From Candidatus Binatia bacterium (GTDB lineage Bacteria > Desulfobacterota > Binatia > Bin18): 64,000 nt of DNA. The stretch lies in NCBI GenBank assembly GCA_022826945.1, contig JAJDTY010000073.1, forward strand, positions 1 through 64,000. Reading direction: 5' to 3'. Positions within the stretch are counted from its first letter, which is position 1, and the number at the start of each line of letters is the position of its first letter. The notes beneath the pieces were generated by a model. That model had not been told where the DNA came from, ran no database searches, and saw nothing but the letters and a program-made list of their open reading frames with translations. Made by a program: the position numbers and the translations under genes. Of this stretch, positions 1-64,000 are shown one piece after another.

Positions 1-59
1 AGTCCCGCCTCCCGATCGGCCACTACTCGCTCCCGCAGATCCAGCGAATACGCGTGCAT
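1..59 (-). mobile_element. IS630-family transposase, N-terminus only (runs off the left edge)
   Basis: Reverse complement of 1-59 reads MHAYSLDLRERVVADREAG, the typical IS630-family N-terminus, with AGGAGG upstream of the ATG. Too short for the ORF track. Confidence 0.7.
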
Positions 60-340
60 AGCTCCTCCTAGCTACTGGTTCTGCTCCGCTTAACATGCCT
101 GCCGCCCACCCGCTACTCCACAGTGGAAACTGCTCTAGTCATGCAGAGCGGGGGAAGCACGGAGACCGGGCGCAACGTGCGGTCTCCGCCACAGGACGCT
201 TCCACTCCGGACGCACCGATGTCGCCCGTCGGCATGACGCCTATCTTGCCGCTGCTTATGAAACACCCGAGGAGTGAAGAGGGATTTATTGACACCTCCG
301 CCTTTTACATCGTGCTGGACTCGGACGATAAGGCATACGC

Positions 341-589
341 TTAGACCCGCATGAGGTGGCTCGGGCTGGTCTGCTCCAGTAAACTGCTGATGCCCCCACT
401 TTGCCGAGCAATGCTTCCAACTCGTGTTGTCGCCCCTGCGGCACTCCATTCTCTCTCAGACTCATCGAACGCCTTCTTAAAATCGATTCTCTCGTCTTCT
501 TCATGATAGGACAGTAGGTACGTGAAAACTTCATCCGAAAGAGGATCACTAGACTCAAGGTACGAGCTGACACTCTCTAATTTTTCCAT
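341..589 (-). pseudogene. Truncated AlbA_2/Schlafen-type DNA-binding-like ORF
   Basis: N-terminal LLSYHEEDERIDFKKAFDESEREW resembles the start of AlbA_2 domain proteins, then diverges and stops at 82 aa. Confidence 0.35.
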
Positions 590-826
590 GGGCTCTCGTT
601 AGTCTCGGCGGTGATCCGATAGTAGCTTCTCAAATTGACCGAATAGGAGACAGGTCGAGTGCTCATAATTTCTGCGTAAGATAAGGTATATAGTTCATCA
701 GCTCTACTCCAGATTCATTTATCGAGCTTCAATGACGGCTACCCTGAAACTCAGGGCGGTTGAGGACAAACAAAAAGGGCGCACCGCGGTACGCCCCTCC
801 AAGTTCCGATGAATGCAGAGTGTCCG

Positions 827-2068
827 TTACTCCAAGACCTCGGCAATCACTAACTCGGTGATCTTCTCTTCGTTATAGCCCAGAATATTCTCCAACACAC
901 TCTGGTTCTCACGCCCCAGCGTCGGAGTCGCCGGGTTGATCTGGGCCGGAGTGCGGGAGAATTTGAAGCGAGTGCCTTCGACTGTGGTCTTGCCGAAGTC
1001 GGGATGATCCAGGTCGACGAAGTGCTCACGGTGCTGAAGCTGCTTGTCCTCGTACAGCTCGTTGATGGTTTCTACCGCGCTGGCCGGCACGTTTTTGGCC
1101 TGAAGTTGTTCTTCGGCCTCGTACGGGCCGAGCTGGCTGCTCCAGGCGTTGATGGCCTTGTCGATTTCGTCCTGATTGGCCAGCCGGCCTTTGGCGGTGG
1201 CAAGACGCTCGTCACTGCCGAGGTCCGGGCGATTCATGGTCTCACACAGCGCGCGCCACTGGTCGTCGGTTTCCACGCCAATCGCCACCCAGCGATCCTC
1301 TCCGGTGGACTGATACACCCCGTGCGGGGCGAAGTTCATGTCCCGGTTGCCCATACGGGTCTGGGTCCGTCCGTTGACGGTTTGGTCTAAAAGAAACGGT
1401 GCCAGAAAATGGAGCGAGGCTTCGGCTTGCGCCAGGTCAACATGCTGGCCCTTGCCGGTCTGGTGCTTGTGCTCGAGTGCCGCCAGCACGGCTGCGGCAT
1501 TATACCACGGCGCAATATAGTCAGTGTAGGCCCCGAACGGGCCCGCCGGCTCGCGGTCGGGCCAACCGGTGGGATCGAAAAAGCCTGAGACGGCAGCCGC
1601 CAGATTGCCGAACCCGGCAAAGTGCGAGTGGGGGCCGGTCTGGCCCATCAGGCAGGTGCTGAGCATGATGATGTCGGGCTTGATTTTGGTGAGCGACTCG
1701 TAGTCAAAGCCCCACTCTCGCATGGCTTTGGGCGAAAAGGACTCGGTCACCACGTCTGCCCACCGCACCAGATCAAAAATAATCTCACGCGACTCCGGCT
1801 TGGACAGATTCAGGGTCATCGGCAGTTTTCCGGTATTCATATTATTATACAAACCGGAATTGTTCGGGCCGGGTTGCTTGTTTTGAAAGGGACCGACCAT
1901 GCGCACCGCGTCAAAGCGGGTGGTGGATTCAATCCGCACAACGGTCGCTCCGTAGTCGGCTAAAATACGCGTCGAGCCAGGGCCGGCCATGGCCCACATG
2001 AAATCGAGCACTTTGACTCCGGCCAGGGCTTGATTGCTTTCACTGCCAGTCTGTTGTCCTTCTGCCAT
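827..2068 (-). CDS. CaiB/BaiF family type III CoA-transferase
   Basis: KVLDFMWAMAGPGSTRILADYGATVVRIES, GKGQHVDLAQAEA (catalytic Asp region). Confidence 0.9.
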   Translation of the reverse strand: MAEGQQTGSESNQALAGVKVLDFMWAMAGPGSTRILADYGATVVRIESTTRFDAVRMVGPFQNKQPGPNNSGLYNNMNTGKLPMTLNLSKPESREIIFDLVRWADVVTESFSPKAMREWGFDYESLTKIKPDIIMLSTCLMGQTGPHSHFAGFGNLAAAVSGFFDPTGWPDREPAGPFGAYTDYIAPWYNAAAVLAALEHKHQTGKGQHVDLAQAEASLHFLAPFLLDQTVNGRTQTRMGNRDMNFAPHGVYQSTGEDRWVAIGVETDDQWRALCETMNRPDLGSDERLATAKGRLANQDEIDKAINAWSSQLGPYEAEEQLQAKNVPASAVETINELYEDKQLQHREHFVDLDHPDFGKTTVEGTRFKFSRTPAQINPATPTLGRENQSVLENILGYNEEKITELVIAEVLE

Positions 2069-2094
2069 GGATACCCCTCCTGATTGAGTCGCGG

Positions 2095-3336
2095 TTAGAT
2101 GATCCCCTTGCTGCGTAATTCCGTCAACGCTTGTGCATCGAGGCCGAGCTCAGCATAGACCTCGGTATTGTGCTCGCCAATCTTCGGCGAACGGCGCTTA
2201 TAGGCAATCGGCTGCTCGCTGAACTTGGCAAACGGACCGGGATAGGCAAACGCCTTGCCGATCTCCTCATGGTCAACCGTTGTCCAGTATTGACGGGACG
2301 CAAGCTGCTTGCTCTCGACGACCTCGTCGATCGTCGTGACCGGGGCGACGAGCAGGCCACGGTCCAGCGCGTTCTGGAACAGCTCTGCTTTCGTTTTGGT
2401 CTTGGTGAAGTCCTCAACGATCAGTTTCAGACGTTCATAGTCTTCAAGTATTTTCGGATCGCCACCAAAGAGGCCACCGCCCATGTCAACCCAGTCCATC
2501 TGCTGGACTTCCTCGTCACAAAACCCCTCCTCATAGATCCAGTCCATGAGACGTTTGGTGAAATGGGCAAACGCCGAGCCAAACAGATAGGCAATCGAAA
2601 CATGGCCGTCTTTCGCCGGCCAGAGCAGGCGGATTTCCAGCGGCCCCATCTTTGCCCCGCCTGCCATGCGGCGGGTTTCCGCATCGTTGAGCGGAGCCGC
2701 GAGAATGGTCGATTGGGTCGCCTGGGCCGCCGCCTGCTGGGCGGAAATATCAACATGCTGTCCGCGATCCGAGCGGTGCGATTCATACAGGGCAATCAGC
2801 GCGGCCGGCGCTGCGGCTGCGCTGGCGTGCAGATAGCCCTGGGGAACGCTCAGGCGGACGGGCGGGCGGTCTTCGTCTCCGGTAATGACGAGCGGCCCGC
2901 TGCTCGCCAGAATAATCAGGTCGCTATCCGCATAGCTGGCCTTTGGCCCGTCTTGTCCGAACGGGGTAATCGAGACATAAATCAGCCCCGGATTGTCTGC
3001 CGCCAACTCGTCATAGCTCAGGCCGTATTTGGCCAGGGTGCCGGGGTTGTCCGATTCGATCAGGAATTTTGCGCCTTGGGCCAGGCGCCGAAGAATATCC
3101 TGGCCTTCGGACCGCGTAATATCGAGAGTGACCCCCCGTTTATTGCGGTTATAGGCCCACCAGTAGAGCGAGTTTTCCGCATCTTCCTGATCCTGATAGA
3201 AGGGCCCCAGCTTGCGGGCCGAGGAGCCTCCGGGGGGCTCGATTTTAATGACATCGGCGCCGAGATCGGCCAGGATTTGGCCGCACAGCAAGCCGCGCTC
3301 CGTTGTCAGGTCAAGGACTCGATAAGGGTTGAGCAT
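2095..3336 (-). CDS. CaiB/BaiF family type III CoA-transferase
   Basis: YRVLDLTTERGLLCGQILADLGADVIKIEPPGG, RGQHVDISAQQA. Confidence 0.9.
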   Translation of the reverse strand: MLNPYRVLDLTTERGLLCGQILADLGADVIKIEPPGGSSARKLGPFYQDQEDAENSLYWWAYNRNKRGVTLDITRSEGQDILRRLAQGAKFLIESDNPGTLAKYGLSYDELAADNPGLIYVSITPFGQDGPKASYADSDLIILASSGPLVITGDEDRPPVRLSVPQGYLHASAAAAPAALIALYESHRSDRGQHVDISAQQAAAQATQSTILAAPLNDAETRRMAGGAKMGPLEIRLLWPAKDGHVSIAYLFGSAFAHFTKRLMDWIYEEGFCDEEVQQMDWVDMGGGLFGGDPKILEDYERLKLIVEDFTKTKTKAELFQNALDRGLLVAPVTTIDEVVESKQLASRQYWTTVDHEEIGKAFAYPGPFAKFSEQPIAYKRRSPKIGEHNTEVYAELGLDAQALTELRSKGII

Positions 3337-3493
3337 TCGGTGACTCCCGCACTAGCAATGACAGAGATTTTTCATCATCCGCATGAGGTCTCCCCATAGC
3401 TCCCTTGACGAGAACAGGCAAGCCCCGATTTGATACTCGTCGGATAATCCGGGTGGGTCCCGCTCGGGCGATATGATATTGACGGAGTGCGTC

Positions 3494-3640
3494 ATGATGT
3501 GTCCGCGCTGCCGAACAAAAATGAAAGTGGAGGCGCACCGGCCCCACAAACACGAAAAATGGCGCTGTCCTCAGTGTGGCAAAGTCCGTATGAAACCCGC
3601 GTCATACCGTCGGCGTACACGACGGGGGCGGGCCGAGTAG
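3494..3640 (+). CDS. Small (48 aa) double-CxxC zinc-ribbon protein
   Basis: MMCPRCRTKMKVEAHRPHKHEKWRCPQCGKVRMKPASYRRRTRRGRAE; below the ORF-track length cutoff. Confidence 0.5.
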   Translation: MMCPRCRTKMKVEAHRPHKHEKWRCPQCGKVRMKPASYRRRTRRGRAE

Positions 3641-3675
3641 GGCATAAGCCGGGGGTGGAGCCGGGCTGTCGATCC

Positions 3676-4137
3676 TTAGGGAGCAGGCGCCTCCCCGCCC
3701 GGAGCCTTACGGCTGGAAACATAGGCGTCCATGAGTCCCGGCAGGTCAATGGGCGACTCTGTCTCTCTGAGCACCCCGCCGGGCGGGATAAGCCTATCCG
3801 ACCCGCCAAGCGAGATCAGGAGATAGGGGCCACCGAGCAGACCCTTGGTGTGAATGGACGCGATTGCGTCTTCCTGAATCTCAATCTCACTGTCTATGGT
3901 TAAGCGGACTCTCGCTCGCGTGCCCGTAAGCTGGACGGTATCAACCCGGCCCACGCGGACACCGGCAATCTCGACCGGCGTGCCGGGTCCCAGGCCTGTA
4001 GCACTTTCAAAGTCGGCATAGATGGTATACCCCCAGGCGTTATAGAGCACTGTTTCTCCGAGGGAAGAGAACAGATAGAAGGCGCTTGCGGTTCCAAGAA
4101 TCAGGAAACTCACAACGCTGAGACCGAGCCGGTGCAT
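3676..4137 (-). CDS. MlaD/MCE-family protein
   Basis: N-terminal TM then YTIYADFESATGLGPGTPVEIAGVRVGRVDTVQL...GLLGGPYLLISLGGS, typical of the MCE domain. Start set at MHRLGLS. Confidence 0.8.
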   Translation of the reverse strand: MHRLGLSVVSFLILGTASAFYLFSSLGETVLYNAWGYTIYADFESATGLGPGTPVEIAGVRVGRVDTVQLTGTRARVRLTIDSEIEIQEDAIASIHTKGLLGGPYLLISLGGSDRLIPPGGVLRETESPIDLPGLMDAYVSSRKAPGGEAPAP

Positions 4138-4191
4138 GGCCCGACAGCCTAGCAGACTTCCTTTTATCCCCCAAGACCTCCGCCCATTCTC

Positions 4192-5127
4192 ATGACAGAC
4201 TCCACAGCTCGACAAGAGGAGATGAAAAATACGGGCGGAAAGAGTGCTTTGCCGCTTTTCTGTCTTTTTGTTCTGTGTGGTTTTTTCCTCGGCCACCTCC
4301 AAAACGTCTGGGCCGATGATGCAGCCCTCGTCACCCGGGGGCAGTATATCTTTGCCTTAGCCGGCGGGTGTGGCTGTCATACGGCGGATAAGGAGCCCAC
4401 CAACGCGGGCGGACGGCCGATTGAGACGCCCTATGGGCGATTTTATGGAACGAATATCACGCCCGACCCAGTCCATGGGATTGGAACCTGGACGGATCGG
4501 GAAATCATTGACGCGGTCCGGCTGGGGGTGAAACCCGACGGGACGGTCATGAGTCCGGTCATGCCATATCCGGCCCTCAGCGGCATGACGGATGAAGATG
4601 TTACGGCGCTGGTGGCTTTCCTGCGGAGCCAGGAGCCCGTGGCGCAAGAAAATCTCCCCCACGAGGTTGCCATTCCGTTTTCCGGGCTGGCCATGCGCGC
4701 CTGGCGCTGGTTGTTTTTTGAACCGGTCGAAACCCAGGGCACGGCCTGGGCAGACCCCATTGCCCGCGGCCGCTACATCAGCGAGCACCTCGCCCATTGC
4801 CAGGAATGCCATACGCCGCGCACCGTGTTTGGCAGCCTTGACCGGACGCGCGATTTGGCCGGAAATCCGGCCGGCATTGACGGCGAGGTCGCGCCCAATA
4901 TTACCCCGGATGACGAGACGGGGATCGGGCAGTGGAGTGACGGGGAGATCGTTTCCCTGCTGCGCACCGGATTTCTCCCGAATTTTGATACGGTCCAAGG
5001 GCTGATGGCGGTGGTGATTGATGGAGTCCCTGGGGGCGGGTACAAAGACATGACCGACGCCGACGCCCACGCTGTTGCCGCATATTTGAAATCGATTCCT
5101 CCAAGGAGTCAGGAAGGGCAGGAATAG
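4192..5127 (+). CDS. Exported diheme cytochrome c-like protein
   Basis: GGCGCHTAD...YGRFYGTNITPDPVHGIGTW and CQECHTPRTVFG; Sec-type N-terminus. Confidence 0.8.
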   Translation: MTDSTARQEEMKNTGGKSALPLFCLFVLCGFFLGHLQNVWADDAALVTRGQYIFALAGGCGCHTADKEPTNAGGRPIETPYGRFYGTNITPDPVHGIGTWTDREIIDAVRLGVKPDGTVMSPVMPYPALSGMTDEDVTALVAFLRSQEPVAQENLPHEVAIPFSGLAMRAWRWLFFEPVETQGTAWADPIARGRYISEHLAHCQECHTPRTVFGSLDRTRDLAGNPAGIDGEVAPNITPDDETGIGQWSDGEIVSLLRTGFLPNFDTVQGLMAVVIDGVPGGGYKDMTDADAHAVAAYLKSIPPRSQEGQE

Positions 5128-5157
5128 CGTGGGTCTTGCGTCAGAGGAGGGAGCGCA

Positions 5158-5655
5158 ATGAAAAGGATGGTTCTTCGTGCAGTTCGTGGAGTTTTGATCA
5201 GTGTCAGTGTGATGGCAGGGGGGCTACATAGTATGGGCGGGCTGGGTTTCGGGCATGAGAACCACCCCATCCACATGCCGGACCCCCAGCAGACGGTGGC
5301 GTTTCGGACCTATCTGATGGAGAATATCGGCGCCAATGCCAAGGAGATGAAGGGCAAGATCGACGCCGGTCAACTCAAAGAGGCCAAAATGAATGCCGCG
5401 GCCATAGCCATTCATGCCACCCGCATCGCTGCCCTCTTTCCCGAGGGCAGCAGCGAGGATTCCTCTCGGGCCAAAGCAGAAATCTGGCAGAACTGGGACG
5501 CGTTTCTCGCCTCTGCCACAGAGCTCAGTACGGAAGCGGACGCACTGGCCGTGGCCGCAGGAGAAAATAGTGCCACCGCCGTCAAAGACCACATGCAAAA
5601 GGTGTTTGGGACGTGTAAGGGCTGTCACGACCAGTTTCGCAAGCCGGAGCAATAA
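5158..5655 (+). CDS. Cytochrome c class II (c'/c556-like)
   Basis: Signal peptide, four-helix-like body, C-terminal CKGCHDQFRK. Confidence 0.8.
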   Translation: MKRMVLRAVRGVLISVSVMAGGLHSMGGLGFGHENHPIHMPDPQQTVAFRTYLMENIGANAKEMKGKIDAGQLKEAKMNAAAIAIHATRIAALFPEGSSEDSSRAKAEIWQNWDAFLASATELSTEADALAVAAGENSATAVKDHMQKVFGTCKGCHDQFRKPEQ

Positions 5656-5738
5656 TCCGGTGTGGGAGTTATATTGCTCCCCGGCAAAAAACGTGAGATA
5701 AAAAAATTCGAGAAACTCCCCGGCAAAAGGAGGCTTTC

Positions 5739-7028
5739 GTGTCCGGTGCTGTTGGATTCCAAGCGCTGACAAGCCGTGATGCCGTGCTGAGCAGCGCGGA
5801 AAATTTCATCCTGTACCTGCTTATGGAGACCAAGCCGCAGGGTGGGGGTGTACGCCTGCCGCTCAATCTCGGCATTGTTCTTGACCGCAGCGGTTCGATG
5901 TACGACGAACAGCGGCTTGATTATGTCATCGAGGCCATCAAATATCTGATTGATAATCTCGGTCCGGATGACAAGGCGGCGGTGGTTGCGTTTGCCGACC
6001 GGGCCGAAGTGGCGGCAACCGCAGACCGCGTCACGGCGGATGCCGCCGGAGTGAAACGGGCCATTGACGACCTCGACCTCCTGGAGATTGGGGGCGGAAC
6101 GCAAATGGCCCTGGGCATGGAAGCCGCGCTGGCCGAGGTGGAGAAGTATTATTCGCCGACCCGTCTGAACCGGCTGTTGCTCCTGACCGACGGTCAGACC
6201 TACGAGGAGCGCAAATGTCTCGATCTCGCCCGTCAACACCGCGACCGTATTTCGTGCAGCACGCTCGGGGTGGGGATCGAGTTCAATGAGAAACTCCTGA
6301 TGGAAATGGCCGAGGAGAGTGGTGCCAACTATCACTTTATTGATGCCCCGGCCTCCATTCCGAATATCTTCTCCGGCGAACTTCAGGGACTGCGGAATGT
6401 TGCTCTGACCAACGCGCGGATTGAGATGCAACTCAGCGCCGGGGTGCAGGTAAAAGAAGCCTTTCGCGCCAGTCCTCAAATCTACCCGATAAAAGAGATT
6501 ACGCCTGACGCCAACCGGATGCTTTCCCTGCCGCTGGGAGATATCGAAGCGGGAACGCCAAGTTCAGCCCTGGCCGTGTTGGTCCTCCCGCCGCGCCGAC
6601 CCGGTCGGGTTCGGCTGGCGCAAGCTGCGCTGTATTACGATACGCCCGAGGCCAAGAACCAGCACGAAAGCGTGGACGTAGTAGTGAATTACACGCTTGA
6701 GCGCTCGGCCATTGGCCAGGCCAACGGTTATGTGATGAATCTGGTCGATCAGGTCAGCGTCGCCAAGATTCAGTTGCAGGCCGAGGCGGCCATGGCTGCC
6801 GGCAATACGGATAAAGCCACACGCTTGTTGGGGAATGCCATAGCTGGCACACAACGACTGGGGAATGCGAAAGCAACCCAAGCGCTTGAGGGGCTGCAGA
6901 GTGAGTTGAAGAAAACCCAGAGTCTGGCGACCGGGGCCGCCAAGACCCAGTTGCTCACCGCTCAGGCAAGCCTCCGCAAGACGCAGCAACTCGACCCTGA
7001 GAGTGTCAAAGACGCGCTGCAAGATTAG
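5739..7028 (+). CDS. VWA-domain protein
   Basis: GTG start with AAAAGGAGG RBS; MIDAS LDRSGSMYD, LLLTDGQTYEE. Confidence 0.85.
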   Translation: MSGAVGFQALTSRDAVLSSAENFILYLLMETKPQGGGVRLPLNLGIVLDRSGSMYDEQRLDYVIEAIKYLIDNLGPDDKAAVVAFADRAEVAATADRVTADAAGVKRAIDDLDLLEIGGGTQMALGMEAALAEVEKYYSPTRLNRLLLLTDGQTYEERKCLDLARQHRDRISCSTLGVGIEFNEKLLMEMAEESGANYHFIDAPASIPNIFSGELQGLRNVALTNARIEMQLSAGVQVKEAFRASPQIYPIKEITPDANRMLSLPLGDIEAGTPSSALAVLVLPPRRPGRVRLAQAALYYDTPEAKNQHESVDVVVNYTLERSAIGQANGYVMNLVDQVSVAKIQLQAEAAMAAGNTDKATRLLGNAIAGTQRLGNAKATQALEGLQSELKKTQSLATGAAKTQLLTAQASLRKTQQLDPESVKDALQD

Positions 7029-7060
7029 GCTTCATCCCAGACGCAGCCCATGAAGGAGAG

Positions 7061-7780
7061 GTGAAAATGATTCACTGTGCGGAATGCAATGAAGAACAAA
7101 TGGATGGCCTGGAGTACTGCGATAGCTGCGGCGCAAAACTTGAAGCCTTCGTGTCGCTGCCCGTCGATAGCGACGGCGCGAAACTTGAAGCCGTAGCGGC
7201 GGAAGCCGGGACCCCGGAAGCCGAGACGGCCGATGCTCCTGACAGCCAGGCCGCAGAGGAAGCTCCCGCCGAAGCTGAGGCAAGTACGGAGGCCGCGCCA
7301 GAAGCAGTTGCGTCGGAAGAAGCTGCGGCCGAGACCTCGGAAGCTGAAGGCGAGGAGAGTGCCGAGGCGGCTGGAGATGAGTCCGCAGAGGCTCCGGCTG
7401 CTGAAGCCGCCCCTGAAGTCGCAGCCCCCAGCGATGACCAAGCCGCAGGCGGCAGCGCTTCGCTCACCATCACCCGGGGTGGTACTGTGGGAAAAGTCTT
7501 TGAGCTCCAAGCCGGAGACAACCTGGTTGGTCGGTGGGACCCGGATTCCGGTTCCTTTCCCGAAGTCGATATGGAAAACGATGACCCGGAGGCGCGCATC
7601 TCCCGCAAACACGCATTGATAAAATTCGGGGCCGAGCTGACGATTGAAGATATCGGGAGCCTGAACGGGACGTTTGTCAATCGGGGACAACGCCTTGAGC
7701 CCGGCTCGCCCGTTCCGCTCAAAGACGGAGACGAGATCATCGTCGGCAAAACTTTTTTCAAGGTGTCGCGCGCTCAATGA
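7061..7780 (+). CDS. Zinc-ribbon + Ala/Glu-rich linker + FHA-domain protein
   Basis: CAECNEEQMDGLEYCDSCG; C-terminal FHA core GRWDPDSG...ARISRKHALIKF...DIGSLNGTFVN. Confidence 0.85.
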   Translation: MKMIHCAECNEEQMDGLEYCDSCGAKLEAFVSLPVDSDGAKLEAVAAEAGTPEAETADAPDSQAAEEAPAEAEASTEAAPEAVASEEAAAETSEAEGEESAEAAGDESAEAPAAEAAPEVAAPSDDQAAGGSASLTITRGGTVGKVFELQAGDNLVGRWDPDSGSFPEVDMENDDPEARISRKHALIKFGAELTIEDIGSLNGTFVNRGQRLEPGSPVPLKDGDEIIVGKTFFKVSRAQ

Positions 7781-7830
7781 GTCTGGCTTGGCCGTTTTGG
7801 AACTGGGAACCTTTAGTGGACTGGTGATGC

Positions 7831-9537
7831 ATGGGTTCCGCGCCGCAGCCGACCGAGCCGATAGACCTTGAGGAGCGTTGTGTTTGTGTTGAGTGCGGAC
7901 AGGCCAATGTCATCGGCGAAACGTTTTGCACCGCCTGCGGCGTAGCGCTTGAAGAGGACGGTGAGGGAGCGTCGGTCACCCCCCTCGAACCGTTGCCCAT
8001 CGGCACCGTTCTGGCTGACACCTATCGTCTGACCGCACTTTTCTCGACCGGACAGGAAAATCGTTACCGGGCGGTTCGTCAGACGGACGACGGCCAGAGC
8101 TATCTCATAGCGGAACGATCAAGCGACCAGGCGAATGTCCATTCCGGTGGCGCGTTTCAGTTGTTCGAACAGCTTTCTACCATTCAGCATCCGGCCCTGA
8201 TGCTCCCCCAAGACCAGTGTGAACATGACGGCCGGGTCTACCTCGTCACGCCGAGTCAGTCCGGTCTCCCGCTGAGTCAGCGCATTGGCCGGACGGCGGA
8301 GCGCGAGGCGGCCGGCTGGGGTGTCCAGCTCTGTCAGGCCGTAGATGTTTTGCACCGGCATGGACTCCTGTGTGTTGAGCTGCCTCCGGAGAATGTCCTG
8401 CTCGACAAGACCGGCCGGCTGCACCTCGCCCAATTCGACGCGGTCCGCCTCAAAGAGGCGGTTGCGGAGAGCCCCGTGTTGACGGATGGCTATGCTGCGC
8501 CCGAGGCCTACAAGACCCAGGTATTAAACGAAGCCGCCGATGTATTTGCGCTTGGCGCCTGCTTGTATGCCGTATTGGTAGGGCGGCGTTTGCCCGTTGA
8601 GGGCTGGGCGGTTCAGCCTGAGCCACCCGTATTCTACCCGGAGAAAGTCCTGACCCCCGAGTTCGAGCGCGTTTTAAGCAGAGCGTTGGCCTTTGAGCCT
8701 GCGGAGCGCCATGCCGACCTGCAGGAGCTGAAACACGACTTGCTCGCGCTGAGTCAGTCAGGGCATATCCGTTCGGCCTGGCGGACCGATGTCGGACAGG
8801 TGCGCGACCATAACGAAGATGCCGTGCTGGTTAAAGAGGTCGGGCAGGGCAGCATAGCCGGTAATGATTTCCGGGGATTGTATATTGTGTCGGACGGGAT
8901 GGGTGGCGCCGAAGCCGGAGAGGTCGCGAGTCAGATTGCCATCCAGACCGTAGCGCGCCATGTCGAAGCCGCCTGGGCTGATGCTGGGGCGGAAGAGGGC
9001 GTTGATATTGCCGCCTGGGAGGGCCGTTTGCGTGAGGCGGTCGAGACGGCCAATACCCGGATTGTCCAGTACGGAAAAGATCATCCCGAGTCGGCTGGCC
9101 TGGGAGCCACGATCGTTGCCGTGCTGATCCAAGCGGGACAGCTGGTGCTGGCCTGGGTCGGGGATAGTCGGGTCTATCTGCTGGAAAACGGGGTATTACA
9201 CCAGCTCTCGCACGATCATTCTCTGGTCGCCCGTCTGGTCGAGATCGGCCAGTTGACCGAAGAGGAGGCGTTGACCCACGAGCACCGCAACGTCCTGATT
9301 CGGTCTTTGGGCAGCAAGGAAAACGTGAAGGTTGATACGCTCTCGCAACCGCTGAAGCGCGGAGTCCGTCTCCTCCTGTGTAGCGATGGGCTGACCAGCC
9401 ACGTCCTTGACCCGGCGATTGCCGACATTATGAGTCGCCACCGGACCCCGTACGCGGCCGCCTTGGAATTGACGGTCGCGGCCAATACCGCGGGCGGTAG
9501 CGATAATACCTCCGTGGTGGTGGTCTTCCACGAGTAG
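7831..9537 (+). CDS. Zinc-ribbon-pseudokinase-PP2C phosphatase fusion
   Basis: CVECGQANVIGETFCTACG; kinase fold with lost catalytic motifs (CVELPPEN for HRDLKPEN, QFD for DFG); intact PP2C motifs RDHNEDA, VSDGMGG, WVGDSRVYLL, LCSDGLT, GGSDNTS. Confidence 0.85.
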   Translation: MGSAPQPTEPIDLEERCVCVECGQANVIGETFCTACGVALEEDGEGASVTPLEPLPIGTVLADTYRLTALFSTGQENRYRAVRQTDDGQSYLIAERSSDQANVHSGGAFQLFEQLSTIQHPALMLPQDQCEHDGRVYLVTPSQSGLPLSQRIGRTAEREAAGWGVQLCQAVDVLHRHGLLCVELPPENVLLDKTGRLHLAQFDAVRLKEAVAESPVLTDGYAAPEAYKTQVLNEAADVFALGACLYAVLVGRRLPVEGWAVQPEPPVFYPEKVLTPEFERVLSRALAFEPAERHADLQELKHDLLALSQSGHIRSAWRTDVGQVRDHNEDAVLVKEVGQGSIAGNDFRGLYIVSDGMGGAEAGEVASQIAIQTVARHVEAAWADAGAEEGVDIAAWEGRLREAVETANTRIVQYGKDHPESAGLGATIVAVLIQAGQLVLAWVGDSRVYLLENGVLHQLSHDHSLVARLVEIGQLTEEEALTHEHRNVLIRSLGSKENVKVDTLSQPLKRGVRLLLCSDGLTSHVLDPAIADIMSRHRTPYAAALELTVAANTAGGSDNTSVVVVFHE

Positions 9538-9544
9538 CGAGGCA

Positions 9545-11926
9545 GTGTCGATGTCGCGAAATGAAAGCGGTCAACTCGAACCCGGAACGGTCCTGGCGGG
9601 CCGGTATCAGATTGAGCGCTTTCTGGCCGGCGGCGGGATGGGTGTCGTCTACGTTGCCCAGGATCAGCGGTTGGCTGAGCGACAGGTCGCCATTAAGGAA
9701 ATTTTTGATCGGTTTACGAATCCCGAAGAGCGCGCTCAAGCCATTGAGTATTTTCATCGAGAGGCCGATACGCTGGCCCAACTCACCCATCCGGCCATTC
9801 CCGCTATTTTCGATCGCTTTGGTGAGGGTAATTGCCATTATCTGGTGATGGACTTTATCGAAGGGATCAACCTGGAACAGGAAATCACCGGACTGGGCGG
9901 TCGGCTGCCCGAGAGCCGGGTCATCGAGATTGGCCGGGAGCTGTGCGACGTGTTGACCTATCTGCATAGCTTTTCTCCGCCCATCATCTATCGGGATATG
10001 AAACCCGGCAATGTGATCCTGCGACCGGATGGGCGCATCACGCTGATTGACTTTGGTATCGCCAGAATTTTCTCCCCCCAGGGCAAGGCGACCTTGATTG
10101 GCACGCCTGGATTTGCCCCGCCCGAGCAATACTCCGGACAGGTGGATGAACGGTCCGATATTTATGGCCTGGCCGCTACCTTGCACTATATCCTGACCGG
10201 TCGGGACCCGGAGAAATACCCGCCGTTCTCGTGTCCGCCGGTCCTCTCGGAGAAACCCGATGCCTCTCCTTTCCTCGCCCAGGCGATTGACCAAGCCCTG
10301 GCATACAAAGCCGAAGAGCGGCCCAAGAGTGCGGAAGCGTTTAAGGACATGTTTCTGTATGGGCGTGGACTGAGCGCGGCCGGTCCCCCCAGTTCGTCTC
10401 AAGCCGCGACCCAAATCCTGGAACCGCTCTCGGAGCCGGTTGCAGAGCCCCTCACCGCCGCGCCGCCGCAAAAAAAACGGCGCTGGGGGCGGATGGTTGC
10501 GACCCTGGTTTTTTTGCTGTTGCTGAGTGGCGGGGCGTATGGCCTGTTCACCTCTCCTGAGCTGCTGCAAGGGAACCCGGTCGCGCGCGTGGGAGAAAGG
10601 ATTCCGTGGCCGCAGATTGAAGCCTGGCTGCCGGAATCCCAGCGGCCAAGGTTTCGGGCCTTTGTGGCGGATTTACCCTGGGAGCGGGAGAAACGCCTGC
10701 GTGCGCTGCGGGCCGACCCGCTCGAACTGGTTTCTCTCAACTTGGTGAATACTTCGCGGGATGGCACGCCACTGTCGGAGGTCAAGGACAGCTATACGCT
10801 GGGTGAGGTGCAATATCTGACCTGGGAAGCGGCGCTGAAAAACAGGCTGTTTGGGGTTGAAGGGGGGAGTCATCGGCTGGAAGGCCGTTTTTTTGATCCT
10901 GAAGGGGGCCTAGCGGGGAAAAGCGAAGCCGGTCGGTTTGTCCGGCCCGAAGAGGAGGAGCTTGAACTGCGGGGCGTGACCCTGCTTGAGGGGCTCAAGG
11001 AACGGGCGACCGGTGATTACCAGCTTGAGCTCTATCTCGGGGATGCCAAGCTGGCCAGTCAAACGGTCCGGATTGAACCGGAACCGGTCCAGGTCGTCGC
11101 AGCCGAAGTGACAGAAGAAAAGGAAAACGGTGTCGCTGGCGGAGCCGCTGTCCCGGTTGCGAGCGGACCGACACCGGAGGAAGAGATCGCACGGCGTGCC
11201 GCCGAGGGAAAACGGCTGGCCCTCATCCAGGAAAAAAGCAAAGAGCCGCTTTCTCTGCTCACCGTGCGCTTTTTCAATACGGCGCAAGACGGCAGAAAAC
11301 TGTCTCAACCCGCAAGTTCATTCGGCACGTCCCAACTCCGGTACCTGGCCTGGGAGGCGGATTTTCAGAACCAGCTCCACGACCTGTTACCCTCTCACCA
11401 CCGGGTGACGGCGACCTATTTTGCTCCCAATGGCCAGATTCTCGGGACGGTCGAAGACGGAAAAGAAGTCTCGGATACAACACAGAGGGTGACCTTTACG
11501 GCCAGAATCGGCAATGCCAGCGGCGGTGCCTTTCTCCCCGGCGAGTATCGGGTTGACTTTTATGTCAACGGCTACCCGCTCTCGTCCAGAAAATTCAACG
11601 TCATGGATGATCGGGACTTGGCCTATAGCCTCAACTCGCACCAGGGAAGCATCCTCGGGCTCGGTCCTGAGCGTGAGGCCCTGCTGGAGGTGCATTTTCA
11701 ACCGCACAGTAATGGGGCTTTGCGTGGCCGCCTGGTGATTCACGTGCGCGGCTTTGGTGCCGCCCCTCTGGAAGGAACAACGCAGGGCAACCAGATTGAG
11801 TTTACCAGTTCGGTTGGGAATCGCGTTTATCATTTCCAGGGCTGGCGTGAAGAAAATCGGCTCAGCGGAACCTACCGGGTCGGGTCGTCCGAAAATGTGA
11901 GCGGACACTGGTCACTGCAACTCTAG
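9545..11926 (+). CDS. Ser/Thr protein kinase (PknB-like) with TM helix and duplicated extracytoplasmic domain
   Basis: GGGMGVVY, VAIKE, YRDMKPGN, LIDFGIAR, GTPGFAPPEQ; TM GRMVATLVFLLLLSGGAYGLF. Confidence 0.93.
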   Translation: MSMSRNESGQLEPGTVLAGRYQIERFLAGGGMGVVYVAQDQRLAERQVAIKEIFDRFTNPEERAQAIEYFHREADTLAQLTHPAIPAIFDRFGEGNCHYLVMDFIEGINLEQEITGLGGRLPESRVIEIGRELCDVLTYLHSFSPPIIYRDMKPGNVILRPDGRITLIDFGIARIFSPQGKATLIGTPGFAPPEQYSGQVDERSDIYGLAATLHYILTGRDPEKYPPFSCPPVLSEKPDASPFLAQAIDQALAYKAEERPKSAEAFKDMFLYGRGLSAAGPPSSSQAATQILEPLSEPVAEPLTAAPPQKKRRWGRMVATLVFLLLLSGGAYGLFTSPELLQGNPVARVGERIPWPQIEAWLPESQRPRFRAFVADLPWEREKRLRALRADPLELVSLNLVNTSRDGTPLSEVKDSYTLGEVQYLTWEAALKNRLFGVEGGSHRLEGRFFDPEGGLAGKSEAGRFVRPEEEELELRGVTLLEGLKERATGDYQLELYLGDAKLASQTVRIEPEPVQVVAAEVTEEKENGVAGGAAVPVASGPTPEEEIARRAAEGKRLALIQEKSKEPLSLLTVRFFNTAQDGRKLSQPASSFGTSQLRYLAWEADFQNQLHDLLPSHHRVTATYFAPNGQILGTVEDGKEVSDTTQRVTFTARIGNASGGAFLPGEYRVDFYVNGYPLSSRKFNVMDDRDLAYSLNSHQGSILGLGPEREALLEVHFQPHSNGALRGRLVIHVRGFGAAPLEGTTQGNQIEFTSSVGNRVYHFQGWREENRLSGTYRVGSSENVSGHWSLQL

Positions 11927-11991
11927 GTCGGGTCATGATGACGGCTGTTGACATAAACGTGGGGCGTTGAGCAGACTTTGAGCGGAGGAGT

Positions 11992-12849
11992 ATGGAACTT
12001 TCACGCGAACGCCTTGTCCTGTATAGCGGTGCCGGTCTTCTGGGCGGTCTGGCCGGCTGGGCCGCGGCTGACCCGTTGGCCGCGGTGGGGAATGTCTATC
12101 TTCGGGCCATGGCCCTGGGTGGGGTGACGGGTATTTGTGTTGGCGCGTTCATGGGAGCCATTGAAGGACTCAGCGCGGGGCATAAGAACAAGACGTGGCA
12201 AGGTGTGAAGCTGGGCGGACTGGCCGGTCTGGTGGGCGGGGCGATTGGCCTCCTCATGGGAGAGCTGGTGTTTGGCCTGTTTGGCGGTCTTGGCGGGCGC
12301 GTGATCGGCTGGGGAATTTTTGGGCTCGCTGTCGGGTTGGGGGCCGGCTGGGTCGGCCAATCGTTGGTCCGCTTACGCAACGGCGCGATTGGTGGCTGCA
12401 CTGGCGGGGCCATTGGGGGTGCGCTCTTTCAGTTGGTCACCTCTCTCCTGCCGCAGACGGCTGGTCGCGGGGTTGCCCTGGCCATCTTGGGGGCCATGAT
12501 GGGTCTCTGGATCGGTCTGGTCAGCGAGATATTGAAGCGGGGCTGGTTTATGGTGATTCGTTCGCAAAGCCGCAATGCCCGTGAAGGCCGTGAATACCAT
12601 CTGACCAAGCCCAAAACCACAATCGGCCGCGCCGAAGAAAGTGATGTTGGCCTGTTTGGCGACCGTTCCATTGCCAACCTGCACGCGGTGGTCGAAAAAC
12701 GTCAGAATACTTTTGTGCTTGCCAAAAACGAAGGCCGAGTCAGCGTCAATCGGGCTCCGGTTACTCAGCCCGTCCAACTGAAAAATGGCGACCGGGTGGA
12801 GGTCGGTGGAACCCTGCTCCTCTTTCGAGAGCGGGCAGGCAAGGAGTAG
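11992..12849 (+). CDS. Gly-rich multi-TM protein with C-terminal FHA domain
   Basis: Repeated GxxxG-rich hydrophobic segments, then TIGRAEESDVGLFGDRSIANLHAVVE. Confidence 0.8.
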   Translation: MELSRERLVLYSGAGLLGGLAGWAAADPLAAVGNVYLRAMALGGVTGICVGAFMGAIEGLSAGHKNKTWQGVKLGGLAGLVGGAIGLLMGELVFGLFGGLGGRVIGWGIFGLAVGLGAGWVGQSLVRLRNGAIGGCTGGAIGGALFQLVTSLLPQTAGRGVALAILGAMMGLWIGLVSEILKRGWFMVIRSQSRNAREGREYHLTKPKTTIGRAEESDVGLFGDRSIANLHAVVEKRQNTFVLAKNEGRVSVNRAPVTQPVQLKNGDRVEVGGTLLLFRERAGKE

Positions 12850-12866
12850 ACAGGCCGGAGAGCCAA

Positions 12867-14426
12867 GTGGAGAGTAGCATGCGATTGAAAAGCCGGTCCT
12901 CTCGGCAGAGTTATGTCCAGGCTCTGAGTGTGTTCATCTACTGTCTTGCCCTCTGTTCGTTTCTGACACCGCGCGTCTCTGCGGCTGATTCGGTGGTTGT
13001 CTCTGTCACCAACCCCCAACTGGAGAATTTTACCAATGGCGGTGCCGTCGGCCTGTATTTTAATGCGACCGATTTACGCGGGCAGCCGATAGGACAGCTT
13101 ACGCCGGAGCATGTGACCGTGCAGGAGGACGGGCAGGACGCCCAGATCATTGATTTTCGGGGCGAAGAGCAGGGCCGGCCGGTCGATATCGTGGTGGTCT
13201 TCGATGTCACGGAAAGTATGGGGCCGTTTATTGACGGTATGAAAGAAGCGGCCATTGATTTTGCCGACCGTCTGGCCAAGGCCAACCGGGATTACCGCTT
13301 GGGCCTCGTCACTTTTGAGGATTACGTGATTCGGGACGAGCGGGTGTTCACCCGGAGCGCCCGGGAGTTTAAAGGCTGGGTTGGCGCGCTACGCCCGGCA
13401 GGTGGGGGGGATATTCCGGAGAATTCGCTCGATGCGATGCTCCTGGCCAGCCGCTTTCCGTTTCGACCCGATGCCCAGGCGGTCCTTATCCTGATTACCG
13501 ATGCTCCCAATCATACGCGTGGGGACGGCTCGGAGAAAAATAACCCCTACGGTCGCGAGGTGACGCAACTGTCCGGTGCGGAAGTCCTGGCGGAAATCAA
13601 AAAGGCGAATCTGAACGTCTATGCCATCTCTCCGCCGCCCTTTATGGCTCCCGATCTGCATAGGATCGCAAAGGAGAGCGCCGGGCGCCATTACAATATT
13701 GTCAGTGAGGGAGAACGCTTTCCCGAGCTGATCAGCGAGATCGGCCGCTCGCTCGCCTCACAGTATTTCCTGACCTATACCAGTCCCCGCCCGGTCGAGG
13801 ACGGGGCGGAACGCGAAGTCGTGTTGACCCTTCAGCATCCGAACGGGGAAGGGGAGGCGCATGTGTCCTATCAGGTGCGTGGGATCGGCGGTGCGATAGT
13901 CGTTCCCAGCAGCTCGGGAGCGGGCTCCACACAGGCGCAAACCGTTATCGCCTATGGGGTGTGGAATATGGTGGTTCCGCTCTTGGCCGCCGGAGGACTG
14001 ATACTGTTGGCGCGCGTCCGGCTGAATGAGATTCCGGCTGAAGTGCTGAGTCTGGTGAAGACGGCAACCAGCCGACCCGATGCCACCGGCCAAGTCCCGG
14101 ACTCCATTGTACCGAAGACCTCCGCGCCATACGCCCGGCTTGTGCGCCAAAGCCCGTTTGAGGAGGCGCCGCGCGAAATTGCTCTTTCCCGCGATGAGAT
14201 GACGATTGGCCGCGGCGAGGAATGCGAGGCCATTATTCTCCACTCTTCTATATCGCGCGAACACGCGCGCATAAAAAAAGTCAAACAGGGCTATGTGCTG
14301 CTCGATTTGCAGAGCGGAAACGGCATCTACATCAACGGGAGAAAGATTGCCGAAAATCTTCTCAGAGACGGGATGCAGGTCCGGATCGGAGACGTGGAAT
14401 TTATCTTCTACGCCGCGAATGCGTAA
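12867..14426 (+). CDS. Exported VWA domain-TM-cytoplasmic FHA protein
   Basis: Signal peptide; VVFDVTESMG; TM VVPLLAAGGLILLARV; FHA TIGRGEECEAIILHSSISREHARIKK...LQSGNGIYINGRK. Confidence 0.85.
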   Translation: MESSMRLKSRSSRQSYVQALSVFIYCLALCSFLTPRVSAADSVVVSVTNPQLENFTNGGAVGLYFNATDLRGQPIGQLTPEHVTVQEDGQDAQIIDFRGEEQGRPVDIVVVFDVTESMGPFIDGMKEAAIDFADRLAKANRDYRLGLVTFEDYVIRDERVFTRSAREFKGWVGALRPAGGGDIPENSLDAMLLASRFPFRPDAQAVLILITDAPNHTRGDGSEKNNPYGREVTQLSGAEVLAEIKKANLNVYAISPPPFMAPDLHRIAKESAGRHYNIVSEGERFPELISEIGRSLASQYFLTYTSPRPVEDGAEREVVLTLQHPNGEGEAHVSYQVRGIGGAIVVPSSSGAGSTQAQTVIAYGVWNMVVPLLAAGGLILLARVRLNEIPAEVLSLVKTATSRPDATGQVPDSIVPKTSAPYARLVRQSPFEEAPREIALSRDEMTIGRGEECEAIILHSSISREHARIKKVKQGYVLLDLQSGNGIYINGRKIAENLLRDGMQVRIGDVEFIFYAANA

Positions 14427-14461
14427 GATCGAAACGCGCTGAATGCTTCGAAGCCTGCATC

Positions 14462-16507
14462 CTAGCGGTACAACTCCTCGTGTTTGAACGTATGGTCCGG
14501 CAGACGAATACGCGGGTAGAGTGAGGGAAGGCCGTCGCGGCCGAGGAGGAGAAAGTCAACCGGTACGAGCGGCATAGGCACGTCAAGGCCGACATAGCTG
14601 CTGAACTGGTCCCTGCCAAACGCCAGGCGCGTTCCGAGAATATCTCTGGGCAGTGTCCCCCGGACGTCAAACCCTTCTCCCAGGCTCCCGGTGAGATAGG
14701 GCAGGACACGCCAGCCGTCTTCGTCATTTTTTTCAAACTGACTCTTGAGGGTGATATCCGCGGGCTCCGCCCCTCGGACTAATTTGGCAATTTCCCGGTC
14801 CCCACGATAGAAGGCGTCTTCATAGCCCTTTGCCCGGAACGTGCGCCAAAACTGCTGCCACGACGCGGTGGGCACCCCGTACACTTTGGTGCGAGGGCCG
14901 GTGTCGCTTTCCAACAGCAGGGTAATATCGCCGTGTGGGGAGAGGATGATGCCGTCGTCCGTGAGTTCAACATTCCGCCAGTCGCCATCATACAACTCTC
15001 GTTTGAGGCCGAGCCCCTGAGCGCCAAACAGGTCCGGGTTGTCGCGCAGAAACATTTTACTGAGCCGTAAGCCCTGGTTTTCAGGCCGACTGACCTGCTG
15101 GAATTCTTCCGCCGCTTCTTTGGCTGCCTCCGTCTTGGGATAATTCTCCAGCAGGCGACGCAGATAGGCCTGTTTCTCTGTTTGGTGCGGGCTGGCTTTA
15201 GCTTGTTCGAGCAGGGCTGTTGCCGCGTTTTCCTGGAGCGTGGGAATCTCTTCTTCCATGCCTGCCAGGGTGTAATACTCAATCGCTTTCTCAACCTGAC
15301 CTTCCTTGGCATAGGCTTTGGCCAGGAGGGGGTAGATCTCCGGGGAGCGTTCCTCCGCGGGGGTCTGCTGCAAGTATTCTTCGCCTGCGGTGATAATGCC
15401 TTGTTGGGAGACGGCTCGTCCGGTCATGACCTTCCAGAGCTTCCCCAAGGTCTGAACCATGGTCAGACCGCCAAAGGTCGCCGCGCCGACCAGCCCCTCC
15501 GTGCCGAGTTGGAGGCCTGCCACAACGACATTGTCTTTGACAAAACCGCTCCCCGGCAGCATATAGGTCAAGGTTTCTTTGCTGTGCTCCCACTCCGCCT
15601 GTCTCACGCCGGCCAGCGGGTCCTGGGGAGCCTCCGGGTCGTACTGGCTGAGGGCGTCATAGTGTTGCAGGCGGGATTCGACTTGCCGGACCCCAGCCTT
15701 GGCTTCTTCCGCGTTTTCATCAACCAGTAGGGCGAGTTGATAATGGAAATTGGCCTTCCAATAGTCTTCTTCAGCGAAGGCCTGCTCGGCTTGGTCTAAT
15801 TCAGCTTTGACAAGGGCCTTTTGTCGTTTCGTATCCAGGGCTTCCATCCTGGCTCGGACTTCTGGAGCCCGTGGGTCATTGGGAGCTTCTTCGAGGAACC
15901 GTCGATACAGGGCCAGGGCCTTGCGCTCGCGTGGACTTGGCCCTGAGTGCCGGCCAACCGAAGAGACGACGCCTTGCGCGGCGTAGGGACTGGGGCTGGC
16001 GGGCGCCCCAAGGAACAGCCGGGCTACGTCGAAAGTCGAGAGCACCCAATTGAACAGTCGGCCAACACGGTGCCGCTTTTCCGAGACGTAGAGTCGATCT
16101 GCCTGCGAGAGCAGTTCATCCGGTGTCGCGTCCAGTTCAATAAGCGGGAGTTCTTCCTGCCCGTCCTGCTCGACAGACCGGTATAGCAGAGCATAGACCA
16201 AGGGGGTGACGCCCGTTGCCTCCTCTCCCTGTGCTTCGAGCTGAGCATCATGCTGCGTCAGTTGCACGATCCGGCTACGCAAGGCCGACGAATCGTCCAA
16301 GTAGCCATCAATAATCGCGTCGGCTACGTATCTGCCGACCTCATCCGGAAAATATCGCTCCGGGGGGAGTGGGGGCACAAAAGGATTATAGGTCGGCAAA
16401 AATTCCGTCACCCGCTGGGCCAGGGGGTCGGCGAAATCCCGTGCATGGAGGAGCGTCGCGTACACGAGTTGGCAACACAGGAGCAGAGGGATGACACGAT
16501 ACCACAT
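14462..16507 (-). CDS. Exported TPR-repeat protein
   Basis: Signal peptide MWYRVIPLLLCCQLVYATLLHA; TPR-like helices (YPLLAKAYAKEGQVEKAIEYYTLAG). Confidence 0.6.
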   Translation of the reverse strand: MWYRVIPLLLCCQLVYATLLHARDFADPLAQRVTEFLPTYNPFVPPLPPERYFPDEVGRYVADAIIDGYLDDSSALRSRIVQLTQHDAQLEAQGEEATGVTPLVYALLYRSVEQDGQEELPLIELDATPDELLSQADRLYVSEKRHRVGRLFNWVLSTFDVARLFLGAPASPSPYAAQGVVSSVGRHSGPSPRERKALALYRRFLEEAPNDPRAPEVRARMEALDTKRQKALVKAELDQAEQAFAEEDYWKANFHYQLALLVDENAEEAKAGVRQVESRLQHYDALSQYDPEAPQDPLAGVRQAEWEHSKETLTYMLPGSGFVKDNVVVAGLQLGTEGLVGAATFGGLTMVQTLGKLWKVMTGRAVSQQGIITAGEEYLQQTPAEERSPEIYPLLAKAYAKEGQVEKAIEYYTLAGMEEEIPTLQENAATALLEQAKASPHQTEKQAYLRRLLENYPKTEAAKEAAEEFQQVSRPENQGLRLSKMFLRDNPDLFGAQGLGLKRELYDGDWRNVELTDDGIILSPHGDITLLLESDTGPRTKVYGVPTASWQQFWRTFRAKGYEDAFYRGDREIAKLVRGAEPADITLKSQFEKNDEDGWRVLPYLTGSLGEGFDVRGTLPRDILGTRLAFGRDQFSSYVGLDVPMPLVPVDFLLLGRDGLPSLYPRIRLPDHTFKHEELYR

Positions 16508-16528
16508 GTCGTTTTCTTCGCGGGCTGT

Positions 16529-17782
16529 TTAGCGGCCTAAACGTCCGACCTTGGCCATATAGGCTTCAAGCGCTTCGAGTTTGCCCTTAGCCTCAAGTTT
16601 TTCCATGATGCCGTCCTGCTGTGCAACCGTGGCGTAATGCTGGAGGGCCGCTCGTCCCAGGGCTTCAAAAATGTCCGCATCAAAACGTAAACTTTCAGGA
16701 TCATTCTGGGCCGTATATTCGCGGGCGAGGGTGACGTAGAAATCCCCCAACTCCAGCCGATACCGATAGCGGTTTTTGCTCTCCTCGTGTTTATCAAGTA
16801 ACTGCTGATAGGCCAAGATCACGCTCTCGTTGCCGTCCTCAATCCGGTAACGGTTGAGCATAAAGAAAGCGACTTTCGCCCGGTCAAGCCGTTCTTCTTC
16901 TTCCCGTGCCAGGGTCCCGTACAGGGTGTCGTCATACTGCTGGGCGAGGTCTCGCCACTGGAGCGCCTGCTCGTCAAGCGCCTGCACATACTCAATCGCG
17001 GTTGTGGCTGTCGGTGCCTGCTGAGCGAGCGTCTGAAAGACGGTGAGCGCTTCGACGGCCTTCAGTGCCTCCTGTTTGAGACGGCTCTTGCCCTGGGCGA
17101 CGCGTTGATACTCGGCCAGGGCCTGTTCATAGGCGTGCAGCCCCTCATACGCCCGTCCCCGAGTGAAGGCGATAATGGCGGGATAGGCCCCAGGGTGCTT
17201 GGTTTCATAGTCGTTGATGCGGGTGAGGGTGGCCTTATGGACATTAGCCCCGGTCACATCTTTGGGGAGCGGAAAGCGATAGGTGTCTTTTGCCGCCACA
17301 CGCTGAAACTCGGCGACAGCTTTGAGCAGGTCCTGCTCGGTCCGGTACCGCGTATTCCCATTTGGACCGGACTCGTCGGGAGACAATCCCGGCACCAGAG
17401 TGAGCCAGCCCGAGGACTCCCCTTCTTGGGGAGGCCCGAGCGCTGGGAGGGGAGGGAGGGGTTCATCCGGCTGAGCGGGCGGGAGTTCGGGTGGAGCGGA
17501 TTCGGCCGGCGGAGGATGCGGGGAGATGATGCCCGTTTCATCAACGCGGGCCAAAAAGTCCCAGGCCAGTTCTGCCTCCGGATCATCTATTTCTGCTGAT
17601 CTTTTTTGTGGCGCGGACGGTGGGTCTGACCGAACGGCAGCTTGTGTGGGCTCCTGGGTCATGAACGGGGAGGGGCGCCTCGCCTGACAACCGGCGAGGG
17701 ACAGGCTGGCCCCGACCACGCAGAGCCAGAAAATCAGGCTAGGAGAAAATTCTCCGATCGTGTCAGGAGAGCGACGTAACAT
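16529..17782 (-). CDS. TPR-repeat lipoprotein
   Basis: Lipobox SLAGC after hydrophobic segment; GRAYEGLHAYEQALAEYQRVAQG. Confidence 0.6.
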   Translation of the reverse strand: MLRRSPDTIGEFSPSLIFWLCVVGASLSLAGCQARRPSPFMTQEPTQAAVRSDPPSAPQKRSAEIDDPEAELAWDFLARVDETGIISPHPPPAESAPPELPPAQPDEPLPPLPALGPPQEGESSGWLTLVPGLSPDESGPNGNTRYRTEQDLLKAVAEFQRVAAKDTYRFPLPKDVTGANVHKATLTRINDYETKHPGAYPAIIAFTRGRAYEGLHAYEQALAEYQRVAQGKSRLKQEALKAVEALTVFQTLAQQAPTATTAIEYVQALDEQALQWRDLAQQYDDTLYGTLAREEEERLDRAKVAFFMLNRYRIEDGNESVILAYQQLLDKHEESKNRYRYRLELGDFYVTLAREYTAQNDPESLRFDADIFEALGRAALQHYATVAQQDGIMEKLEAKGKLEALEAYMAKVGRLGR

Positions 17783-17970
17783 GGTCCTCTGAAGTATAGC
17801 CTACCGCAGCCGTTTCAGCTGTTCGACTGACCGCCCACAAGCTCGCTCCCAGCTTAAAGTGGGAAGCCGGACGAGTCAAAGGCGGTGAGGAAGGGATGGA
17901 CCGAAAAAATTGCAGTTGTCCGGAGTGAATGATACAGACAGGCGGTGACAGACTGACGAGGAGGAATCGT

Positions 17971-19050
17971 ATGCAATTCAGTATTACTGCCCATACCAAA
18001 ATCGATAACTGGGACCTCTATCCCTATATTGAGAATTTAGGCTTTGACGCGGCCTGGGTGCCGGACTCCCAGATGATCTGGTCGGACTGTTATGCCACCC
18101 TGGCGCTGGCCGCGCAGCACACCTCGCGCCTTCGTATTGGCACCGGGGTCGCGATTCCGGGGACGCGGATTGCCCCGGTGACTGCGCACTCTATTGCCTC
18201 GATCAACCGCCTCGCTCCCGGCCGGACTTTTCTTGGCGTTGGGACCGGTCATACGGCCATGCGGGTCATGGGCATGCAGCCCATGAAGATCAGGGATTTT
18301 CGCGAATACCTGCGCGTGGTCCGCACGCTGCTGCGTGGGGGAGAGGTCGAGTATACCCTGAACGGCACGACGCGGACGATCAAATTCCTGCACCAGGACC
18401 TGAAATTCATTGACCTGGAGCAGCCGATTCCCATCTATGTTGCGGCCAATGGACCACTGGCTCTCCGGACCGCGGGAGAATTTGGCGACGGACTGGTGTC
18501 CCTGTTCAACGAACAGAGCGAGGTCTTGCAGGCGAATGTCAGCCGGGTCCAGGCCGGGGCCGAGCGAATCGGGCGCACCCTACCCGAGAATTTTCATACC
18601 ACGGCCCTAACCACCGCGGTCGTCTTGAGACCGGGAGAAGACTTAACCTCGGACCGGGTGATCGAAGCGTGTGGCTCCTGGGTCACCTGCGCCCTGCATT
18701 TTGTGTATGAAATTTACGAACAAACCGGGGATGAGAGCACCGTGCCTGAGGCGTTTCAGGAGGTGTGGGAGGAGTATCGGGACCAGGTCGAGAACATGGA
18801 AACGCCCCAGGCCAAACGCTACCTTCAGATTCATGATGGGCACTGCACCTACCATGTGCCTGAGGAGCGCAAATTCATCACGCCGAAAACGATCAAAGGG
18901 TCGTGCATGGTCGGTGAACCCGATGAACTGATCGCGGCCATCCGCCAGGCCGAGCAGGCCGGACTCCGGGAGATTTCTCTTTTGCCGCCGCTCAAAACAA
19001 GCCGCGAAGTCTACAAGGATTTTGCCGAACAGGTGATCGCGAAATATTAG
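17971..19050 (+). CDS. LLM-class flavin-dependent oxidoreductase
   Basis: LGFDAAWVPDSQMIWSD, IGTGVAIPGTRIAPVTAHSIASINRLAPGRTFLGVGTG; GAGGAGG RBS. Confidence 0.88.
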   Translation: MQFSITAHTKIDNWDLYPYIENLGFDAAWVPDSQMIWSDCYATLALAAQHTSRLRIGTGVAIPGTRIAPVTAHSIASINRLAPGRTFLGVGTGHTAMRVMGMQPMKIRDFREYLRVVRTLLRGGEVEYTLNGTTRTIKFLHQDLKFIDLEQPIPIYVAANGPLALRTAGEFGDGLVSLFNEQSEVLQANVSRVQAGAERIGRTLPENFHTTALTTAVVLRPGEDLTSDRVIEACGSWVTCALHFVYEIYEQTGDESTVPEAFQEVWEEYRDQVENMETPQAKRYLQIHDGHCTYHVPEERKFITPKTIKGSCMVGEPDELIAAIRQAEQAGLREISLLPPLKTSREVYKDFAEQVIAKY

Positions 19051-19091
19051 GCCGACTGCGGTAGAAGCGAGAAGCAAAACCGTTGCTGCCA

Positions 19092-19176
19092 TGCCGGAGG
19101 CGGGGCTCGAACCCGCACGGGGCAAAGCCCCATGGGATTTTAAGTCCCATGTGTCTACCAGTTCCACCACTCCGGC
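19092..19176 (-). tRNA. tRNA-Leu (anticodon UAA), CCA not encoded
   Basis: Reverse complement GCCGGAGTGGTGGAACTGGTAGACACATGGGACTTAAAATCCCATGGGGCTTTGCCCCGTGCGGGTTCGAGCCCCGCCTCCGGCA folds with acceptor, anticodon, long variable and T arms. Confidence 0.95.
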
Positions 19177-19309
19177 ATGCGCGCAGATTGTAGGCGAAGG
19201 GTTCCGGTCTCGCAACACGGTGGAGACGGAGTGGAGGACAATACGCTCCGTCCCGGTCTACGGTTATCCCCCTGAAGCGGGGAATGCGGGGCCGCGAGGT
19301 GGGATTCTC

Positions 19310-21382
19310 CTACCCGACTTCCAGTTCCTTGTTGCGGCCCAGGGCCTCGTCTAGGACGCTGGCAGGAACCTTATCGTAGTGATCGAACTCCATGGTGTAA
19401 GTCGCCCGTCCCTGGGTGAGCGACCGAATGGCTGTGGCATAGCCGAACATCGTCGCCAGCGGGACGTGGGCGGTGACCGTGCGCTGGCCTCCGGCACGTT
19501 CGCCCAGTTCGGTCACCTTGCCGCGGCGTGACTGGAGGTCTCCCATGGCCGTGCCCATATAGTCTTCGGGCACGACCACTTCGACTTCCATCATGGGTTC
19601 CAACAAGACGGGCTTGGCTTTATTCACGGCGGCCTTGAATCCCATGGAGCCCGCCATGTGGAAAGCCAACTCTGAGGAGTCCACCTCGTGGTAGTTGCCG
19701 TCATATAAGGTGACGGTCGTGTTGAGGAGGGGATAGCCGTAGATGACGCCGTTCTCCGCGGCTTCCCGCACCCCTTTCTCGACCGAGGTAATATACTCTC
19801 GGGGAATGGCACCGCCTTTAATGGCGTTGACAAAGACCAGGCCCTCGTTGGTATTGGGCTCGATCTTGAGGAAGACATGGCCGAACTGACCCCGGCCACC
19901 CGTCTGGCGGACATAGCGGCCTTCGGCCTCCGCTCCCCGGGTAATGGTTTCGCGATAGGAGACCTGCGGTGCGCCCGTATTGACTTCGACCTTAAACTCG
20001 CGCACGAGTCGATCCAAAATCACCTCAAGGTGCAGTTCTCCCATGCCGGACAGAATGGTCTGGCCGGTCTCGGCGTTGGTTTGAATAACCAGGGTCGGGT
20101 CCTCGGAGGAGAGACGCTGGAGGGCGAGCCCCAGCTTTTCGGAATCGATTTTGGTTTTGGGCTCAATCGCAACCGAGATAACCGGCTCCTTGAATGAAAT
20201 CGATTCGAGCAAGACGGGCTGATGTTTTGTCGCGATGGTGTCGCCGGTCGTAAAATTCTTTAAGCCCACGATCGCGATGATGTCTCCGGCCGCGGCACTC
20301 TCCAGGTCTTCTTTCTTATTGGCGTGCATGCGGACCAGCCGGCCAATGCGCTCGTTGCGTTCGGTGCGTGGGTTAAAAATCGAAGCTCCGGTCTTTAAGG
20401 TGCCGCTGTACAGACGGACAAACGTCAGTTGTCCGGAGTAGGGGTCGTGCATGGTTTTGAAAGCCAGACCGGCCAGGATGTCATCCGTGACCTGCCAGGT
20501 GCGTTCTTTCCCGGCGAGGGTCTGGCCCGCCACAGGTCGTACCGGCGGCGGGAGATAGTTGACCACGGCATCCAAGAGCGGCTGGATCCCCTTGTTGCGC
20601 AGCGCGGTCCCGCACAGGACCGGAAAGACGTCGAGCGACTGCGTCTTGAGGCGCACTGCGGTGGTGACTTCTTCCGGCGTGAGGGCTTCACCGCCCAGAT
20701 ATTTCTCCAACAAGACGTCATCGGCATCGGCCACGCTTTCAACCAGCAACTCGGAGAATTTCGCTGCATCCGCTTGGAGTTCGGGCGGAATCTCCTCTTC
20801 GTGAAACCGCGCCCCAAGCGTATCCTCCTCCCAGACCAGGGCCTTGTGCTGAATCAGATCGATCACGCCCGTCATGGCGTCTTCTGCGCCGATCGGCAGT
20901 TGGAGAATCAAGGGCTTCGCCCCCAGCCGCTTTTTGATTTGATCGACCACACCATGAAAGTCCGCACCGACACGATCCAGTTTGTTGATAAAGACAATGC
21001 GGGGCACGCCGTATTTGTCCGCTTGCCGCCACACGGTTTCCGACTGTGGTTCGACTCCGCCAACCCCACAGAAGACGACAATGGCGCCGTCCAGCACCCG
21101 CAGGCTGCGCTCCACCTCCGTGGTGAAATCCACGTGGCCGGGGGTATCGATGATATTGATCTGATGGTCGTTCCAGTCGCAGGTAATGGCCGCCGCCGTA
21201 ATGGTGATACCCCGCTCACGTTCCTGAGGCATCCAGTCGGTGACCGCCGTCCCTTCGTGTACTTCACCGATTTTGTGCGAGAGACCCGTATAGTACAGGA
21301 CGCGTTCGCTCACGGTGGTCTTGCCGCTATCAACGTGGGCGACGATGCCGATGTTTCGAGTTTTTTCCGACGTGGTAGACAT
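19310..21382 (-). CDS. fusA: Elongation factor G
   Basis: [37 protein letters not shown]; start set at [10 protein letters not shown]. Confidence 0.95.
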
Positions 21383-21637
21383 GTGCTTCTCCCGACTCGG
21401 TGCACTGCTCCGAGAAGTCCGCGCAATTCGACACAAAAATGTAACGTTCGGTTAGAGGGAAGAACCGGCGTGTGAGCCCGATCTGTGTTGGTGAAAAACC
21501 ATAACGAACACTACGAATAACTGAGTGTTTTCATTACCATACACAAAACACTGAGGCATGCCAAGCCAAAAGACCGGCCGGCAGTGGCACCTAGGTGACA
21601 AAATCGCGAGAAACAAAGAAGGTTTTGCGCGGCGACG

Positions 21638-22801
21638 CTATGCTCGATATTTTTTCAGGAGGTTACGGGCGATCACCAGTTTCTGAATCTCGCTCGTGCC
21701 TTCCCCAATAATCATGAGGGGTGCGTCCCGGTAAAAACGTTCGACCGGAAACTCCTGGGTGTAGCCATACCCGCCCAGCACGCGCATCGCTTCCAGGGCG
21801 ACCTCTTCGCACGCCTCAGACGCAAACAGCTTGGCCATTCCGGCTTCCAGGTCACACCGCTCACCGTTGTCTTTCTTCTCGGCCGCCTGCCGGACCAGTA
21901 AGCGAGAGGCCTCAATCTTGGTGGCCATATCGGCCAGCTTGAGCTGAATGGCCTGATGTTCACAGATGGGCTTGCCAAAGGTTTCGCGCTGTTGGGAATA
22001 GCGAATGGCTTCCTCAAAGGCGGCCTGGGCCACGCCGACCGCCCGGGCCGCAACATTGATCCGACCCACTTCCAAACCGCCCATGACTTGCTTGAACCCC
22101 AGCCCCTCTTCGCCGCCGATCAGGGAGGCGGCTGGCGCCGGAAAGTCCTCAAAGGCGAGTTCACACGTATCCAGGCCCTTATAGCCCAGTTTCTTGATGT
22201 CCCGGCTGACCGTCAGTCCCGGCGCGCCTTTCTCGGCGGCAAACAGGCTGATGCCGGTATAGGCCGGCTCGGCGTCGGGATCGGTCTTGGCCGCGACGGC
22301 CAGAATATTGCCGTGCCGCGCATTGGTAATGAACATTTTCGAGCCGTTGATCAAATAGCCGTCGCCCTGCCTTTTGGCCGTGGTCCGAATCCGCTGCACA
22401 TCACTCCCGGCATGCGGCTCGGTCAGGGCGAGGCCGCCACGTTTCTCGCCGGTGGCCATGGCCGGCAGGAGCCGTTGCTTTTGTTCCTCTGTGCCGAACA
22501 GTGCCAGGATATGGGCGAATAGCAGGTGGGAGTTCAGGATGCCGGTCAGGCTCATCCAGCCGCGACAGATTTCTTCAATAATCATGGCATAGGTGGTAAA
22601 GGACAAACCCATACCACCGTATTCGGTGGGGATAATCGCGCCGAATAAACCAAGCTCCTTCATTCGCTCGACCAGGGCGTGAGGGTATTCGTCGCGATGC
22701 TCCATTTCGCTGGCGACCGGCTTGACCTCACGCTCGACGAAACGGTTGAGCGTGGACAGGATTTGTTGTTGTTCTGGGTCGAGCGCGGGCATGCTGGGCA
22801 T
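21638..22801 (-). CDS. Acyl-CoA dehydrogenase
   Basis: GGLALTEPHAGSD, GGYGYTQEFPVERFYRDAPLMIIGEGTSEIQKLVIARNLL. Confidence 0.92.
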   Translation of the reverse strand: MPSMPALDPEQQQILSTLNRFVEREVKPVASEMEHRDEYPHALVERMKELGLFGAIIPTEYGGMGLSFTTYAMIIEEICRGWMSLTGILNSHLLFAHILALFGTEEQKQRLLPAMATGEKRGGLALTEPHAGSDVQRIRTTAKRQGDGYLINGSKMFITNARHGNILAVAAKTDPDAEPAYTGISLFAAEKGAPGLTVSRDIKKLGYKGLDTCELAFEDFPAPAASLIGGEEGLGFKQVMGGLEVGRINVAARAVGVAQAAFEEAIRYSQQRETFGKPICEHQAIQLKLADMATKIEASRLLVRQAAEKKDNGERCDLEAGMAKLFASEACEEVALEAMRVLGGYGYTQEFPVERFYRDAPLMIIGEGTSEIQKLVIARNLLKKYRA

Positions 22802-22984
22802 CCTTTCTGCCGGAGGCTGTTTTTCAACGGCTATGACGGACTGGTGCCCATTTTCCAGCTTTATGATCTGAGATCAAGAGAGCGCCCGCGCGCCCGTTGG
22901 ACTGGCTGGATCGGGAGAAAGCAGGTAAGAGAAGACAGCGGCCCCGCTCGTGCTTGCGGACACCCGGTCGCGAAGAAGAACAGT

Positions 22985-25504
22985 ATGGCGCTTACCCCTC
23001 TGATGCAGCAATATTTGTCGGTAAAGCAACAGCACCAGGACGCGATTGTGCTGTGTCGCTTGGGGGACTTCTACGAGATATTTTTCGATGATGCGCCGCT
23101 GGTCGCGGACCTGCTCGATCTTACCCTGACCGCCCGCGACGGCGGCGGCGGCAAGATTCCTATGTGCGGTGTACCCTACCACGCCATCCAGGGATATATC
23201 GCCCGGCTGGTCAAGGCCGGGAAAAAAGTTGCCCTGTACGACCAAGTCGAAGACCCGAAAACAGCCAAGGGTTTGGTCAAGCGCGAAGTCACTCGGGTGA
23301 TTACTCCTTCCACCTACGTCGAAAACGAGGCCGACGGCGCAAGTCCGACCCTGCTGGGGATGTTTGCCAGCGGGCCACAGTGGGGGTTGGCACTCCTCGA
23401 ACCAACGACCGGAGCGTTCCAATTCTGGAATGAGACGGAAGCTGCCCTGGCTGACGCGCTCGCTCATCTCGCGCCGTGCGAGATTGTCATCGCCAAGGGA
23501 GCGGCCGGACATCCCGCCCTGGCTGCGTATGGCAGTGGTCAAGCCGGGATGAGCCTGACAACGCTGGAAGACTGGCAGGCTGCCTTCGATGACAGCGTCG
23601 AGTGCATCCAGTCTTTTTTTGGGCTGGACTCTTTACGCGCCCTGGAATTGGACCCGGAGACCACTGTCGCCATCGCCCTGGTGCTCCGTTTTCTCCAGCA
23701 GCATATGCAGGTCAGTCTGCCGCATATTAGCCTGCCGAAACGACTCCACACGGGCGAAACCATGCTGCTGGGCCCGGTCGTCGAGCGCAGCCTTGAGATC
23801 TTTCGTCCGGCAAACCCCGACATCCGTGGCAAGGCGCTGATCGACGTGTTGGATACCACGGTCACGCCTATGGGCAAGCGACTGTTGCAGCACTGGCTGA
23901 GGAACCCGCTCTTGTCCGTGTCTGCTATTGAAGCCCGACATGCCGGGGTGGACGAGTTCGTCAACGCGCCCGCCGCGCTGGAGGCGGTGCGCAGCGCGCT
24001 CGCCCCTATTCGTGATCTGGAACGTTTGGTTGCCCGTTTTAGTTGTCGCGTGGCAAATCCCAAAGACAGCGCCGCACTGCGAGGCTCGCTGGCGCAAATC
24101 CCGAGGGTGAGCCGAGCGCTGGAAACGATCCAGAGCCCGCTCTTGAGGCAACAGCGTGAACACCTGCAAGCCGACCTTGGCCCCTTGCCGGACACCCTGA
24201 CACGCGCCTTGGTCGAGGTGCCGCCCGTTCACCTCAGGGAAGGTGGTGTTTTTGCGCCAGGCTATCATGCGGAACTGGACCGCTTGCAGACGATTGCCTC
24301 GGATGCCAAGCAATGGTTGGCCGCGCTTCAGGCCCGGGAAAGTGAACACACGGGCATTCCCTCGCTCAGAATCGGGTATAATCGGGTTTTTGGTTACTAT
24401 CTGGAAGTCTCCAAGGCTTCCCTCAATAAAGTCCCTGACACGTATACGCGAAGACAAACCCTCGCCAATGCGGAGCGATTCGTTACGCCTGAGTTGAAGG
24501 AATACGAGGACCAGATTCTCAACGCCCAGGACCGTTCGGTCACCCTGGAGCAGGAACTCTTTGCCGAATTATGCGAGTTGGTCCTCCAGTATATGACGCC
24601 GATTCAAGCGCTTGCGCGGGCGTGTGCCCACCTCGACGTTTTGGCCGGCTTTGCCTGGGTGGCGGTCAATCAGCACTACGTTCGACCCGAAATGTCGGAG
24701 GCAGCCGAACTGTCGATCGTTGGCGGACGGCATCCGGTTGTCGAGTCTCTGCTGGGACGGAGCGCTTTTGTGGAGAATGACGTGCAGCTCAATCGCTCGG
24801 ATCACCAGTTCCTGCTGCTGACGGCCCCCAATATGAGCGGCAAATCTGTGTATCTCCGCCAAGCCGCGCTGATTGTGCTGCTGGCTCAGATCGGTTCGTT
24901 CGTCCCGGCCACGCGCGCCCGGGTTGGTATTGTGGATCGGATTTTTACCCGTATCGGAGCCTCCGATAATCTGGCCTTGGGAGAGAGTACGTTTGCCGTA
25001 GAAATGATTGAAACCGCCCAGATCTTGAACGCGGCAACGGAACGAAGCCTGCTGCTGCTGGACGAGATCGGGCGTGGGACCTCGACGTCAGATGGGCTGT
25101 CCATCGCCCGGGCGATTATTGAGTTTCTGGTTGATGACGACGGACCGCGACCCCGTACCCTGTTCGCCACGCATTTCCATGAACTCACCGACTTGCAACG
25201 TCTGCTGCCCGGTCTGGTGAATTACACCTTTGCCGTTCGTGAATGGCGGGATGAGGTTGTTTTTCTGTATAAAGTCATCGACGGAGCTTCAGACCAATCG
25301 TACGGCATCCATGTTGCCAAGCTGGCCGGACTGCCGCGGGTGGTGACGGAACGGGCGGAGGAAATCCTCAAGGATCTCGAAGGGTCGGCCGGGCTGGTCC
25401 GGCCGGCTAAAAAACGTCCGCGGAGAAGGACGTCCAAAGCCCAGGCCCTCGTAAAAGAAGCGTCCGCTCAACTCGGCCTGTTTGGGCACGCGCGCGAGTC
25501 GTAG
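22985..25504 (+). CDS. mutS: DNA mismatch repair protein MutS
   Basis: MALTPLMQQYLSVKQQHQDAIVLCRLGDFYEIFFDDA, TAPNMSGKSVYLRQ, LLLDEIGRGTSTSDG. Confidence 0.96.
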   Translation: MALTPLMQQYLSVKQQHQDAIVLCRLGDFYEIFFDDAPLVADLLDLTLTARDGGGGKIPMCGVPYHAIQGYIARLVKAGKKVALYDQVEDPKTAKGLVKREVTRVITPSTYVENEADGASPTLLGMFASGPQWGLALLEPTTGAFQFWNETEAALADALAHLAPCEIVIAKGAAGHPALAAYGSGQAGMSLTTLEDWQAAFDDSVECIQSFFGLDSLRALELDPETTVAIALVLRFLQQHMQVSLPHISLPKRLHTGETMLLGPVVERSLEIFRPANPDIRGKALIDVLDTTVTPMGKRLLQHWLRNPLLSVSAIEARHAGVDEFVNAPAALEAVRSALAPIRDLERLVARFSCRVANPKDSAALRGSLAQIPRVSRALETIQSPLLRQQREHLQADLGPLPDTLTRALVEVPPVHLREGGVFAPGYHAELDRLQTIASDAKQWLAALQARESEHTGIPSLRIGYNRVFGYYLEVSKASLNKVPDTYTRRQTLANAERFVTPELKEYEDQILNAQDRSVTLEQELFAELCELVLQYMTPIQALARACAHLDVLAGFAWVAVNQHYVRPEMSEAAELSIVGGRHPVVESLLGRSAFVENDVQLNRSDHQFLLLTAPNMSGKSVYLRQAALIVLLAQIGSFVPATRARVGIVDRIFTRIGASDNLALGESTFAVEMIETAQILNAATERSLLLLDEIGRGTSTSDGLSIARAIIEFLVDDDGPRPRTLFATHFHELTDLQRLLPGLVNYTFAVREWRDEVVFLYKVIDGASDQSYGIHVAKLAGLPRVVTERAEEILKDLEGSAGLVRPAKKRPRRRTSKAQALVKEASAQLGLFGHARES

Positions 25505-25505
25505 C

Positions 25506-27383
25506 ATGAACCGTATCCGTCTTCTGGATTCGCATACGATTGAGCAGCTCCGGGCGGGTGAAGTGATCGAGCGTCCGGCCTCGATTGTTAAGGAGCTGGT
25601 CGAAAATGCGATTGACGCGGGCGCGCGCTCAATCAGCGTGTCGATTACCAAAGGCGGGATTGATGAAATCGTTGTCCAGGACGATGGGAGCGGCCTGACG
25701 CCGGAGGATGCACCACTCGCCTTCCAGCGACACGCGACCAGTAAAATACAGTCCAGCAATGATCTCTTTCTCCTCACGACCTTAGGTTTTCGGGGTGAGG
25801 CGTTGGCCAGTATTGCCGCTGTAACACAGGTCGAATTGCTCTCCCGGACAGCGGATGCCATCGAGGGGGTGCGCGTCCGGGCGGGTGGCAGTGCGCCCAT
25901 AGAGACAACCCCTGCTGGCTGTCCGCAGGGCACGACGGTGACCACGCGACATTTGTTTTTTAATACCCCACCGCGGCGGGCCTTCCTCAAATCCCCGACC
26001 GCCGAAAGTCATCAGGTGCATGAAGTATTGATCGCGTTGGCGTTGTCACAACCGTCCATTCACTTTCGCTTTCAGTCAGACGGACGCGAGGTGTTTCATG
26101 CGCCTCCTCAAGACGATCTCGCCCTACGCGCGCGTACGGTGATGGGTAAGGAGTGGGCTCAGGAGTTCCTGTCGCTCCCGAGTGCGGAAGCACGCTTGGC
26201 CGAAGAAGGCGTTGGGGTGACCGGCCTCATCAGTCCGCCCAGTCGCACCCGCAATACCCGGACCGGACAATACTTCTTCGTGAATGAGCGGCCGGTGAAA
26301 AGCCAGCCAGTATCCTCTGCCTTGAGTCGTGGCTACGGAGAACTCCTGCCCGCGGGCCGTTTTCCCTTGGGCATCCTTTTTCTCACTGTTCCGACTGATC
26401 AGGTTGACGCCAACGTCCACCCCACAAAGCGCGAAGTGAAATTCCAGGCGGAACGTGAGCTCCTCCAGATAGTTGTTCAGAGCGTCAGAAAGACGCTTGA
26501 TCGGGCCAACCTGTTCAAAAAGATTGATCTTCCGGCCTCTGACCGACCGGGCAGCAATCGACCGGCTGACAGCCGCATCGAAGGGGTGTCTCATCCTGAG
26601 AGTCGGGCCTTGGACAGCTCTGTTCCGATACCAGACCCGGCCGACTACCCCAGACCCCAAAGACGCCGTAAGACCGTCGGTTCGTATGGCTCTCGGTCTG
26701 AACTCGGCCTACGTCTGCTGGACAAACCGCTGGTCCAAGAGGCGGAGGCCGCCCCGCCGAGTCCGACTCACTCTCAAACGCCCTTGTGGCAACGACCCGA
26801 CGGAACCGAATTCCGTGTCGTTGGCCAGAGCCATGAGTTGTTTGTCCTGGTTGAAGCGGAAGGCGAACTCTGGATTGTGGACCAGCACGCGGCGCATGAG
26901 CGCATTATATATGAACAGGTGCTCGACAGCCTGCAACATAAACACAGTGCGACGCAGCCGCTACTCATACCCGTCACTTTTGAGTTGTCGCCCGCCGCGT
27001 GCAGCGCCTTGGAAGAACTGCAGGATTATCTCGTCCAGATCGGATTTGACATTCAGCCGTTTGGAGGGAACACGTTTCAGGTGCAGGCGACACCGGCATA
27101 TTTTCGACCGGCTGATACGCCCTCGCTGTTGAGTGAACTGGCCGAAGCTCGGGCCGAAGGGCATTCGGACAATTCCATTGAGGCCAAACAGGAGGACCTG
27201 GCGGCGCGTGTCGCCTGTAAGGTAAAATCGATCAAAGCTGGCCAAACGTTGACCGAGGAGGCCATGCACGCTTTGGTGAAAACCCTTCTGGATTGTACCT
27301 CGCCATTTACCTGTCCGCATGGCCGGCCAACCATGGTTCGCTATTCGGTGCGCCAGCTCGAACGCCAGTTTGACCGGCGATAA
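25506..27383 (+). CDS. mutL: DNA mismatch repair protein MutL
   Basis: MNRIRLLDSHTIEQLRAGEVIERPASIVKELVENAIDAGA, GFRGEALASI, C-terminal VDQHAAHERIIYE. Confidence 0.96.
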   Translation: MNRIRLLDSHTIEQLRAGEVIERPASIVKELVENAIDAGARSISVSITKGGIDEIVVQDDGSGLTPEDAPLAFQRHATSKIQSSNDLFLLTTLGFRGEALASIAAVTQVELLSRTADAIEGVRVRAGGSAPIETTPAGCPQGTTVTTRHLFFNTPPRRAFLKSPTAESHQVHEVLIALALSQPSIHFRFQSDGREVFHAPPQDDLALRARTVMGKEWAQEFLSLPSAEARLAEEGVGVTGLISPPSRTRNTRTGQYFFVNERPVKSQPVSSALSRGYGELLPAGRFPLGILFLTVPTDQVDANVHPTKREVKFQAERELLQIVVQSVRKTLDRANLFKKIDLPASDRPGSNRPADSRIEGVSHPESRALDSSVPIPDPADYPRPQRRRKTVGSYGSRSELGLRLLDKPLVQEAEAAPPSPTHSQTPLWQRPDGTEFRVVGQSHELFVLVEAEGELWIVDQHAAHERIIYEQVLDSLQHKHSATQPLLIPVTFELSPAACSALEELQDYLVQIGFDIQPFGGNTFQVQATPAYFRPADTPSLLSELAEARAEGHSDNSIEAKQEDLAARVACKVKSIKAGQTLTEEAMHALVKTLLDCTSPFTCPHGRPTMVRYSVRQLERQFDRR

Positions 27384-27429
27384 TGAAGCGTATCGTCTCT
27401 CTTCAACTGGTGATGATCTTCTTGAAGTT

Positions 27430-28464
27430 ATGACTCCGATACATATAGGCACTCTCCCCCTTGCGACGAATCTGTTCCTGGCTCCGCTTGCGGGTTACAC
27501 GACCCTCCCGTTTCGGTGGTGTATGCGTGAAGTGGGCGGATTCGGTCTGGCGACAACCGAACTGGTCCATGCCCGGTCGTTGCTTGAAAAAAATCGTCGG
27601 GCCTTTGAACTGATCGAAACACGCCCGGAAGATAGCCCGCTGAGTGTCCAACTCTTTGGCCCAGTGGCCGAAGAAGTCCGCGATGCGGCGGTCTGGCTTG
27701 AAGAGCAGGGGGCGGATACCGTTGATATCAATATGGGTTGCCCGGTTGAAAAGGTTGTCAAAATCGGTGCCGGCGCGGCCATGTTAAAAGACCCGAAAAA
27801 AACCGGTGCGTTCGTCCGGACAGTGACCCGGGCGGTCAAAATTCCGGTCACCGTGAAGACGCGTCTGGGCTGGGATCAGACGCAACTGGACGCACCGGTG
27901 CTGGCGCCTATTCTTGAGGATGTAGGTGTCGCCGCCCTGACAATTCACGGTCGTACGCGAGCCGAAGCCTTCAGTGGCTCGGTCGATCTCAATGGTATTC
28001 GCGCAGTCGTGGAATCCGTACGAACCATGCCCGTTTTCGGAAACGGCGATGTGTGCGACACGGCAACGGCGAAACGCATGCTCGAAGAAACGGGCTGCGC
28101 GGGCCTCGTAATCGGCCGCGGTGCGCTGGCCAATCCCTGGGTCTTCCAGCATATTCAGGCCGGCTTCCTGGGGCATCCGGCTCCGCCCGAGCCATCCTTA
28201 GGGACGCGTGTTGCCTTTATGACACGGCATTTTGAGCGAGCAGTGCAGCAGCGTGGAGAGAAACTGGCCTGCACTCAATTCAGGAAGACCATAGACTGGT
28301 ATGCGAAATTTTTTGGCCCCTGTCGGCCCCTGCGTTTAGCCATGAAGGAACTCAGTAGCCGGCAGCACTATTATGATCTGGTCGGCCAGTTTTTGGCGTA
28401 TCGCAACCAGCATCCGCTCTCCCGGCGTGAGAACCATCCGGCCGTTAACGCCATGCCCGCCTGA
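27430..28464 (+). CDS. dusB: tRNA-dihydrouridine synthase
   Basis: LAPLAGYTTLPFRWCMREVGG, VDINMGCPVEKVVKIGAGAAML, VKTRLGWD. Confidence 0.88.
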   Translation: MTPIHIGTLPLATNLFLAPLAGYTTLPFRWCMREVGGFGLATTELVHARSLLEKNRRAFELIETRPEDSPLSVQLFGPVAEEVRDAAVWLEEQGADTVDINMGCPVEKVVKIGAGAAMLKDPKKTGAFVRTVTRAVKIPVTVKTRLGWDQTQLDAPVLAPILEDVGVAALTIHGRTRAEAFSGSVDLNGIRAVVESVRTMPVFGNGDVCDTATAKRMLEETGCAGLVIGRGALANPWVFQHIQAGFLGHPAPPEPSLGTRVAFMTRHFERAVQQRGEKLACTQFRKTIDWYAKFFGPCRPLRLAMKELSSRQHYYDLVGQFLAYRNQHPLSRRENHPAVNAMPA

Positions 28465-28481
28465 TCATACTCCCTCTCCGG

Positions 28482-28511
28482 TTGACAATCATCTCCGGTT
28501 TGCGTCACAAT
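28482..28511 (+). promoter_or_regulatory. Predicted sigma70-type promoter of nadA
   Basis: TTGACA at 28482-28487, 18-nt spacer, CACAAT (4/6 match) at 28506-28511; the -10 lies inside the palindrome. Confidence 0.5.
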
Positions 28512-28519
28512 GACGCAAA
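28499..28519. promoter_or_regulatory. Predicted NrtR operator: perfect 9-3-9 inverted repeat
   Basis: TTTGCGTCA-CAA-TGACGCAAA immediately upstream of nadA. Confidence 0.65.
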
Positions 28520-28521
28520 AG

Positions 28522-28542
28522 TATGTGTCTATATTACGCAAA
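28522..28542. promoter_or_regulatory. Possible second, degenerate operator copy
   Basis: TATGTGTCT-ATA-TTACGCAAA; right arm 8/9 and left arm 6/9 identical to the first site, offset 23 bp. Confidence 0.35.
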
Positions 28543-28566
28543 CTAAAGCGTGCGAACTGGAGAGCG

Positions 28567-29583
28567 ATGATGCACAACGGATCGACCGGACCTCAAGAAA
28601 AGACTCCACACCAGCTCTACGAGCACCTGGCGCAACTCGACAGTGGCTATACACTGGACGCCTGTGCGCAATACGCAGCCTGGATTCATGAGATTCACGA
28701 GCTGAAACGCCGGCATAACGCCGTCATACTGGCGCACAATTACCAACGCCCGGAGATTTTTGAGGTCGCTGACGTGATAGGTGATTCCCTCGAATTGGCC
28801 CGCCAGTCAAAACAGGTTGCGTCTGATATCGTTGTCTTTTGTGGTGTGCATTTTATGGCGGAAACGGCCAAGATCGTGAATCCGGAGCGAATGGTGCTCC
28901 TGCCTGACTTGCAGGCAGGCTGCTCTCTGGCCGAGAGCATCACGGGGGAGGCGTTGGCTGATCGGAAGGAAGAACTGCGCCAGGTATATCCCGATCTTCA
29001 GGTGGTCTGTTACGTCAATACGACCGCGGATGTCAAAGCCGAATCAGATGTGTGTTGCACCTCGTCGAACGCGGTCCAAGTGGTAAAAGCGCTCGACACC
29101 GAGAATATTCTCTTTGTGCCTGACGAGAATCTGGCCCGTTATGTCCAGAACGAAACCAGTAAGAATATTATTGCCTGGCAGGGGAACTGCTACGTCCATC
29201 ATCAGATTACGCCGGAACAGATTCAAGAGGTACGGGACAAACTCCCGCAGGTAAAAGTGCTCGTCCATCCCGAGTGCCGGGAAGATGTGCTCGCCCTGGC
29301 GGATGCCGTGCTCTCAACGAGTGCCATGATGCGCTACGCTAAAGAAAGTCCGGCCCAGGAGTTTCTGATCGTTACGGAGTGCGGTCTGTCGGACCGCTTG
29401 CTGTTGGAAGTCCCGGAGAAGAAATTCTACAAGAGCTGCAAGCTGTGCGCCTATATGAAAATGATTACGCTCGAAGGGGTGCGGGACTCTCTGCGTGACG
29501 GACGTTTTGAGATTACGCTCCCGGAAGAGACCCGGATCGGTGCCCAGCGTTCACTTGACCGTATGCTGGCACTCAATGCATAG
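28567..29583 (+). CDS. nadA: Quinolinate synthase
   Basis: AVILAHNYQRPEIFEVADVIGDSLELARQ, MVLLPDLQAGCSLAESI, HPECREDVL; start placed downstream of the operator. Confidence 0.95.
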   Translation: MMHNGSTGPQEKTPHQLYEHLAQLDSGYTLDACAQYAAWIHEIHELKRRHNAVILAHNYQRPEIFEVADVIGDSLELARQSKQVASDIVVFCGVHFMAETAKIVNPERMVLLPDLQAGCSLAESITGEALADRKEELRQVYPDLQVVCYVNTTADVKAESDVCCTSSNAVQVVKALDTENILFVPDENLARYVQNETSKNIIAWQGNCYVHHQITPEQIQEVRDKLPQVKVLVHPECREDVLALADAVLSTSAMMRYAKESPAQEFLIVTECGLSDRLLLEVPEKKFYKSCKLCAYMKMITLEGVRDSLRDGRFEITLPEETRIGAQRSLDRMLALNA

Positions 29584-29592
29584 TATGCTCCT

Positions 29593-30279
29593 GTGGGCAG
29601 AGCAAACGAGGGCCAGCGCAGCGCAAAACAAGTTCATCCGCGTGTAGCCGTTGATGCGGTGCTCTTTACCCTTACCCAGGGAGCCCTCCGCACGCTGCTG
29701 GTGAAAATTAAGAAGGGTGGGTTCGCGGGCCGCTGGGCGTTCCCCGGTGGTCTGGTTCAGTTGGACGAATCGCTCGATGCTGCGGCCCAGCGCGAGCTGT
29801 ATGAAAAAACAGGCGTACAGGACCTCTACCTGGAGCAATTGTATACGTTTGGCAGTGCGACCCGAGACCCCTCCGCACGAACCGTATCGGTCGCGTATTT
29901 TGCCCTCATCCCGCCGCTCGCGCAGACTCCCTATCTCGGGGAAAAATATTCGGACATTGCCTGGTTCCCGGTGCATGATCTGCCTAAGCTTGCCTACGAC
30001 CATAACGCCATAGCGGAATATGCGCTGCAAAGGCTCCAGAGCAAATTGGGCTACGCGAATATCGTCTACAGCCTCCTGCCGCAAGAATTTACGGTTGCGG
30101 AGCTACAGGGGGTCTATGAAATCATCCTCGATCGTCAGCTGGATCGTCGAAATTTCAGACGAAAAATTATCAGATCCGGTCTGCTCAAGCCCCTCTTGAA
30201 AACACGGAGAGGCGCGCACCGACCGGCCCAACTCTATACATTTTCCCAGCGCCAGCCCATGCAGCTTGACGTGCTATAA
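29593..30279 (+). CDS. nrtR: NrtR-like Nudix-related transcriptional regulator
   Basis: Nudix-like GGLVQLDESLDAAAQRELYEKTGV with E-to-K in the REUxEExGU core; C-terminal winged-helix-like region YSLLPQEFTVAELQGVYEIILDRQLDRRNFRRKI. Confidence 0.85.
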   Translation: MGRANEGQRSAKQVHPRVAVDAVLFTLTQGALRTLLVKIKKGGFAGRWAFPGGLVQLDESLDAAAQRELYEKTGVQDLYLEQLYTFGSATRDPSARTVSVAYFALIPPLAQTPYLGEKYSDIAWFPVHDLPKLAYDHNAIAEYALQRLQSKLGYANIVYSLLPQEFTVAELQGVYEIILDRQLDRRNFRRKIIRSGLLKPLLKTRRGAHRPAQLYTFSQRQPMQLDVL

Positions 30280-30363
30280 CCGTATATGAGAGCTGGCTGC
30301 TGCGTAGTTGGGCCGGGTAGCGATGTATGGTAGCGTGGGGGTCGGCTCACTGACCGAAAGGAG

Positions 30364-30819
30364 ATGGTACGCATGGTCATCCGTATCGTAGGCGCTCTCA
30401 TGCTCGTCTTGGGGCTTGGTGCCGTGCTCGCTGCACCAGGGCACTCTCCGGCTATTGTTTTGGCCGAGACGAGTCTGACTGCCGAAACCACGCCCGGGCC
30501 AGAAAAGAAACCATTAGTAACCCCGCTCTCAACCCATAGCAGTCTGCCCGCCACCTTATCGCCCGATCTGTTCAGCGGAGCAGTCAGAGACGGTTACATC
30601 ATCGCTCAAACCATCCCGGACGTACTGGCCGGGCTGCACTGCTACTGTGGCTGTGATCGGTCCATGGGGCACGGCAATCTCCTGGATTGCTTTGTGGACG
30701 ATCACGCCGCCGGTTGAATGCACTGTTTACACGAAGCGCAGGATGCGCAGACGCTATTTGAAGCAGGAGCCCCGCCGGAAGTCATCCGGGATTTTATTGA
30801 TCAGAAGTACGGCAACTAG
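30364..30819 (+). CDS. Candidate selenoprotein: exported PCYCGC-type protein read through in-frame TGA (30715-30717)
   Basis: ...LHCYCGCDRSMGHGNLLDCFVDDHAAG-[TGA]-MHCLHEAQDAQTLFEAGAPPEVIRDFIDQKYGN*; family-like sequence continues in frame for 33 codons to TAG. Confidence 0.6.
30736..30748 (+). promoter_or_regulatory. Candidate bacterial SECIS hairpin
   Basis: GCGCA-GGA-TGCGC, perfect 5-bp stem with G at both first loop positions; loop starts 23 nt after the TGA. Confidence 0.4.
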
Positions 30820-30832
30820 GGCAGGGTGCGGC

Positions 30833-31615
30833 CTACGCGTCTTTGAGATAAAAACGGACACCACAGACTTCCACCTGGTCATCTGACACACGGCACCCGC
30901 GTTGCTCTGCCCTTGTCAGCAGCCCCTGGGTGTCGGCAACAACGAGGTCAACTCCACCCAGACCATCTCCGCGCCCATCCGTGGCCTCAACAAACCGCAC
31001 GTCGGCATTCTCCAGCGGAAAGCTCAGGCGGCCCTGATCGTCCTGCCGGAGTGGAGTGCCCGCGATGTCTGCCCATCTCTGGGCCATGGATTGTGGGTCG
31101 TGGGACTGCAACTCAACCGCAGAGAAGCCGCTGACCACCTCAGTCCGCCGGGCGGTGTCCCAGCCATCTCCACCAGCGGGCTCCCAATGCCCCTCGGGCT
31201 CATTCTTCGGGTCCCAGTCGAGTTCAAAGAAGGCGCCCCCCGTGTCGCCGGGGTGAAGCTGCATGCACTGGAAGCCGTGAATATCCTGCTCCCAGGCAAT
31301 CCGGACGCCGAGTGCCTGCGCCTGGGCCCTGCGAGCCCGTTGCGTTTCACGGCTGTCGCACTGGCAGATGACCATATAGCCGCCATCGCCGTTGCGCCGC
31401 CGGAGAAAGCGACCGGCTGCGGTGTTGTCTTTCGTTGGTGCGACAACCTCAAAAAAGTTTGAGCCGACTGGAAACAGCGAGTTCTCCAGGCCGAAAACAC
31501 CCACACCGTCATCAACAAAGCACACTTCAAGGCCGAAGATGGATGTGAGGTCCTCGACCACAGGGGCGAGCTTCTCCGCAACAAAACATACCTGTCGTAA
31601 CCGTATCGTCATCAC
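30833..31615 (-). CDS. VOC (glyoxalase-like) superfamily protein
   Basis: RLRQVCFVAEKLAPVVEDLTSIFGLEVCFVDDGVGVFGLENSLFPVGSNFFEVV. Confidence 0.75.
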   Translation of the reverse strand: MMTIRLRQVCFVAEKLAPVVEDLTSIFGLEVCFVDDGVGVFGLENSLFPVGSNFFEVVAPTKDNTAAGRFLRRRNGDGGYMVICQCDSRETQRARRAQAQALGVRIAWEQDIHGFQCMQLHPGDTGGAFFELDWDPKNEPEGHWEPAGGDGWDTARRTEVVSGFSAVELQSHDPQSMAQRWADIAGTPLRQDDQGRLSFPLENADVRFVEATDGRGDGLGGVDLVVADTQGLLTRAEQRGCRVSDDQVEVCGVRFYLKDA

Positions 31616-31753
31616 ACACTCCTCTCGGGGATCAGAGCATTTTCGACTCTGGTCCTGGTATCGGAACTCTCTGTATATTTCTACCTGTCCGGCGCGCTTG
31701 CTCGGGCTGCGGGAAGTATTGTAACGTTGGACTTCAGATCACAAGGAGGCCCC

Positions 31754-32152
31754 ATGGCTCAAGCTGAACGCGGTACCATACTCACGGTCTTTGCCATCCT
31801 GTTTACTATCCTGGCGGTGTCGAATTTGCTGAAACCCCTCCAACTGAATGAGGCGACCGGCTTTGTGCTCTTTGGTGCGCGGTTATCCGGGATGCCGAAC
31901 GCGATAGCCGGCATCCTGGCCGGTCTCTATCTGCTCGTCTATGCCTACGGTATCTGGCATATGAAACGCTTCGTGGTGGGCATGGCGCATGCGTATGCGC
32001 TGTACGTCATTTTGAACCTGCTGCTCTTTATGTACAGCGATGCTCAAGAAGCCCAAGTGGGTCTCTTCTACCTCCTCTACGCCGTTGGTGCGATTGGGGT
32101 CTCTCTGGGATCGGCCATCCTCCTGACAAAGCGCAAGACCGAACTCGCGTAG
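31754..32152 (+). CDS. Small integral membrane protein, unknown function
   Basis: Four hydrophobic segments; AAGGAGG RBS before ATG 31754. Confidence 0.6.
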   Translation: MAQAERGTILTVFAILFTILAVSNLLKPLQLNEATGFVLFGARLSGMPNAIAGILAGLYLLVYAYGIWHMKRFVVGMAHAYALYVILNLLLFMYSDAQEAQVGLFYLLYAVGAIGVSLGSAILLTKRKTELA

Positions 32153-32224
32153 GAGCCGCTTGGCCTGTGATGAGAAAGAATCTTCGACTAGTATTCTCAC
32201 TCTTTGTCAGGTATACTGGACCCG

Positions 32225-32230
32225 TATAAT
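32225..32230 (+). promoter_or_regulatory. Putative -10 element upstream of the DEAD-box helicase
   Basis: TATAAT; the nearest -35-like TTGTCA (32204-32209) has a short 15-nt spacer. Confidence 0.3.
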
Positions 32231-32358
32231 ACGAGAATGAACCGCGAGCAGGTCTCTTTTCCTTTGTAAGAAATCCCGCTCAGAAGCGGGTCTCAGGTTG
32301 CCCAGACCCGAGTTCCACGTTTCCCAGGTTCTGTTTAATAACACGGCGTGTCGATGCT

Positions 32359-33687
32359 TTGTCGGTGCCCATACCCATCCGTGTATCTGGGCAGCATGGA
32401 GAAAGAGATAGTCCTTTGACAACAGAGAGTAAGCAGAACGGTCTTGCCGATTGTTCTGAGTTTTCCGAGCTTGGGTTGATACCCGAGCTCTTACGCGCCT
32501 TGGAAGATGCGCAATACGAAACCCCAACTCCCGTGCAAGCTCAGGCAATTCCCATTGCCCTCAGCGGTAAAGATATGCTCGCCTGTGCCCAGACCGGGAC
32601 GGGTAAGACGGCCGGATTTATCCTGCCCATCCTGCAACGTTTCGTCCACGCCGAGTCGGGTCCAGTCCGGGCTTTGGTACTGACCCCAACGCGCGAACTC
32701 GCCGTACAAATAGGAGAAAGTGCCCGCACCTACGGGAAATACGTGCCGGTCCGCTCAACCGTGGTCTACGGTGGTGTCGGGCTCGGGCCACAAGCCGACC
32801 AGCTCCGTCGTGGAGTAGAGCTGTTAACCGCCACCCCCGGACGCCTCCTCGATCACCTGAATCGCGGCAACGTCCGGCTTGCCGACGTCGAGGTGCTCGT
32901 CCTGGACGAGGCCGACCGTATGCTGGATATGGGTTTTCTCCCCGATGTCCGGCGTATCCTGGCCGCTTTACCTCAGGTGCGCCAAACACTCCTCTTTTCC
33001 GCAACCATGCCACAGGAGATTGAACGTCTTGCGCAGGACACCTTGAGAGAACCCGAGGTGATTGATGTCGGACGCCGGGCCACACCGGTCGCGACGCTGC
33101 GTCACGTGATCTATCTGGTGGAAGCCGAACGCAAAAACGACCTGTTGCATTATCTCCTTCAGCACGGCAGCCTCAAGCATGTGCTGATCTTTACGCGGAC
33201 CAAGGTCCGCGCGGAACGCCTGTCCAAACGTCTCTCTCAGACGAATCGCCGGGTCGCCGCCCTGCATGGCGATAAGACCCAACGCGTGCGCACGCAGGTG
33301 CTCAATAACTTTAAGAGCGGAAAGGTTGATGTCTTAGTTGCAACCGATGTTGCCGCGCGTGGCCTTGACGTTGAGGGCATTTCCCATGTGGTGAATTTCG
33401 ACGTTCCCAACCGGCCGGAAGACTACGTCCACCGCATCGGCCGGACCGCCCGGGCCATGGCGACAGGCGAGGCGCTCACATTTGCCTCGTCCGACGAGGT
33501 CGAGGCTGTGCGCGCCATCGAAAGCCTGTTGGGCAAAGAGGTCCCCCGCAAGATGATCAAGGGTTTTGAACCAACGCATTTCACCATCCGCCGGTTTGCC
33601 AAGCCCGAGGCATCGCGCGGAGCACGCATTGCCAGCGGTGCCATTCGGCACTTTAGTCCGGGAGGCCGGCGGCGGAAGAGCGCGTAA
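32359..33687 (+). CDS. DEAD-box RNA helicase
   Basis: AQTGTGKTAGF, PTRELA, VLDEADRMLDMGF, FSATMP, HRIGRTAR; start codon uncertain. Confidence 0.93.
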   Translation: MSVPIPIRVSGQHGERDSPLTTESKQNGLADCSEFSELGLIPELLRALEDAQYETPTPVQAQAIPIALSGKDMLACAQTGTGKTAGFILPILQRFVHAESGPVRALVLTPTRELAVQIGESARTYGKYVPVRSTVVYGGVGLGPQADQLRRGVELLTATPGRLLDHLNRGNVRLADVEVLVLDEADRMLDMGFLPDVRRILAALPQVRQTLLFSATMPQEIERLAQDTLREPEVIDVGRRATPVATLRHVIYLVEAERKNDLLHYLLQHGSLKHVLIFTRTKVRAERLSKRLSQTNRRVAALHGDKTQRVRTQVLNNFKSGKVDVLVATDVAARGLDVEGISHVVNFDVPNRPEDYVHRIGRTARAMATGEALTFASSDEVEAVRAIESLLGKEVPRKMIKGFEPTHFTIRRFAKPEASRGARIASGAIRHFSPGGRRRKSA

Positions 33688-33750
33688 GTTCATAGTCATC
33701 GGTCTGGAGTCCCGTCTGGACGCAGGTCGCTACGAAAATCTCGCCACGGC

Positions 33751-33858
33751 CACCGCGAAGAACGTGCGCTGTTTCCCGCCTGCAAGGCTCGACTGACCAA
33801 AGACGAGGCCGACCACATCAAAGATGCCCTCGTCCGGTTCAGCGGCGAAGGACGCTGA
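33751..33858 (+). pseudogene. C-terminal remnant of a hemerythrin-like (HHE) protein
   Basis: HREERALFPACKARLTKDEADHIKDALVRFSGEGR* resembles HIRCEERELFPVYEAHVSEAEAARIERAIYYMIGDGLA* of the intact gene at 35528. Confidence 0.5.
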
Positions 33859-33867
33859 ACCGGACGA
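33830..33867. terminator. Strong hairpin, 15-bp perfect stem
   Basis: TCGTCCGGTTCAGCG-GCGAAGGA-CGCTGAACCGGACGA; no T-tract. Confidence 0.4.
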
Positions 33868-33971
33868 CCCACATTCGTTGTATAACCGGTGTGCGCTTGG
33901 TAGGCTGGCCCTACTCACAACAGTCTGGGGCACACGCACGAAGGAGGAAGGTTATTCAACTCCTGCCCGCC

Positions 33972-34007
33972 ATGATTCGGGTCAATGACCCCCAAAGGAG
34001 TATGTAG
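33972..34007 (+). pseudogene. N-terminal remnant of a VOC protein
   Basis: MIRVNDPQRSM* resembles MIRVNDLDESLKFY of the gloA-like gene at 35057-35452. Confidence 0.4.
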
Positions 34008-34401
34008 GCCACTCAATCCAGCTAAAGATTCTGTCGACCTCGGTATTGTTGTCAGCGACATCACCAAAAGCCTGGACTTTTACCAGGAGGTGCTGGGCCT
34101 CAACAAGAGCGAGGAACTGCCCACCCAGTTCGGCACCCTGCACCGGCTCCACTTCGGCACCAGCGACATCAAGCTGATTGACCCTAAACAGGTTCCAGCA
34201 GCCGGAACCATCGGCCTAGAGAAACAGATCGGGCTCCGCTACATCAGCTTTAGGGTTCACGACATCAGCGCCCTGTGCGTCGAGTTACAAGCCAGGGGCG
34301 TGGAGTTCAGCATGGCTGAGACCGAGGTCCGACCCGGGGTGCGCATGGCTATGGTCAACGATCCCGACGGCAACACGGGTGGGTTCATCCAGCGTGGCTA
34401 A
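33985..34401 (+). CDS. VOC superfamily protein
   Basis: LNPAKDSVDLGIVVSDITKSLDFYQEVLGLNK...; paralogous to 34631-35023. Confidence 0.75.
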   Translation: MTPKGVCRPLNPAKDSVDLGIVVSDITKSLDFYQEVLGLNKSEELPTQFGTLHRLHFGTSDIKLIDPKQVPAAGTIGLEKQIGLRYISFRVHDISALCVELQARGVEFSMAETEVRPGVRMAMVNDPDGNTGGFIQRG

Positions 34402-34434
34402 CAACTCGGGCCGGCCAGCCGCCCCGACCGCGAC

Positions 34435-34512
34435 TCACCACGACAGTCCGGTTTTACGCCTGGTCAGCAGGACGGCTAAGCCTAGCGACACCCCGACTGC
34501 GACCAGGAAGTT
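34435..34512 (-). pseudogene. C-terminal remnant of the 31754-type membrane protein
   Basis: NFLVAVGVSLGLAVLLTRRKTGLSW* resembles LYAVGAIGVSLGSAILLTKRKTELA*. Confidence 0.5.
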
Positions 34513-34578
34513 ATGAGGGGAGGACTGATGTCTTCCGTCCGTTACCGTGACCTGTGTAATTCTTTGATCGTCACAAGA

Positions 34579-34612
34579 CGGCCCTCTCACTCTCCTAGAG
34601 AGGAGAGGGCCG
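34579..34612. terminator. Putative bidirectional terminator between convergent VOC genes
   Basis: CGGCCCTCTC...GAGAGGGCCG, 10-bp perfect arms. Confidence 0.5.
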
Positions 34613-34630
34613 AGCGCCCTCTCCGGTGCT

Positions 34631-35023
34631 TTAGCCGCGCTCGACAAACTCCAGGATATTGCCCTCGGGGTCCTTGATCATGGCGATCCGGGTGCCGGGG
34701 CGGATTTCGGTTTCCGGGATAGTGAACTCCGCGCCTTTGTCCTTGAGGGCCGCACACAGCCCGCTCAGGTCTTTGATCACAAAGGTGAGATAGCCGATGC
34801 CCAAGCGTTTACCAAAACCGTTTGGTGCGGCCGGCGGGACTTCTTTGGGGTCCATAAGCTTGATGTCGCTCGTACCATGCCGGAAGCGATGGATGGTGCC
34901 AAAGGCGGTCGGCACTTCCTCGGTCTTTTCCAGGCCAAGCGTGCCCTGGTAAAAATCGAGCATGGTGCGGATGTCTTTGACAAAAATCCCAACGTCAATT
35001 GAGTCTTTTGCGGGTTGTAACAC
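34631..35023 (-). CDS. VOC superfamily protein
   Basis: MLQPAKDSIDVGIFVKDIRTMLDFYQGTLGLEKTEEV...MIKDPEGNILEFVERG. Confidence 0.85.
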   Translation of the reverse strand: MLQPAKDSIDVGIFVKDIRTMLDFYQGTLGLEKTEEVPTAFGTIHRFRHGTSDIKLMDPKEVPPAAPNGFGKRLGIGYLTFVIKDLSGLCAALKDKGAEFTIPETEIRPGTRIAMIKDPEGNILEFVERG

Positions 35024-35056
35024 AGAGAACTCCTTTTCGTGGCGTGTCGGCTCGTT

Positions 35057-35452
35057 CTATCCGCGGGCGCCTTTGAGATCGATCAGTTCGACCTTGTAGC
35101 CATTCGGGTCTTCAATAAAGGCGATAACCGCGCCGCCGTGCGCCATCGGGCCGGGCTCGCGAACGACGTTGATGCCTTTTCCTTTGAGTTCGTCGCAGGT
35201 CTGATAGATATCATCCACCCCGATAGCCAAATGCCCAAAGGCGTTTCCCTGGTCATAGCTCGAGGTGCCCCAGTTATGCGTCAGCTCAACAACGGTGTTG
35301 TTCTTCTCGTCACCGTAGCCCACAAAGGCCAGAGTAAACTCACCGCCCGGATAGTCCTGTTTGCGCAGCAGTTTCATGCCCAGTCCGTCGCAGTAGAATT
35401 TGAGTGACTCGTCCAAGTCGTTGACCCGAATCATAGTGTGTAAGAACTCCAT
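35057..35452 (-). CDS. gloA: Lactoylglutathione lyase-like VOC protein
   Basis: LHTMIRVNDLDESLKFYCDGLGMKLLRKQDYPGGEFTLAFVGYGDE...VELTHNWG. Confidence 0.88.
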   Translation of the reverse strand: MEFLHTMIRVNDLDESLKFYCDGLGMKLLRKQDYPGGEFTLAFVGYGDEKNNTVVELTHNWGTSSYDQGNAFGHLAIGVDDIYQTCDELKGKGINVVREPGPMAHGGAVIAFIEDPNGYKVELIDLKGARG

Positions 35453-35527
35453 ACTATACCCTCCTCGTATTCATGAGATTCGCTCGCACCGTCTCCTGCT
35501 TCCCCTATCCGGTTGTGACTCCGACTG

Positions 35528-36004
35528 TCAAGCAAGACCGTCGCCGATCATGTAGTAGATTGCGCGTTCTATGCGTGCCGCCTCGGCCTCAGAAACGTGT
35601 GCCTCGTATACCGGAAAGAGTTCGCGTTCCTCGCATCGAATATGCCGCTCTAAGAGAGTCCCGAACGAGGTCAGCAATCCCGTCAGCTGTGACCCGGCAG
35701 GGGGCTGCTGGTCAATGTGATTCACCAACTCCTGCATGGCCGTATGTTCCTGAAGGAGCTGGTCGAGCAGAGGAGACGTCTGAGGCTGCATGGCTCGAAC
35801 CGCCGGAAAGAGAATATCGGCTTCTGCGGTAAAATGGGGTGTCAGACTCTCTCGAAAGAATCGCACCGTATCGACCGCCTGCTCTTGTGGACTGTCGTGG
35901 GGCTGGCGCGTTTTCGGGAGCCCGTGCCTGATACGGAAGGCGAGCAGGAGGCCGTGATGATGCTCGCGAGAGAGGGGAACCAGGCTGGGGTGACGCTTGG
36001 ACAT
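35528..36004 (-). CDS. Hemerythrin HHE domain protein
   Basis: LVPLSREHHHGLLLAFRIRHGL...FTAEADILFPAV...EHTAMQELVNHI...HIRCEERELFP. Confidence 0.85.
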   Translation of the reverse strand: MSKRHPSLVPLSREHHHGLLLAFRIRHGLPKTRQPHDSPQEQAVDTVRFFRESLTPHFTAEADILFPAVRAMQPQTSPLLDQLLQEHTAMQELVNHIDQQPPAGSQLTGLLTSFGTLLERHIRCEERELFPVYEAHVSEAEAARIERAIYYMIGDGLA

Positions 36005-37920
36005 TACACGTCTACGTCTTCGACCCGGGGGGCCCGTTCCATGATAAAGCTGAAGCGCGGCTGGACATCCTTGCCCATCAGCGTTTGGATGGCCTTTTCC
36101 GTCCGTTCAGCGTCCTGAATAGAGACTTGGAGCAAGGTGCGCGTGCGCGGGTCGAGGGTCGTTTCCTTGAGGGTGTGAGGATTCATCTCACCCAAGCCCT
36201 TAAAACGCTGGACTTGGGCCTTGCTGGCATGCCCGTTTTGCTGAGCCAGCAGGCGTTCCTTGGCCGCGTCATCGTCTGCCCAGTGGATTTCCTTGCCGAC
36301 TTCGATTTTATACAGCGGCGGCTTGGCAATATAGACACAGCCGGCGCGAATCAGTTCGGGCAGGTGACGGTAAAAAAAGGTCAACAGGAGTGTACAAATA
36401 TGGTTGCCGTCCGAATCGGCATCCATCAACAGGCAGACTTTGTGATAGCGAAGCTTGGACAGGTTAAACGCCTTGCCCACGCCACAGCCCAAGGCCGACA
36501 CAATATCGTTTAATTCTTTATTGGTCAGAATTTTATTGAGCGAGGCTTGTTCCGTATTCAACACCTTGCCGCGGAGCGGCAGAATAGCCTGGAAGCCCCG
36601 GTCCCGGCCCTGCTTGGCTGAGCCGCCGGCGGAATCTCCCTCAACAATGAACAGTTCGCTCTTCGCCGGGCTGGTTGAGGAACAGTCGGCCAGCTTGCCG
36701 GGCAGGTTCAGACGATGGGAGACCGACCCCTTACTCCGCACGGTTTCCAAGGCCGCCCGTGAGGCCGAACGCGCGCGGGCCGCCAATATCACCCGCTGGA
36801 CAATCGTTTCCGCCTGGGAGCGGTTATGGAGCAGAAAATTCTCCAGGGCGGTCCGGACCATCCCGTCAATCTGCGCCGTGGCTTCCGGGTTGCCGAGTTT
36901 TTCTTTGGTCTGACCCTGAAACTGCGGATGTTTGAGATACAGGCTGAGAATGGCGACCAGCCCTTCACGCGTATCGTCGGCCGTAATCGATACCCCTTTG
37001 GGTGTCAGATTGTTGACGTTGATATAATTGCGAACGGCCTTGACAATAGCGGTTTTTAAGCCGGCTTCATGCGTACCGCCGAAGGGGGTGGGAATCCCGT
37101 TCACAAACGAGTGGATGCGTTCTTCCGGTGATTCCGTCCAGGTCAGGACGCATTCCAGCGGGGGCGAGGCGGCGCGTTCAATGTGAAAGATGTCCTGAAT
37201 AACCGCCTTTTTTTCGCTGTTGGCGAGCAGCTTGCGGAGATAGGCTTTGAGGCCGTCTTGATACAGGAATTGCTGGGTTTGCCCCTTTGCCTCGTTCCGA
37301 AAGACGAGCGTCAGTCCTTTGTGCAGATAGGCCTTGGATTCCAATCTTTCGGCAATCCGCTCAGGTTTGAAGGTAATGGACGGAAAAATATCGGGGTCGG
37401 GATGAAAGGTCAGAGTGGTGCCGTGGCCGCGCACCTCACCCTTGTTTTTGAGCGGTGTGGTGGCCTTGCCTCGCCGAAAGCGCTGCTCCCACTCCACACC
37501 ATCCCGGCGGATACGGGCCCGCATATCGTCGGCCAGGGCGTTGACGACGGAAGCCCCCACGCCGTGCAGACCCCCGGAATGGGCGTAATTCTGATCGCTG
37601 AATTTCCCGCCGGCATGGAGGGTGGTCAGAATCAACTCCAGGGCGGGCTTCCTGAACTGCGGATGCAGGTCTACCGGAATCCCCCGCCCGTTATCCGCCA
37701 CGGTGACGGTTGAGCCGTCTTTATGCAGGGTCACCTCAATACGACTGGCATGGCCGTTCATGGCTTCATCCACTGCATTATCGAGCAGTTCCCAGACGAG
37801 GTGGTGCAGCCCGGTCGTGTCAACTCCACCGATATACATCCCGGGCCGTTTGCGAACCGGATCGAGCCCCTCAAGAACGGTAATATCTTTTGCCGTGTAG
37901 GCTTGCTTTTGGACTGCCAT
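36004..37920 (-). CDS. parE: DNA topoisomerase IV subunit B (GyrB/ParE family)
   Basis: GLDPVRKRPGMYIGGVDTTGLHHLVWELLDNAVDEAM, EGDSAGGSAKQGRDR, MDADSDGNHICTLLLTF. Confidence 0.88.
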   Translation of the reverse strand: MAVQKQAYTAKDITVLEGLDPVRKRPGMYIGGVDTTGLHHLVWELLDNAVDEAMNGHASRIEVTLHKDGSTVTVADNGRGIPVDLHPQFRKPALELILTTLHAGGKFSDQNYAHSGGLHGVGASVVNALADDMRARIRRDGVEWEQRFRRGKATTPLKNKGEVRGHGTTLTFHPDPDIFPSITFKPERIAERLESKAYLHKGLTLVFRNEAKGQTQQFLYQDGLKAYLRKLLANSEKKAVIQDIFHIERAASPPLECVLTWTESPEERIHSFVNGIPTPFGGTHEAGLKTAIVKAVRNYINVNNLTPKGVSITADDTREGLVAILSLYLKHPQFQGQTKEKLGNPEATAQIDGMVRTALENFLLHNRSQAETIVQRVILAARARSASRAALETVRSKGSVSHRLNLPGKLADCSSTSPAKSELFIVEGDSAGGSAKQGRDRGFQAILPLRGKVLNTEQASLNKILTNKELNDIVSALGCGVGKAFNLSKLRYHKVCLLMDADSDGNHICTLLLTFFYRHLPELIRAGCVYIAKPPLYKIEVGKEIHWADDDAAKERLLAQQNGHASKAQVQRFKGLGEMNPHTLKETTLDPRTRTLLQVSIQDAERTEKAIQTLMGKDVQPRFSFIMERAPRVEDVDV

Positions 37921-37921
37921 A

Positions 37922-40306
37922 CTACGCCTCTGCCCCTTCCACTCCACCCTTCGAGACGCCCCGGGTGCCGTTTTGTTGTACCCCCACCAGCGTCGAGCGT
38001 TTGACAATACGACGACCCTTTCCAGCCCGTTTGCCTAACGGAATATCCCGTAGTGGAATTTTCCGCTCTTTCCCGTCTTTATTGATAACCGTCACACCCG
38101 CGCCCGGTTCGCTCGTGACCGCCCCAACCAAACGATCGTCTTTCTCCAGGCGCATGAGAATAACCCCGCGCCCGGCTCCGGATAATTCGGTAATATCTTC
38201 GGTGGGGAAAGCCAAGAGATATCCAGCCGCCGTGGCACACACCGTCCGCCCGCTGTTCACCGGCTGGACGGCAATGACTGCGTCATCTACGGATAAGCGG
38301 GCGATCTTTCTGCCGTTGCGGGTGGTTTCTTCGACATTGGGTTCAAAACGAAACCCCAGGCCCTTAGCCGTCGCTAGGAGTAAGGCCGGTCCCCGCTCGA
38401 CCGTGGCCTGAGGGGCGGCGCTGAGCGCAAACAGATCGTCCTGGCCCGGCTTGGCCGCTGCTACGCCGTTCTGCTGGGTCGGGCTTTCCGGTGAGCGATC
38501 CGGGATAAGGCGGGCTGTCACAACCTGTTCACCGTCCTGAAAATTGAACAGGGTCTGGATGGGCTCTCCATAGCCGGTCGTTGCCGGAACGGCATTAATG
38601 CGCAGGACGTAGAGCATACCGCGGTTGGTGAAAACGGCCAGGCGGTCGCGGGTTGTCCCCTGAAGGACGGCTTTGAGGTCGTCGCCCTCCCGGAGACGGG
38701 TGCTGGTCGGGTCCTTGAGTTCTCTGACGCGCTTCATCCAGCCATCCCGGCTGAGGACGACCGTGGCTTCCTCATGGACAATATAGGCGTCCGGGTCGTA
38801 ATTGAGCTGTTCGCCCGAGCGCAGGGCGGTCCGGCGTCGGTCGCCATACTGCTTACCTAGGGCTTCCAGTTCGTCCCGGATAACCGTCCAGCGCTGGCTC
38901 TTGCTCCTCAACAGCCGACGTAATGCCTGCGCACGAACTTCTTTCTCACGGCGTTCGGTCTGAACCTTTTCAACTTCCAGGCGGGCGAGCTGGTAGAGGC
39001 GAATATCGAGGATGGCGTCGGCCTGAACCTCAGTCAACTGAAAACTCTGCCGGAGTTTCTCCCGCGCGTCCTTGCGGGAGGCCGCACTCCGGATGAGGCG
39101 GATGACCGCGTCGAGCTGGTCGGCAATGAGGGCCAGACCGGCAAGAATATGCAGGCGGGTTTCCAGTTCCTCCAACTCGTGCTCGAAGCGTTTGGTGACC
39201 ACCTCAAAACGAAAGTCCAGGAAGTATCGGCACAGGTCGGACAGGGTCGCACGGAGGGGTTGGCCGACTTCCGGGTTGCCGGTTGGCACCAGACAGGTCA
39301 GGTTGATCGAAAAGGACGTTTGCAGCGACGTATGCCGACATAAATACGCCATGGCCAGCTCGTCCGAGGTGTTGCCTTTGAGTTCAAGGACAATGCGAAT
39401 ATCGTCGGTCGATTCGTCCCGGACATCGATGACCTGCGGGATTTTTCGGCTGCTGACGAACTCGGCAATCTTTTCCACCAGTTGGGCCTTGTTGACGGTA
39501 TACGGGAGGGAGGTAATGACAATCTGACGCTTACCGCGCGGCAGGGACTCGACCTTCCACTTGCCGCGCAGTTTGATCGTTCCCTGGCCTTTTTCATAGA
39601 TTTCGCGCAGCTCACGCCTGCTGGTCAGGATTTCGCCTCCGGTTGGAAAATCCGGGCCCTTGATATGTTTGAGTAGTCCCGCGGTGGTCAATGTCGGGTC
39701 AGCAATCATGGCCAGCAGGGCGTTGATGACTTCCGTAAAATTATGGGGTGGAATACTGGTGGCCATGCCAACGGCAATGCCGCTGGCGCCGTTGAGCAGG
39801 AGTTGGGGAATAGCCGAGGGCAGGACGACCGGCTCGTCCAGGGTAGCATCGTAGTTGGGACGATAGTGTATGGTCGCGCCGCGCAGGTCACGGAACAACT
39901 CTTCGGATAACGGGGCGAGCTTGGCCTCTGTGTAGCGCATGGCCGCCGCGCCATCGCCATCGAGCGACCCGAAATTGCCTTCTCCCTGAACCAGCGGGTA
40001 GCGCAGCGAAAATGGTTGGGCCAACCGCACCATGGCCTCATAGGCGGCCTGATCTCCATGCGGATGGTATTTGCCCAGGACCTCGCCCACTACCGCTGCC
40101 GACTTCCGCGGCCGGGCGTCACCTCCAAGTCGCAGGTTCTGGTGCATGGCGTACAGTAGCCGCCGCTGTACCGGCTTGAGGCCGTCGCGGATGTCGGGTA
40201 AGGCCCGTGAGGTAATCACGCTCAGGGCGTAATTCAGATAGCGCGCTTCCGCTTCAGCCCCGAGGTCTGTGGTCTGGATCTGTTCCGCCACCGCCGCTTT
40301 CTTCAT
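37922..40306 (-). CDS. parC: DNA topoisomerase IV subunit A (GyrA/ParC family)
   Basis: [29 protein letters not shown]; no obvious GyrA box; directly upstream of parE. Confidence 0.85.
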
Positions 40307-40387
40307 ACATCCACCTCCACCAACCGGATTATAGGCGAAGTCTGGCTTGGTTCCAACGACCAGGGAGCTGCCCGGCTCAGTCTGGGA

Positions 40388-41248
40388 TTATCGTTGCAGA
40401 GGACCAAAAAACTCCTTGGCCTGGGCAATCACAAAATCCGGCTTTTCTTCCGCAATAAAGTGACCGCACTCTTCGACTTGGCCGCCTTCAACGTTGTCCG
40501 CCACGCCTTGCCAGATCGGAACAATATTGCCCAAAAATTGGCCGCCCCAGGCGCGGACCGGCATCTTGAGTTTTTCCGTACACGAACTCAGGTTCTCCAG
40601 GTCTTCGTTAATGCCCGTGCGGTAATACTGGAACCCGGCGCGGAGTGCTCCTGGCGCGGAATAGACCCGCACGTACTCGGCCACATCTTCGTCGGTGAAC
40701 ACCTTTGGGCTGTAGTTGTACACGGTTGAATTATAAAAGTGCCGCAAATAGGTTTCGATATTATTGCTGACCAGCTTTTCGGCCAGGTCGGGCATGCCGG
40801 CGTGGAAGAAGACGTGCCACAGTCGCTGGGCCACCGCGATGTCCATTTTATCGCCCTTACGGCCCAGGCCCGGAATCATATCGAGGATCATCAACCGCTC
40901 GACCATTTCCGGGTGATCGTAGGCCAGATAGTACGTGACCGCGCCACCCCAGTCATGGCCGGTCAGTCCGATTTTCTCAAAGCCGAGCGATGTGACGAGT
41001 TCATACACGTCCGAGGCCAGGGTACGTTTGTCGTAGCCGTTCAGCGGACGCTCGGAGTCTCCCAGCCCACGCAGGTCGGGCGTGATCACCGTGAATTGCT
41101 CCGACAACGGACCGATGATCTTGTGCCACTCATAACAGCTCTGCGGCCAGCCGTGAACAAAAACCAGGGGGTAGCCCGAGCCGGCAATCACATAATGCAT
41201 CCGAAAGCCGTTAACTGTCGCCACATGATGGGTTCCTGTCTCTGCCAT
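40388..41248 (-). CDS. Alpha/beta hydrolase (epoxide hydrolase/haloalkane dehalogenase-like)
   Basis: LVFVHGWPQSCYEWHKI, GLTGHDWGGAVTYYLAYDHPEMVERL. Confidence 0.85.
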   Translation of the reverse strand: MAETGTHHVATVNGFRMHYVIAGSGYPLVFVHGWPQSCYEWHKIIGPLSEQFTVITPDLRGLGDSERPLNGYDKRTLASDVYELVTSLGFEKIGLTGHDWGGAVTYYLAYDHPEMVERLMILDMIPGLGRKGDKMDIAVAQRLWHVFFHAGMPDLAEKLVSNNIETYLRHFYNSTVYNYSPKVFTDEDVAEYVRVYSAPGALRAGFQYYRTGINEDLENLSSCTEKLKMPVRAWGGQFLGNIVPIWQGVADNVEGGQVEECGHFIAEEKPDFVIAQAKEFFGPLQR

Positions 41249-41349
41249 AGATGATACTCCTTTTTTCTTGCTTTGTATCCGAAGCCTGGAATAGGCGGCA
41301 AGGGCAGTGGGGCTGCTGCTGTCCGTTGCGTGTGGTAGTTTAGCAGGTC

Positions 41350-42384
41350 ATGGAGACTCCGGTTTTTCTGCGCGCCTGCCGGGGGGAGCCGACCCCGTAT
41401 ACCCCCGTCTGGCTCATGCGACAGGCCGGGCGGTATATGGCCGAATACCGGGCGTTACGCGAACGCGTGCCCTTTCTTGAATTGTGCAAGACGCCCGACC
41501 TCGCCGCGCAAGTGACCCTGGAAGCGGTTGAACGTCTCGGCGTGGATGCGGCCATTCTCTTTTCGGATATCCTGCTCATTATTGAGCCTATGGGCGTTGG
41601 GCTGGAATTTTCCGCCGGCGATGGACCGGTTATTCATCGTCCGGTGCGTTCGGAAAAAGATATCGACGCTCTGCAGAAGGTGTCGCCCCAAGAATCCGTC
41701 CCCTTTGTGTTTGAAACCGTTCGCAAGATTCGCAGCAGCTTACCCAGCCATGTCCCCCTGATCGGTTTCTCAGGCGCGCCTTTCACCCTGGCGTCGTATT
41801 TGATTGAGGGCGGCGCGTCACGCCAGTATCTGGAAACCAAGCGCCTCATGTACCAGGACCCTGAGGCCTGGAACGCGCTTATGGCGCATTTGGTACGAGC
41901 GATCACCGCCTATGTGAACGGTCAGATTACGGCCGGGGCGCAGGCCATTCAGCTCTTTGATTCCTGGGTTGGCTGTCTGGCGCCCCAGGACTATCGAGCC
42001 TTTTTATTGCCCCATATGCAGGCGCTCATCCAAGGACTGACGCCGGGTGTCCCCATCATTCATTTTGGGACGGGAACGGCCGGTCTGCTGGAACTGCTGG
42101 CCGAAGCGGGCGGGGAGGTGATTGGAGTGGACTGGCGAATCGATCTTGATACGGCCTGGCAGCGGATCGGTGAAGACCGGGCGGTGCAGGGCAATCTTGA
42201 TCCCTTAGCGCTTTTCGCTCCACTCGATACGTTACGCCAGCAGGTGCAACGTATTCTGGGGCAGACCAGGGGGAGGAGCGGGCATATTTTCAACCTGGGC
42301 CACGGCATTTTACCGCAAACTTCGGTTGATCAGGTGATTGCGCTGGTCGATATGGTGCATGAAATTTCGAGTCGGGAACGGTGA
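41350..42384 (+). CDS. hemE: Uroporphyrinogen decarboxylase
   Basis: PVWLMRQAGRYMAEYRALRE, FSDILLIIEPMGVGLEF, FNLGHGILPQT. Confidence 0.95.
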   Translation: METPVFLRACRGEPTPYTPVWLMRQAGRYMAEYRALRERVPFLELCKTPDLAAQVTLEAVERLGVDAAILFSDILLIIEPMGVGLEFSAGDGPVIHRPVRSEKDIDALQKVSPQESVPFVFETVRKIRSSLPSHVPLIGFSGAPFTLASYLIEGGASRQYLETKRLMYQDPEAWNALMAHLVRAITAYVNGQITAGAQAIQLFDSWVGCLAPQDYRAFLLPHMQALIQGLTPGVPIIHFGTGTAGLLELLAEAGGEVIGVDWRIDLDTAWQRIGEDRAVQGNLDPLALFAPLDTLRQQVQRILGQTRGRSGHIFNLGHGILPQTSVDQVIALVDMVHEISSRER

Positions 42385-42426
42385 GAGTCCCGCCGTCAAA
42401 AAGGCGCAAATCACAGCCTACTTCCT

Positions 42427-43350
42427 ATGCAATACGACGCCGTTCTTTTGATTGCCTTTGGCGGGCCGGAAAAAATGGACGATGTCCGGCCTTTTTTAGC
42501 AAATGTCCTGCGTGGTCGTCCCGTACCGCCGGCCCGGCTACAAGAAGTCATCCGACACTACGAGCTGTTTGACGGCCGCTCGCCTTTGAACGAGATCACC
42601 TTTCGTCAAGCGGAAGCAGTGCGACGCTATCTGACCCAAGAAGGTCAGCCGCTGCCGGTATATGTCGGCATGCGGAACTGGCATCCCTATATCTTCGAGA
42701 CCCTGGAGCAGATGGGGCGGGATGGAGTGAAAAACGCCGTTGGATTCATTCTCTCCGCCCAGCAGAGCGAGGCTGGCTGGGCGCGATATAAAACGAATGT
42801 GGAAGAGGCCAGAGAAAGAGTGGGGCCGCTTGCACCCCAGGTTGCTTTTACCGTTGGCTGGCACAATCACCCTTTGTTCATCCAGGCCGTGGCCGATCTG
42901 ACGCAGCAGGCGTTTTCCTCTCTTCCGGCGGACCGCCGGAAGGCGACCCCTCTGGTTTTTACCGCCCATAGTGTACCGACCTCCATGCCGAGCAGCCGGG
43001 AATACGTCCGACAGGTCGAAGAGGGCGCGCGTCTGGTCGCGGAGTGCATTGGGCGCGCAAACTGGTCGGTAGCTTATCAGAGCCGTAGCGGCCCGCCCCA
43101 GGTGCCGTGGCTGGAGCCGGATATCGGTGAGGTGCTTAAGGAGCTTGCCGCCCGGGGGGCACGCGATGCAGTCGTCGTTCCCATCGGCTTTGTGTGCGAC
43201 CACATCGAGGTTCTGTACGATCTGGATAGCGAGGCGAGGGGAATTGCCGAACGGAACGGTCTGAATATGATCCGTGCCCGGACGGTCAACGCACATCCAG
43301 GCTTTATCCAGATGATTGCCGAGATGGTCCAAGCGATCCTGAATCAATAG
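42427..43350 (+). CDS. hemH: Ferrochelatase
   Basis: LLIAFGGPEKMDDVRPFL, FTAHSVPTSM, VVVPIGFVCDHIEVLYDLD. Confidence 0.92.
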   Translation: MQYDAVLLIAFGGPEKMDDVRPFLANVLRGRPVPPARLQEVIRHYELFDGRSPLNEITFRQAEAVRRYLTQEGQPLPVYVGMRNWHPYIFETLEQMGRDGVKNAVGFILSAQQSEAGWARYKTNVEEARERVGPLAPQVAFTVGWHNHPLFIQAVADLTQQAFSSLPADRRKATPLVFTAHSVPTSMPSSREYVRQVEEGARLVAECIGRANWSVAYQSRSGPPQVPWLEPDIGEVLKELAARGARDAVVVPIGFVCDHIEVLYDLDSEARGIAERNGLNMIRARTVNAHPGFIQMIAEMVQAILNQ

Positions 43351-43389
43351 CGCGGGTGGGCGTCGCATAACCCGCCACGAAGCTGCCGT

Positions 43390-44859
43390 ATGTCTCTTTC
43401 TCCAGAGAGTAAGCCCAGAGCACCCCATATCGTTATTGTCGGTGGTGGTATTGCCGGTCTTGCTGCGGCCCACAGACTCGAAGAATTGAGCCGGGAACGA
43501 GAGCAGCCGCTTCGATTCACGCTGCTGGAGGCTAGCGACAGGCTTGGCGGAGTGATTGAAACGGAACAGAGAGACGATTTTCTGTTTGAGCTCGGACCGG
43601 ATTCTTTTATTTCGGAAAAACCTTGGGCTCTGGCTCTGTGTCGTCGCCTTGGTCTTGAGCCGGAGCTCCTGGGTACTAACGACGCGCACCGGTCTACGTT
43701 TGTCGTACACAAAGGGAAGCTTGAACCCCTGCCGCAAGGGTTTATGTTACTGGCTCCCACCCAATTTGGTCCCCTGGTCCGATCGCGTATTTTTTCCTGG
43801 CCGGGGAAGCTGCGCATGGCGCTCGATCTCGTATTGCCTCGAGCCAAGGAACAAAACGACGAAAGCCTTGGCTCATTTGTCCGGAGACGGCTCGGGCGAG
43901 AGGCGCTCGAACGCATTGCCCAACCCCTTATTGGCGGCATCTATACGGCCGACCCCGACCAGCTTAGCCTTGCCGCAACCATGCCGCGTTTTCTGCACAT
44001 GGAGCGTGAGCATCGGAGCGTGATTTATGCGCTCTGGCGAGCGGCTCGCCGCAGTCCTCAGACGACCAGGGACACGAGCGGCGCACGCTGGAGTTTGTTT
44101 GTGACTTTGCAAACCGGCATGCAACGCCTCGTTTCTACTCTGACCGAACGCCTCACCAGCGGAACCCTGCGTCAGCAGTGTCCGGCAACGAGCGTCCGCT
44201 ATCAACCGGCGGGGTCGGACGAGACCCGCTGGACGGTGGACTGTGCCGACGGCTCCAATTTTCACGCCGATGGCCTGGTACTGGCGACGCCGGCCTTTGC
44301 CGCGGCTCAGCTTGTGCATAGGTTTGACCACGCTTTGAGTCAGCATCTTTCCGGCATTCCCTACAGCTCCACGGCCACGGTGAATATGGCCTATCGTCGC
44401 GACCAGATTCCTCATCCGCTGAACGGGTTCGGTTTTGTGGTGCCACGGGTAGAGCAGCGTTCCATTCTTGCCGGGACTTTTTCGAGCGTGAAATATACTG
44501 GACGCGCGCCGAGCGATCACGCCCTATTACGCACTTTTGTGGGGGGAGCGCTTCAGGCCGAACTGTTTGAGCGGGATGACGCTGAAATCCGCGCTCTGGT
44601 CCGCAGTGAGTTGCACCAGTTGCTCGGGATTGAGGCTGAACCCCTCCTGACTCGTATCGCCCGCTATCCGCAGTCCATGCCGCAGTACCGTGTCGGGCAT
44701 CTTCAACTCGTTGACGAGATTGAAAAACAAGCGGCCGAGCATCCAGGTCTGGCTCTTGCCGGCAACGCTTATCGAGGCGTTGGTCTTGCCGACTGTGTGC
44801 GGAGTGGAGAAGCTGCGGCTGAGGAGGTGTTTGCTCAGCGTGTGGCCAAGCCGTTGTAG
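43390..44859 (+). CDS. hemG: Protoporphyrinogen oxidase (FAD-dependent)
   Basis: IVIVGGGIAGLAAAHRLEEL...LLEASDRLGGVIET; LALAGNAYRGVGLADCVRSG; follows hemE-hemH. Confidence 0.92.
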   Translation: MSLSPESKPRAPHIVIVGGGIAGLAAAHRLEELSREREQPLRFTLLEASDRLGGVIETEQRDDFLFELGPDSFISEKPWALALCRRLGLEPELLGTNDAHRSTFVVHKGKLEPLPQGFMLLAPTQFGPLVRSRIFSWPGKLRMALDLVLPRAKEQNDESLGSFVRRRLGREALERIAQPLIGGIYTADPDQLSLAATMPRFLHMEREHRSVIYALWRAARRSPQTTRDTSGARWSLFVTLQTGMQRLVSTLTERLTSGTLRQQCPATSVRYQPAGSDETRWTVDCADGSNFHADGLVLATPAFAAAQLVHRFDHALSQHLSGIPYSSTATVNMAYRRDQIPHPLNGFGFVVPRVEQRSILAGTFSSVKYTGRAPSDHALLRTFVGGALQAELFERDDAEIRALVRSELHQLLGIEAEPLLTRIARYPQSMPQYRVGHLQLVDEIEKQAAEHPGLALAGNAYRGVGLADCVRSGEAAAEEVFAQRVAKPL

Positions 44860-44871
44860 TCGTGCTCCGTC

Positions 44872-45378
44872 TTACGGTCCCAACTCTCTTTCCATCTCGA
44901 TAACGTGCAGGTCGGGGTGGGAGGGTAGCAGATCGGTTTTCCCGGTAGGAACAAAACCTGAGGATTTATACAGTTTCGTCGCGGGACTATTGTCGGCGGT
45001 GACCCACAGCCTCATGCGCTGGGCCCCCTGAGCGGTGGCCCAGGATAGTGTCCTATGAAGAAGTCGCTTGCCAATTCCTTTGCCGCGCGCCGTGGGAGAA
45101 ACCCACATGCTGCCAACCTGAGCGACGTGTCTATCGGCGACTTCCAGGTGTCCGTAGGTGATGCCGACGGGTTCCTCATTGAGAAAAGCAATAAAGAATT
45201 CGTGATGTGAAAGGCGTAAATTTTTTGCAAGTTGCTGCCAGTACGTTTCCGGCTTGTCCTGAATTTCCCCAATTGTCTGGGCAAAGGCATCAGGAGCATT
45301 CCTAAGCGCCCGCATCCGTAGCGCTCTCAGCAACGCCGACTCGTCCGTTTGTAACGGTCGTATTGAGAGGCCTTTCAT
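44872..45378 (-). CDS. GNAT-family N-acetyltransferase
   Basis: VAQVGSMWVSPTARGKGIGKRLLHRTLSWA...LYKSSGFVPTGK; start set at MKGLSIRPL. Confidence 0.85.
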   Translation of the reverse strand: MKGLSIRPLQTDESALLRALRMRALRNAPDAFAQTIGEIQDKPETYWQQLAKNLRLSHHEFFIAFLNEEPVGITYGHLEVADRHVAQVGSMWVSPTARGKGIGKRLLHRTLSWATAQGAQRMRLWVTADNSPATKLYKSSGFVPTGKTDLLPSHPDLHVIEMERELGP

Positions 45379-45615
45379 CTTTTCTCCACACGGGAAGGGT
45401 ACGGGATATGTCCGAAGAGTGAGCGCAACACGCAGCCTCCACCTAAATCGAAAACAAACAAGCAACAGGTGACTATGGGCGGAAACACGGGCATATGAAA
45501 AATTCTTACTATCCGAGAGCAACAGGACTGTTCATATCAGGCGGACTCGTATGCCGACACCCGAACTCTATCCCTTGATCTTTACTTCACGTTTACTTGA
45601 GTAGTCGGGGAGGGG

Positions 45616-46428
45616 TTGCTATGGTGCTGCCTTACTGTCGGTAATGGAGAGGGGTTGGGGCAAGTGATCCGGGTATTCCCCCGCATTGAGAACGCCAAGC
45701 TCATGGACCTGTTCCGGAAGGGCGTTGAGGGGCAGTGGTCAGCGGCCGAAATTGACTGGACGCAGCCGTTGTCGCTCGACCGTCACGAACAGCGGGCTTT
45801 GGCCATGGTGCTGACTCCGATCTATCTGGGTGAGCAAACGGCCATGATCGGGGCCAGCTCGACCATCCCGCAATGTTTTGCCGCCCATGAGACTGAAGCC
45901 CAACTCTATCTCTCCACCTTTCTTTTGGATGAAGCCCGCCATTTCGAGACCCTGACCCGCTTCTATAACGCCCTGAACCAGCGTCCGCTCGAAGTCCGCC
46001 AACTCAAAGATATGTTTCGCTATCAGGCGCGCCTGTTCAAATCGCGGGATCGGGTTGAATGGCTGTGGGGGATACTGCTCAGCGATATTCTGGCCCGCCA
46101 TTTCTACAGCATCCTGGCAAAGGCCCATCCCACCTCTCTCTTTGCCACCATCGCGAACCGTATTTTGCGTGATGAGGCTCGCCATCTGGCATTTGCCGAA
46201 CTCTATTTGCGCGCAGTGTTGGAACGTGAACCTCAGTTCGGCCCGGTCTTTCTCCAGATGCGAGACGAGTTGTTACGGCTGATGGAGGCGATGTATGAGG
46301 CCCTGAAAGCAGAGGCGCTGCTGATCGGCATTGATGGACAGACTCTGTTTGGTGGGGTGAGGCGAGACATTGAGAACAAGGCCCGGCGGCTTCACCTCCC
46401 CGAAGCAGAAAGCCCGGCAGAAGAATGA
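45616..46428 (+). CDS. Ferritin-like diiron protein
   Basis: Two DEARH motifs (LLDEARHFETL, LRDEARHLAFAELYL); start may be GTG 45664. Confidence 0.65.
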   Translation: MLWCCLTVGNGEGLGQVIRVFPRIENAKLMDLFRKGVEGQWSAAEIDWTQPLSLDRHEQRALAMVLTPIYLGEQTAMIGASSTIPQCFAAHETEAQLYLSTFLLDEARHFETLTRFYNALNQRPLEVRQLKDMFRYQARLFKSRDRVEWLWGILLSDILARHFYSILAKAHPTSLFATIANRILRDEARHLAFAELYLRAVLEREPQFGPVFLQMRDELLRLMEAMYEALKAEALLIGIDGQTLFGGVRRDIENKARRLHLPEAESPAEE

Positions 46429-47729
46429 GTCGGCCGGGCCCGTCTCCTAAGAGGTCCTCTGCGGCCCGCTTTCCCCGTTGGCCGCGAGGCAATACGCCCC
46501 AATGGATTGCCGAACGCCAAGAACGTCTGCGGACTCTGGCCCACTGGGATGCTGAATACCAGCACGTGTTAGACGGCCAACTCGATGCGCTGACCCCCTT
46601 CCAGGAATGCTTGACCGGCCAGATGACACTGCCCGTTGGGGTCGTTGGCCCGCTGACGCTGAACTGGGGCCGGTACGAACTCGACCGACAGGGGCAACTG
46701 CACGAGCACGGTCGACACGAAGATCAGGTTTTTGTCCCTCTGGCCCATACCGAAGGCGGACTCTCGGCATCGATTCAACGCGGAGTGACCGCCGTGGCGC
46801 TGGCCGGCGGCGTCCGTACGTATGTGCTGGCCGACCGGATTACACGAGACTCGTGCTTTGTGCTCTCTTCTACGCAGGAGGCCCTTACCCTGGCCGATTG
46901 GGTCGCAGCGCATGCCGAGGATATGGCTGCCTGGCTCAAAGACCCAGACCACCCCTCGCTCTCGGAGCATTTGCTCAGTCGCCATGCGGTGCTGCACGAG
47001 GTGCAGACCCATGTGGTCGGGCCCATGTGTCACGTCTTATACCGTTTCACGACCGGCGATGCCTGCGGGCCCAATATGATGACGCGTAACGCCTATGCGC
47101 TCAACCATGCCTATATTGGCGAACGCTTTGCAGCCGAGTCCGGCATCAGGCCGCTGCGGGTATTCCTCGAAGCCAATATGGGGGGTGATAAAAAACCGAG
47201 TCATGCTTTTTTTCAGTTTCCGGGGCACGGCAAGGTTGTCCATGCCGAAATCACCCTGTCCAACGCGGTTCTCCGGCGAGTCCTGCGCGTTGAGGCTACG
47301 GATGTCCTTGCTCTGGAACATGCCGGACTCCACGGTGCGCACGCGAGCGGCATGCAATCTTTTGCCTTCACTCCAGCCTCAGCCATCGCGGCTATTTTTG
47401 CCGCTACCGGCCAGGACTTGGGCATGGTTGGCACGAGCAGTATGGCGCAGGTGACGGTCAGCCCGGTCAGTGCGGGCCTGCACCTTTCCATTCGGTTTGC
47501 CGGTTTAGAGGTGGGCACGCTCGGGGGGGGGACGAGCCTGCCGCACGCACGCTCTTATCTGCAACTGATGAACTGCTGGGGAGAGGGCAAGGTGTACCGG
47601 TTTGCCCAAATCGTTGCGGCAACCGCACTCTGCCTCGAGCTCTCAGCCTCGGCCAGCATGGCTGCGGATGGAAGCCGAAATTTTCTGCAGGCCCACCTTG
47701 AGCGCGGCGGACTACGAGCGAGCGAGTAA
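46425..47729 (+). CDS. Hydroxymethylglutaryl-CoA reductase-like protein
   Basis: LPVGVVGPL, TEGGLSAS, TGDACGPNM, NMGGDKKPS, EVGTLGGGTSLP, C-terminal FLQAHLERGG. Confidence 0.82.
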   Translation: MSRPGPSPKRSSAARFPRWPRGNTPQWIAERQERLRTLAHWDAEYQHVLDGQLDALTPFQECLTGQMTLPVGVVGPLTLNWGRYELDRQGQLHEHGRHEDQVFVPLAHTEGGLSASIQRGVTAVALAGGVRTYVLADRITRDSCFVLSSTQEALTLADWVAAHAEDMAAWLKDPDHPSLSEHLLSRHAVLHEVQTHVVGPMCHVLYRFTTGDACGPNMMTRNAYALNHAYIGERFAAESGIRPLRVFLEANMGGDKKPSHAFFQFPGHGKVVHAEITLSNAVLRRVLRVEATDVLALEHAGLHGAHASGMQSFAFTPASAIAAIFAATGQDLGMVGTSSMAQVTVSPVSAGLHLSIRFAGLEVGTLGGGTSLPHARSYLQLMNCWGEGKVYRFAQIVAATALCLELSASASMAADGSRNFLQAHLERGGLRASE

Positions 47730-47743
47730 AGGCGAGCACCCCG

Positions 47744-48649
47744 ATGCCGACGGCCCGCCTTATTGTTAACCCGACCTCGGGTGGAGGACGGGGAGCGAAG
47801 ATTGCCCGCCAGGCCAGCCTGGAACTGCAACGGCGAGGATGCCCACACGAAGTGCTGTATAGCAGCTCGCCAACCGACCCTGGTGTGTTGGCCCATCAGG
47901 CAGTGGCCGACGGCTGTACGCTGGTGGTCGGAGTGGGCGGTGACGGCTTAATTCATGCGGTCGCAAACAGTCTCGTCGGAACGCCTACGACGCTGGGCAT
48001 TATTCCGGCCGGTCGCGGTAACGATATCGCGCGCGGCCTGGATATCCCGCTGCGCCTGACCGAGGCATGCGAGTTGATCGCTCAAGATGGCGCACCCTCT
48101 GCCCAGCCCGTTCCTCGTATTGACGTTGGGCAGGCGCATGAGCGTTATTTTTTTTCGGTTGCGTTGGTCGGTTTGGCGGCAGAGATTAACCGCCGCTCAA
48201 ACCTAATGGGCCGCTTTCGCTTTAACGCCGTGTATTCGGCATTGACCGTTCTGTCCGTCTTTCTTTCAGCGCCACAGACGTTCACGATTCGCTGCGACGG
48301 TCATGAGCAGTGCTGCTATAGCTGGCTGATTGCGGTCGGTAACTCGTGGAGTTCGGGGCGGGGCATGAATCTCGTGCCCGGAGCCCGGATTGATGACGGT
48401 ATCCTGGATGCCTGTGTGGTGCATGGGATGGGCAAGTGGGAACTCCTGCTGCGGGCTTTCCCGCGCGTCTTTAGCGGCACTCACGTCTATCTGACTGGAA
48501 TAGAGAGTCTACGCGGGAGAGACATGGTTATCCGTTCGGAGGCCCAAGGAGATATTTACGCCGACGGTGAGCGCCTGGGCTCCCTACCGGTGACGGTGCG
48601 GGCGATTCCCCAGGCCTTATCCGTCATTCGTCCCGCCCAAAATCGCTAG
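47744..48649 (+). CDS. Diacylglycerol kinase-like lipid kinase
   Basis: LIVNPTSGGGRGAK, VVGVGGDGLIHAVANSLVGTPTTLGIIPAGRGNDIARGLDI. Confidence 0.9.
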   Translation: MPTARLIVNPTSGGGRGAKIARQASLELQRRGCPHEVLYSSSPTDPGVLAHQAVADGCTLVVGVGGDGLIHAVANSLVGTPTTLGIIPAGRGNDIARGLDIPLRLTEACELIAQDGAPSAQPVPRIDVGQAHERYFFSVALVGLAAEINRRSNLMGRFRFNAVYSALTVLSVFLSAPQTFTIRCDGHEQCCYSWLIAVGNSWSSGRGMNLVPGARIDDGILDACVVHGMGKWELLLRAFPRVFSGTHVYLTGIESLRGRDMVIRSEAQGDIYADGERLGSLPVTVRAIPQALSVIRPAQNR

Positions 48650-48722
48650 GCAAACGGGTAGGTGTGTGGTACACGGGGGTCGAATCGACCACGAAGACTG
48701 CAACCGGCAATAAGGAGAGATC

Positions 48723-49502
48723 ATGGCCTTTCAGGAAGAGTTTCTTGATATCCGTGGCAAGAACATCCAAATGCTCAGCGGCGGGAATGGAGACCCACTC
48801 CTGTATCTTCACAGTGCGGGTGGAGAGGTGGCTTGGCTGCCTTTTTTTGAACAGCTCGCGCAGCATTATACCGTGTATGTCCCCGGCCATCCGGGCTTTA
48901 GCCGGTCTGAGGGGCTGGAGCAGATAGATACCATAGAAGACTTGGTTTTTCACTATACGGATTTGATGGACCACATAGGGCTCGACCAGCCCTATGTGGC
49001 GGGCCTCTCGCTCGGGGGATGGCTGGCCGCCGAGCTGGCGACGCGCTACAGCAACCGCCTGAAAAAGCTGGCCCTGATTAACCCTGCCGGGCTCCGCGTG
49101 CCCGGCTCTCACATGGCCGATATTTTTGCGGCAGACCCACAGGAAACGCGCCGTTTAGTCTTCCATGAGCCAGAGTCGGAACTCGCCAGGAGTTTTATCC
49201 CGGATGACCCGCCCCAAGAGGTCCTGGAAAACGCTCTGCGTGCCCGCGAAGCCACGGCCCGGGTGGGCTGGAATCCCTATCTCTGCAATCCAAAGCTGCG
49301 CAGCCGGCTGTACCGGGTGACTGTCCCGACCATGATTATCTGGGGCGAGTCCGACCAGTTGATCCCGCTCGCCCACGGACATGCCTATCATGAGGGGATT
49401 GAAGGGGCGCAATTCGTTATGATTTCCGACTGTGGTCATGCGCCGCCGTTTGAAAAGCCCGAAGAAACCGTCACGCATCTAACCGGGTTTTTTCAGTCAT
49501 AG
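48723..49502 (+). CDS. Alpha/beta hydrolase
   Basis: LLYLHSAGGEVAWLPFFEQLAQHYTVYVPGHPGFSRSE, YVAGLSLGGWLAAELA, ISDCGHAPPFEKPE. Confidence 0.85.
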   Translation: MAFQEEFLDIRGKNIQMLSGGNGDPLLYLHSAGGEVAWLPFFEQLAQHYTVYVPGHPGFSRSEGLEQIDTIEDLVFHYTDLMDHIGLDQPYVAGLSLGGWLAAELATRYSNRLKKLALINPAGLRVPGSHMADIFAADPQETRRLVFHEPESELARSFIPDDPPQEVLENALRAREATARVGWNPYLCNPKLRSRLYRVTVPTMIIWGESDQLIPLAHGHAYHEGIEGAQFVMISDCGHAPPFEKPEETVTHLTGFFQS

Positions 49503-49512
49503 TCTGGACGCT

Positions 49513-50163
49513 ATGGACCATCGTTTGACCTCGGACATGTTTGAGCGTCTCGACGAAAACGACGATGCGCTCTTTTATACGCTGCCGCGCAAACTGGTGC
49601 ATATCGATGATGGAGCGATTGCTGCCGCCGGCCAATGTATTGCCCAGACGTTTGCGCCGGGCGGTGTCCTCTTGGATCTTATGAGCAGTTGGCGTACACA
49701 TCTGCCCGAAGGGTTTGTGAAGCAAAAATGTATCGGACTCGGGCTGAACGCCGAGGAGATGGCGGATAACCCGGACCTGGATGAATATATTGTCCACAAC
49801 CTCAACGTCGATCCGCAGCTCCCCTTTGCTGACGCCTCCTTTGACGGCGTGGTTGTCACCGTTTCGATTCAATACATGATCCGACCGGTAGAAGTTTTCG
49901 CTGAAGTGAATCGGATATTGAAGCCCGGCTGTCCCTTTCTGGTGCTGTATTCCAACCGGATGTTTCCAACCAAGGCGATCCGTCTGTGGCAGATATTGAG
50001 AGATCAGGGTCGGGCCGAGCTGATTACCGCCTATTTCCAGCAGGCGGGCGGTTACGAGGCCGCGACCTTTGAGGACTGGAGTCCCAATCCGGGCGGCTCT
50101 GATCCCATGTTTGCCGTCTATGCACGCAAGCAAACTGCCCCGGAAGCATCGGACGCCCGATAG
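49513..50163 (+). CDS. SAM-dependent methyltransferase-like protein
   Basis: GVLLDLMSSWRTHLPE, LPFADASFDGVVVTVSIQYMIRPVEVFAEVNRILKPGCPF. Confidence 0.75.
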   Translation: MDHRLTSDMFERLDENDDALFYTLPRKLVHIDDGAIAAAGQCIAQTFAPGGVLLDLMSSWRTHLPEGFVKQKCIGLGLNAEEMADNPDLDEYIVHNLNVDPQLPFADASFDGVVVTVSIQYMIRPVEVFAEVNRILKPGCPFLVLYSNRMFPTKAIRLWQILRDQGRAELITAYFQQAGGYEAATFEDWSPNPGGSDPMFAVYARKQTAPEASDAR

Positions 50164-50171
50164 AAAACTCT

Positions 50172-50804
50172 GTGGCTTCCCGCCTGACTTATCCGAAACT
50201 GGTTGTTGAGCAAAACCTGTGGCGAGCGGGGCTGCATAGAGTTGCTGGCGTAGACGAGGTCGGCATGGGGCCCCTTGCCGGCCCGGTGGTAGCCGCCGCA
50301 GTGGTTCTTCCGCCCAGACTGTCGGGTGAATGTTTGCCGGAGTCCTTTCCAACGGGCGTACGCGATTCCAAGACCTTGACACACAAGGCTCGGGAACGTC
50401 TTGAGGCGGAGATTCGTCAGATCGCAACGGGCATTGGCATCGGGCTGGTTGAGGTCGAGGAGATTGATCGGATCAATATCTATCAGGCGGGCTTGAAAGC
50501 CATGCGGTTGGCCCTTGACCATCTCCCGGTTCGACCCGAACACGTGTTGATAGATGGCCGACTGCTGCCAGACTGGCCAATACCCCAGTCTACCTTCAAA
50601 AAAGGGGATCGAGATATTTACTCCATTGCCGCGGCCTCGATTATTGCGAAGACGCACCGCGACCGGCTCATGCTTGAACTGGACCAACGCTACCCCCAGT
50701 ACGGATTCTCTCGCCATCGAGGATACGGTACAGTCGCCCATCGTGAGGCCCTGCGTACCTACGGACCGTGCCCGGCCCATCGACGTTCATTTCGGTTACT
50801 CTAG
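50172..50804 (+). CDS. rnhB: Ribonuclease HII
   Basis: VAGVDEVGMGPLAGPVVAAAVVLP, VRDSKTLTHKARERL, DRDIYSIAAASIIAKTHRD. Confidence 0.95.
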   Translation: MASRLTYPKLVVEQNLWRAGLHRVAGVDEVGMGPLAGPVVAAAVVLPPRLSGECLPESFPTGVRDSKTLTHKARERLEAEIRQIATGIGIGLVEVEEIDRINIYQAGLKAMRLALDHLPVRPEHVLIDGRLLPDWPIPQSTFKKGDRDIYSIAAASIIAKTHRDRLMLELDQRYPQYGFSRHRGYGTVAHREALRTYGPCPAHRRSFRLL

Positions 50805-50870
50805 TGGCCTTGATTCACTTTCAACCAGCCCCTCTTGGTGGCTATACTGGGAAAAAGGCAGGAGGAGCGT

Positions 50871-52145
50871 ATGGCGACTGAAGTGATCATGCCGCGTATG
50901 AGCGACACCATGGAGGAGGGGAAGATCCTCAAGTGGCTCAAAAAGGTGGGGGATCGGATTGAGGTCGGCGATATTATTGCCGAGGTGGAAACCGATAAGG
51001 CCGACATGGAAATGGAAGCCTTGGATGATGGCTTCCTGACTGAGATTCGCGCCCAAGAGGGCGAGGCTGTCCCGGTTGGAGCGGTGATTGCCCTGTTGGG
51101 CGAAGAGGCGGAAGTGGGGGTTGCTTCAACGCCACCGGCTCGAACGGTAAGCTCATCTGCATCGACTCCACCTGCTGAGAAGAGAGTGAATGCCAAAGCT
51201 GGCCCGCCGGCAGCCAAGAAAGTCCGGAAAATCCGTGAAGCCGCACCCAAGAAGTCGCCGGCTCGAAAAAAGAACGAGCGGATTCTCGCTTCACCTATTG
51301 TCCGGAAAATCGCCGCCGAGCGCGGCATCGAACTGGCCAGGGTGCGAGGCAGTGGGCCGGGTGGACGAATCATTAAACAGGACCTTGAAGGTGCTGAGGC
51401 TGTGCCGGTGGCGGCCGAATTGAAGGCCCCGCCTGCCTCCCCGCCAGTAGCCACCACGCCAACCGGCAGGGTGGAGCCGTTCTCTCGGATGCGGGCAACA
51501 ATTGCCAAACGTATGGCGGACAGTATGCGGGAGGCACCACATTTTTATGTCACCACGGAGATTGATATGTCCGAGGCGGTTCGCCTGCGGACCTCGCTGA
51601 AGCTGAGCGACCGGGTGAGCGCCGAGGTGACCTATACTCATTTACTGGTCAAGGCGGTCGCGGTTGCGTTGGGACGCCACCCACGGCTGAACGCGTCCTT
51701 TACCGGTGACGGACGGGAACTCAAGGATGAGGTCAATATCGGGATTGCCGTTGCCCTTGACGACGGTTTGATCGTTCCAGTGCTGCACGACTGTCAGGCG
51801 CTGTCGCTGCTGGACATCGCCGCCCAAACCAATGCACTGGTTGAACGGGCGCGGACGGGCAAGCCGACGACGCAGGACCTCTCTGGAGGCACCTTTACCA
51901 TTTCCAATTTGGGCATGTATCCTGTGGAGCATTTTACCGCAGTGATCAATCCGCCCCAGGCCGCGATTCTAGCGACCAGCGCCATTAAAGAGCGCCCTGC
52001 GGTCAGAGAGGGGCAGGTGGTCATCTCGCGAACCATGATGGCAACGCTGTCGTGCGATCACCGCGTATTGGATGGAGCGACTGGCGCACAGTTTCTCCGG
52101 GAACTGAAGAATCTACTCGAAAACCCTGTAGGCTTAATGGTGTAA
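50871..52145 (+). CDS. Dihydrolipoamide acyltransferase (E2)
   Basis: MATEVIMPRMSDTMEEGKILKWLKKVGDRIEVGDIIAEVETDKADMEMEA; E3-binding domain; catalytic LSCDHRVLDGATGAQFL. Confidence 0.94.
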   Translation: MATEVIMPRMSDTMEEGKILKWLKKVGDRIEVGDIIAEVETDKADMEMEALDDGFLTEIRAQEGEAVPVGAVIALLGEEAEVGVASTPPARTVSSSASTPPAEKRVNAKAGPPAAKKVRKIREAAPKKSPARKKNERILASPIVRKIAAERGIELARVRGSGPGGRIIKQDLEGAEAVPVAAELKAPPASPPVATTPTGRVEPFSRMRATIAKRMADSMREAPHFYVTTEIDMSEAVRLRTSLKLSDRVSAEVTYTHLLVKAVAVALGRHPRLNASFTGDGRELKDEVNIGIAVALDDGLIVPVLHDCQALSLLDIAAQTNALVERARTGKPTTQDLSGGTFTISNLGMYPVEHFTAVINPPQAAILATSAIKERPAVREGQVVISRTMMATLSCDHRVLDGATGAQFLRELKNLLENPVGLMV

Positions 52146-52154
52146 AGGAGAGCA

Positions 52155-53540
52155 ATGGAACGCTACGACTTGGTAGTCATTGGAGCAGGCCCTGGGGGCT
52201 ATGTGGCAGCGATTCGAGCCGCCCAGTTGGGCCTGAACGTCGCAGTCGTGGAGAAGGACCAGCCCGGTGGGGTGTGCCTGAACTGGGGCTGTATTCCGTC
52301 CAAAGCCATTCTGACCTCGGCAGAAATGTATGAAGATCTCAAACACGGGGAGCACTACGGCATCAAGGCGAGTGGGCTGTCTTTTGATTATCCCCAGGTC
52401 ATTAAGCGGTCGCGCCAGGTTGCCGGCCGATTGGCCAAAGGGGTGGAATATCTCCTTAAAAAGAACAAGGTACCGCTCCTCAAAGGGACGGGCAGGCTCG
52501 AGGGTAACAATCGCGTGGTGATTGAAGGTCAGGAGACGCAGCAGGTCGAAGCCGAGCGTATTTTGATTGCCACCGGTTCCCGCGAGCGGACGCTGCCCGG
52601 CCTTGAGATCGACGGCAACCAGGTTCTGACCAGTTATGAGGCCCTGACGGAGCAAACCATCCCCGAATCCATCGTCATCATCGGCGGCGGTGCGATTGGG
52701 GTGGAGTTCGCCTATATCTACAGCACGTTTGGCAGCCGGGTGACGGTTGTTGAGATGGAAAAGCAACTCCTGCCCGGGGTCGATGCCGAAATCGCCAAAG
52801 AACTGGAACGCGCGTTTAAGAAAAAGGGCATTGAGGTTCTGACCCAGACCATGTTTCACAGTCTGGAAAAATATCCGGGCCGGGTTGAGGTTAATCTGGA
52901 CAGCGGCGGCACCCTCAAGGAACGCACGGCCAATAAGGTCCTGGTGGCTGTCGGTCGGGCTCCGATTAGTGCCGATCTTGGTCTGGAAGAGGCCGGTGTC
53001 GGAATCGAGCGAGGCTATGTGCAGGTCAATGAGCAGATGCAAACTGCCAATACGGCGATCTATGCGATTGGTGATGTGAACGGGCCACCGCTGCTGGCCC
53101 ACGCCGCCTCGGAAGAAGGGATTGCAGCGGTCGAATACATGACGGGCGAACGGGAGAAGGGGCTGGATGCGTCTCGCATCCCGGCTTGTATCTATTGTCA
53201 GCCGCAGGTGGCAGTCTTTGGACTGAGCGAAGAGCAGGCTCAGGCGCAGGGCTATGAAGTCAAGGTCGGGCGATTCCCGTTCCGCGCTCTGGGTAAGGCG
53301 CTGGCTGCCGGCCACGACGAGGGTATGGTCAAGCTGGTGGTTGATAAAGAATATGGCGAGATACTTGGCTGTCACATCGTTGGACGCGGCGCGACGGATC
53401 TCATTGCCGAAGTCGGTCTCGCCCGAACGCTGGAAGCGACCACGGCTGAGTTGAGCGAGACGGTCCATGCTCATCCGACGTTGTCTGAGGCGATTATGGA
53501 AGCCGCGCTGGACGCCGAAGGGCGGGGCATTAATTTTTAG
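52155..53540 (+). CDS. lpdA: Dihydrolipoyl dehydrogenase
   Basis: YDLVVIGAGPGGYVAAIRAAQLG, GGVCLNWGCIPSKAIL, AHPTLSEAIMEAAL. Confidence 0.95.
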   Translation: MERYDLVVIGAGPGGYVAAIRAAQLGLNVAVVEKDQPGGVCLNWGCIPSKAILTSAEMYEDLKHGEHYGIKASGLSFDYPQVIKRSRQVAGRLAKGVEYLLKKNKVPLLKGTGRLEGNNRVVIEGQETQQVEAERILIATGSRERTLPGLEIDGNQVLTSYEALTEQTIPESIVIIGGGAIGVEFAYIYSTFGSRVTVVEMEKQLLPGVDAEIAKELERAFKKKGIEVLTQTMFHSLEKYPGRVEVNLDSGGTLKERTANKVLVAVGRAPISADLGLEEAGVGIERGYVQVNEQMQTANTAIYAIGDVNGPPLLAHAASEEGIAAVEYMTGEREKGLDASRIPACIYCQPQVAVFGLSEEQAQAQGYEVKVGRFPFRALGKALAAGHDEGMVKLVVDKEYGEILGCHIVGRGATDLIAEVGLARTLEATTAELSETVHAHPTLSEAIMEAALDAEGRGINF

Positions 53541-53555
53541 GGCAGGCGTAACAGC

Positions 53556-54266
53556 TTGTTCCGAGTAGGTCCAATGAAACTCGCGTGTATAACCCCCGGC
53601 TTGGTGGATTACACTGCCGCGTTGGCATGGCAGCAGACGTTGGTCGCCCAACGGATTGCGGCCGAGATCCCGGACTCTCTCGTCCTGCTCGAACATCCGC
53701 CCGTATTTACCTTAGGCCGGGGAGGCGACGAGAGATATCTTCTCAACCCCGGTCAGGTGCCGGTCCATCGCGTCGGTCGTGGCGGGGAGGTGACGTTTCA
53801 TGGGCCGGGCCAGTTGGTCGGTTATCCTATTTTGGACCTGAAACAAAACGGCAAAGATGTTCATCGCTATCTGCGTCTGCTCGAAGACGTTGTCATCGCC
53901 ACACTTGCCGCATGGGATATTGCTGCTATGCGGAGAGACGGCCTCACCGGCGTGTGGGTAGGAACTGACAAGATCGCTTCAATCGGTATCGGCGTTCGCC
54001 GCTGGGTGACGTTTCACGGCTTTGCTCTGAACGTGAATACTGACCTGTCGTATTTCTCTGCCATTGTTCCCTGCGGACTGCCTGGGGTGCGCATGACGTC
54101 CATGCAGCAATTATTGAAGGAAGCACTCCCGCTCGATACAGTGCAAGCAACGATGGTCCGCAGCTTTGCTCGGATATTTGGTCATCAGGAGATCGTATGG
54201 AACACGAGCGTGCAGGCGTCCGTTCTCAAGCCTCCTCCAACGGAACGTCTGGCAACCGTCCCGTAA
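53556..54266 (+). CDS. lipB: Octanoyltransferase
   Basis: LVLLEHPPVFTLGRGG, VHRVGRGGEVTFHGPGQLVGYPILDL, GVWVGTDKIASIGIGVRRWVTFHGFALNVNTDLSYF; start may be ATG 53574. Confidence 0.93.
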   Translation: MFRVGPMKLACITPGLVDYTAALAWQQTLVAQRIAAEIPDSLVLLEHPPVFTLGRGGDERYLLNPGQVPVHRVGRGGEVTFHGPGQLVGYPILDLKQNGKDVHRYLRLLEDVVIATLAAWDIAAMRRDGLTGVWVGTDKIASIGIGVRRWVTFHGFALNVNTDLSYFSAIVPCGLPGVRMTSMQQLLKEALPLDTVQATMVRSFARIFGHQEIVWNTSVQASVLKPPPTERLATVP

Positions 54267-55111
54267 AGCGTCGCCACCCGGACTGGATTAAAGTCCGTAT
54301 GCCCGCCGGTCCGGGCTATACGCAGACCAGGGCCATTGTCTCGACGTTCAAGCTCAACACGGTGTGCCAGGAGGCGCAGTGTCCCAATATCGGTGAGTGC
54401 TGGGGACATGGGACGGCGACGTTCATGCTCATGGGCGACGTATGTACCCGGAACTGCCGGTTCTGTGCCGTCAGTCACGGTCGCATGGTGGCCCTCGACC
54501 CCGGAGAACCCCGACGCGTGGCTGAGGCGGCCCTGAAAATGAACCTCTCACATATTGTCGTCACATCGGTTAACCGAGATGATCTGCCGGACGGTGGCGC
54601 CCGACATTTTGCCGAGACCGTACACGCGATCAAACACCTGAATCCCGACTGCACGATTGAAGTGCTGACCCCCGATTTTCAGGGGAATGAAGCTGCGGTT
54701 GCTACGGTTGCCGAATCGCCGATCGAAATTTTCAATCATAATACCGAGAGTGTGCCACGGTTGTATAAGCGCGTTCGCCCAGGGGCGAAGTACGAGCGCT
54801 CCCTCCGTGTCCTGGAGAAAGCCAAAGCCGTCCGCGCGAATCTGAAAACCAAGACCGGCATCATGCTCGGTCTTGGCGAGACCTATGAAGAACTCCTGAC
54901 CGTCTTCGGCGACCTGCGCGCGGTGGAGTGCGATATCCTGACGCTCGGGCAGTATCTCCAGCCGTCGAAAGAGCAGCTTCCGGTTGAACGTTACGTCCAT
55001 CCGGATGAGTTCAAAGCCTTACGGGAAGAGGCGCTGAGTCTCGGCTTTCGCCATGTCGAATCCGGCCCGCTGGTACGCAGTTCCTACCACGCCTGGAAGC
55101 ATGTTGAGTAA
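54197..55111 (+). CDS. lipA: Lipoyl synthase
   Basis: CQEAQCPNIGECW, FMLMGDVCTRNCRFCAV, NHNTESVPRLYKRVRPGAKYERSL. Confidence 0.95.
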   Translation: MEHERAGVRSQASSNGTSGNRPVKRRHPDWIKVRMPAGPGYTQTRAIVSTFKLNTVCQEAQCPNIGECWGHGTATFMLMGDVCTRNCRFCAVSHGRMVALDPGEPRRVAEAALKMNLSHIVVTSVNRDDLPDGGARHFAETVHAIKHLNPDCTIEVLTPDFQGNEAAVATVAESPIEIFNHNTESVPRLYKRVRPGAKYERSLRVLEKAKAVRANLKTKTGIMLGLGETYEELLTVFGDLRAVECDILTLGQYLQPSKEQLPVERYVHPDEFKALREEALSLGFRHVESGPLVRSSYHAWKHVE

Positions 55112-55145
55112 GAAATATGAGAAGAAACAATAAAGGAAAAAGATC

Positions 55146-56096
55146 ATGACACTGCCCAGTAAAGTCAAAATCGTTGATCTGACCGCCAGAGATGGCTTGG
55201 AAGGCTTCAAGCATTTTATTCCAGTGGACTTTCGGATTGAGTTGGTCAACCGGCTCTCCGCTGCCGGGTTTCCTGCTATTGAGGTGGGAGAGTTTGTGAG
55301 CCCCAAGGTCATTCCGGCCATGCAGGGATCGGATCAGGTTGCCCAACAGATCGTGCCGAAACCGGGTGTGGAATATAGCGCGCTTGTGCCGAACATGCGG
55401 GGCTTCAACGACGCGCTCAAAGCCGGGGTGAAGGTCATCACGATCTTTGGGGCGGCCACTGAGCAGTTTAGCCAGGCCAATATCAACTGCTCGATTGAAG
55501 AAAGCTTCGGACGTTTTGATCCGGTCGTTGCTGCGGCAAAAGAACATCACGTCAAAGTGCGTGGCGCGGTCTCTTGCGTTGCCGGCTGTCCGTATGAAGG
55601 CGATGTCGATCCTCAAGCGGTCGGCAGGCTGGTCAAAAGATTCCACGCTATGGGCTGTTACGAAATCGCCCTGGGCGACAGCATTGGGGTGGGTACGCCG
55701 CGGTCGATCAAAGCCATTATCCAGGCCTGCGAAGACCAGGGTGTCCCCGCCTCTGTCTTAACCGCGCATTTTCACAACACCTGCGGCATGGCGCTGGCCA
55801 ACTGCTACGCCGCCATGGAAATGGGCGTGTCCATTCTTGAGAGTGCCTGCGGTGGGCTGGGCGGATGCCCGAATGCTCCGGGCGCAACGGGCAATCTGTC
55901 CTCGGAAGAACTGGTCTATATGCTGAACGGTCTTGGGATTGAGACCGGAGTGGATCTCGACCGGGCCGTGGCCATAGGCAAATGGGCAACGGAGGCGATG
56001 AACCACCGGCTCGATTCCAAGCTAGGCGAGGCCATGACCAACCCCAATATGACCTATTTCGAGAAGGTCGCCCATGAGCCGCAAGCTCCGGCCTAG
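55146..56096 (+). CDS. Hydroxymethylglutaryl-CoA lyase-like protein
   Basis: VKIVDLTARDGLEGFKHFIPVDFRIELVNRLSAAGFPAIEVGEFVSPKVIPAM, ACGGLGGCPNAPGATGNLSSEELVYML. Confidence 0.88.
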   Translation: MTLPSKVKIVDLTARDGLEGFKHFIPVDFRIELVNRLSAAGFPAIEVGEFVSPKVIPAMQGSDQVAQQIVPKPGVEYSALVPNMRGFNDALKAGVKVITIFGAATEQFSQANINCSIEESFGRFDPVVAAAKEHHVKVRGAVSCVAGCPYEGDVDPQAVGRLVKRFHAMGCYEIALGDSIGVGTPRSIKAIIQACEDQGVPASVLTAHFHNTCGMALANCYAAMEMGVSILESACGGLGGCPNAPGATGNLSSEELVYMLNGLGIETGVDLDRAVAIGKWATEAMNHRLDSKLGEAMTNPNMTYFEKVAHEPQAPA

Positions 56097-56099
56097 CGA

Positions 56100-56241
56100 G
56101 TCCCCTGTCAGGCCGGACCTCCAGCAGGAAGTTTATGGTGCGCCTGCCCCCAGAAACGCACCACGCCCTCGCCATACGGGTAGCAGAGGAAGGGGGCGAG
56201 TCTGAACCGTCTGGTGAGGGCGCGCCTCGCCAGTGACACCA
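56100..56241 (+). pseudogene. HicB-type Arc/MetJ-like remnant with frameshift
   Basis: RKFMVRLPPETHHALAIRVAEEGG then, one frame over, ASLNRLVRARLASDTM*; the break falls at a GGGGG run. Confidence 0.55.
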
Positions 56242-56271
56242 TGTGATTGAGTCAGATCACACCCCTCCTGT

Positions 56272-57327
56272 CTATCCCTCAACCTGCTGTATGACATGGG
56301 TGGCGAAGTCGGTCATCTCTTCCTCTCCGCCGGTTATGCAGACTTGGCTGATGCCCAACTCCTTCATTTTCCGCACCCGCTCCTGAAGCTCCTCGGGTGT
56401 GCCGGTTAGGGTGGTTTCTTTGATCATCTTTTCGGTGACCAGCGGTGCGTGTTCCGGCTTGAACGCGGCACAATAGTCCGTATAGAGGTCTAGATGACGG
56501 GTCTCGAGCGGGGCGTCCGGGGTACGATAGGCGTCCTTAAAGGCCATGAGGTCGTCCCGGATGTCTCCCGGCAACTGAAAGGGGTCCTTCACCGACAGAG
56601 CGAAGATATTGCACTCCGAAGAAACCAGCGGGCCGACCGCCTGCTGAAGGTCTTCCAGCATCTCTTCGGGTTTTCTCAGATGGAAGGCCGTCACCACCGT
56701 AACGTAAATATCCTCCATCTTCTTGCCGGCGCGTTCGGCCCCGCGTCGAATATGGTCCAGCGTATATTTGAGCAGGCTGTCACCTACCGTACCGAAGAGG
56801 ATTACGCCGTCTCCGATCTCCCCGGCCAACTCCAGCGTCTTGGGGCCGCTGCCGGCCACGTGAATCGGGATGGGGTTCTTCAGATTGATGAACTCGCTGT
56901 TGGGGTTGAGAAACCTGATCTGGCGCTTGCGTTCGCCTTCTTGATACGGAACGGTGTCTCCTTTCAGCAGGCCGCGACACACCTCCACATTGGCCCGCAG
57001 GACTGCCAGCCGGGCCGCCGGCATGCCGAGCGTCCGCCGGGCGGTATTGCCCGTCCCGATGCCCATGATGACCCGGCCCGGGGCGAGCACATTCAGGGTG
57101 CCAAAGCTACAGGCCGTCACCGGAGCAATCCGCGAGCTGGGGTTGGTCACGTTGGTGCCGAGTTTGATCGTCTTCGTATGGGTCGCACACAGCGCCATAC
57201 ACTGGAACACATCGCTCCAGACCATCTGGGAGTCCCCGAACCAGGCATGGGTATAGCCCTTGTCCTCGGCAATCATCACGTCTTTATAGGTCTCAACATG
57301 GGAAAGAAAAATCACTCCGTAGTCCAT
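56272..57327 (-). CDS. LLM-class flavin-dependent oxidoreductase
   Basis: MDYGVIFLSHVETYKDVMIAEDKGYTHAWFGDSQMVWSDVFQCMALCATHTKTIKLGTNVTNPSSRIAPV. Confidence 0.88.
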   Translation of the reverse strand: MDYGVIFLSHVETYKDVMIAEDKGYTHAWFGDSQMVWSDVFQCMALCATHTKTIKLGTNVTNPSSRIAPVTACSFGTLNVLAPGRVIMGIGTGNTARRTLGMPAARLAVLRANVEVCRGLLKGDTVPYQEGERKRQIRFLNPNSEFINLKNPIPIHVAGSGPKTLELAGEIGDGVILFGTVGDSLLKYTLDHIRRGAERAGKKMEDIYVTVVTAFHLRKPEEMLEDLQQAVGPLVSSECNIFALSVKDPFQLPGDIRDDLMAFKDAYRTPDAPLETRHLDLYTDYCAAFKPEHAPLVTEKMIKETTLTGTPEELQERVRKMKELGISQVCITGGEEEMTDFATHVIQQVEG

Positions 57328-57390
57328 TGCTACCTCCTTGTTCGTAATCCTGTCTGAGTAAGACTGGTGATTTTTGTACGGCAAGACTGG

Positions 57391-57648
57391 TCAGGCGCTC
57401 TGCATTTTCTTTGAGGGGGTATGCAGAATGCCAAGCAATCCATCTATCGATAAATCTTCATCCAGTAGTGGCCAATGAATCCCATATCCCGATGGGGAAA
57501 TCTCAAACATCTGGCGGGCCTTCTCAGGGGCATTGAGGAGGACTTGAGATATCTCATGTATGTTGATCGTCCTGGTCCGCCCATCAATGGTGACATGCAA
57601 AACATCGCCCTCAAAATGCACATCCGCTACATCATGGTGTTGCTTCAT
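57391..57648 (-). CDS. DUF2442-family protein
   Basis: VADVHFEGDVLHVTIDGRTRTINIHEISQVL...WPLLDEDLSIDGLLG. Confidence 0.75.
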   Translation of the reverse strand: MKQHHDVADVHFEGDVLHVTIDGRTRTINIHEISQVLLNAPEKARQMFEISPSGYGIHWPLLDEDLSIDGLLGILHTPSKKMQSA

Positions 57649-57902
57649 GGTTGACGGCTCCGTTGAAACTCTTCCCATCGCTGTTCAATGTATTCGAAAT
57701 GGTCAAAGATGATCTTCTTGATATCTCGGCGGTCCCGGAGAGAAAGATTATAGGCATAGACTTCTTCCAGATCAAAGCGCTCACGGTCGAGCCAATATTT
57801 ACATTCTCTCTCCCCTTTCCGGCAATGGATATGGATCGGTTCATTACCCTCATTCGCGTAGAAGAATAGACGCCGCCCTGCCATCATCAAGACTGTCGGC
57901 AT
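57645..57902 (-). CDS. DUF4160-family protein
   Basis: MPTVLMMAGRRLFFYANEGNEPIHIHCRKGERECKYWL; overlaps the next gene by 4 nt. Confidence 0.8.
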   Translation of the reverse strand: MPTVLMMAGRRLFFYANEGNEPIHIHCRKGERECKYWLDRERFDLEEVYAYNLSLRDRRDIKKIIFDHFEYIEQRWEEFQRSRQP

Positions 57903-58019
57903 TGGGATTCACCACTTTGAGGGGTATGGACACAATTCCCGTTGGAAGACGGTGCGGTTCTGAAGACGCATATGTTGGCGAGCCACTTCGAACTTAATGA
58001 CAACTGAATCTTCACCAGC

Positions 58020-58238
58020 TTAGGCTCTAGGGAACTCAAATACCGGCGTCTCGATGACTCGGCTGGGGGCTTTCCCATCCCAGACAACGGCCTGTAATTG
58101 CTTGACCGTATCCGGCGAGAAGAATCGCTCCCCCGTTTGCAAGGAAACACGAGCAGGCACGTGTTCAATGATGATAAAACGACCGTGGACTTCGAGGGTA
58201 TACGTGACCTCCTGTTTTGCCAATGTCTCTTCTGGCAT
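58020..58238 (-). CDS. YgiT/MqsA-N-like small protein lacking zinc-finger cysteines
   Basis: EVTYTLEVHGRFIIIEHVPARVSLQTGERFFSPDTVKQLQAVVWDGKAPSRVIETPVFEF. Confidence 0.55.
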   Translation of the reverse strand: MPEETLAKQEVTYTLEVHGRFIIIEHVPARVSLQTGERFFSPDTVKQLQAVVWDGKAPSRVIETPVFEFPRA

Positions 58239-58280
58239 CTCACTTCACCCATCATTCAACTGGAGTTTGGGCAATCTTTT

Positions 58281-59273
58281 CTAAAGCACCTTCAACAACT
58301 CATCTCTTTCACTGTAAGTGAAAGAAGTTGGCTTGCCGTTTCGCCGGGCCTGAATACCGGCCTCCGGTGTGACGATCCCGATGACCTGGGCGGGAATGTT
58401 TGCTGACTGGAAAATCTGTTCGAGATTCGGCCATTTATCCGCAGGAATGGTCAGGAGCAGGGTGCCGGAACTAATCAACCCGAGTGGATTGATATTGAAA
58501 TGCTCACATATGGCTCGGGTGGAGGGGAGGGTGGGAATGGCGTCGAGGTCAATCTGCATGCCAAGTCCGCTGACAGCGGTCAGCTCATACAACCCCATGG
58601 CCACGCCGCCCTCTGTCGGGTCGTGCATGGCTGTCGCGCCGTGTTGGGCGGCTAACAGAGCTTCTTTGACAATGGAGATTCCCCACGTTGTGCGGATATG
58701 CCGCGCCTCGTCCTGAAGCTCGGGCGCCAGGATAGCTTCCAGTTCTTTGTGCTTCTCGGCAAACACTATACTGGTCCCCTCAAGACCAGCCGTCTTGGTC
58801 ATCACGACCAAGTCCCCCGCCCGGACTCCCTGTGTGGTCACCAATCGGTCCTTGGCGACCACGCCCGTCATATTGCCGACAACGACCGGCTGAGACACGG
58901 CCGCGGTCACTTCCGTGTGGCCCCCGGTGACGCTAATACCCAAATCTCGACACGTGGAGTCGATCTGGGCAAAGACCTGTCTGACGCCGTGCTCTGAGGT
59001 ATCGGGTGGAAACAGGAGGCAGGCCTGAAACCAGGCCGGCTGTGCACCCATGGTCGCGACATCGTTGGCATTGATATGCACAGCGTACCAGCCCACGTCG
59101 TCGGCCGTGAATGTTACCGGGTCGGTTTTGACCACAAGATACTGCTCGCCCACATCGAGAACGGCACAGTCTTCACCAAACCGCGGGCCGATGAGGACCC
59201 GCGAGTCTTCCGTCCCAGCGTGTGAGATGCAGGTTTTAAGAAAATCGGCTGGGAGTTTGCCTGGGAGAAGCAT
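58281..59273 (-). CDS. AIR synthase-related (HypE/PurM-like) protein
   Basis: GPRFGEDCAVLDVGEQYLVVKTDPVTF...VHINANDVATMGAQPAWF, VTGGHTEVTAAV, HDPTEGGVAMGLYEL. Confidence 0.85.
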   Translation of the reverse strand: MLLPGKLPADFLKTCISHAGTEDSRVLIGPRFGEDCAVLDVGEQYLVVKTDPVTFTADDVGWYAVHINANDVATMGAQPAWFQACLLFPPDTSEHGVRQVFAQIDSTCRDLGISVTGGHTEVTAAVSQPVVVGNMTGVVAKDRLVTTQGVRAGDLVVMTKTAGLEGTSIVFAEKHKELEAILAPELQDEARHIRTTWGISIVKEALLAAQHGATAMHDPTEGGVAMGLYELTAVSGLGMQIDLDAIPTLPSTRAICEHFNINPLGLISSGTLLLTIPADKWPNLEQIFQSANIPAQVIGIVTPEAGIQARRNGKPTSFTYSERDELLKVL

Positions 59274-59302
59274 GTCCGCTCACTCCGCGTTTCGGGCGAG
59301 CC

Positions 59303-60706
59303 TCACTCCGCCAGTGTCGCAGCAGGGTTCAGCTCTTCCGTTGCCGCTGGTTCCGTACCTCCACCGGACGTATCGACGCCGGTCTTGGTCCGTTCCAGGT
59401 CGGCCTTTTCCAGGTCGGCAACAACGACCTGGAGGAATTGATCCGGGTGGAGGTGCTGCTTTGCCGCCGCTCTCACCTGTGCAAGCGTCACTGAGCCAAT
59501 AATATCCGGGTAGCGATCCGGGTAATCGAGTCCCAGCCCATAGAACTCAAGCACCGGGAGCATCCCGGCGACATCCGAGTTGGAAATGAGCCGGAGCGGA
59601 AAGCTGTTCACGAGATAGGCTTTTGCCGCCTCGACTTCTTCTTCAGTTGCCCCTTCTTGCCTGAAGTGCCGAATGACGGCCAAGGTTTCAGCAATGGCTT
59701 GCTGGGCACTTTCATTCTTGGTTTGTAAGGCAACGGTGAAAGGGCCCGGATGCTTGCGAGCCGAGAAATAGCTGCCGACGGAGTAGGCATAGCCGTGCTC
59801 TTCTCGAATGCGGTCCATGAGCCGCGAGCCAAACCCCCCGCCTCCGAGAATGTGATTCATGACCAGAACGGCGTAATAATCAGGGTGGGAGCGGGCGATG
59901 CCCGAGTGGCCGATCATGATGTTGGCCTGGGTGACCTCTTTATTGAGGTTGACCTGTCGGGCCTCCCGCTCGGGTGGGTCCGGCCACGAGAAATCGGGCA
60001 GGTCTGCCGCTTTCCAGTCGGCAAAATGAGAGGCAAGAAGGGCGCCGATCTGGTCCTGGGTGATTTCTCCGGCAACGGCGATAATAGCGTTATTCGGGCG
60101 GTAATACGTGGTGTGAAACTGTTTGATATCATCAGGCGTAATACGTGCTAGCGTCTCTGTCTGGCCTGAAATCAGCCGTCCGTAGGGATGCTGAGGGTAG
60201 AGATGCTCTCTAAAGGCTTTGCCGGCAACCCAGCCAGGGTCTTCTTGGTTGCTGTGCAGACGGCCCTCAATCTCTTTGCGGATGCGCTCAAATTCGTCCT
60301 GCGAAAAGCTTGGAGACAGGATGACTTCGGCCAGGAGGGCAAAAGATCGGTCGAGGTTCTTCGTCAAGGTCGTCAGGCTGATAGTCGTGGCATCGTTGCC
60401 AGCGTCAACCGATAACGATGTTCCTAAGAAATCGAGTTCTTCGGCCAGGGCCTGGGCGGAATAACTCTTGGTCCCGCGCGTGAGCAATGCGGCGGTGAGA
60501 TTGGCCAGTCCCTGTTTGTCCTGCGGGTCAACTGCGGCGCCCGTTTTGAGAACCATGCTCAGCACGACCATGGGCAGGCCGGGACGCTCGGCAGCGAGCA
60601 GCGTTGCACCGTTATCGAGTACGGTCCGTGTTCCCAGCGGGGCGGCTGATAGAGACGAAGCAAGACCGAGGCTGAGCATAAGGCCGATGAGAAGGCGTCG
60701 TGTCAT
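59303..60706 (-). CDS. M16-family peptidase-like subunit lacking HxxEH
   Basis: VLDNGATLLAAERPGLPMVVLSMVLKTGAAVDP; LTAALLTRGT where HLLEHLMF is expected. Confidence 0.88.
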   Translation of the reverse strand: MTRRLLIGLMLSLGLASSLSAAPLGTRTVLDNGATLLAAERPGLPMVVLSMVLKTGAAVDPQDKQGLANLTAALLTRGTKSYSAQALAEELDFLGTSLSVDAGNDATTISLTTLTKNLDRSFALLAEVILSPSFSQDEFERIRKEIEGRLHSNQEDPGWVAGKAFREHLYPQHPYGRLISGQTETLARITPDDIKQFHTTYYRPNNAIIAVAGEITQDQIGALLASHFADWKAADLPDFSWPDPPEREARQVNLNKEVTQANIMIGHSGIARSHPDYYAVLVMNHILGGGGFGSRLMDRIREEHGYAYSVGSYFSARKHPGPFTVALQTKNESAQQAIAETLAVIRHFRQEGATEEEVEAAKAYLVNSFPLRLISNSDVAGMLPVLEFYGLGLDYPDRYPDIIGSVTLAQVRAAAKQHLHPDQFLQVVVADLEKADLERTKTGVDTSGGGTEPAATEELNPAATLAE

Positions 60707-60759
60707 AGCGTGCTTCCTTCAAGCAATGGGACGGATCGGAGCGAACAGGAACGAGTTGG

Positions 60760-62160
60760 TCAATGTGCACCCCGACGTCCTGGGCCTCCCTGGGGTGATT
60801 CCTGAAGGGGGGTGCCGTCAGGTTCCAGGATGCCGACGGTTCGGTTCGTGTCGATCAAATACTTTTGGGCCACCTGTCGGACCTGTTCCGCAGTGACGGC
60901 TCTGAGGCCAGGGATGACTTTGAGGATGAGGCTCCAGTCGCCCAGCGCGGCGTACTGCCCGAGTTGCAGCGCACGATAAAAGAACGAGTCCTGGGCGTAG
61001 GTAAAACGCGATTCAATCAGATTCTTGGCCCGTTCCAACTCTTTTTCTGTCACCAGGGTGGTCTTGAGCCGGTCGACCTCATCAGACAACGCTTGTTCCG
61101 CGTCCTGCCAGGTTTTCCCCGGAGCGATGCGCATGGACAGGGTAAAGAGGGTGGGATCGATTGAAGTTCGATCATAACCGGCGTTCGCGCTCAGGACCAA
61201 CTGCTGCTCTTCAACTAGCGAGCGCTGCAAGCGGGCGCTTCGACCGCCGCCCAGAATCGTTGCCGCAATGGAGAGGGCGAAACTCTCGTCGTGCTCGAAG
61301 TTCGGAACGTGGTAGCCGGCAATATAGAGCGGTAGCGATGCCGGGCGCCTGAGAAAAACGCGCCGTTCACCCCGCTGCGACGGCTCCACCGAGGTGACCT
61401 GCGGAATGGCCGCTCCGGCCGCAACCTGGCCAAACGTCTTGCGGATGCGCGGCAGGAGCGTATCCGGAGTCACATCCCCCGCGATCACCAGAATGGCATT
61501 GGCAGGGGCGTAATAGGTCTGACGATAGGCTTTGACATCGGCAAGGGTGACCGCCTCCAGGTCATGCATCCAGCCGACCACGGGCCATCCATAGGGATGA
61601 GCCGTAAACGCGGCAGCACTGACCTGTTCCCACAAATCGGAGCTTGGCTCATCCGCAGTCCGCAGCCGGCGCTCTTCCATGACAATTTTTTGCTCCGATA
61701 GAAAACCCTCCTCATCCAGCATGACATGGGCCATCCGGTCGGATTCGAGTTCAAGAAAAAGGTCGAGATGCTGCACGGCCGCGCTTTCAAAATAAACGGT
61801 CTGGTCGGCAGAGGTGAACGCATTGTGCCGCCCCCCACGTTCCTGAATCAAACGGGAAAATTCTCCTTTGCCGTAGGTCGGCGTTCCCCTGAACATGAGG
61901 TGCTCAAGCAGATGAGAAATGCCCGTAATGCCCGGTCGCTCATTGCGCGAGCCGACCTTGTACCAGACCTGAAGGGTGGCGACAGGCGCACGATGGTCTT
62001 CCAGTATGAGAACGGTCAGGCCGTTGTCGAGCACGTGCTGCGTGACCTGCCAGCCGCTCGTGTCCATGGGTTGGCTCTGGCCGGACCGACCGTCGACCAG
62101 GAGGACGAGTCCGCAAAAGAGCACGGAGAAGAATTTCAGCAATTGTCGCCGTATAACCAT
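60760..62160 (-). CDS. M16-family zinc metallopeptidase
   Basis: VLDNGLTVLILEDHRAPVATLQVWYKVGSRNERPGITGISHLLEHLMFRGTPTYG (HxxEH); start approximate. Confidence 0.9.
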   Translation of the reverse strand: MVIRRQLLKFFSVLFCGLVLLVDGRSGQSQPMDTSGWQVTQHVLDNGLTVLILEDHRAPVATLQVWYKVGSRNERPGITGISHLLEHLMFRGTPTYGKGEFSRLIQERGGRHNAFTSADQTVYFESAAVQHLDLFLELESDRMAHVMLDEEGFLSEQKIVMEERRLRTADEPSSDLWEQVSAAAFTAHPYGWPVVGWMHDLEAVTLADVKAYRQTYYAPANAILVIAGDVTPDTLLPRIRKTFGQVAAGAAIPQVTSVEPSQRGERRVFLRRPASLPLYIAGYHVPNFEHDESFALSIAATILGGGRSARLQRSLVEEQQLVLSANAGYDRTSIDPTLFTLSMRIAPGKTWQDAEQALSDEVDRLKTTLVTEKELERAKNLIESRFTYAQDSFFYRALQLGQYAALGDWSLILKVIPGLRAVTAEQVRQVAQKYLIDTNRTVGILEPDGTPLQESPQGGPGRRGAH

Positions 62161-62261
62161 AGCAGTCATAGTTGCGAACGCCAGACTTGTTTGCAAGGGG
62201 AGGGTGGTTCGGAATGAGAAGGGCAAAGACTCGGGACAAAAGTGAAGACAGGAGGGGCGGA

Positions 62262-62783
62262 TCAGTATACCCATTCGCCTTTGGTGTAGCGAAAGATCTC
62301 GGAGACCTGGCTGGTCTCGGCATGCTCAAACAGGCCGCTCATCGCCTGTTCTTTTGTTTTACCCACACTCCGCATGGTCTTTTTGTAATAGGTGAGGGTA
62401 CCGATAAAAGGAGTCAACTCTGATTGGGTCAGCTTGATCGTCGTGTAGCGATAGGGAAGATAGCCGGTATACTCGGCGACGAATCCATCCTGTGTTTGTC
62501 TGATCTGCATCCTCTTTTTCTGAAAGTCATCCGTCCTTACCAGCTTCTGCATCCATTGACGGGTAAAGAGATCGAAGCTCGCCCGTGCTCGGTCTTCCTC
62601 TTCTTCCTCGACTGAAGAGGCAGGGCTGGGGGGTGGCTGGTTGTGGGGAGGGTGGGGCTCTCCCGGATGAAGCGACGGAGTGCCTTGCTGAGGAGGGGTC
62701 TCTCCGGCCGTCGCCAAGCAGAAGAGGAGCAAGACCAACAGCCCGGAAGCGCCAATATGGAAAAGGTCTTTACGTGGCTGCAT
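62262..62783 (-). CDS. Hypothetical exported protein
   Basis: Signal-like MQPRKDLFHIGASGLLVLLLFCLATAGE, low-complexity linker, C-terminal domain. Confidence 0.5.
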   Translation of the reverse strand: MQPRKDLFHIGASGLLVLLLFCLATAGETPPQQGTPSLHPGEPHPPHNQPPPSPASSVEEEEEDRARASFDLFTRQWMQKLVRTDDFQKKRMQIRQTQDGFVAEYTGYLPYRYTTIKLTQSELTPFIGTLTYYKKTMRSVGKTKEQAMSGLFEHAETSQVSEIFRYTKGEWVY

Positions 62784-62856
62784 ACAGGTAGATGGGACGC
62801 GAAAAGGGCGGGGCTGGTTTCTCGAACCAAGCACCCGCCCTGTTGATGCTGAAGAG

Positions 62857-62884
62857 GGCTGAGACACGATTGTGTGTCTCAGCC
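62857..62884. terminator. Putative terminator hairpin downstream of the OmpA-family gene
   Basis: GGCTGAGACAC-GATTGT-GTGTCTCAGCC, 11-bp perfect stem. Confidence 0.5.
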
Positions 62885-62900
62885 GGTTGAGAGCGACGGA

Positions 62901-63593
62901 TCATTCACCGGCAGTTTGAACGATCAGTTCAGTCCGTCGGTTCATGGCTCGGCCTTCCGAGTTGTCCGTCCCGTCGTCGTTCGTATTGGGGGCGACCGGG
63001 TCGTTTTCCCCACGTCCGACGGCTTCGAGACGATCCGCGTCAACGCCCTTATCGACCAAGTATGCCTTGACCGCCGCGGCACGTTCTTCTGATAAACTCT
63101 GGTTATAGGACTCAGAGCCTATCGAGTCGGTGTGCCCTTCGATAAGGACTGTGCGATCCGGATTGTCCTGAAGAATCTGGACCGCTTCGTCAAGAACCGG
63201 CTCGAACTCAGGATTCACATCCGACTTGTCAAAGTCGAAATTGATCCCGCGCAGGATGATCTCCTTGGGTTCCGGCGGTGGTGGCGGCGGTGGCGGCGGT
63301 GGCGGCGGTGGCGGTGGTGGCGGTGGTGGCGGTGGTGGCGGTGGTGGCGGTGGTGGATCGTCCACTGAATAATAACCTAAGACCGCACCGACCAGAGCCC
63401 CAATTCCGGCTCCGGCGCCAAGTGCTGCATCAGTATCTGTGTCACTCACTCCCGTTCCGGCCGCGGCTCCAATAGCGGCACCAAATGTGGCGCCATAGAA
63501 GGCACGTTTCTGCCTTTCCGTTGCGCAGCCCGCAACCAGAAAGAGGAGGGCCAAAACCCAGACAAAGTGAAAGCCTCTACCCCCTCGAATCAT
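62901..63593 (-). CDS. OmpA-family lipoprotein with polyproline linker
   Basis: Lipobox LVAGC; Gly-zipper GAAIGAAAGTG; OmpA domain INFDFDKSDVNPEFEPVLDEAVQILQDNPDRTVLIEGHTDSIGSESYNQSLSEERAAAVK. Confidence 0.9.
   Translation of the reverse strand: MIRGGRGFHFVWVLALLFLVAGCATERQKRAFYGATFGAAIGAAAGTGVSDTDTDAALGAGAGIGALVGAVLGYYSVDDPPPPPPPPPPPPPPPPPPPPPPPPPPPPEPKEIILRGINFDFDKSDVNPEFEPVLDEAVQILQDNPDRTVLIEGHTDSIGSESYNQSLSEERAAAVKAYLVDKGVDADRLEAVGRGENDPVAPNTNDDGTDNSEGRAMNRRTELIVQTAGE
63273..63356 (-). repeat. Proline-codon tract (CCA/CCG), about 28 consecutive prolines
   Basis: Uninterrupted run of CGG/TGG triplets on the + strand, reading CCG/CCA on the - strand. Confidence 0.9.
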
Positions 63594-63734
63594 CTTCTGC
63601 TCTCCTTTCTTTCCTGTAAGCCCGTCCAAAAAGGACTCCTCCGACTGGAAATACTTCGCAAACCTCTAACAGAAAATATGCCCGCCGACAAGGTCGAATC
63701 TGAGGTTTCCGGAAACGTCAAACCGTTCAGCATG

Positions 63735-64000
63735 CTACGATCGTAATGCCGCCAGGCCGGGCAGGTCTCCCGATTCGAGAAAGGTTAAGGAAGCCCCGCC
63801 CCCGGTTGAGATATGATCGATTCGGTTGGCAAGGTTCGCTTGGCTCAAGGCGGCGACCGTATCCCCGCCCCCAGCAACACTGAAACAGGATGAGAGGGAA
63901 GCGACCGCTTCCGCAATAGCGCGGGTCCCCCGGTCATAGGGAGGCATTTCAAAAACACCCATAGGACCGTTCCAGAGAACAGTCCTGGCAGACGGCACAA
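63735..64000 (-). CDS. pgk: Phosphoglycerate kinase, C-terminal part (continues off the right edge)
   Basis: [28 protein letters not shown]...[12 protein letters not shown]...[25 protein letters not shown]. Confidence 0.93.

Follow-up and report, generated by a model that had tools for sequence, protein, structure and literature searches.

A small open reading frame at 30364-30819 on the forward strand of the 64,000-nucleotide stretch of Candidatus Binatia DNA analysed here (the window) raises the question of whether an in-frame TGA codon ends translation or is decoded as selenocysteine (Sec). The TGA lies at 30715-30717 and is followed in the same frame by 33 conserved sense codons and a TAG at 30817-30819. 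Up to the TGA, after the hydrophobic N-terminus, the translation reads LHCYCGCDRSMGHGNLLDCFVDDHAAG; past it, as far as the TAG, it reads MHCLHEAQDAQTLFEAGAPPEVIRDFIDQKYGN. The first-pass annotation had described a signal-peptide ORF with this layout, and both the nucleotide sequence and its translation agree with that description. Under standard table 11 ORF calling the product terminates at the TGA and comprises 117 residues. Judged from sequence comparison, however, Sec decoding of the TGA within a member of the CYCXC family is almost certainly the correct reading.

The ATG at 30373 is a more likely start codon than the ATG at 30364, because a probable ribosome-binding site read in the sequence (AAAGGAG, 30357-30363, forward strand) directly abuts the latter but stands 9 nt before the former, and because no Met stands at the position of 30364 in relatives L004 and L005. 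From this start the gene would span 30373-30819 on the forward strand (148 codons including that for Sec, plus the TAG), the longest reading being that from 30364. Its translation opens with a likely signal peptide or anchor, hydrophobic and without a lipobox Cys (30373-30468, the end being approximate), and continues through a CYCGC motif (30640-30654) to the TGA, which would supply the U of a UMHC tetrapeptide whose second, presumably resolving Cys is encoded at 30724-30726. A separate ORF on the contig of relative L006, about 12 kb away (L033:4001-4075), shows 84% identity to the first 25 residues of the protein, corresponding to the signal peptide.

With the TGA read as a residue, the translation scored 109.4 bits against the NCBIfam model NF041379 ("CYCXC family (seleno)protein", OS_HP4_CYCXC; cut-off 90), with the match covering model positions 2-89 of 90, and 57.1 bits against PF13798 (PCYCGC, Pfam; gathering cut-off 25), bearing out the earlier assignment to PCYCGC-type proteins. 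Both hallmarks of NF041379 membership were found, namely a CYCXC motif with invariant Cys residues (C90, C92 and C94 in all 51 aligned sequences) and a Sec in UxxC that aligns with the Cys of CxxC. The proposal that this is a new selenoprotein did not survive, because NF041379 already names the family a (seleno)protein and two reviews include the OS_HP4 hypothetical protein among the bacterial UxxC selenoproteins (PMC9312934, PMC13188914), the newer of them placing it in PF13798 (PMC13188914). The passages on OS_HP4 in these reviews credit it to Zhang & Gladyshev 2007 and to the Olavius algarvensis Delta 1 symbiont (PMC9312934, PMC13188914). Thus, this family was already on record in 2007, together with its selenocysteine form, and the gene is an ordinary new example that opens no new family. 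It shares with OS_HP4/NF041379 a score above the curated cut-off, a single Sec in UxxC and Cys-containing homologues, but differs in its Candidatus Binatia host and in having nadA and a Nudix gene of the NrtR type as neighbours. The PCYCGC lipoprotein AOT13_14730 of P. thermoglucosidasius likewise has CYCGC and further conserved Cys and is exported; however, it is a Bacillales lipoprotein encoded next to an Fe3+ substrate-binding protein (PMC13068155), whereas the Binatia protein lacks a lipobox Cys and contains Sec.

The relatives of the gene were scanned with one genome per species, which gave 33 loci. A TGA occupies exactly this codon in 6/6 same-lineage Binatota relatives (L001-L006) and in the more distant Binatota locus L007, with the frame intact on both sides in each, while the full-length matches L008-L031 encode Cys there. 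In a 51-row alignment this column (115) holds either Cys or an in-frame TGA in all homologues, confirming that the TGA falls on the first Cys of CxxC as had been proposed; the three CYCGC cysteines, one further Cys, a pair of His and the second residue of the UxxC pair (C118 in alignment numbering) are likewise invariant. As anticipated, an ORF stopped at the TGA loses a conserved C-terminus, since UxxC and the tail beyond it are kept in all relatives, and close relatives with unrelated stop codons or decayed sequence at this point were not found. Among seven close sequences, the codons after the TGA comprise 19 that are invariant, 10 that vary synonymously and four that vary nonsynonymously; by this comparison, the coding sequence downstream of the TGA is under purifying selection.

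A search of the phylum revealed more TGA forms in other families, belonging to separate lineages (L066, L069-L072, L075, L077 and L080). On an 88-column tree, many forks of which are unresolved, about four changes of the Sec/Cys label can be counted, at least two of which are forced by well-supported branches, so on this tree switching between Sec and Cys has occurred more than once. One further CYCXC relative (L032:769-966) has a TGA just past CYCGCD, and its C-terminal motif is altered to CEIW; this copy is probably decaying.

A bacterial Sec codon is expected to be followed by a SECIS element, for which the published limits are a 3-9 nt loop, a 4-16 bp stem, a G in the first two loop positions and a distance of 16-37 nt from the UGA (PMC13188914). 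The hairpin GCGCA-GGA-TGCGC reported by the first-pass annotation is present as described at 30736-30748 on the forward strand, and with its 5 bp stem, GGA loop and TGA-to-loop distance of 23 nt it falls within these limits as a plausible, putative SECIS. It is kept in L001-L006, extending to 6 bp in L001, L003 and L006, and only a 4-bp version occurs in the more distant L007. Codons 5-10 after the TGA, which cover the hairpin, form the longest run of synonymous invariance (0/6 variable against 37/75 elsewhere; Fisher p 0.022 for a run picked after seeing the data). The 64-nt fold does not exceed its shuffles in stability (z +1.18), and of all the TGAs that the window contains, 2.6% are followed by a comparably tight hairpin, so the structure on its own is weak evidence and it is the conservation that counts. 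In another lineage (L069-L072, L075 and L077), the stem is a different one, AGGAG(G)/(C)CTCCT, and encloses a short loop that contains a G. An Rfam scan of 30300-30900 returned nothing above any gathering score.

The genome containing the window (4.7 Mb, 90% complete) encodes the full set of components that had been named as a check on the Sec reading. Profile scores exceeded the cut-offs for selB (384.9 bits) and selD (309.2 bits), and one tRNA-Sec passed the Rfam cut-off (70.7 bits) at a distance of about 240 bp from selA (603.7 bits). Seven matches to the UGSC family were also detected (loci L091-L097 of this genome, G000), of which six exceed the cut-off. In every match a single in-frame TGA occupies the U position of the motif, which is UGSC in five matches, UGAC in one and UGGC in another; Sec decoding is therefore, as read from these motifs, in broad use in this organism. 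Within one genome, these matches also amount to a notable enlargement of a single selenoprotein family. Formate dehydrogenase was considered as a second Sec marker, and the best FdhA match in the genome had no in-frame TGA. Among 13 TGA-form genomes checked, 12 contain selB. The exception is G198, listed as 100% complete, in which no selA, selB or tRNA-Sec was found over the cut-off despite a CYCXC relative with an in-frame TGA (L060, G198:C10:18418-18681) that reads UENYC, with one extra residue; the copy may be dead, the contig may be a stray one, or the machinery genes may be missing. The presence of tRNA-Sec and selA was dropped as a means of telling Sec-form from Cys-form genomes, because most Cys-form genomes carry this machinery as well and its presence alone does not discriminate.

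The TGA could instead be a nonsense mutation or a sequencing error in a decayed gene, a reading to which the origin of the DNA in metagenome assemblies only, and the TGA-bearing G198 locus where Sec machinery was not detected, lend some weight. Such an accident would, however, have to recur at this very codon in seven further Binatota assemblies, each with its frame preserved on both sides, and to be followed by change that is mostly synonymous; we therefore regard it as very improbable. Equally small is the chance that the TGA is a true stop, yielding the truncated 117-residue product of standard ORF calling and leaving the remainder as a remnant. TGA does serve as a stop in the window, where at least one other gene, dus, ends in it, but a remnant would not be expected to retain UxxC and the C-terminal tail in all relatives under purifying selection. 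The same dus stop, together with the complete Sec machinery and a homologous column that holds Cys but never Trp, argues against reading the TGA as another residue, such as Trp through a changed code or readthrough, which is the most improbable of the three.

According to the favoured reading, the ORF would encode an exported selenoprotein of the CYCXC family (OS_HP4, PF13798). SelB carrying Sec-tRNA-Sec would recognize the hairpin just past the UGA and insert selenocysteine, and translation would then run on to the TAG at 30817, yielding a protein of 148 residues that bears a U-x-x-C pair. In the predicted structure of this protein, the domain from about residue 61 onward (pLDDT 96-99) is a small helical bundle in which a long C-terminal helix begins with the UxxC, and a further helix is predicted at residues 2-14; the compact helical domain is probably located outside the cytoplasm. 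A sequence search of the PDB identified no relative, and a Foldseek comparison of the model with the PDB gave no significant match (best E 1.9), so the fold offers no functional lead. Six conserved Cys/Sec positions and two invariant His, together with export, suggest from sequence and model either thiol/selenol redox activity or binding of a metal (Fe, Cu or Zn). The function that we favour, a redox-active metal-binding role, has about an even chance of being right.

Immediately upstream on the forward strand lie nadA, encoding quinolinate synthase (28510-29583; PF02445, 398.6 bits), and a gene for a Nudix protein with an NrtR-type winged-helix domain (29593-30279; PF21906, PF00293). The order nadA, NrtR-type Nudix, CYCXC is shared by many Binatota loci (L001, L002, L007, L013-L018, L020, L024, L068, L073, L074 and L078, with L073 and L074 being L015 and L014 arrived at by a different route). 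It occurs with both Sec and Cys forms and is partial or absent at other loci; in L003-L006, neither nadA nor the Nudix gene was found beside the CYCXC gene. Downstream, a glyoxalase-like gene is located at 30833-31615 and a cluster of three small glyoxalase/VOC-family genes at 33985-35452. Because the upstream order is held in Sec and Cys forms alike, it can be proposed that in Binatota CYCXC is functionally linked to the synthesis of NAD or to the control of that synthesis, but we consider this unlikely. Were it true, the redox or iron state around this Fe-S enzyme pathway would be what the exported selenol protein serves or senses.

We found no earlier report of a Binatota lineage with the Sec form. 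The present case adds such a Sec-using lineage to a little-studied selenoprotein family and provides a clean comparison of Sec and Cys forms. Gene callers that end the ORF at the TGA miss both the UxxC and the C-terminal helix, and the conserved neighbourhood could help to find the function of CYCXC proteins.
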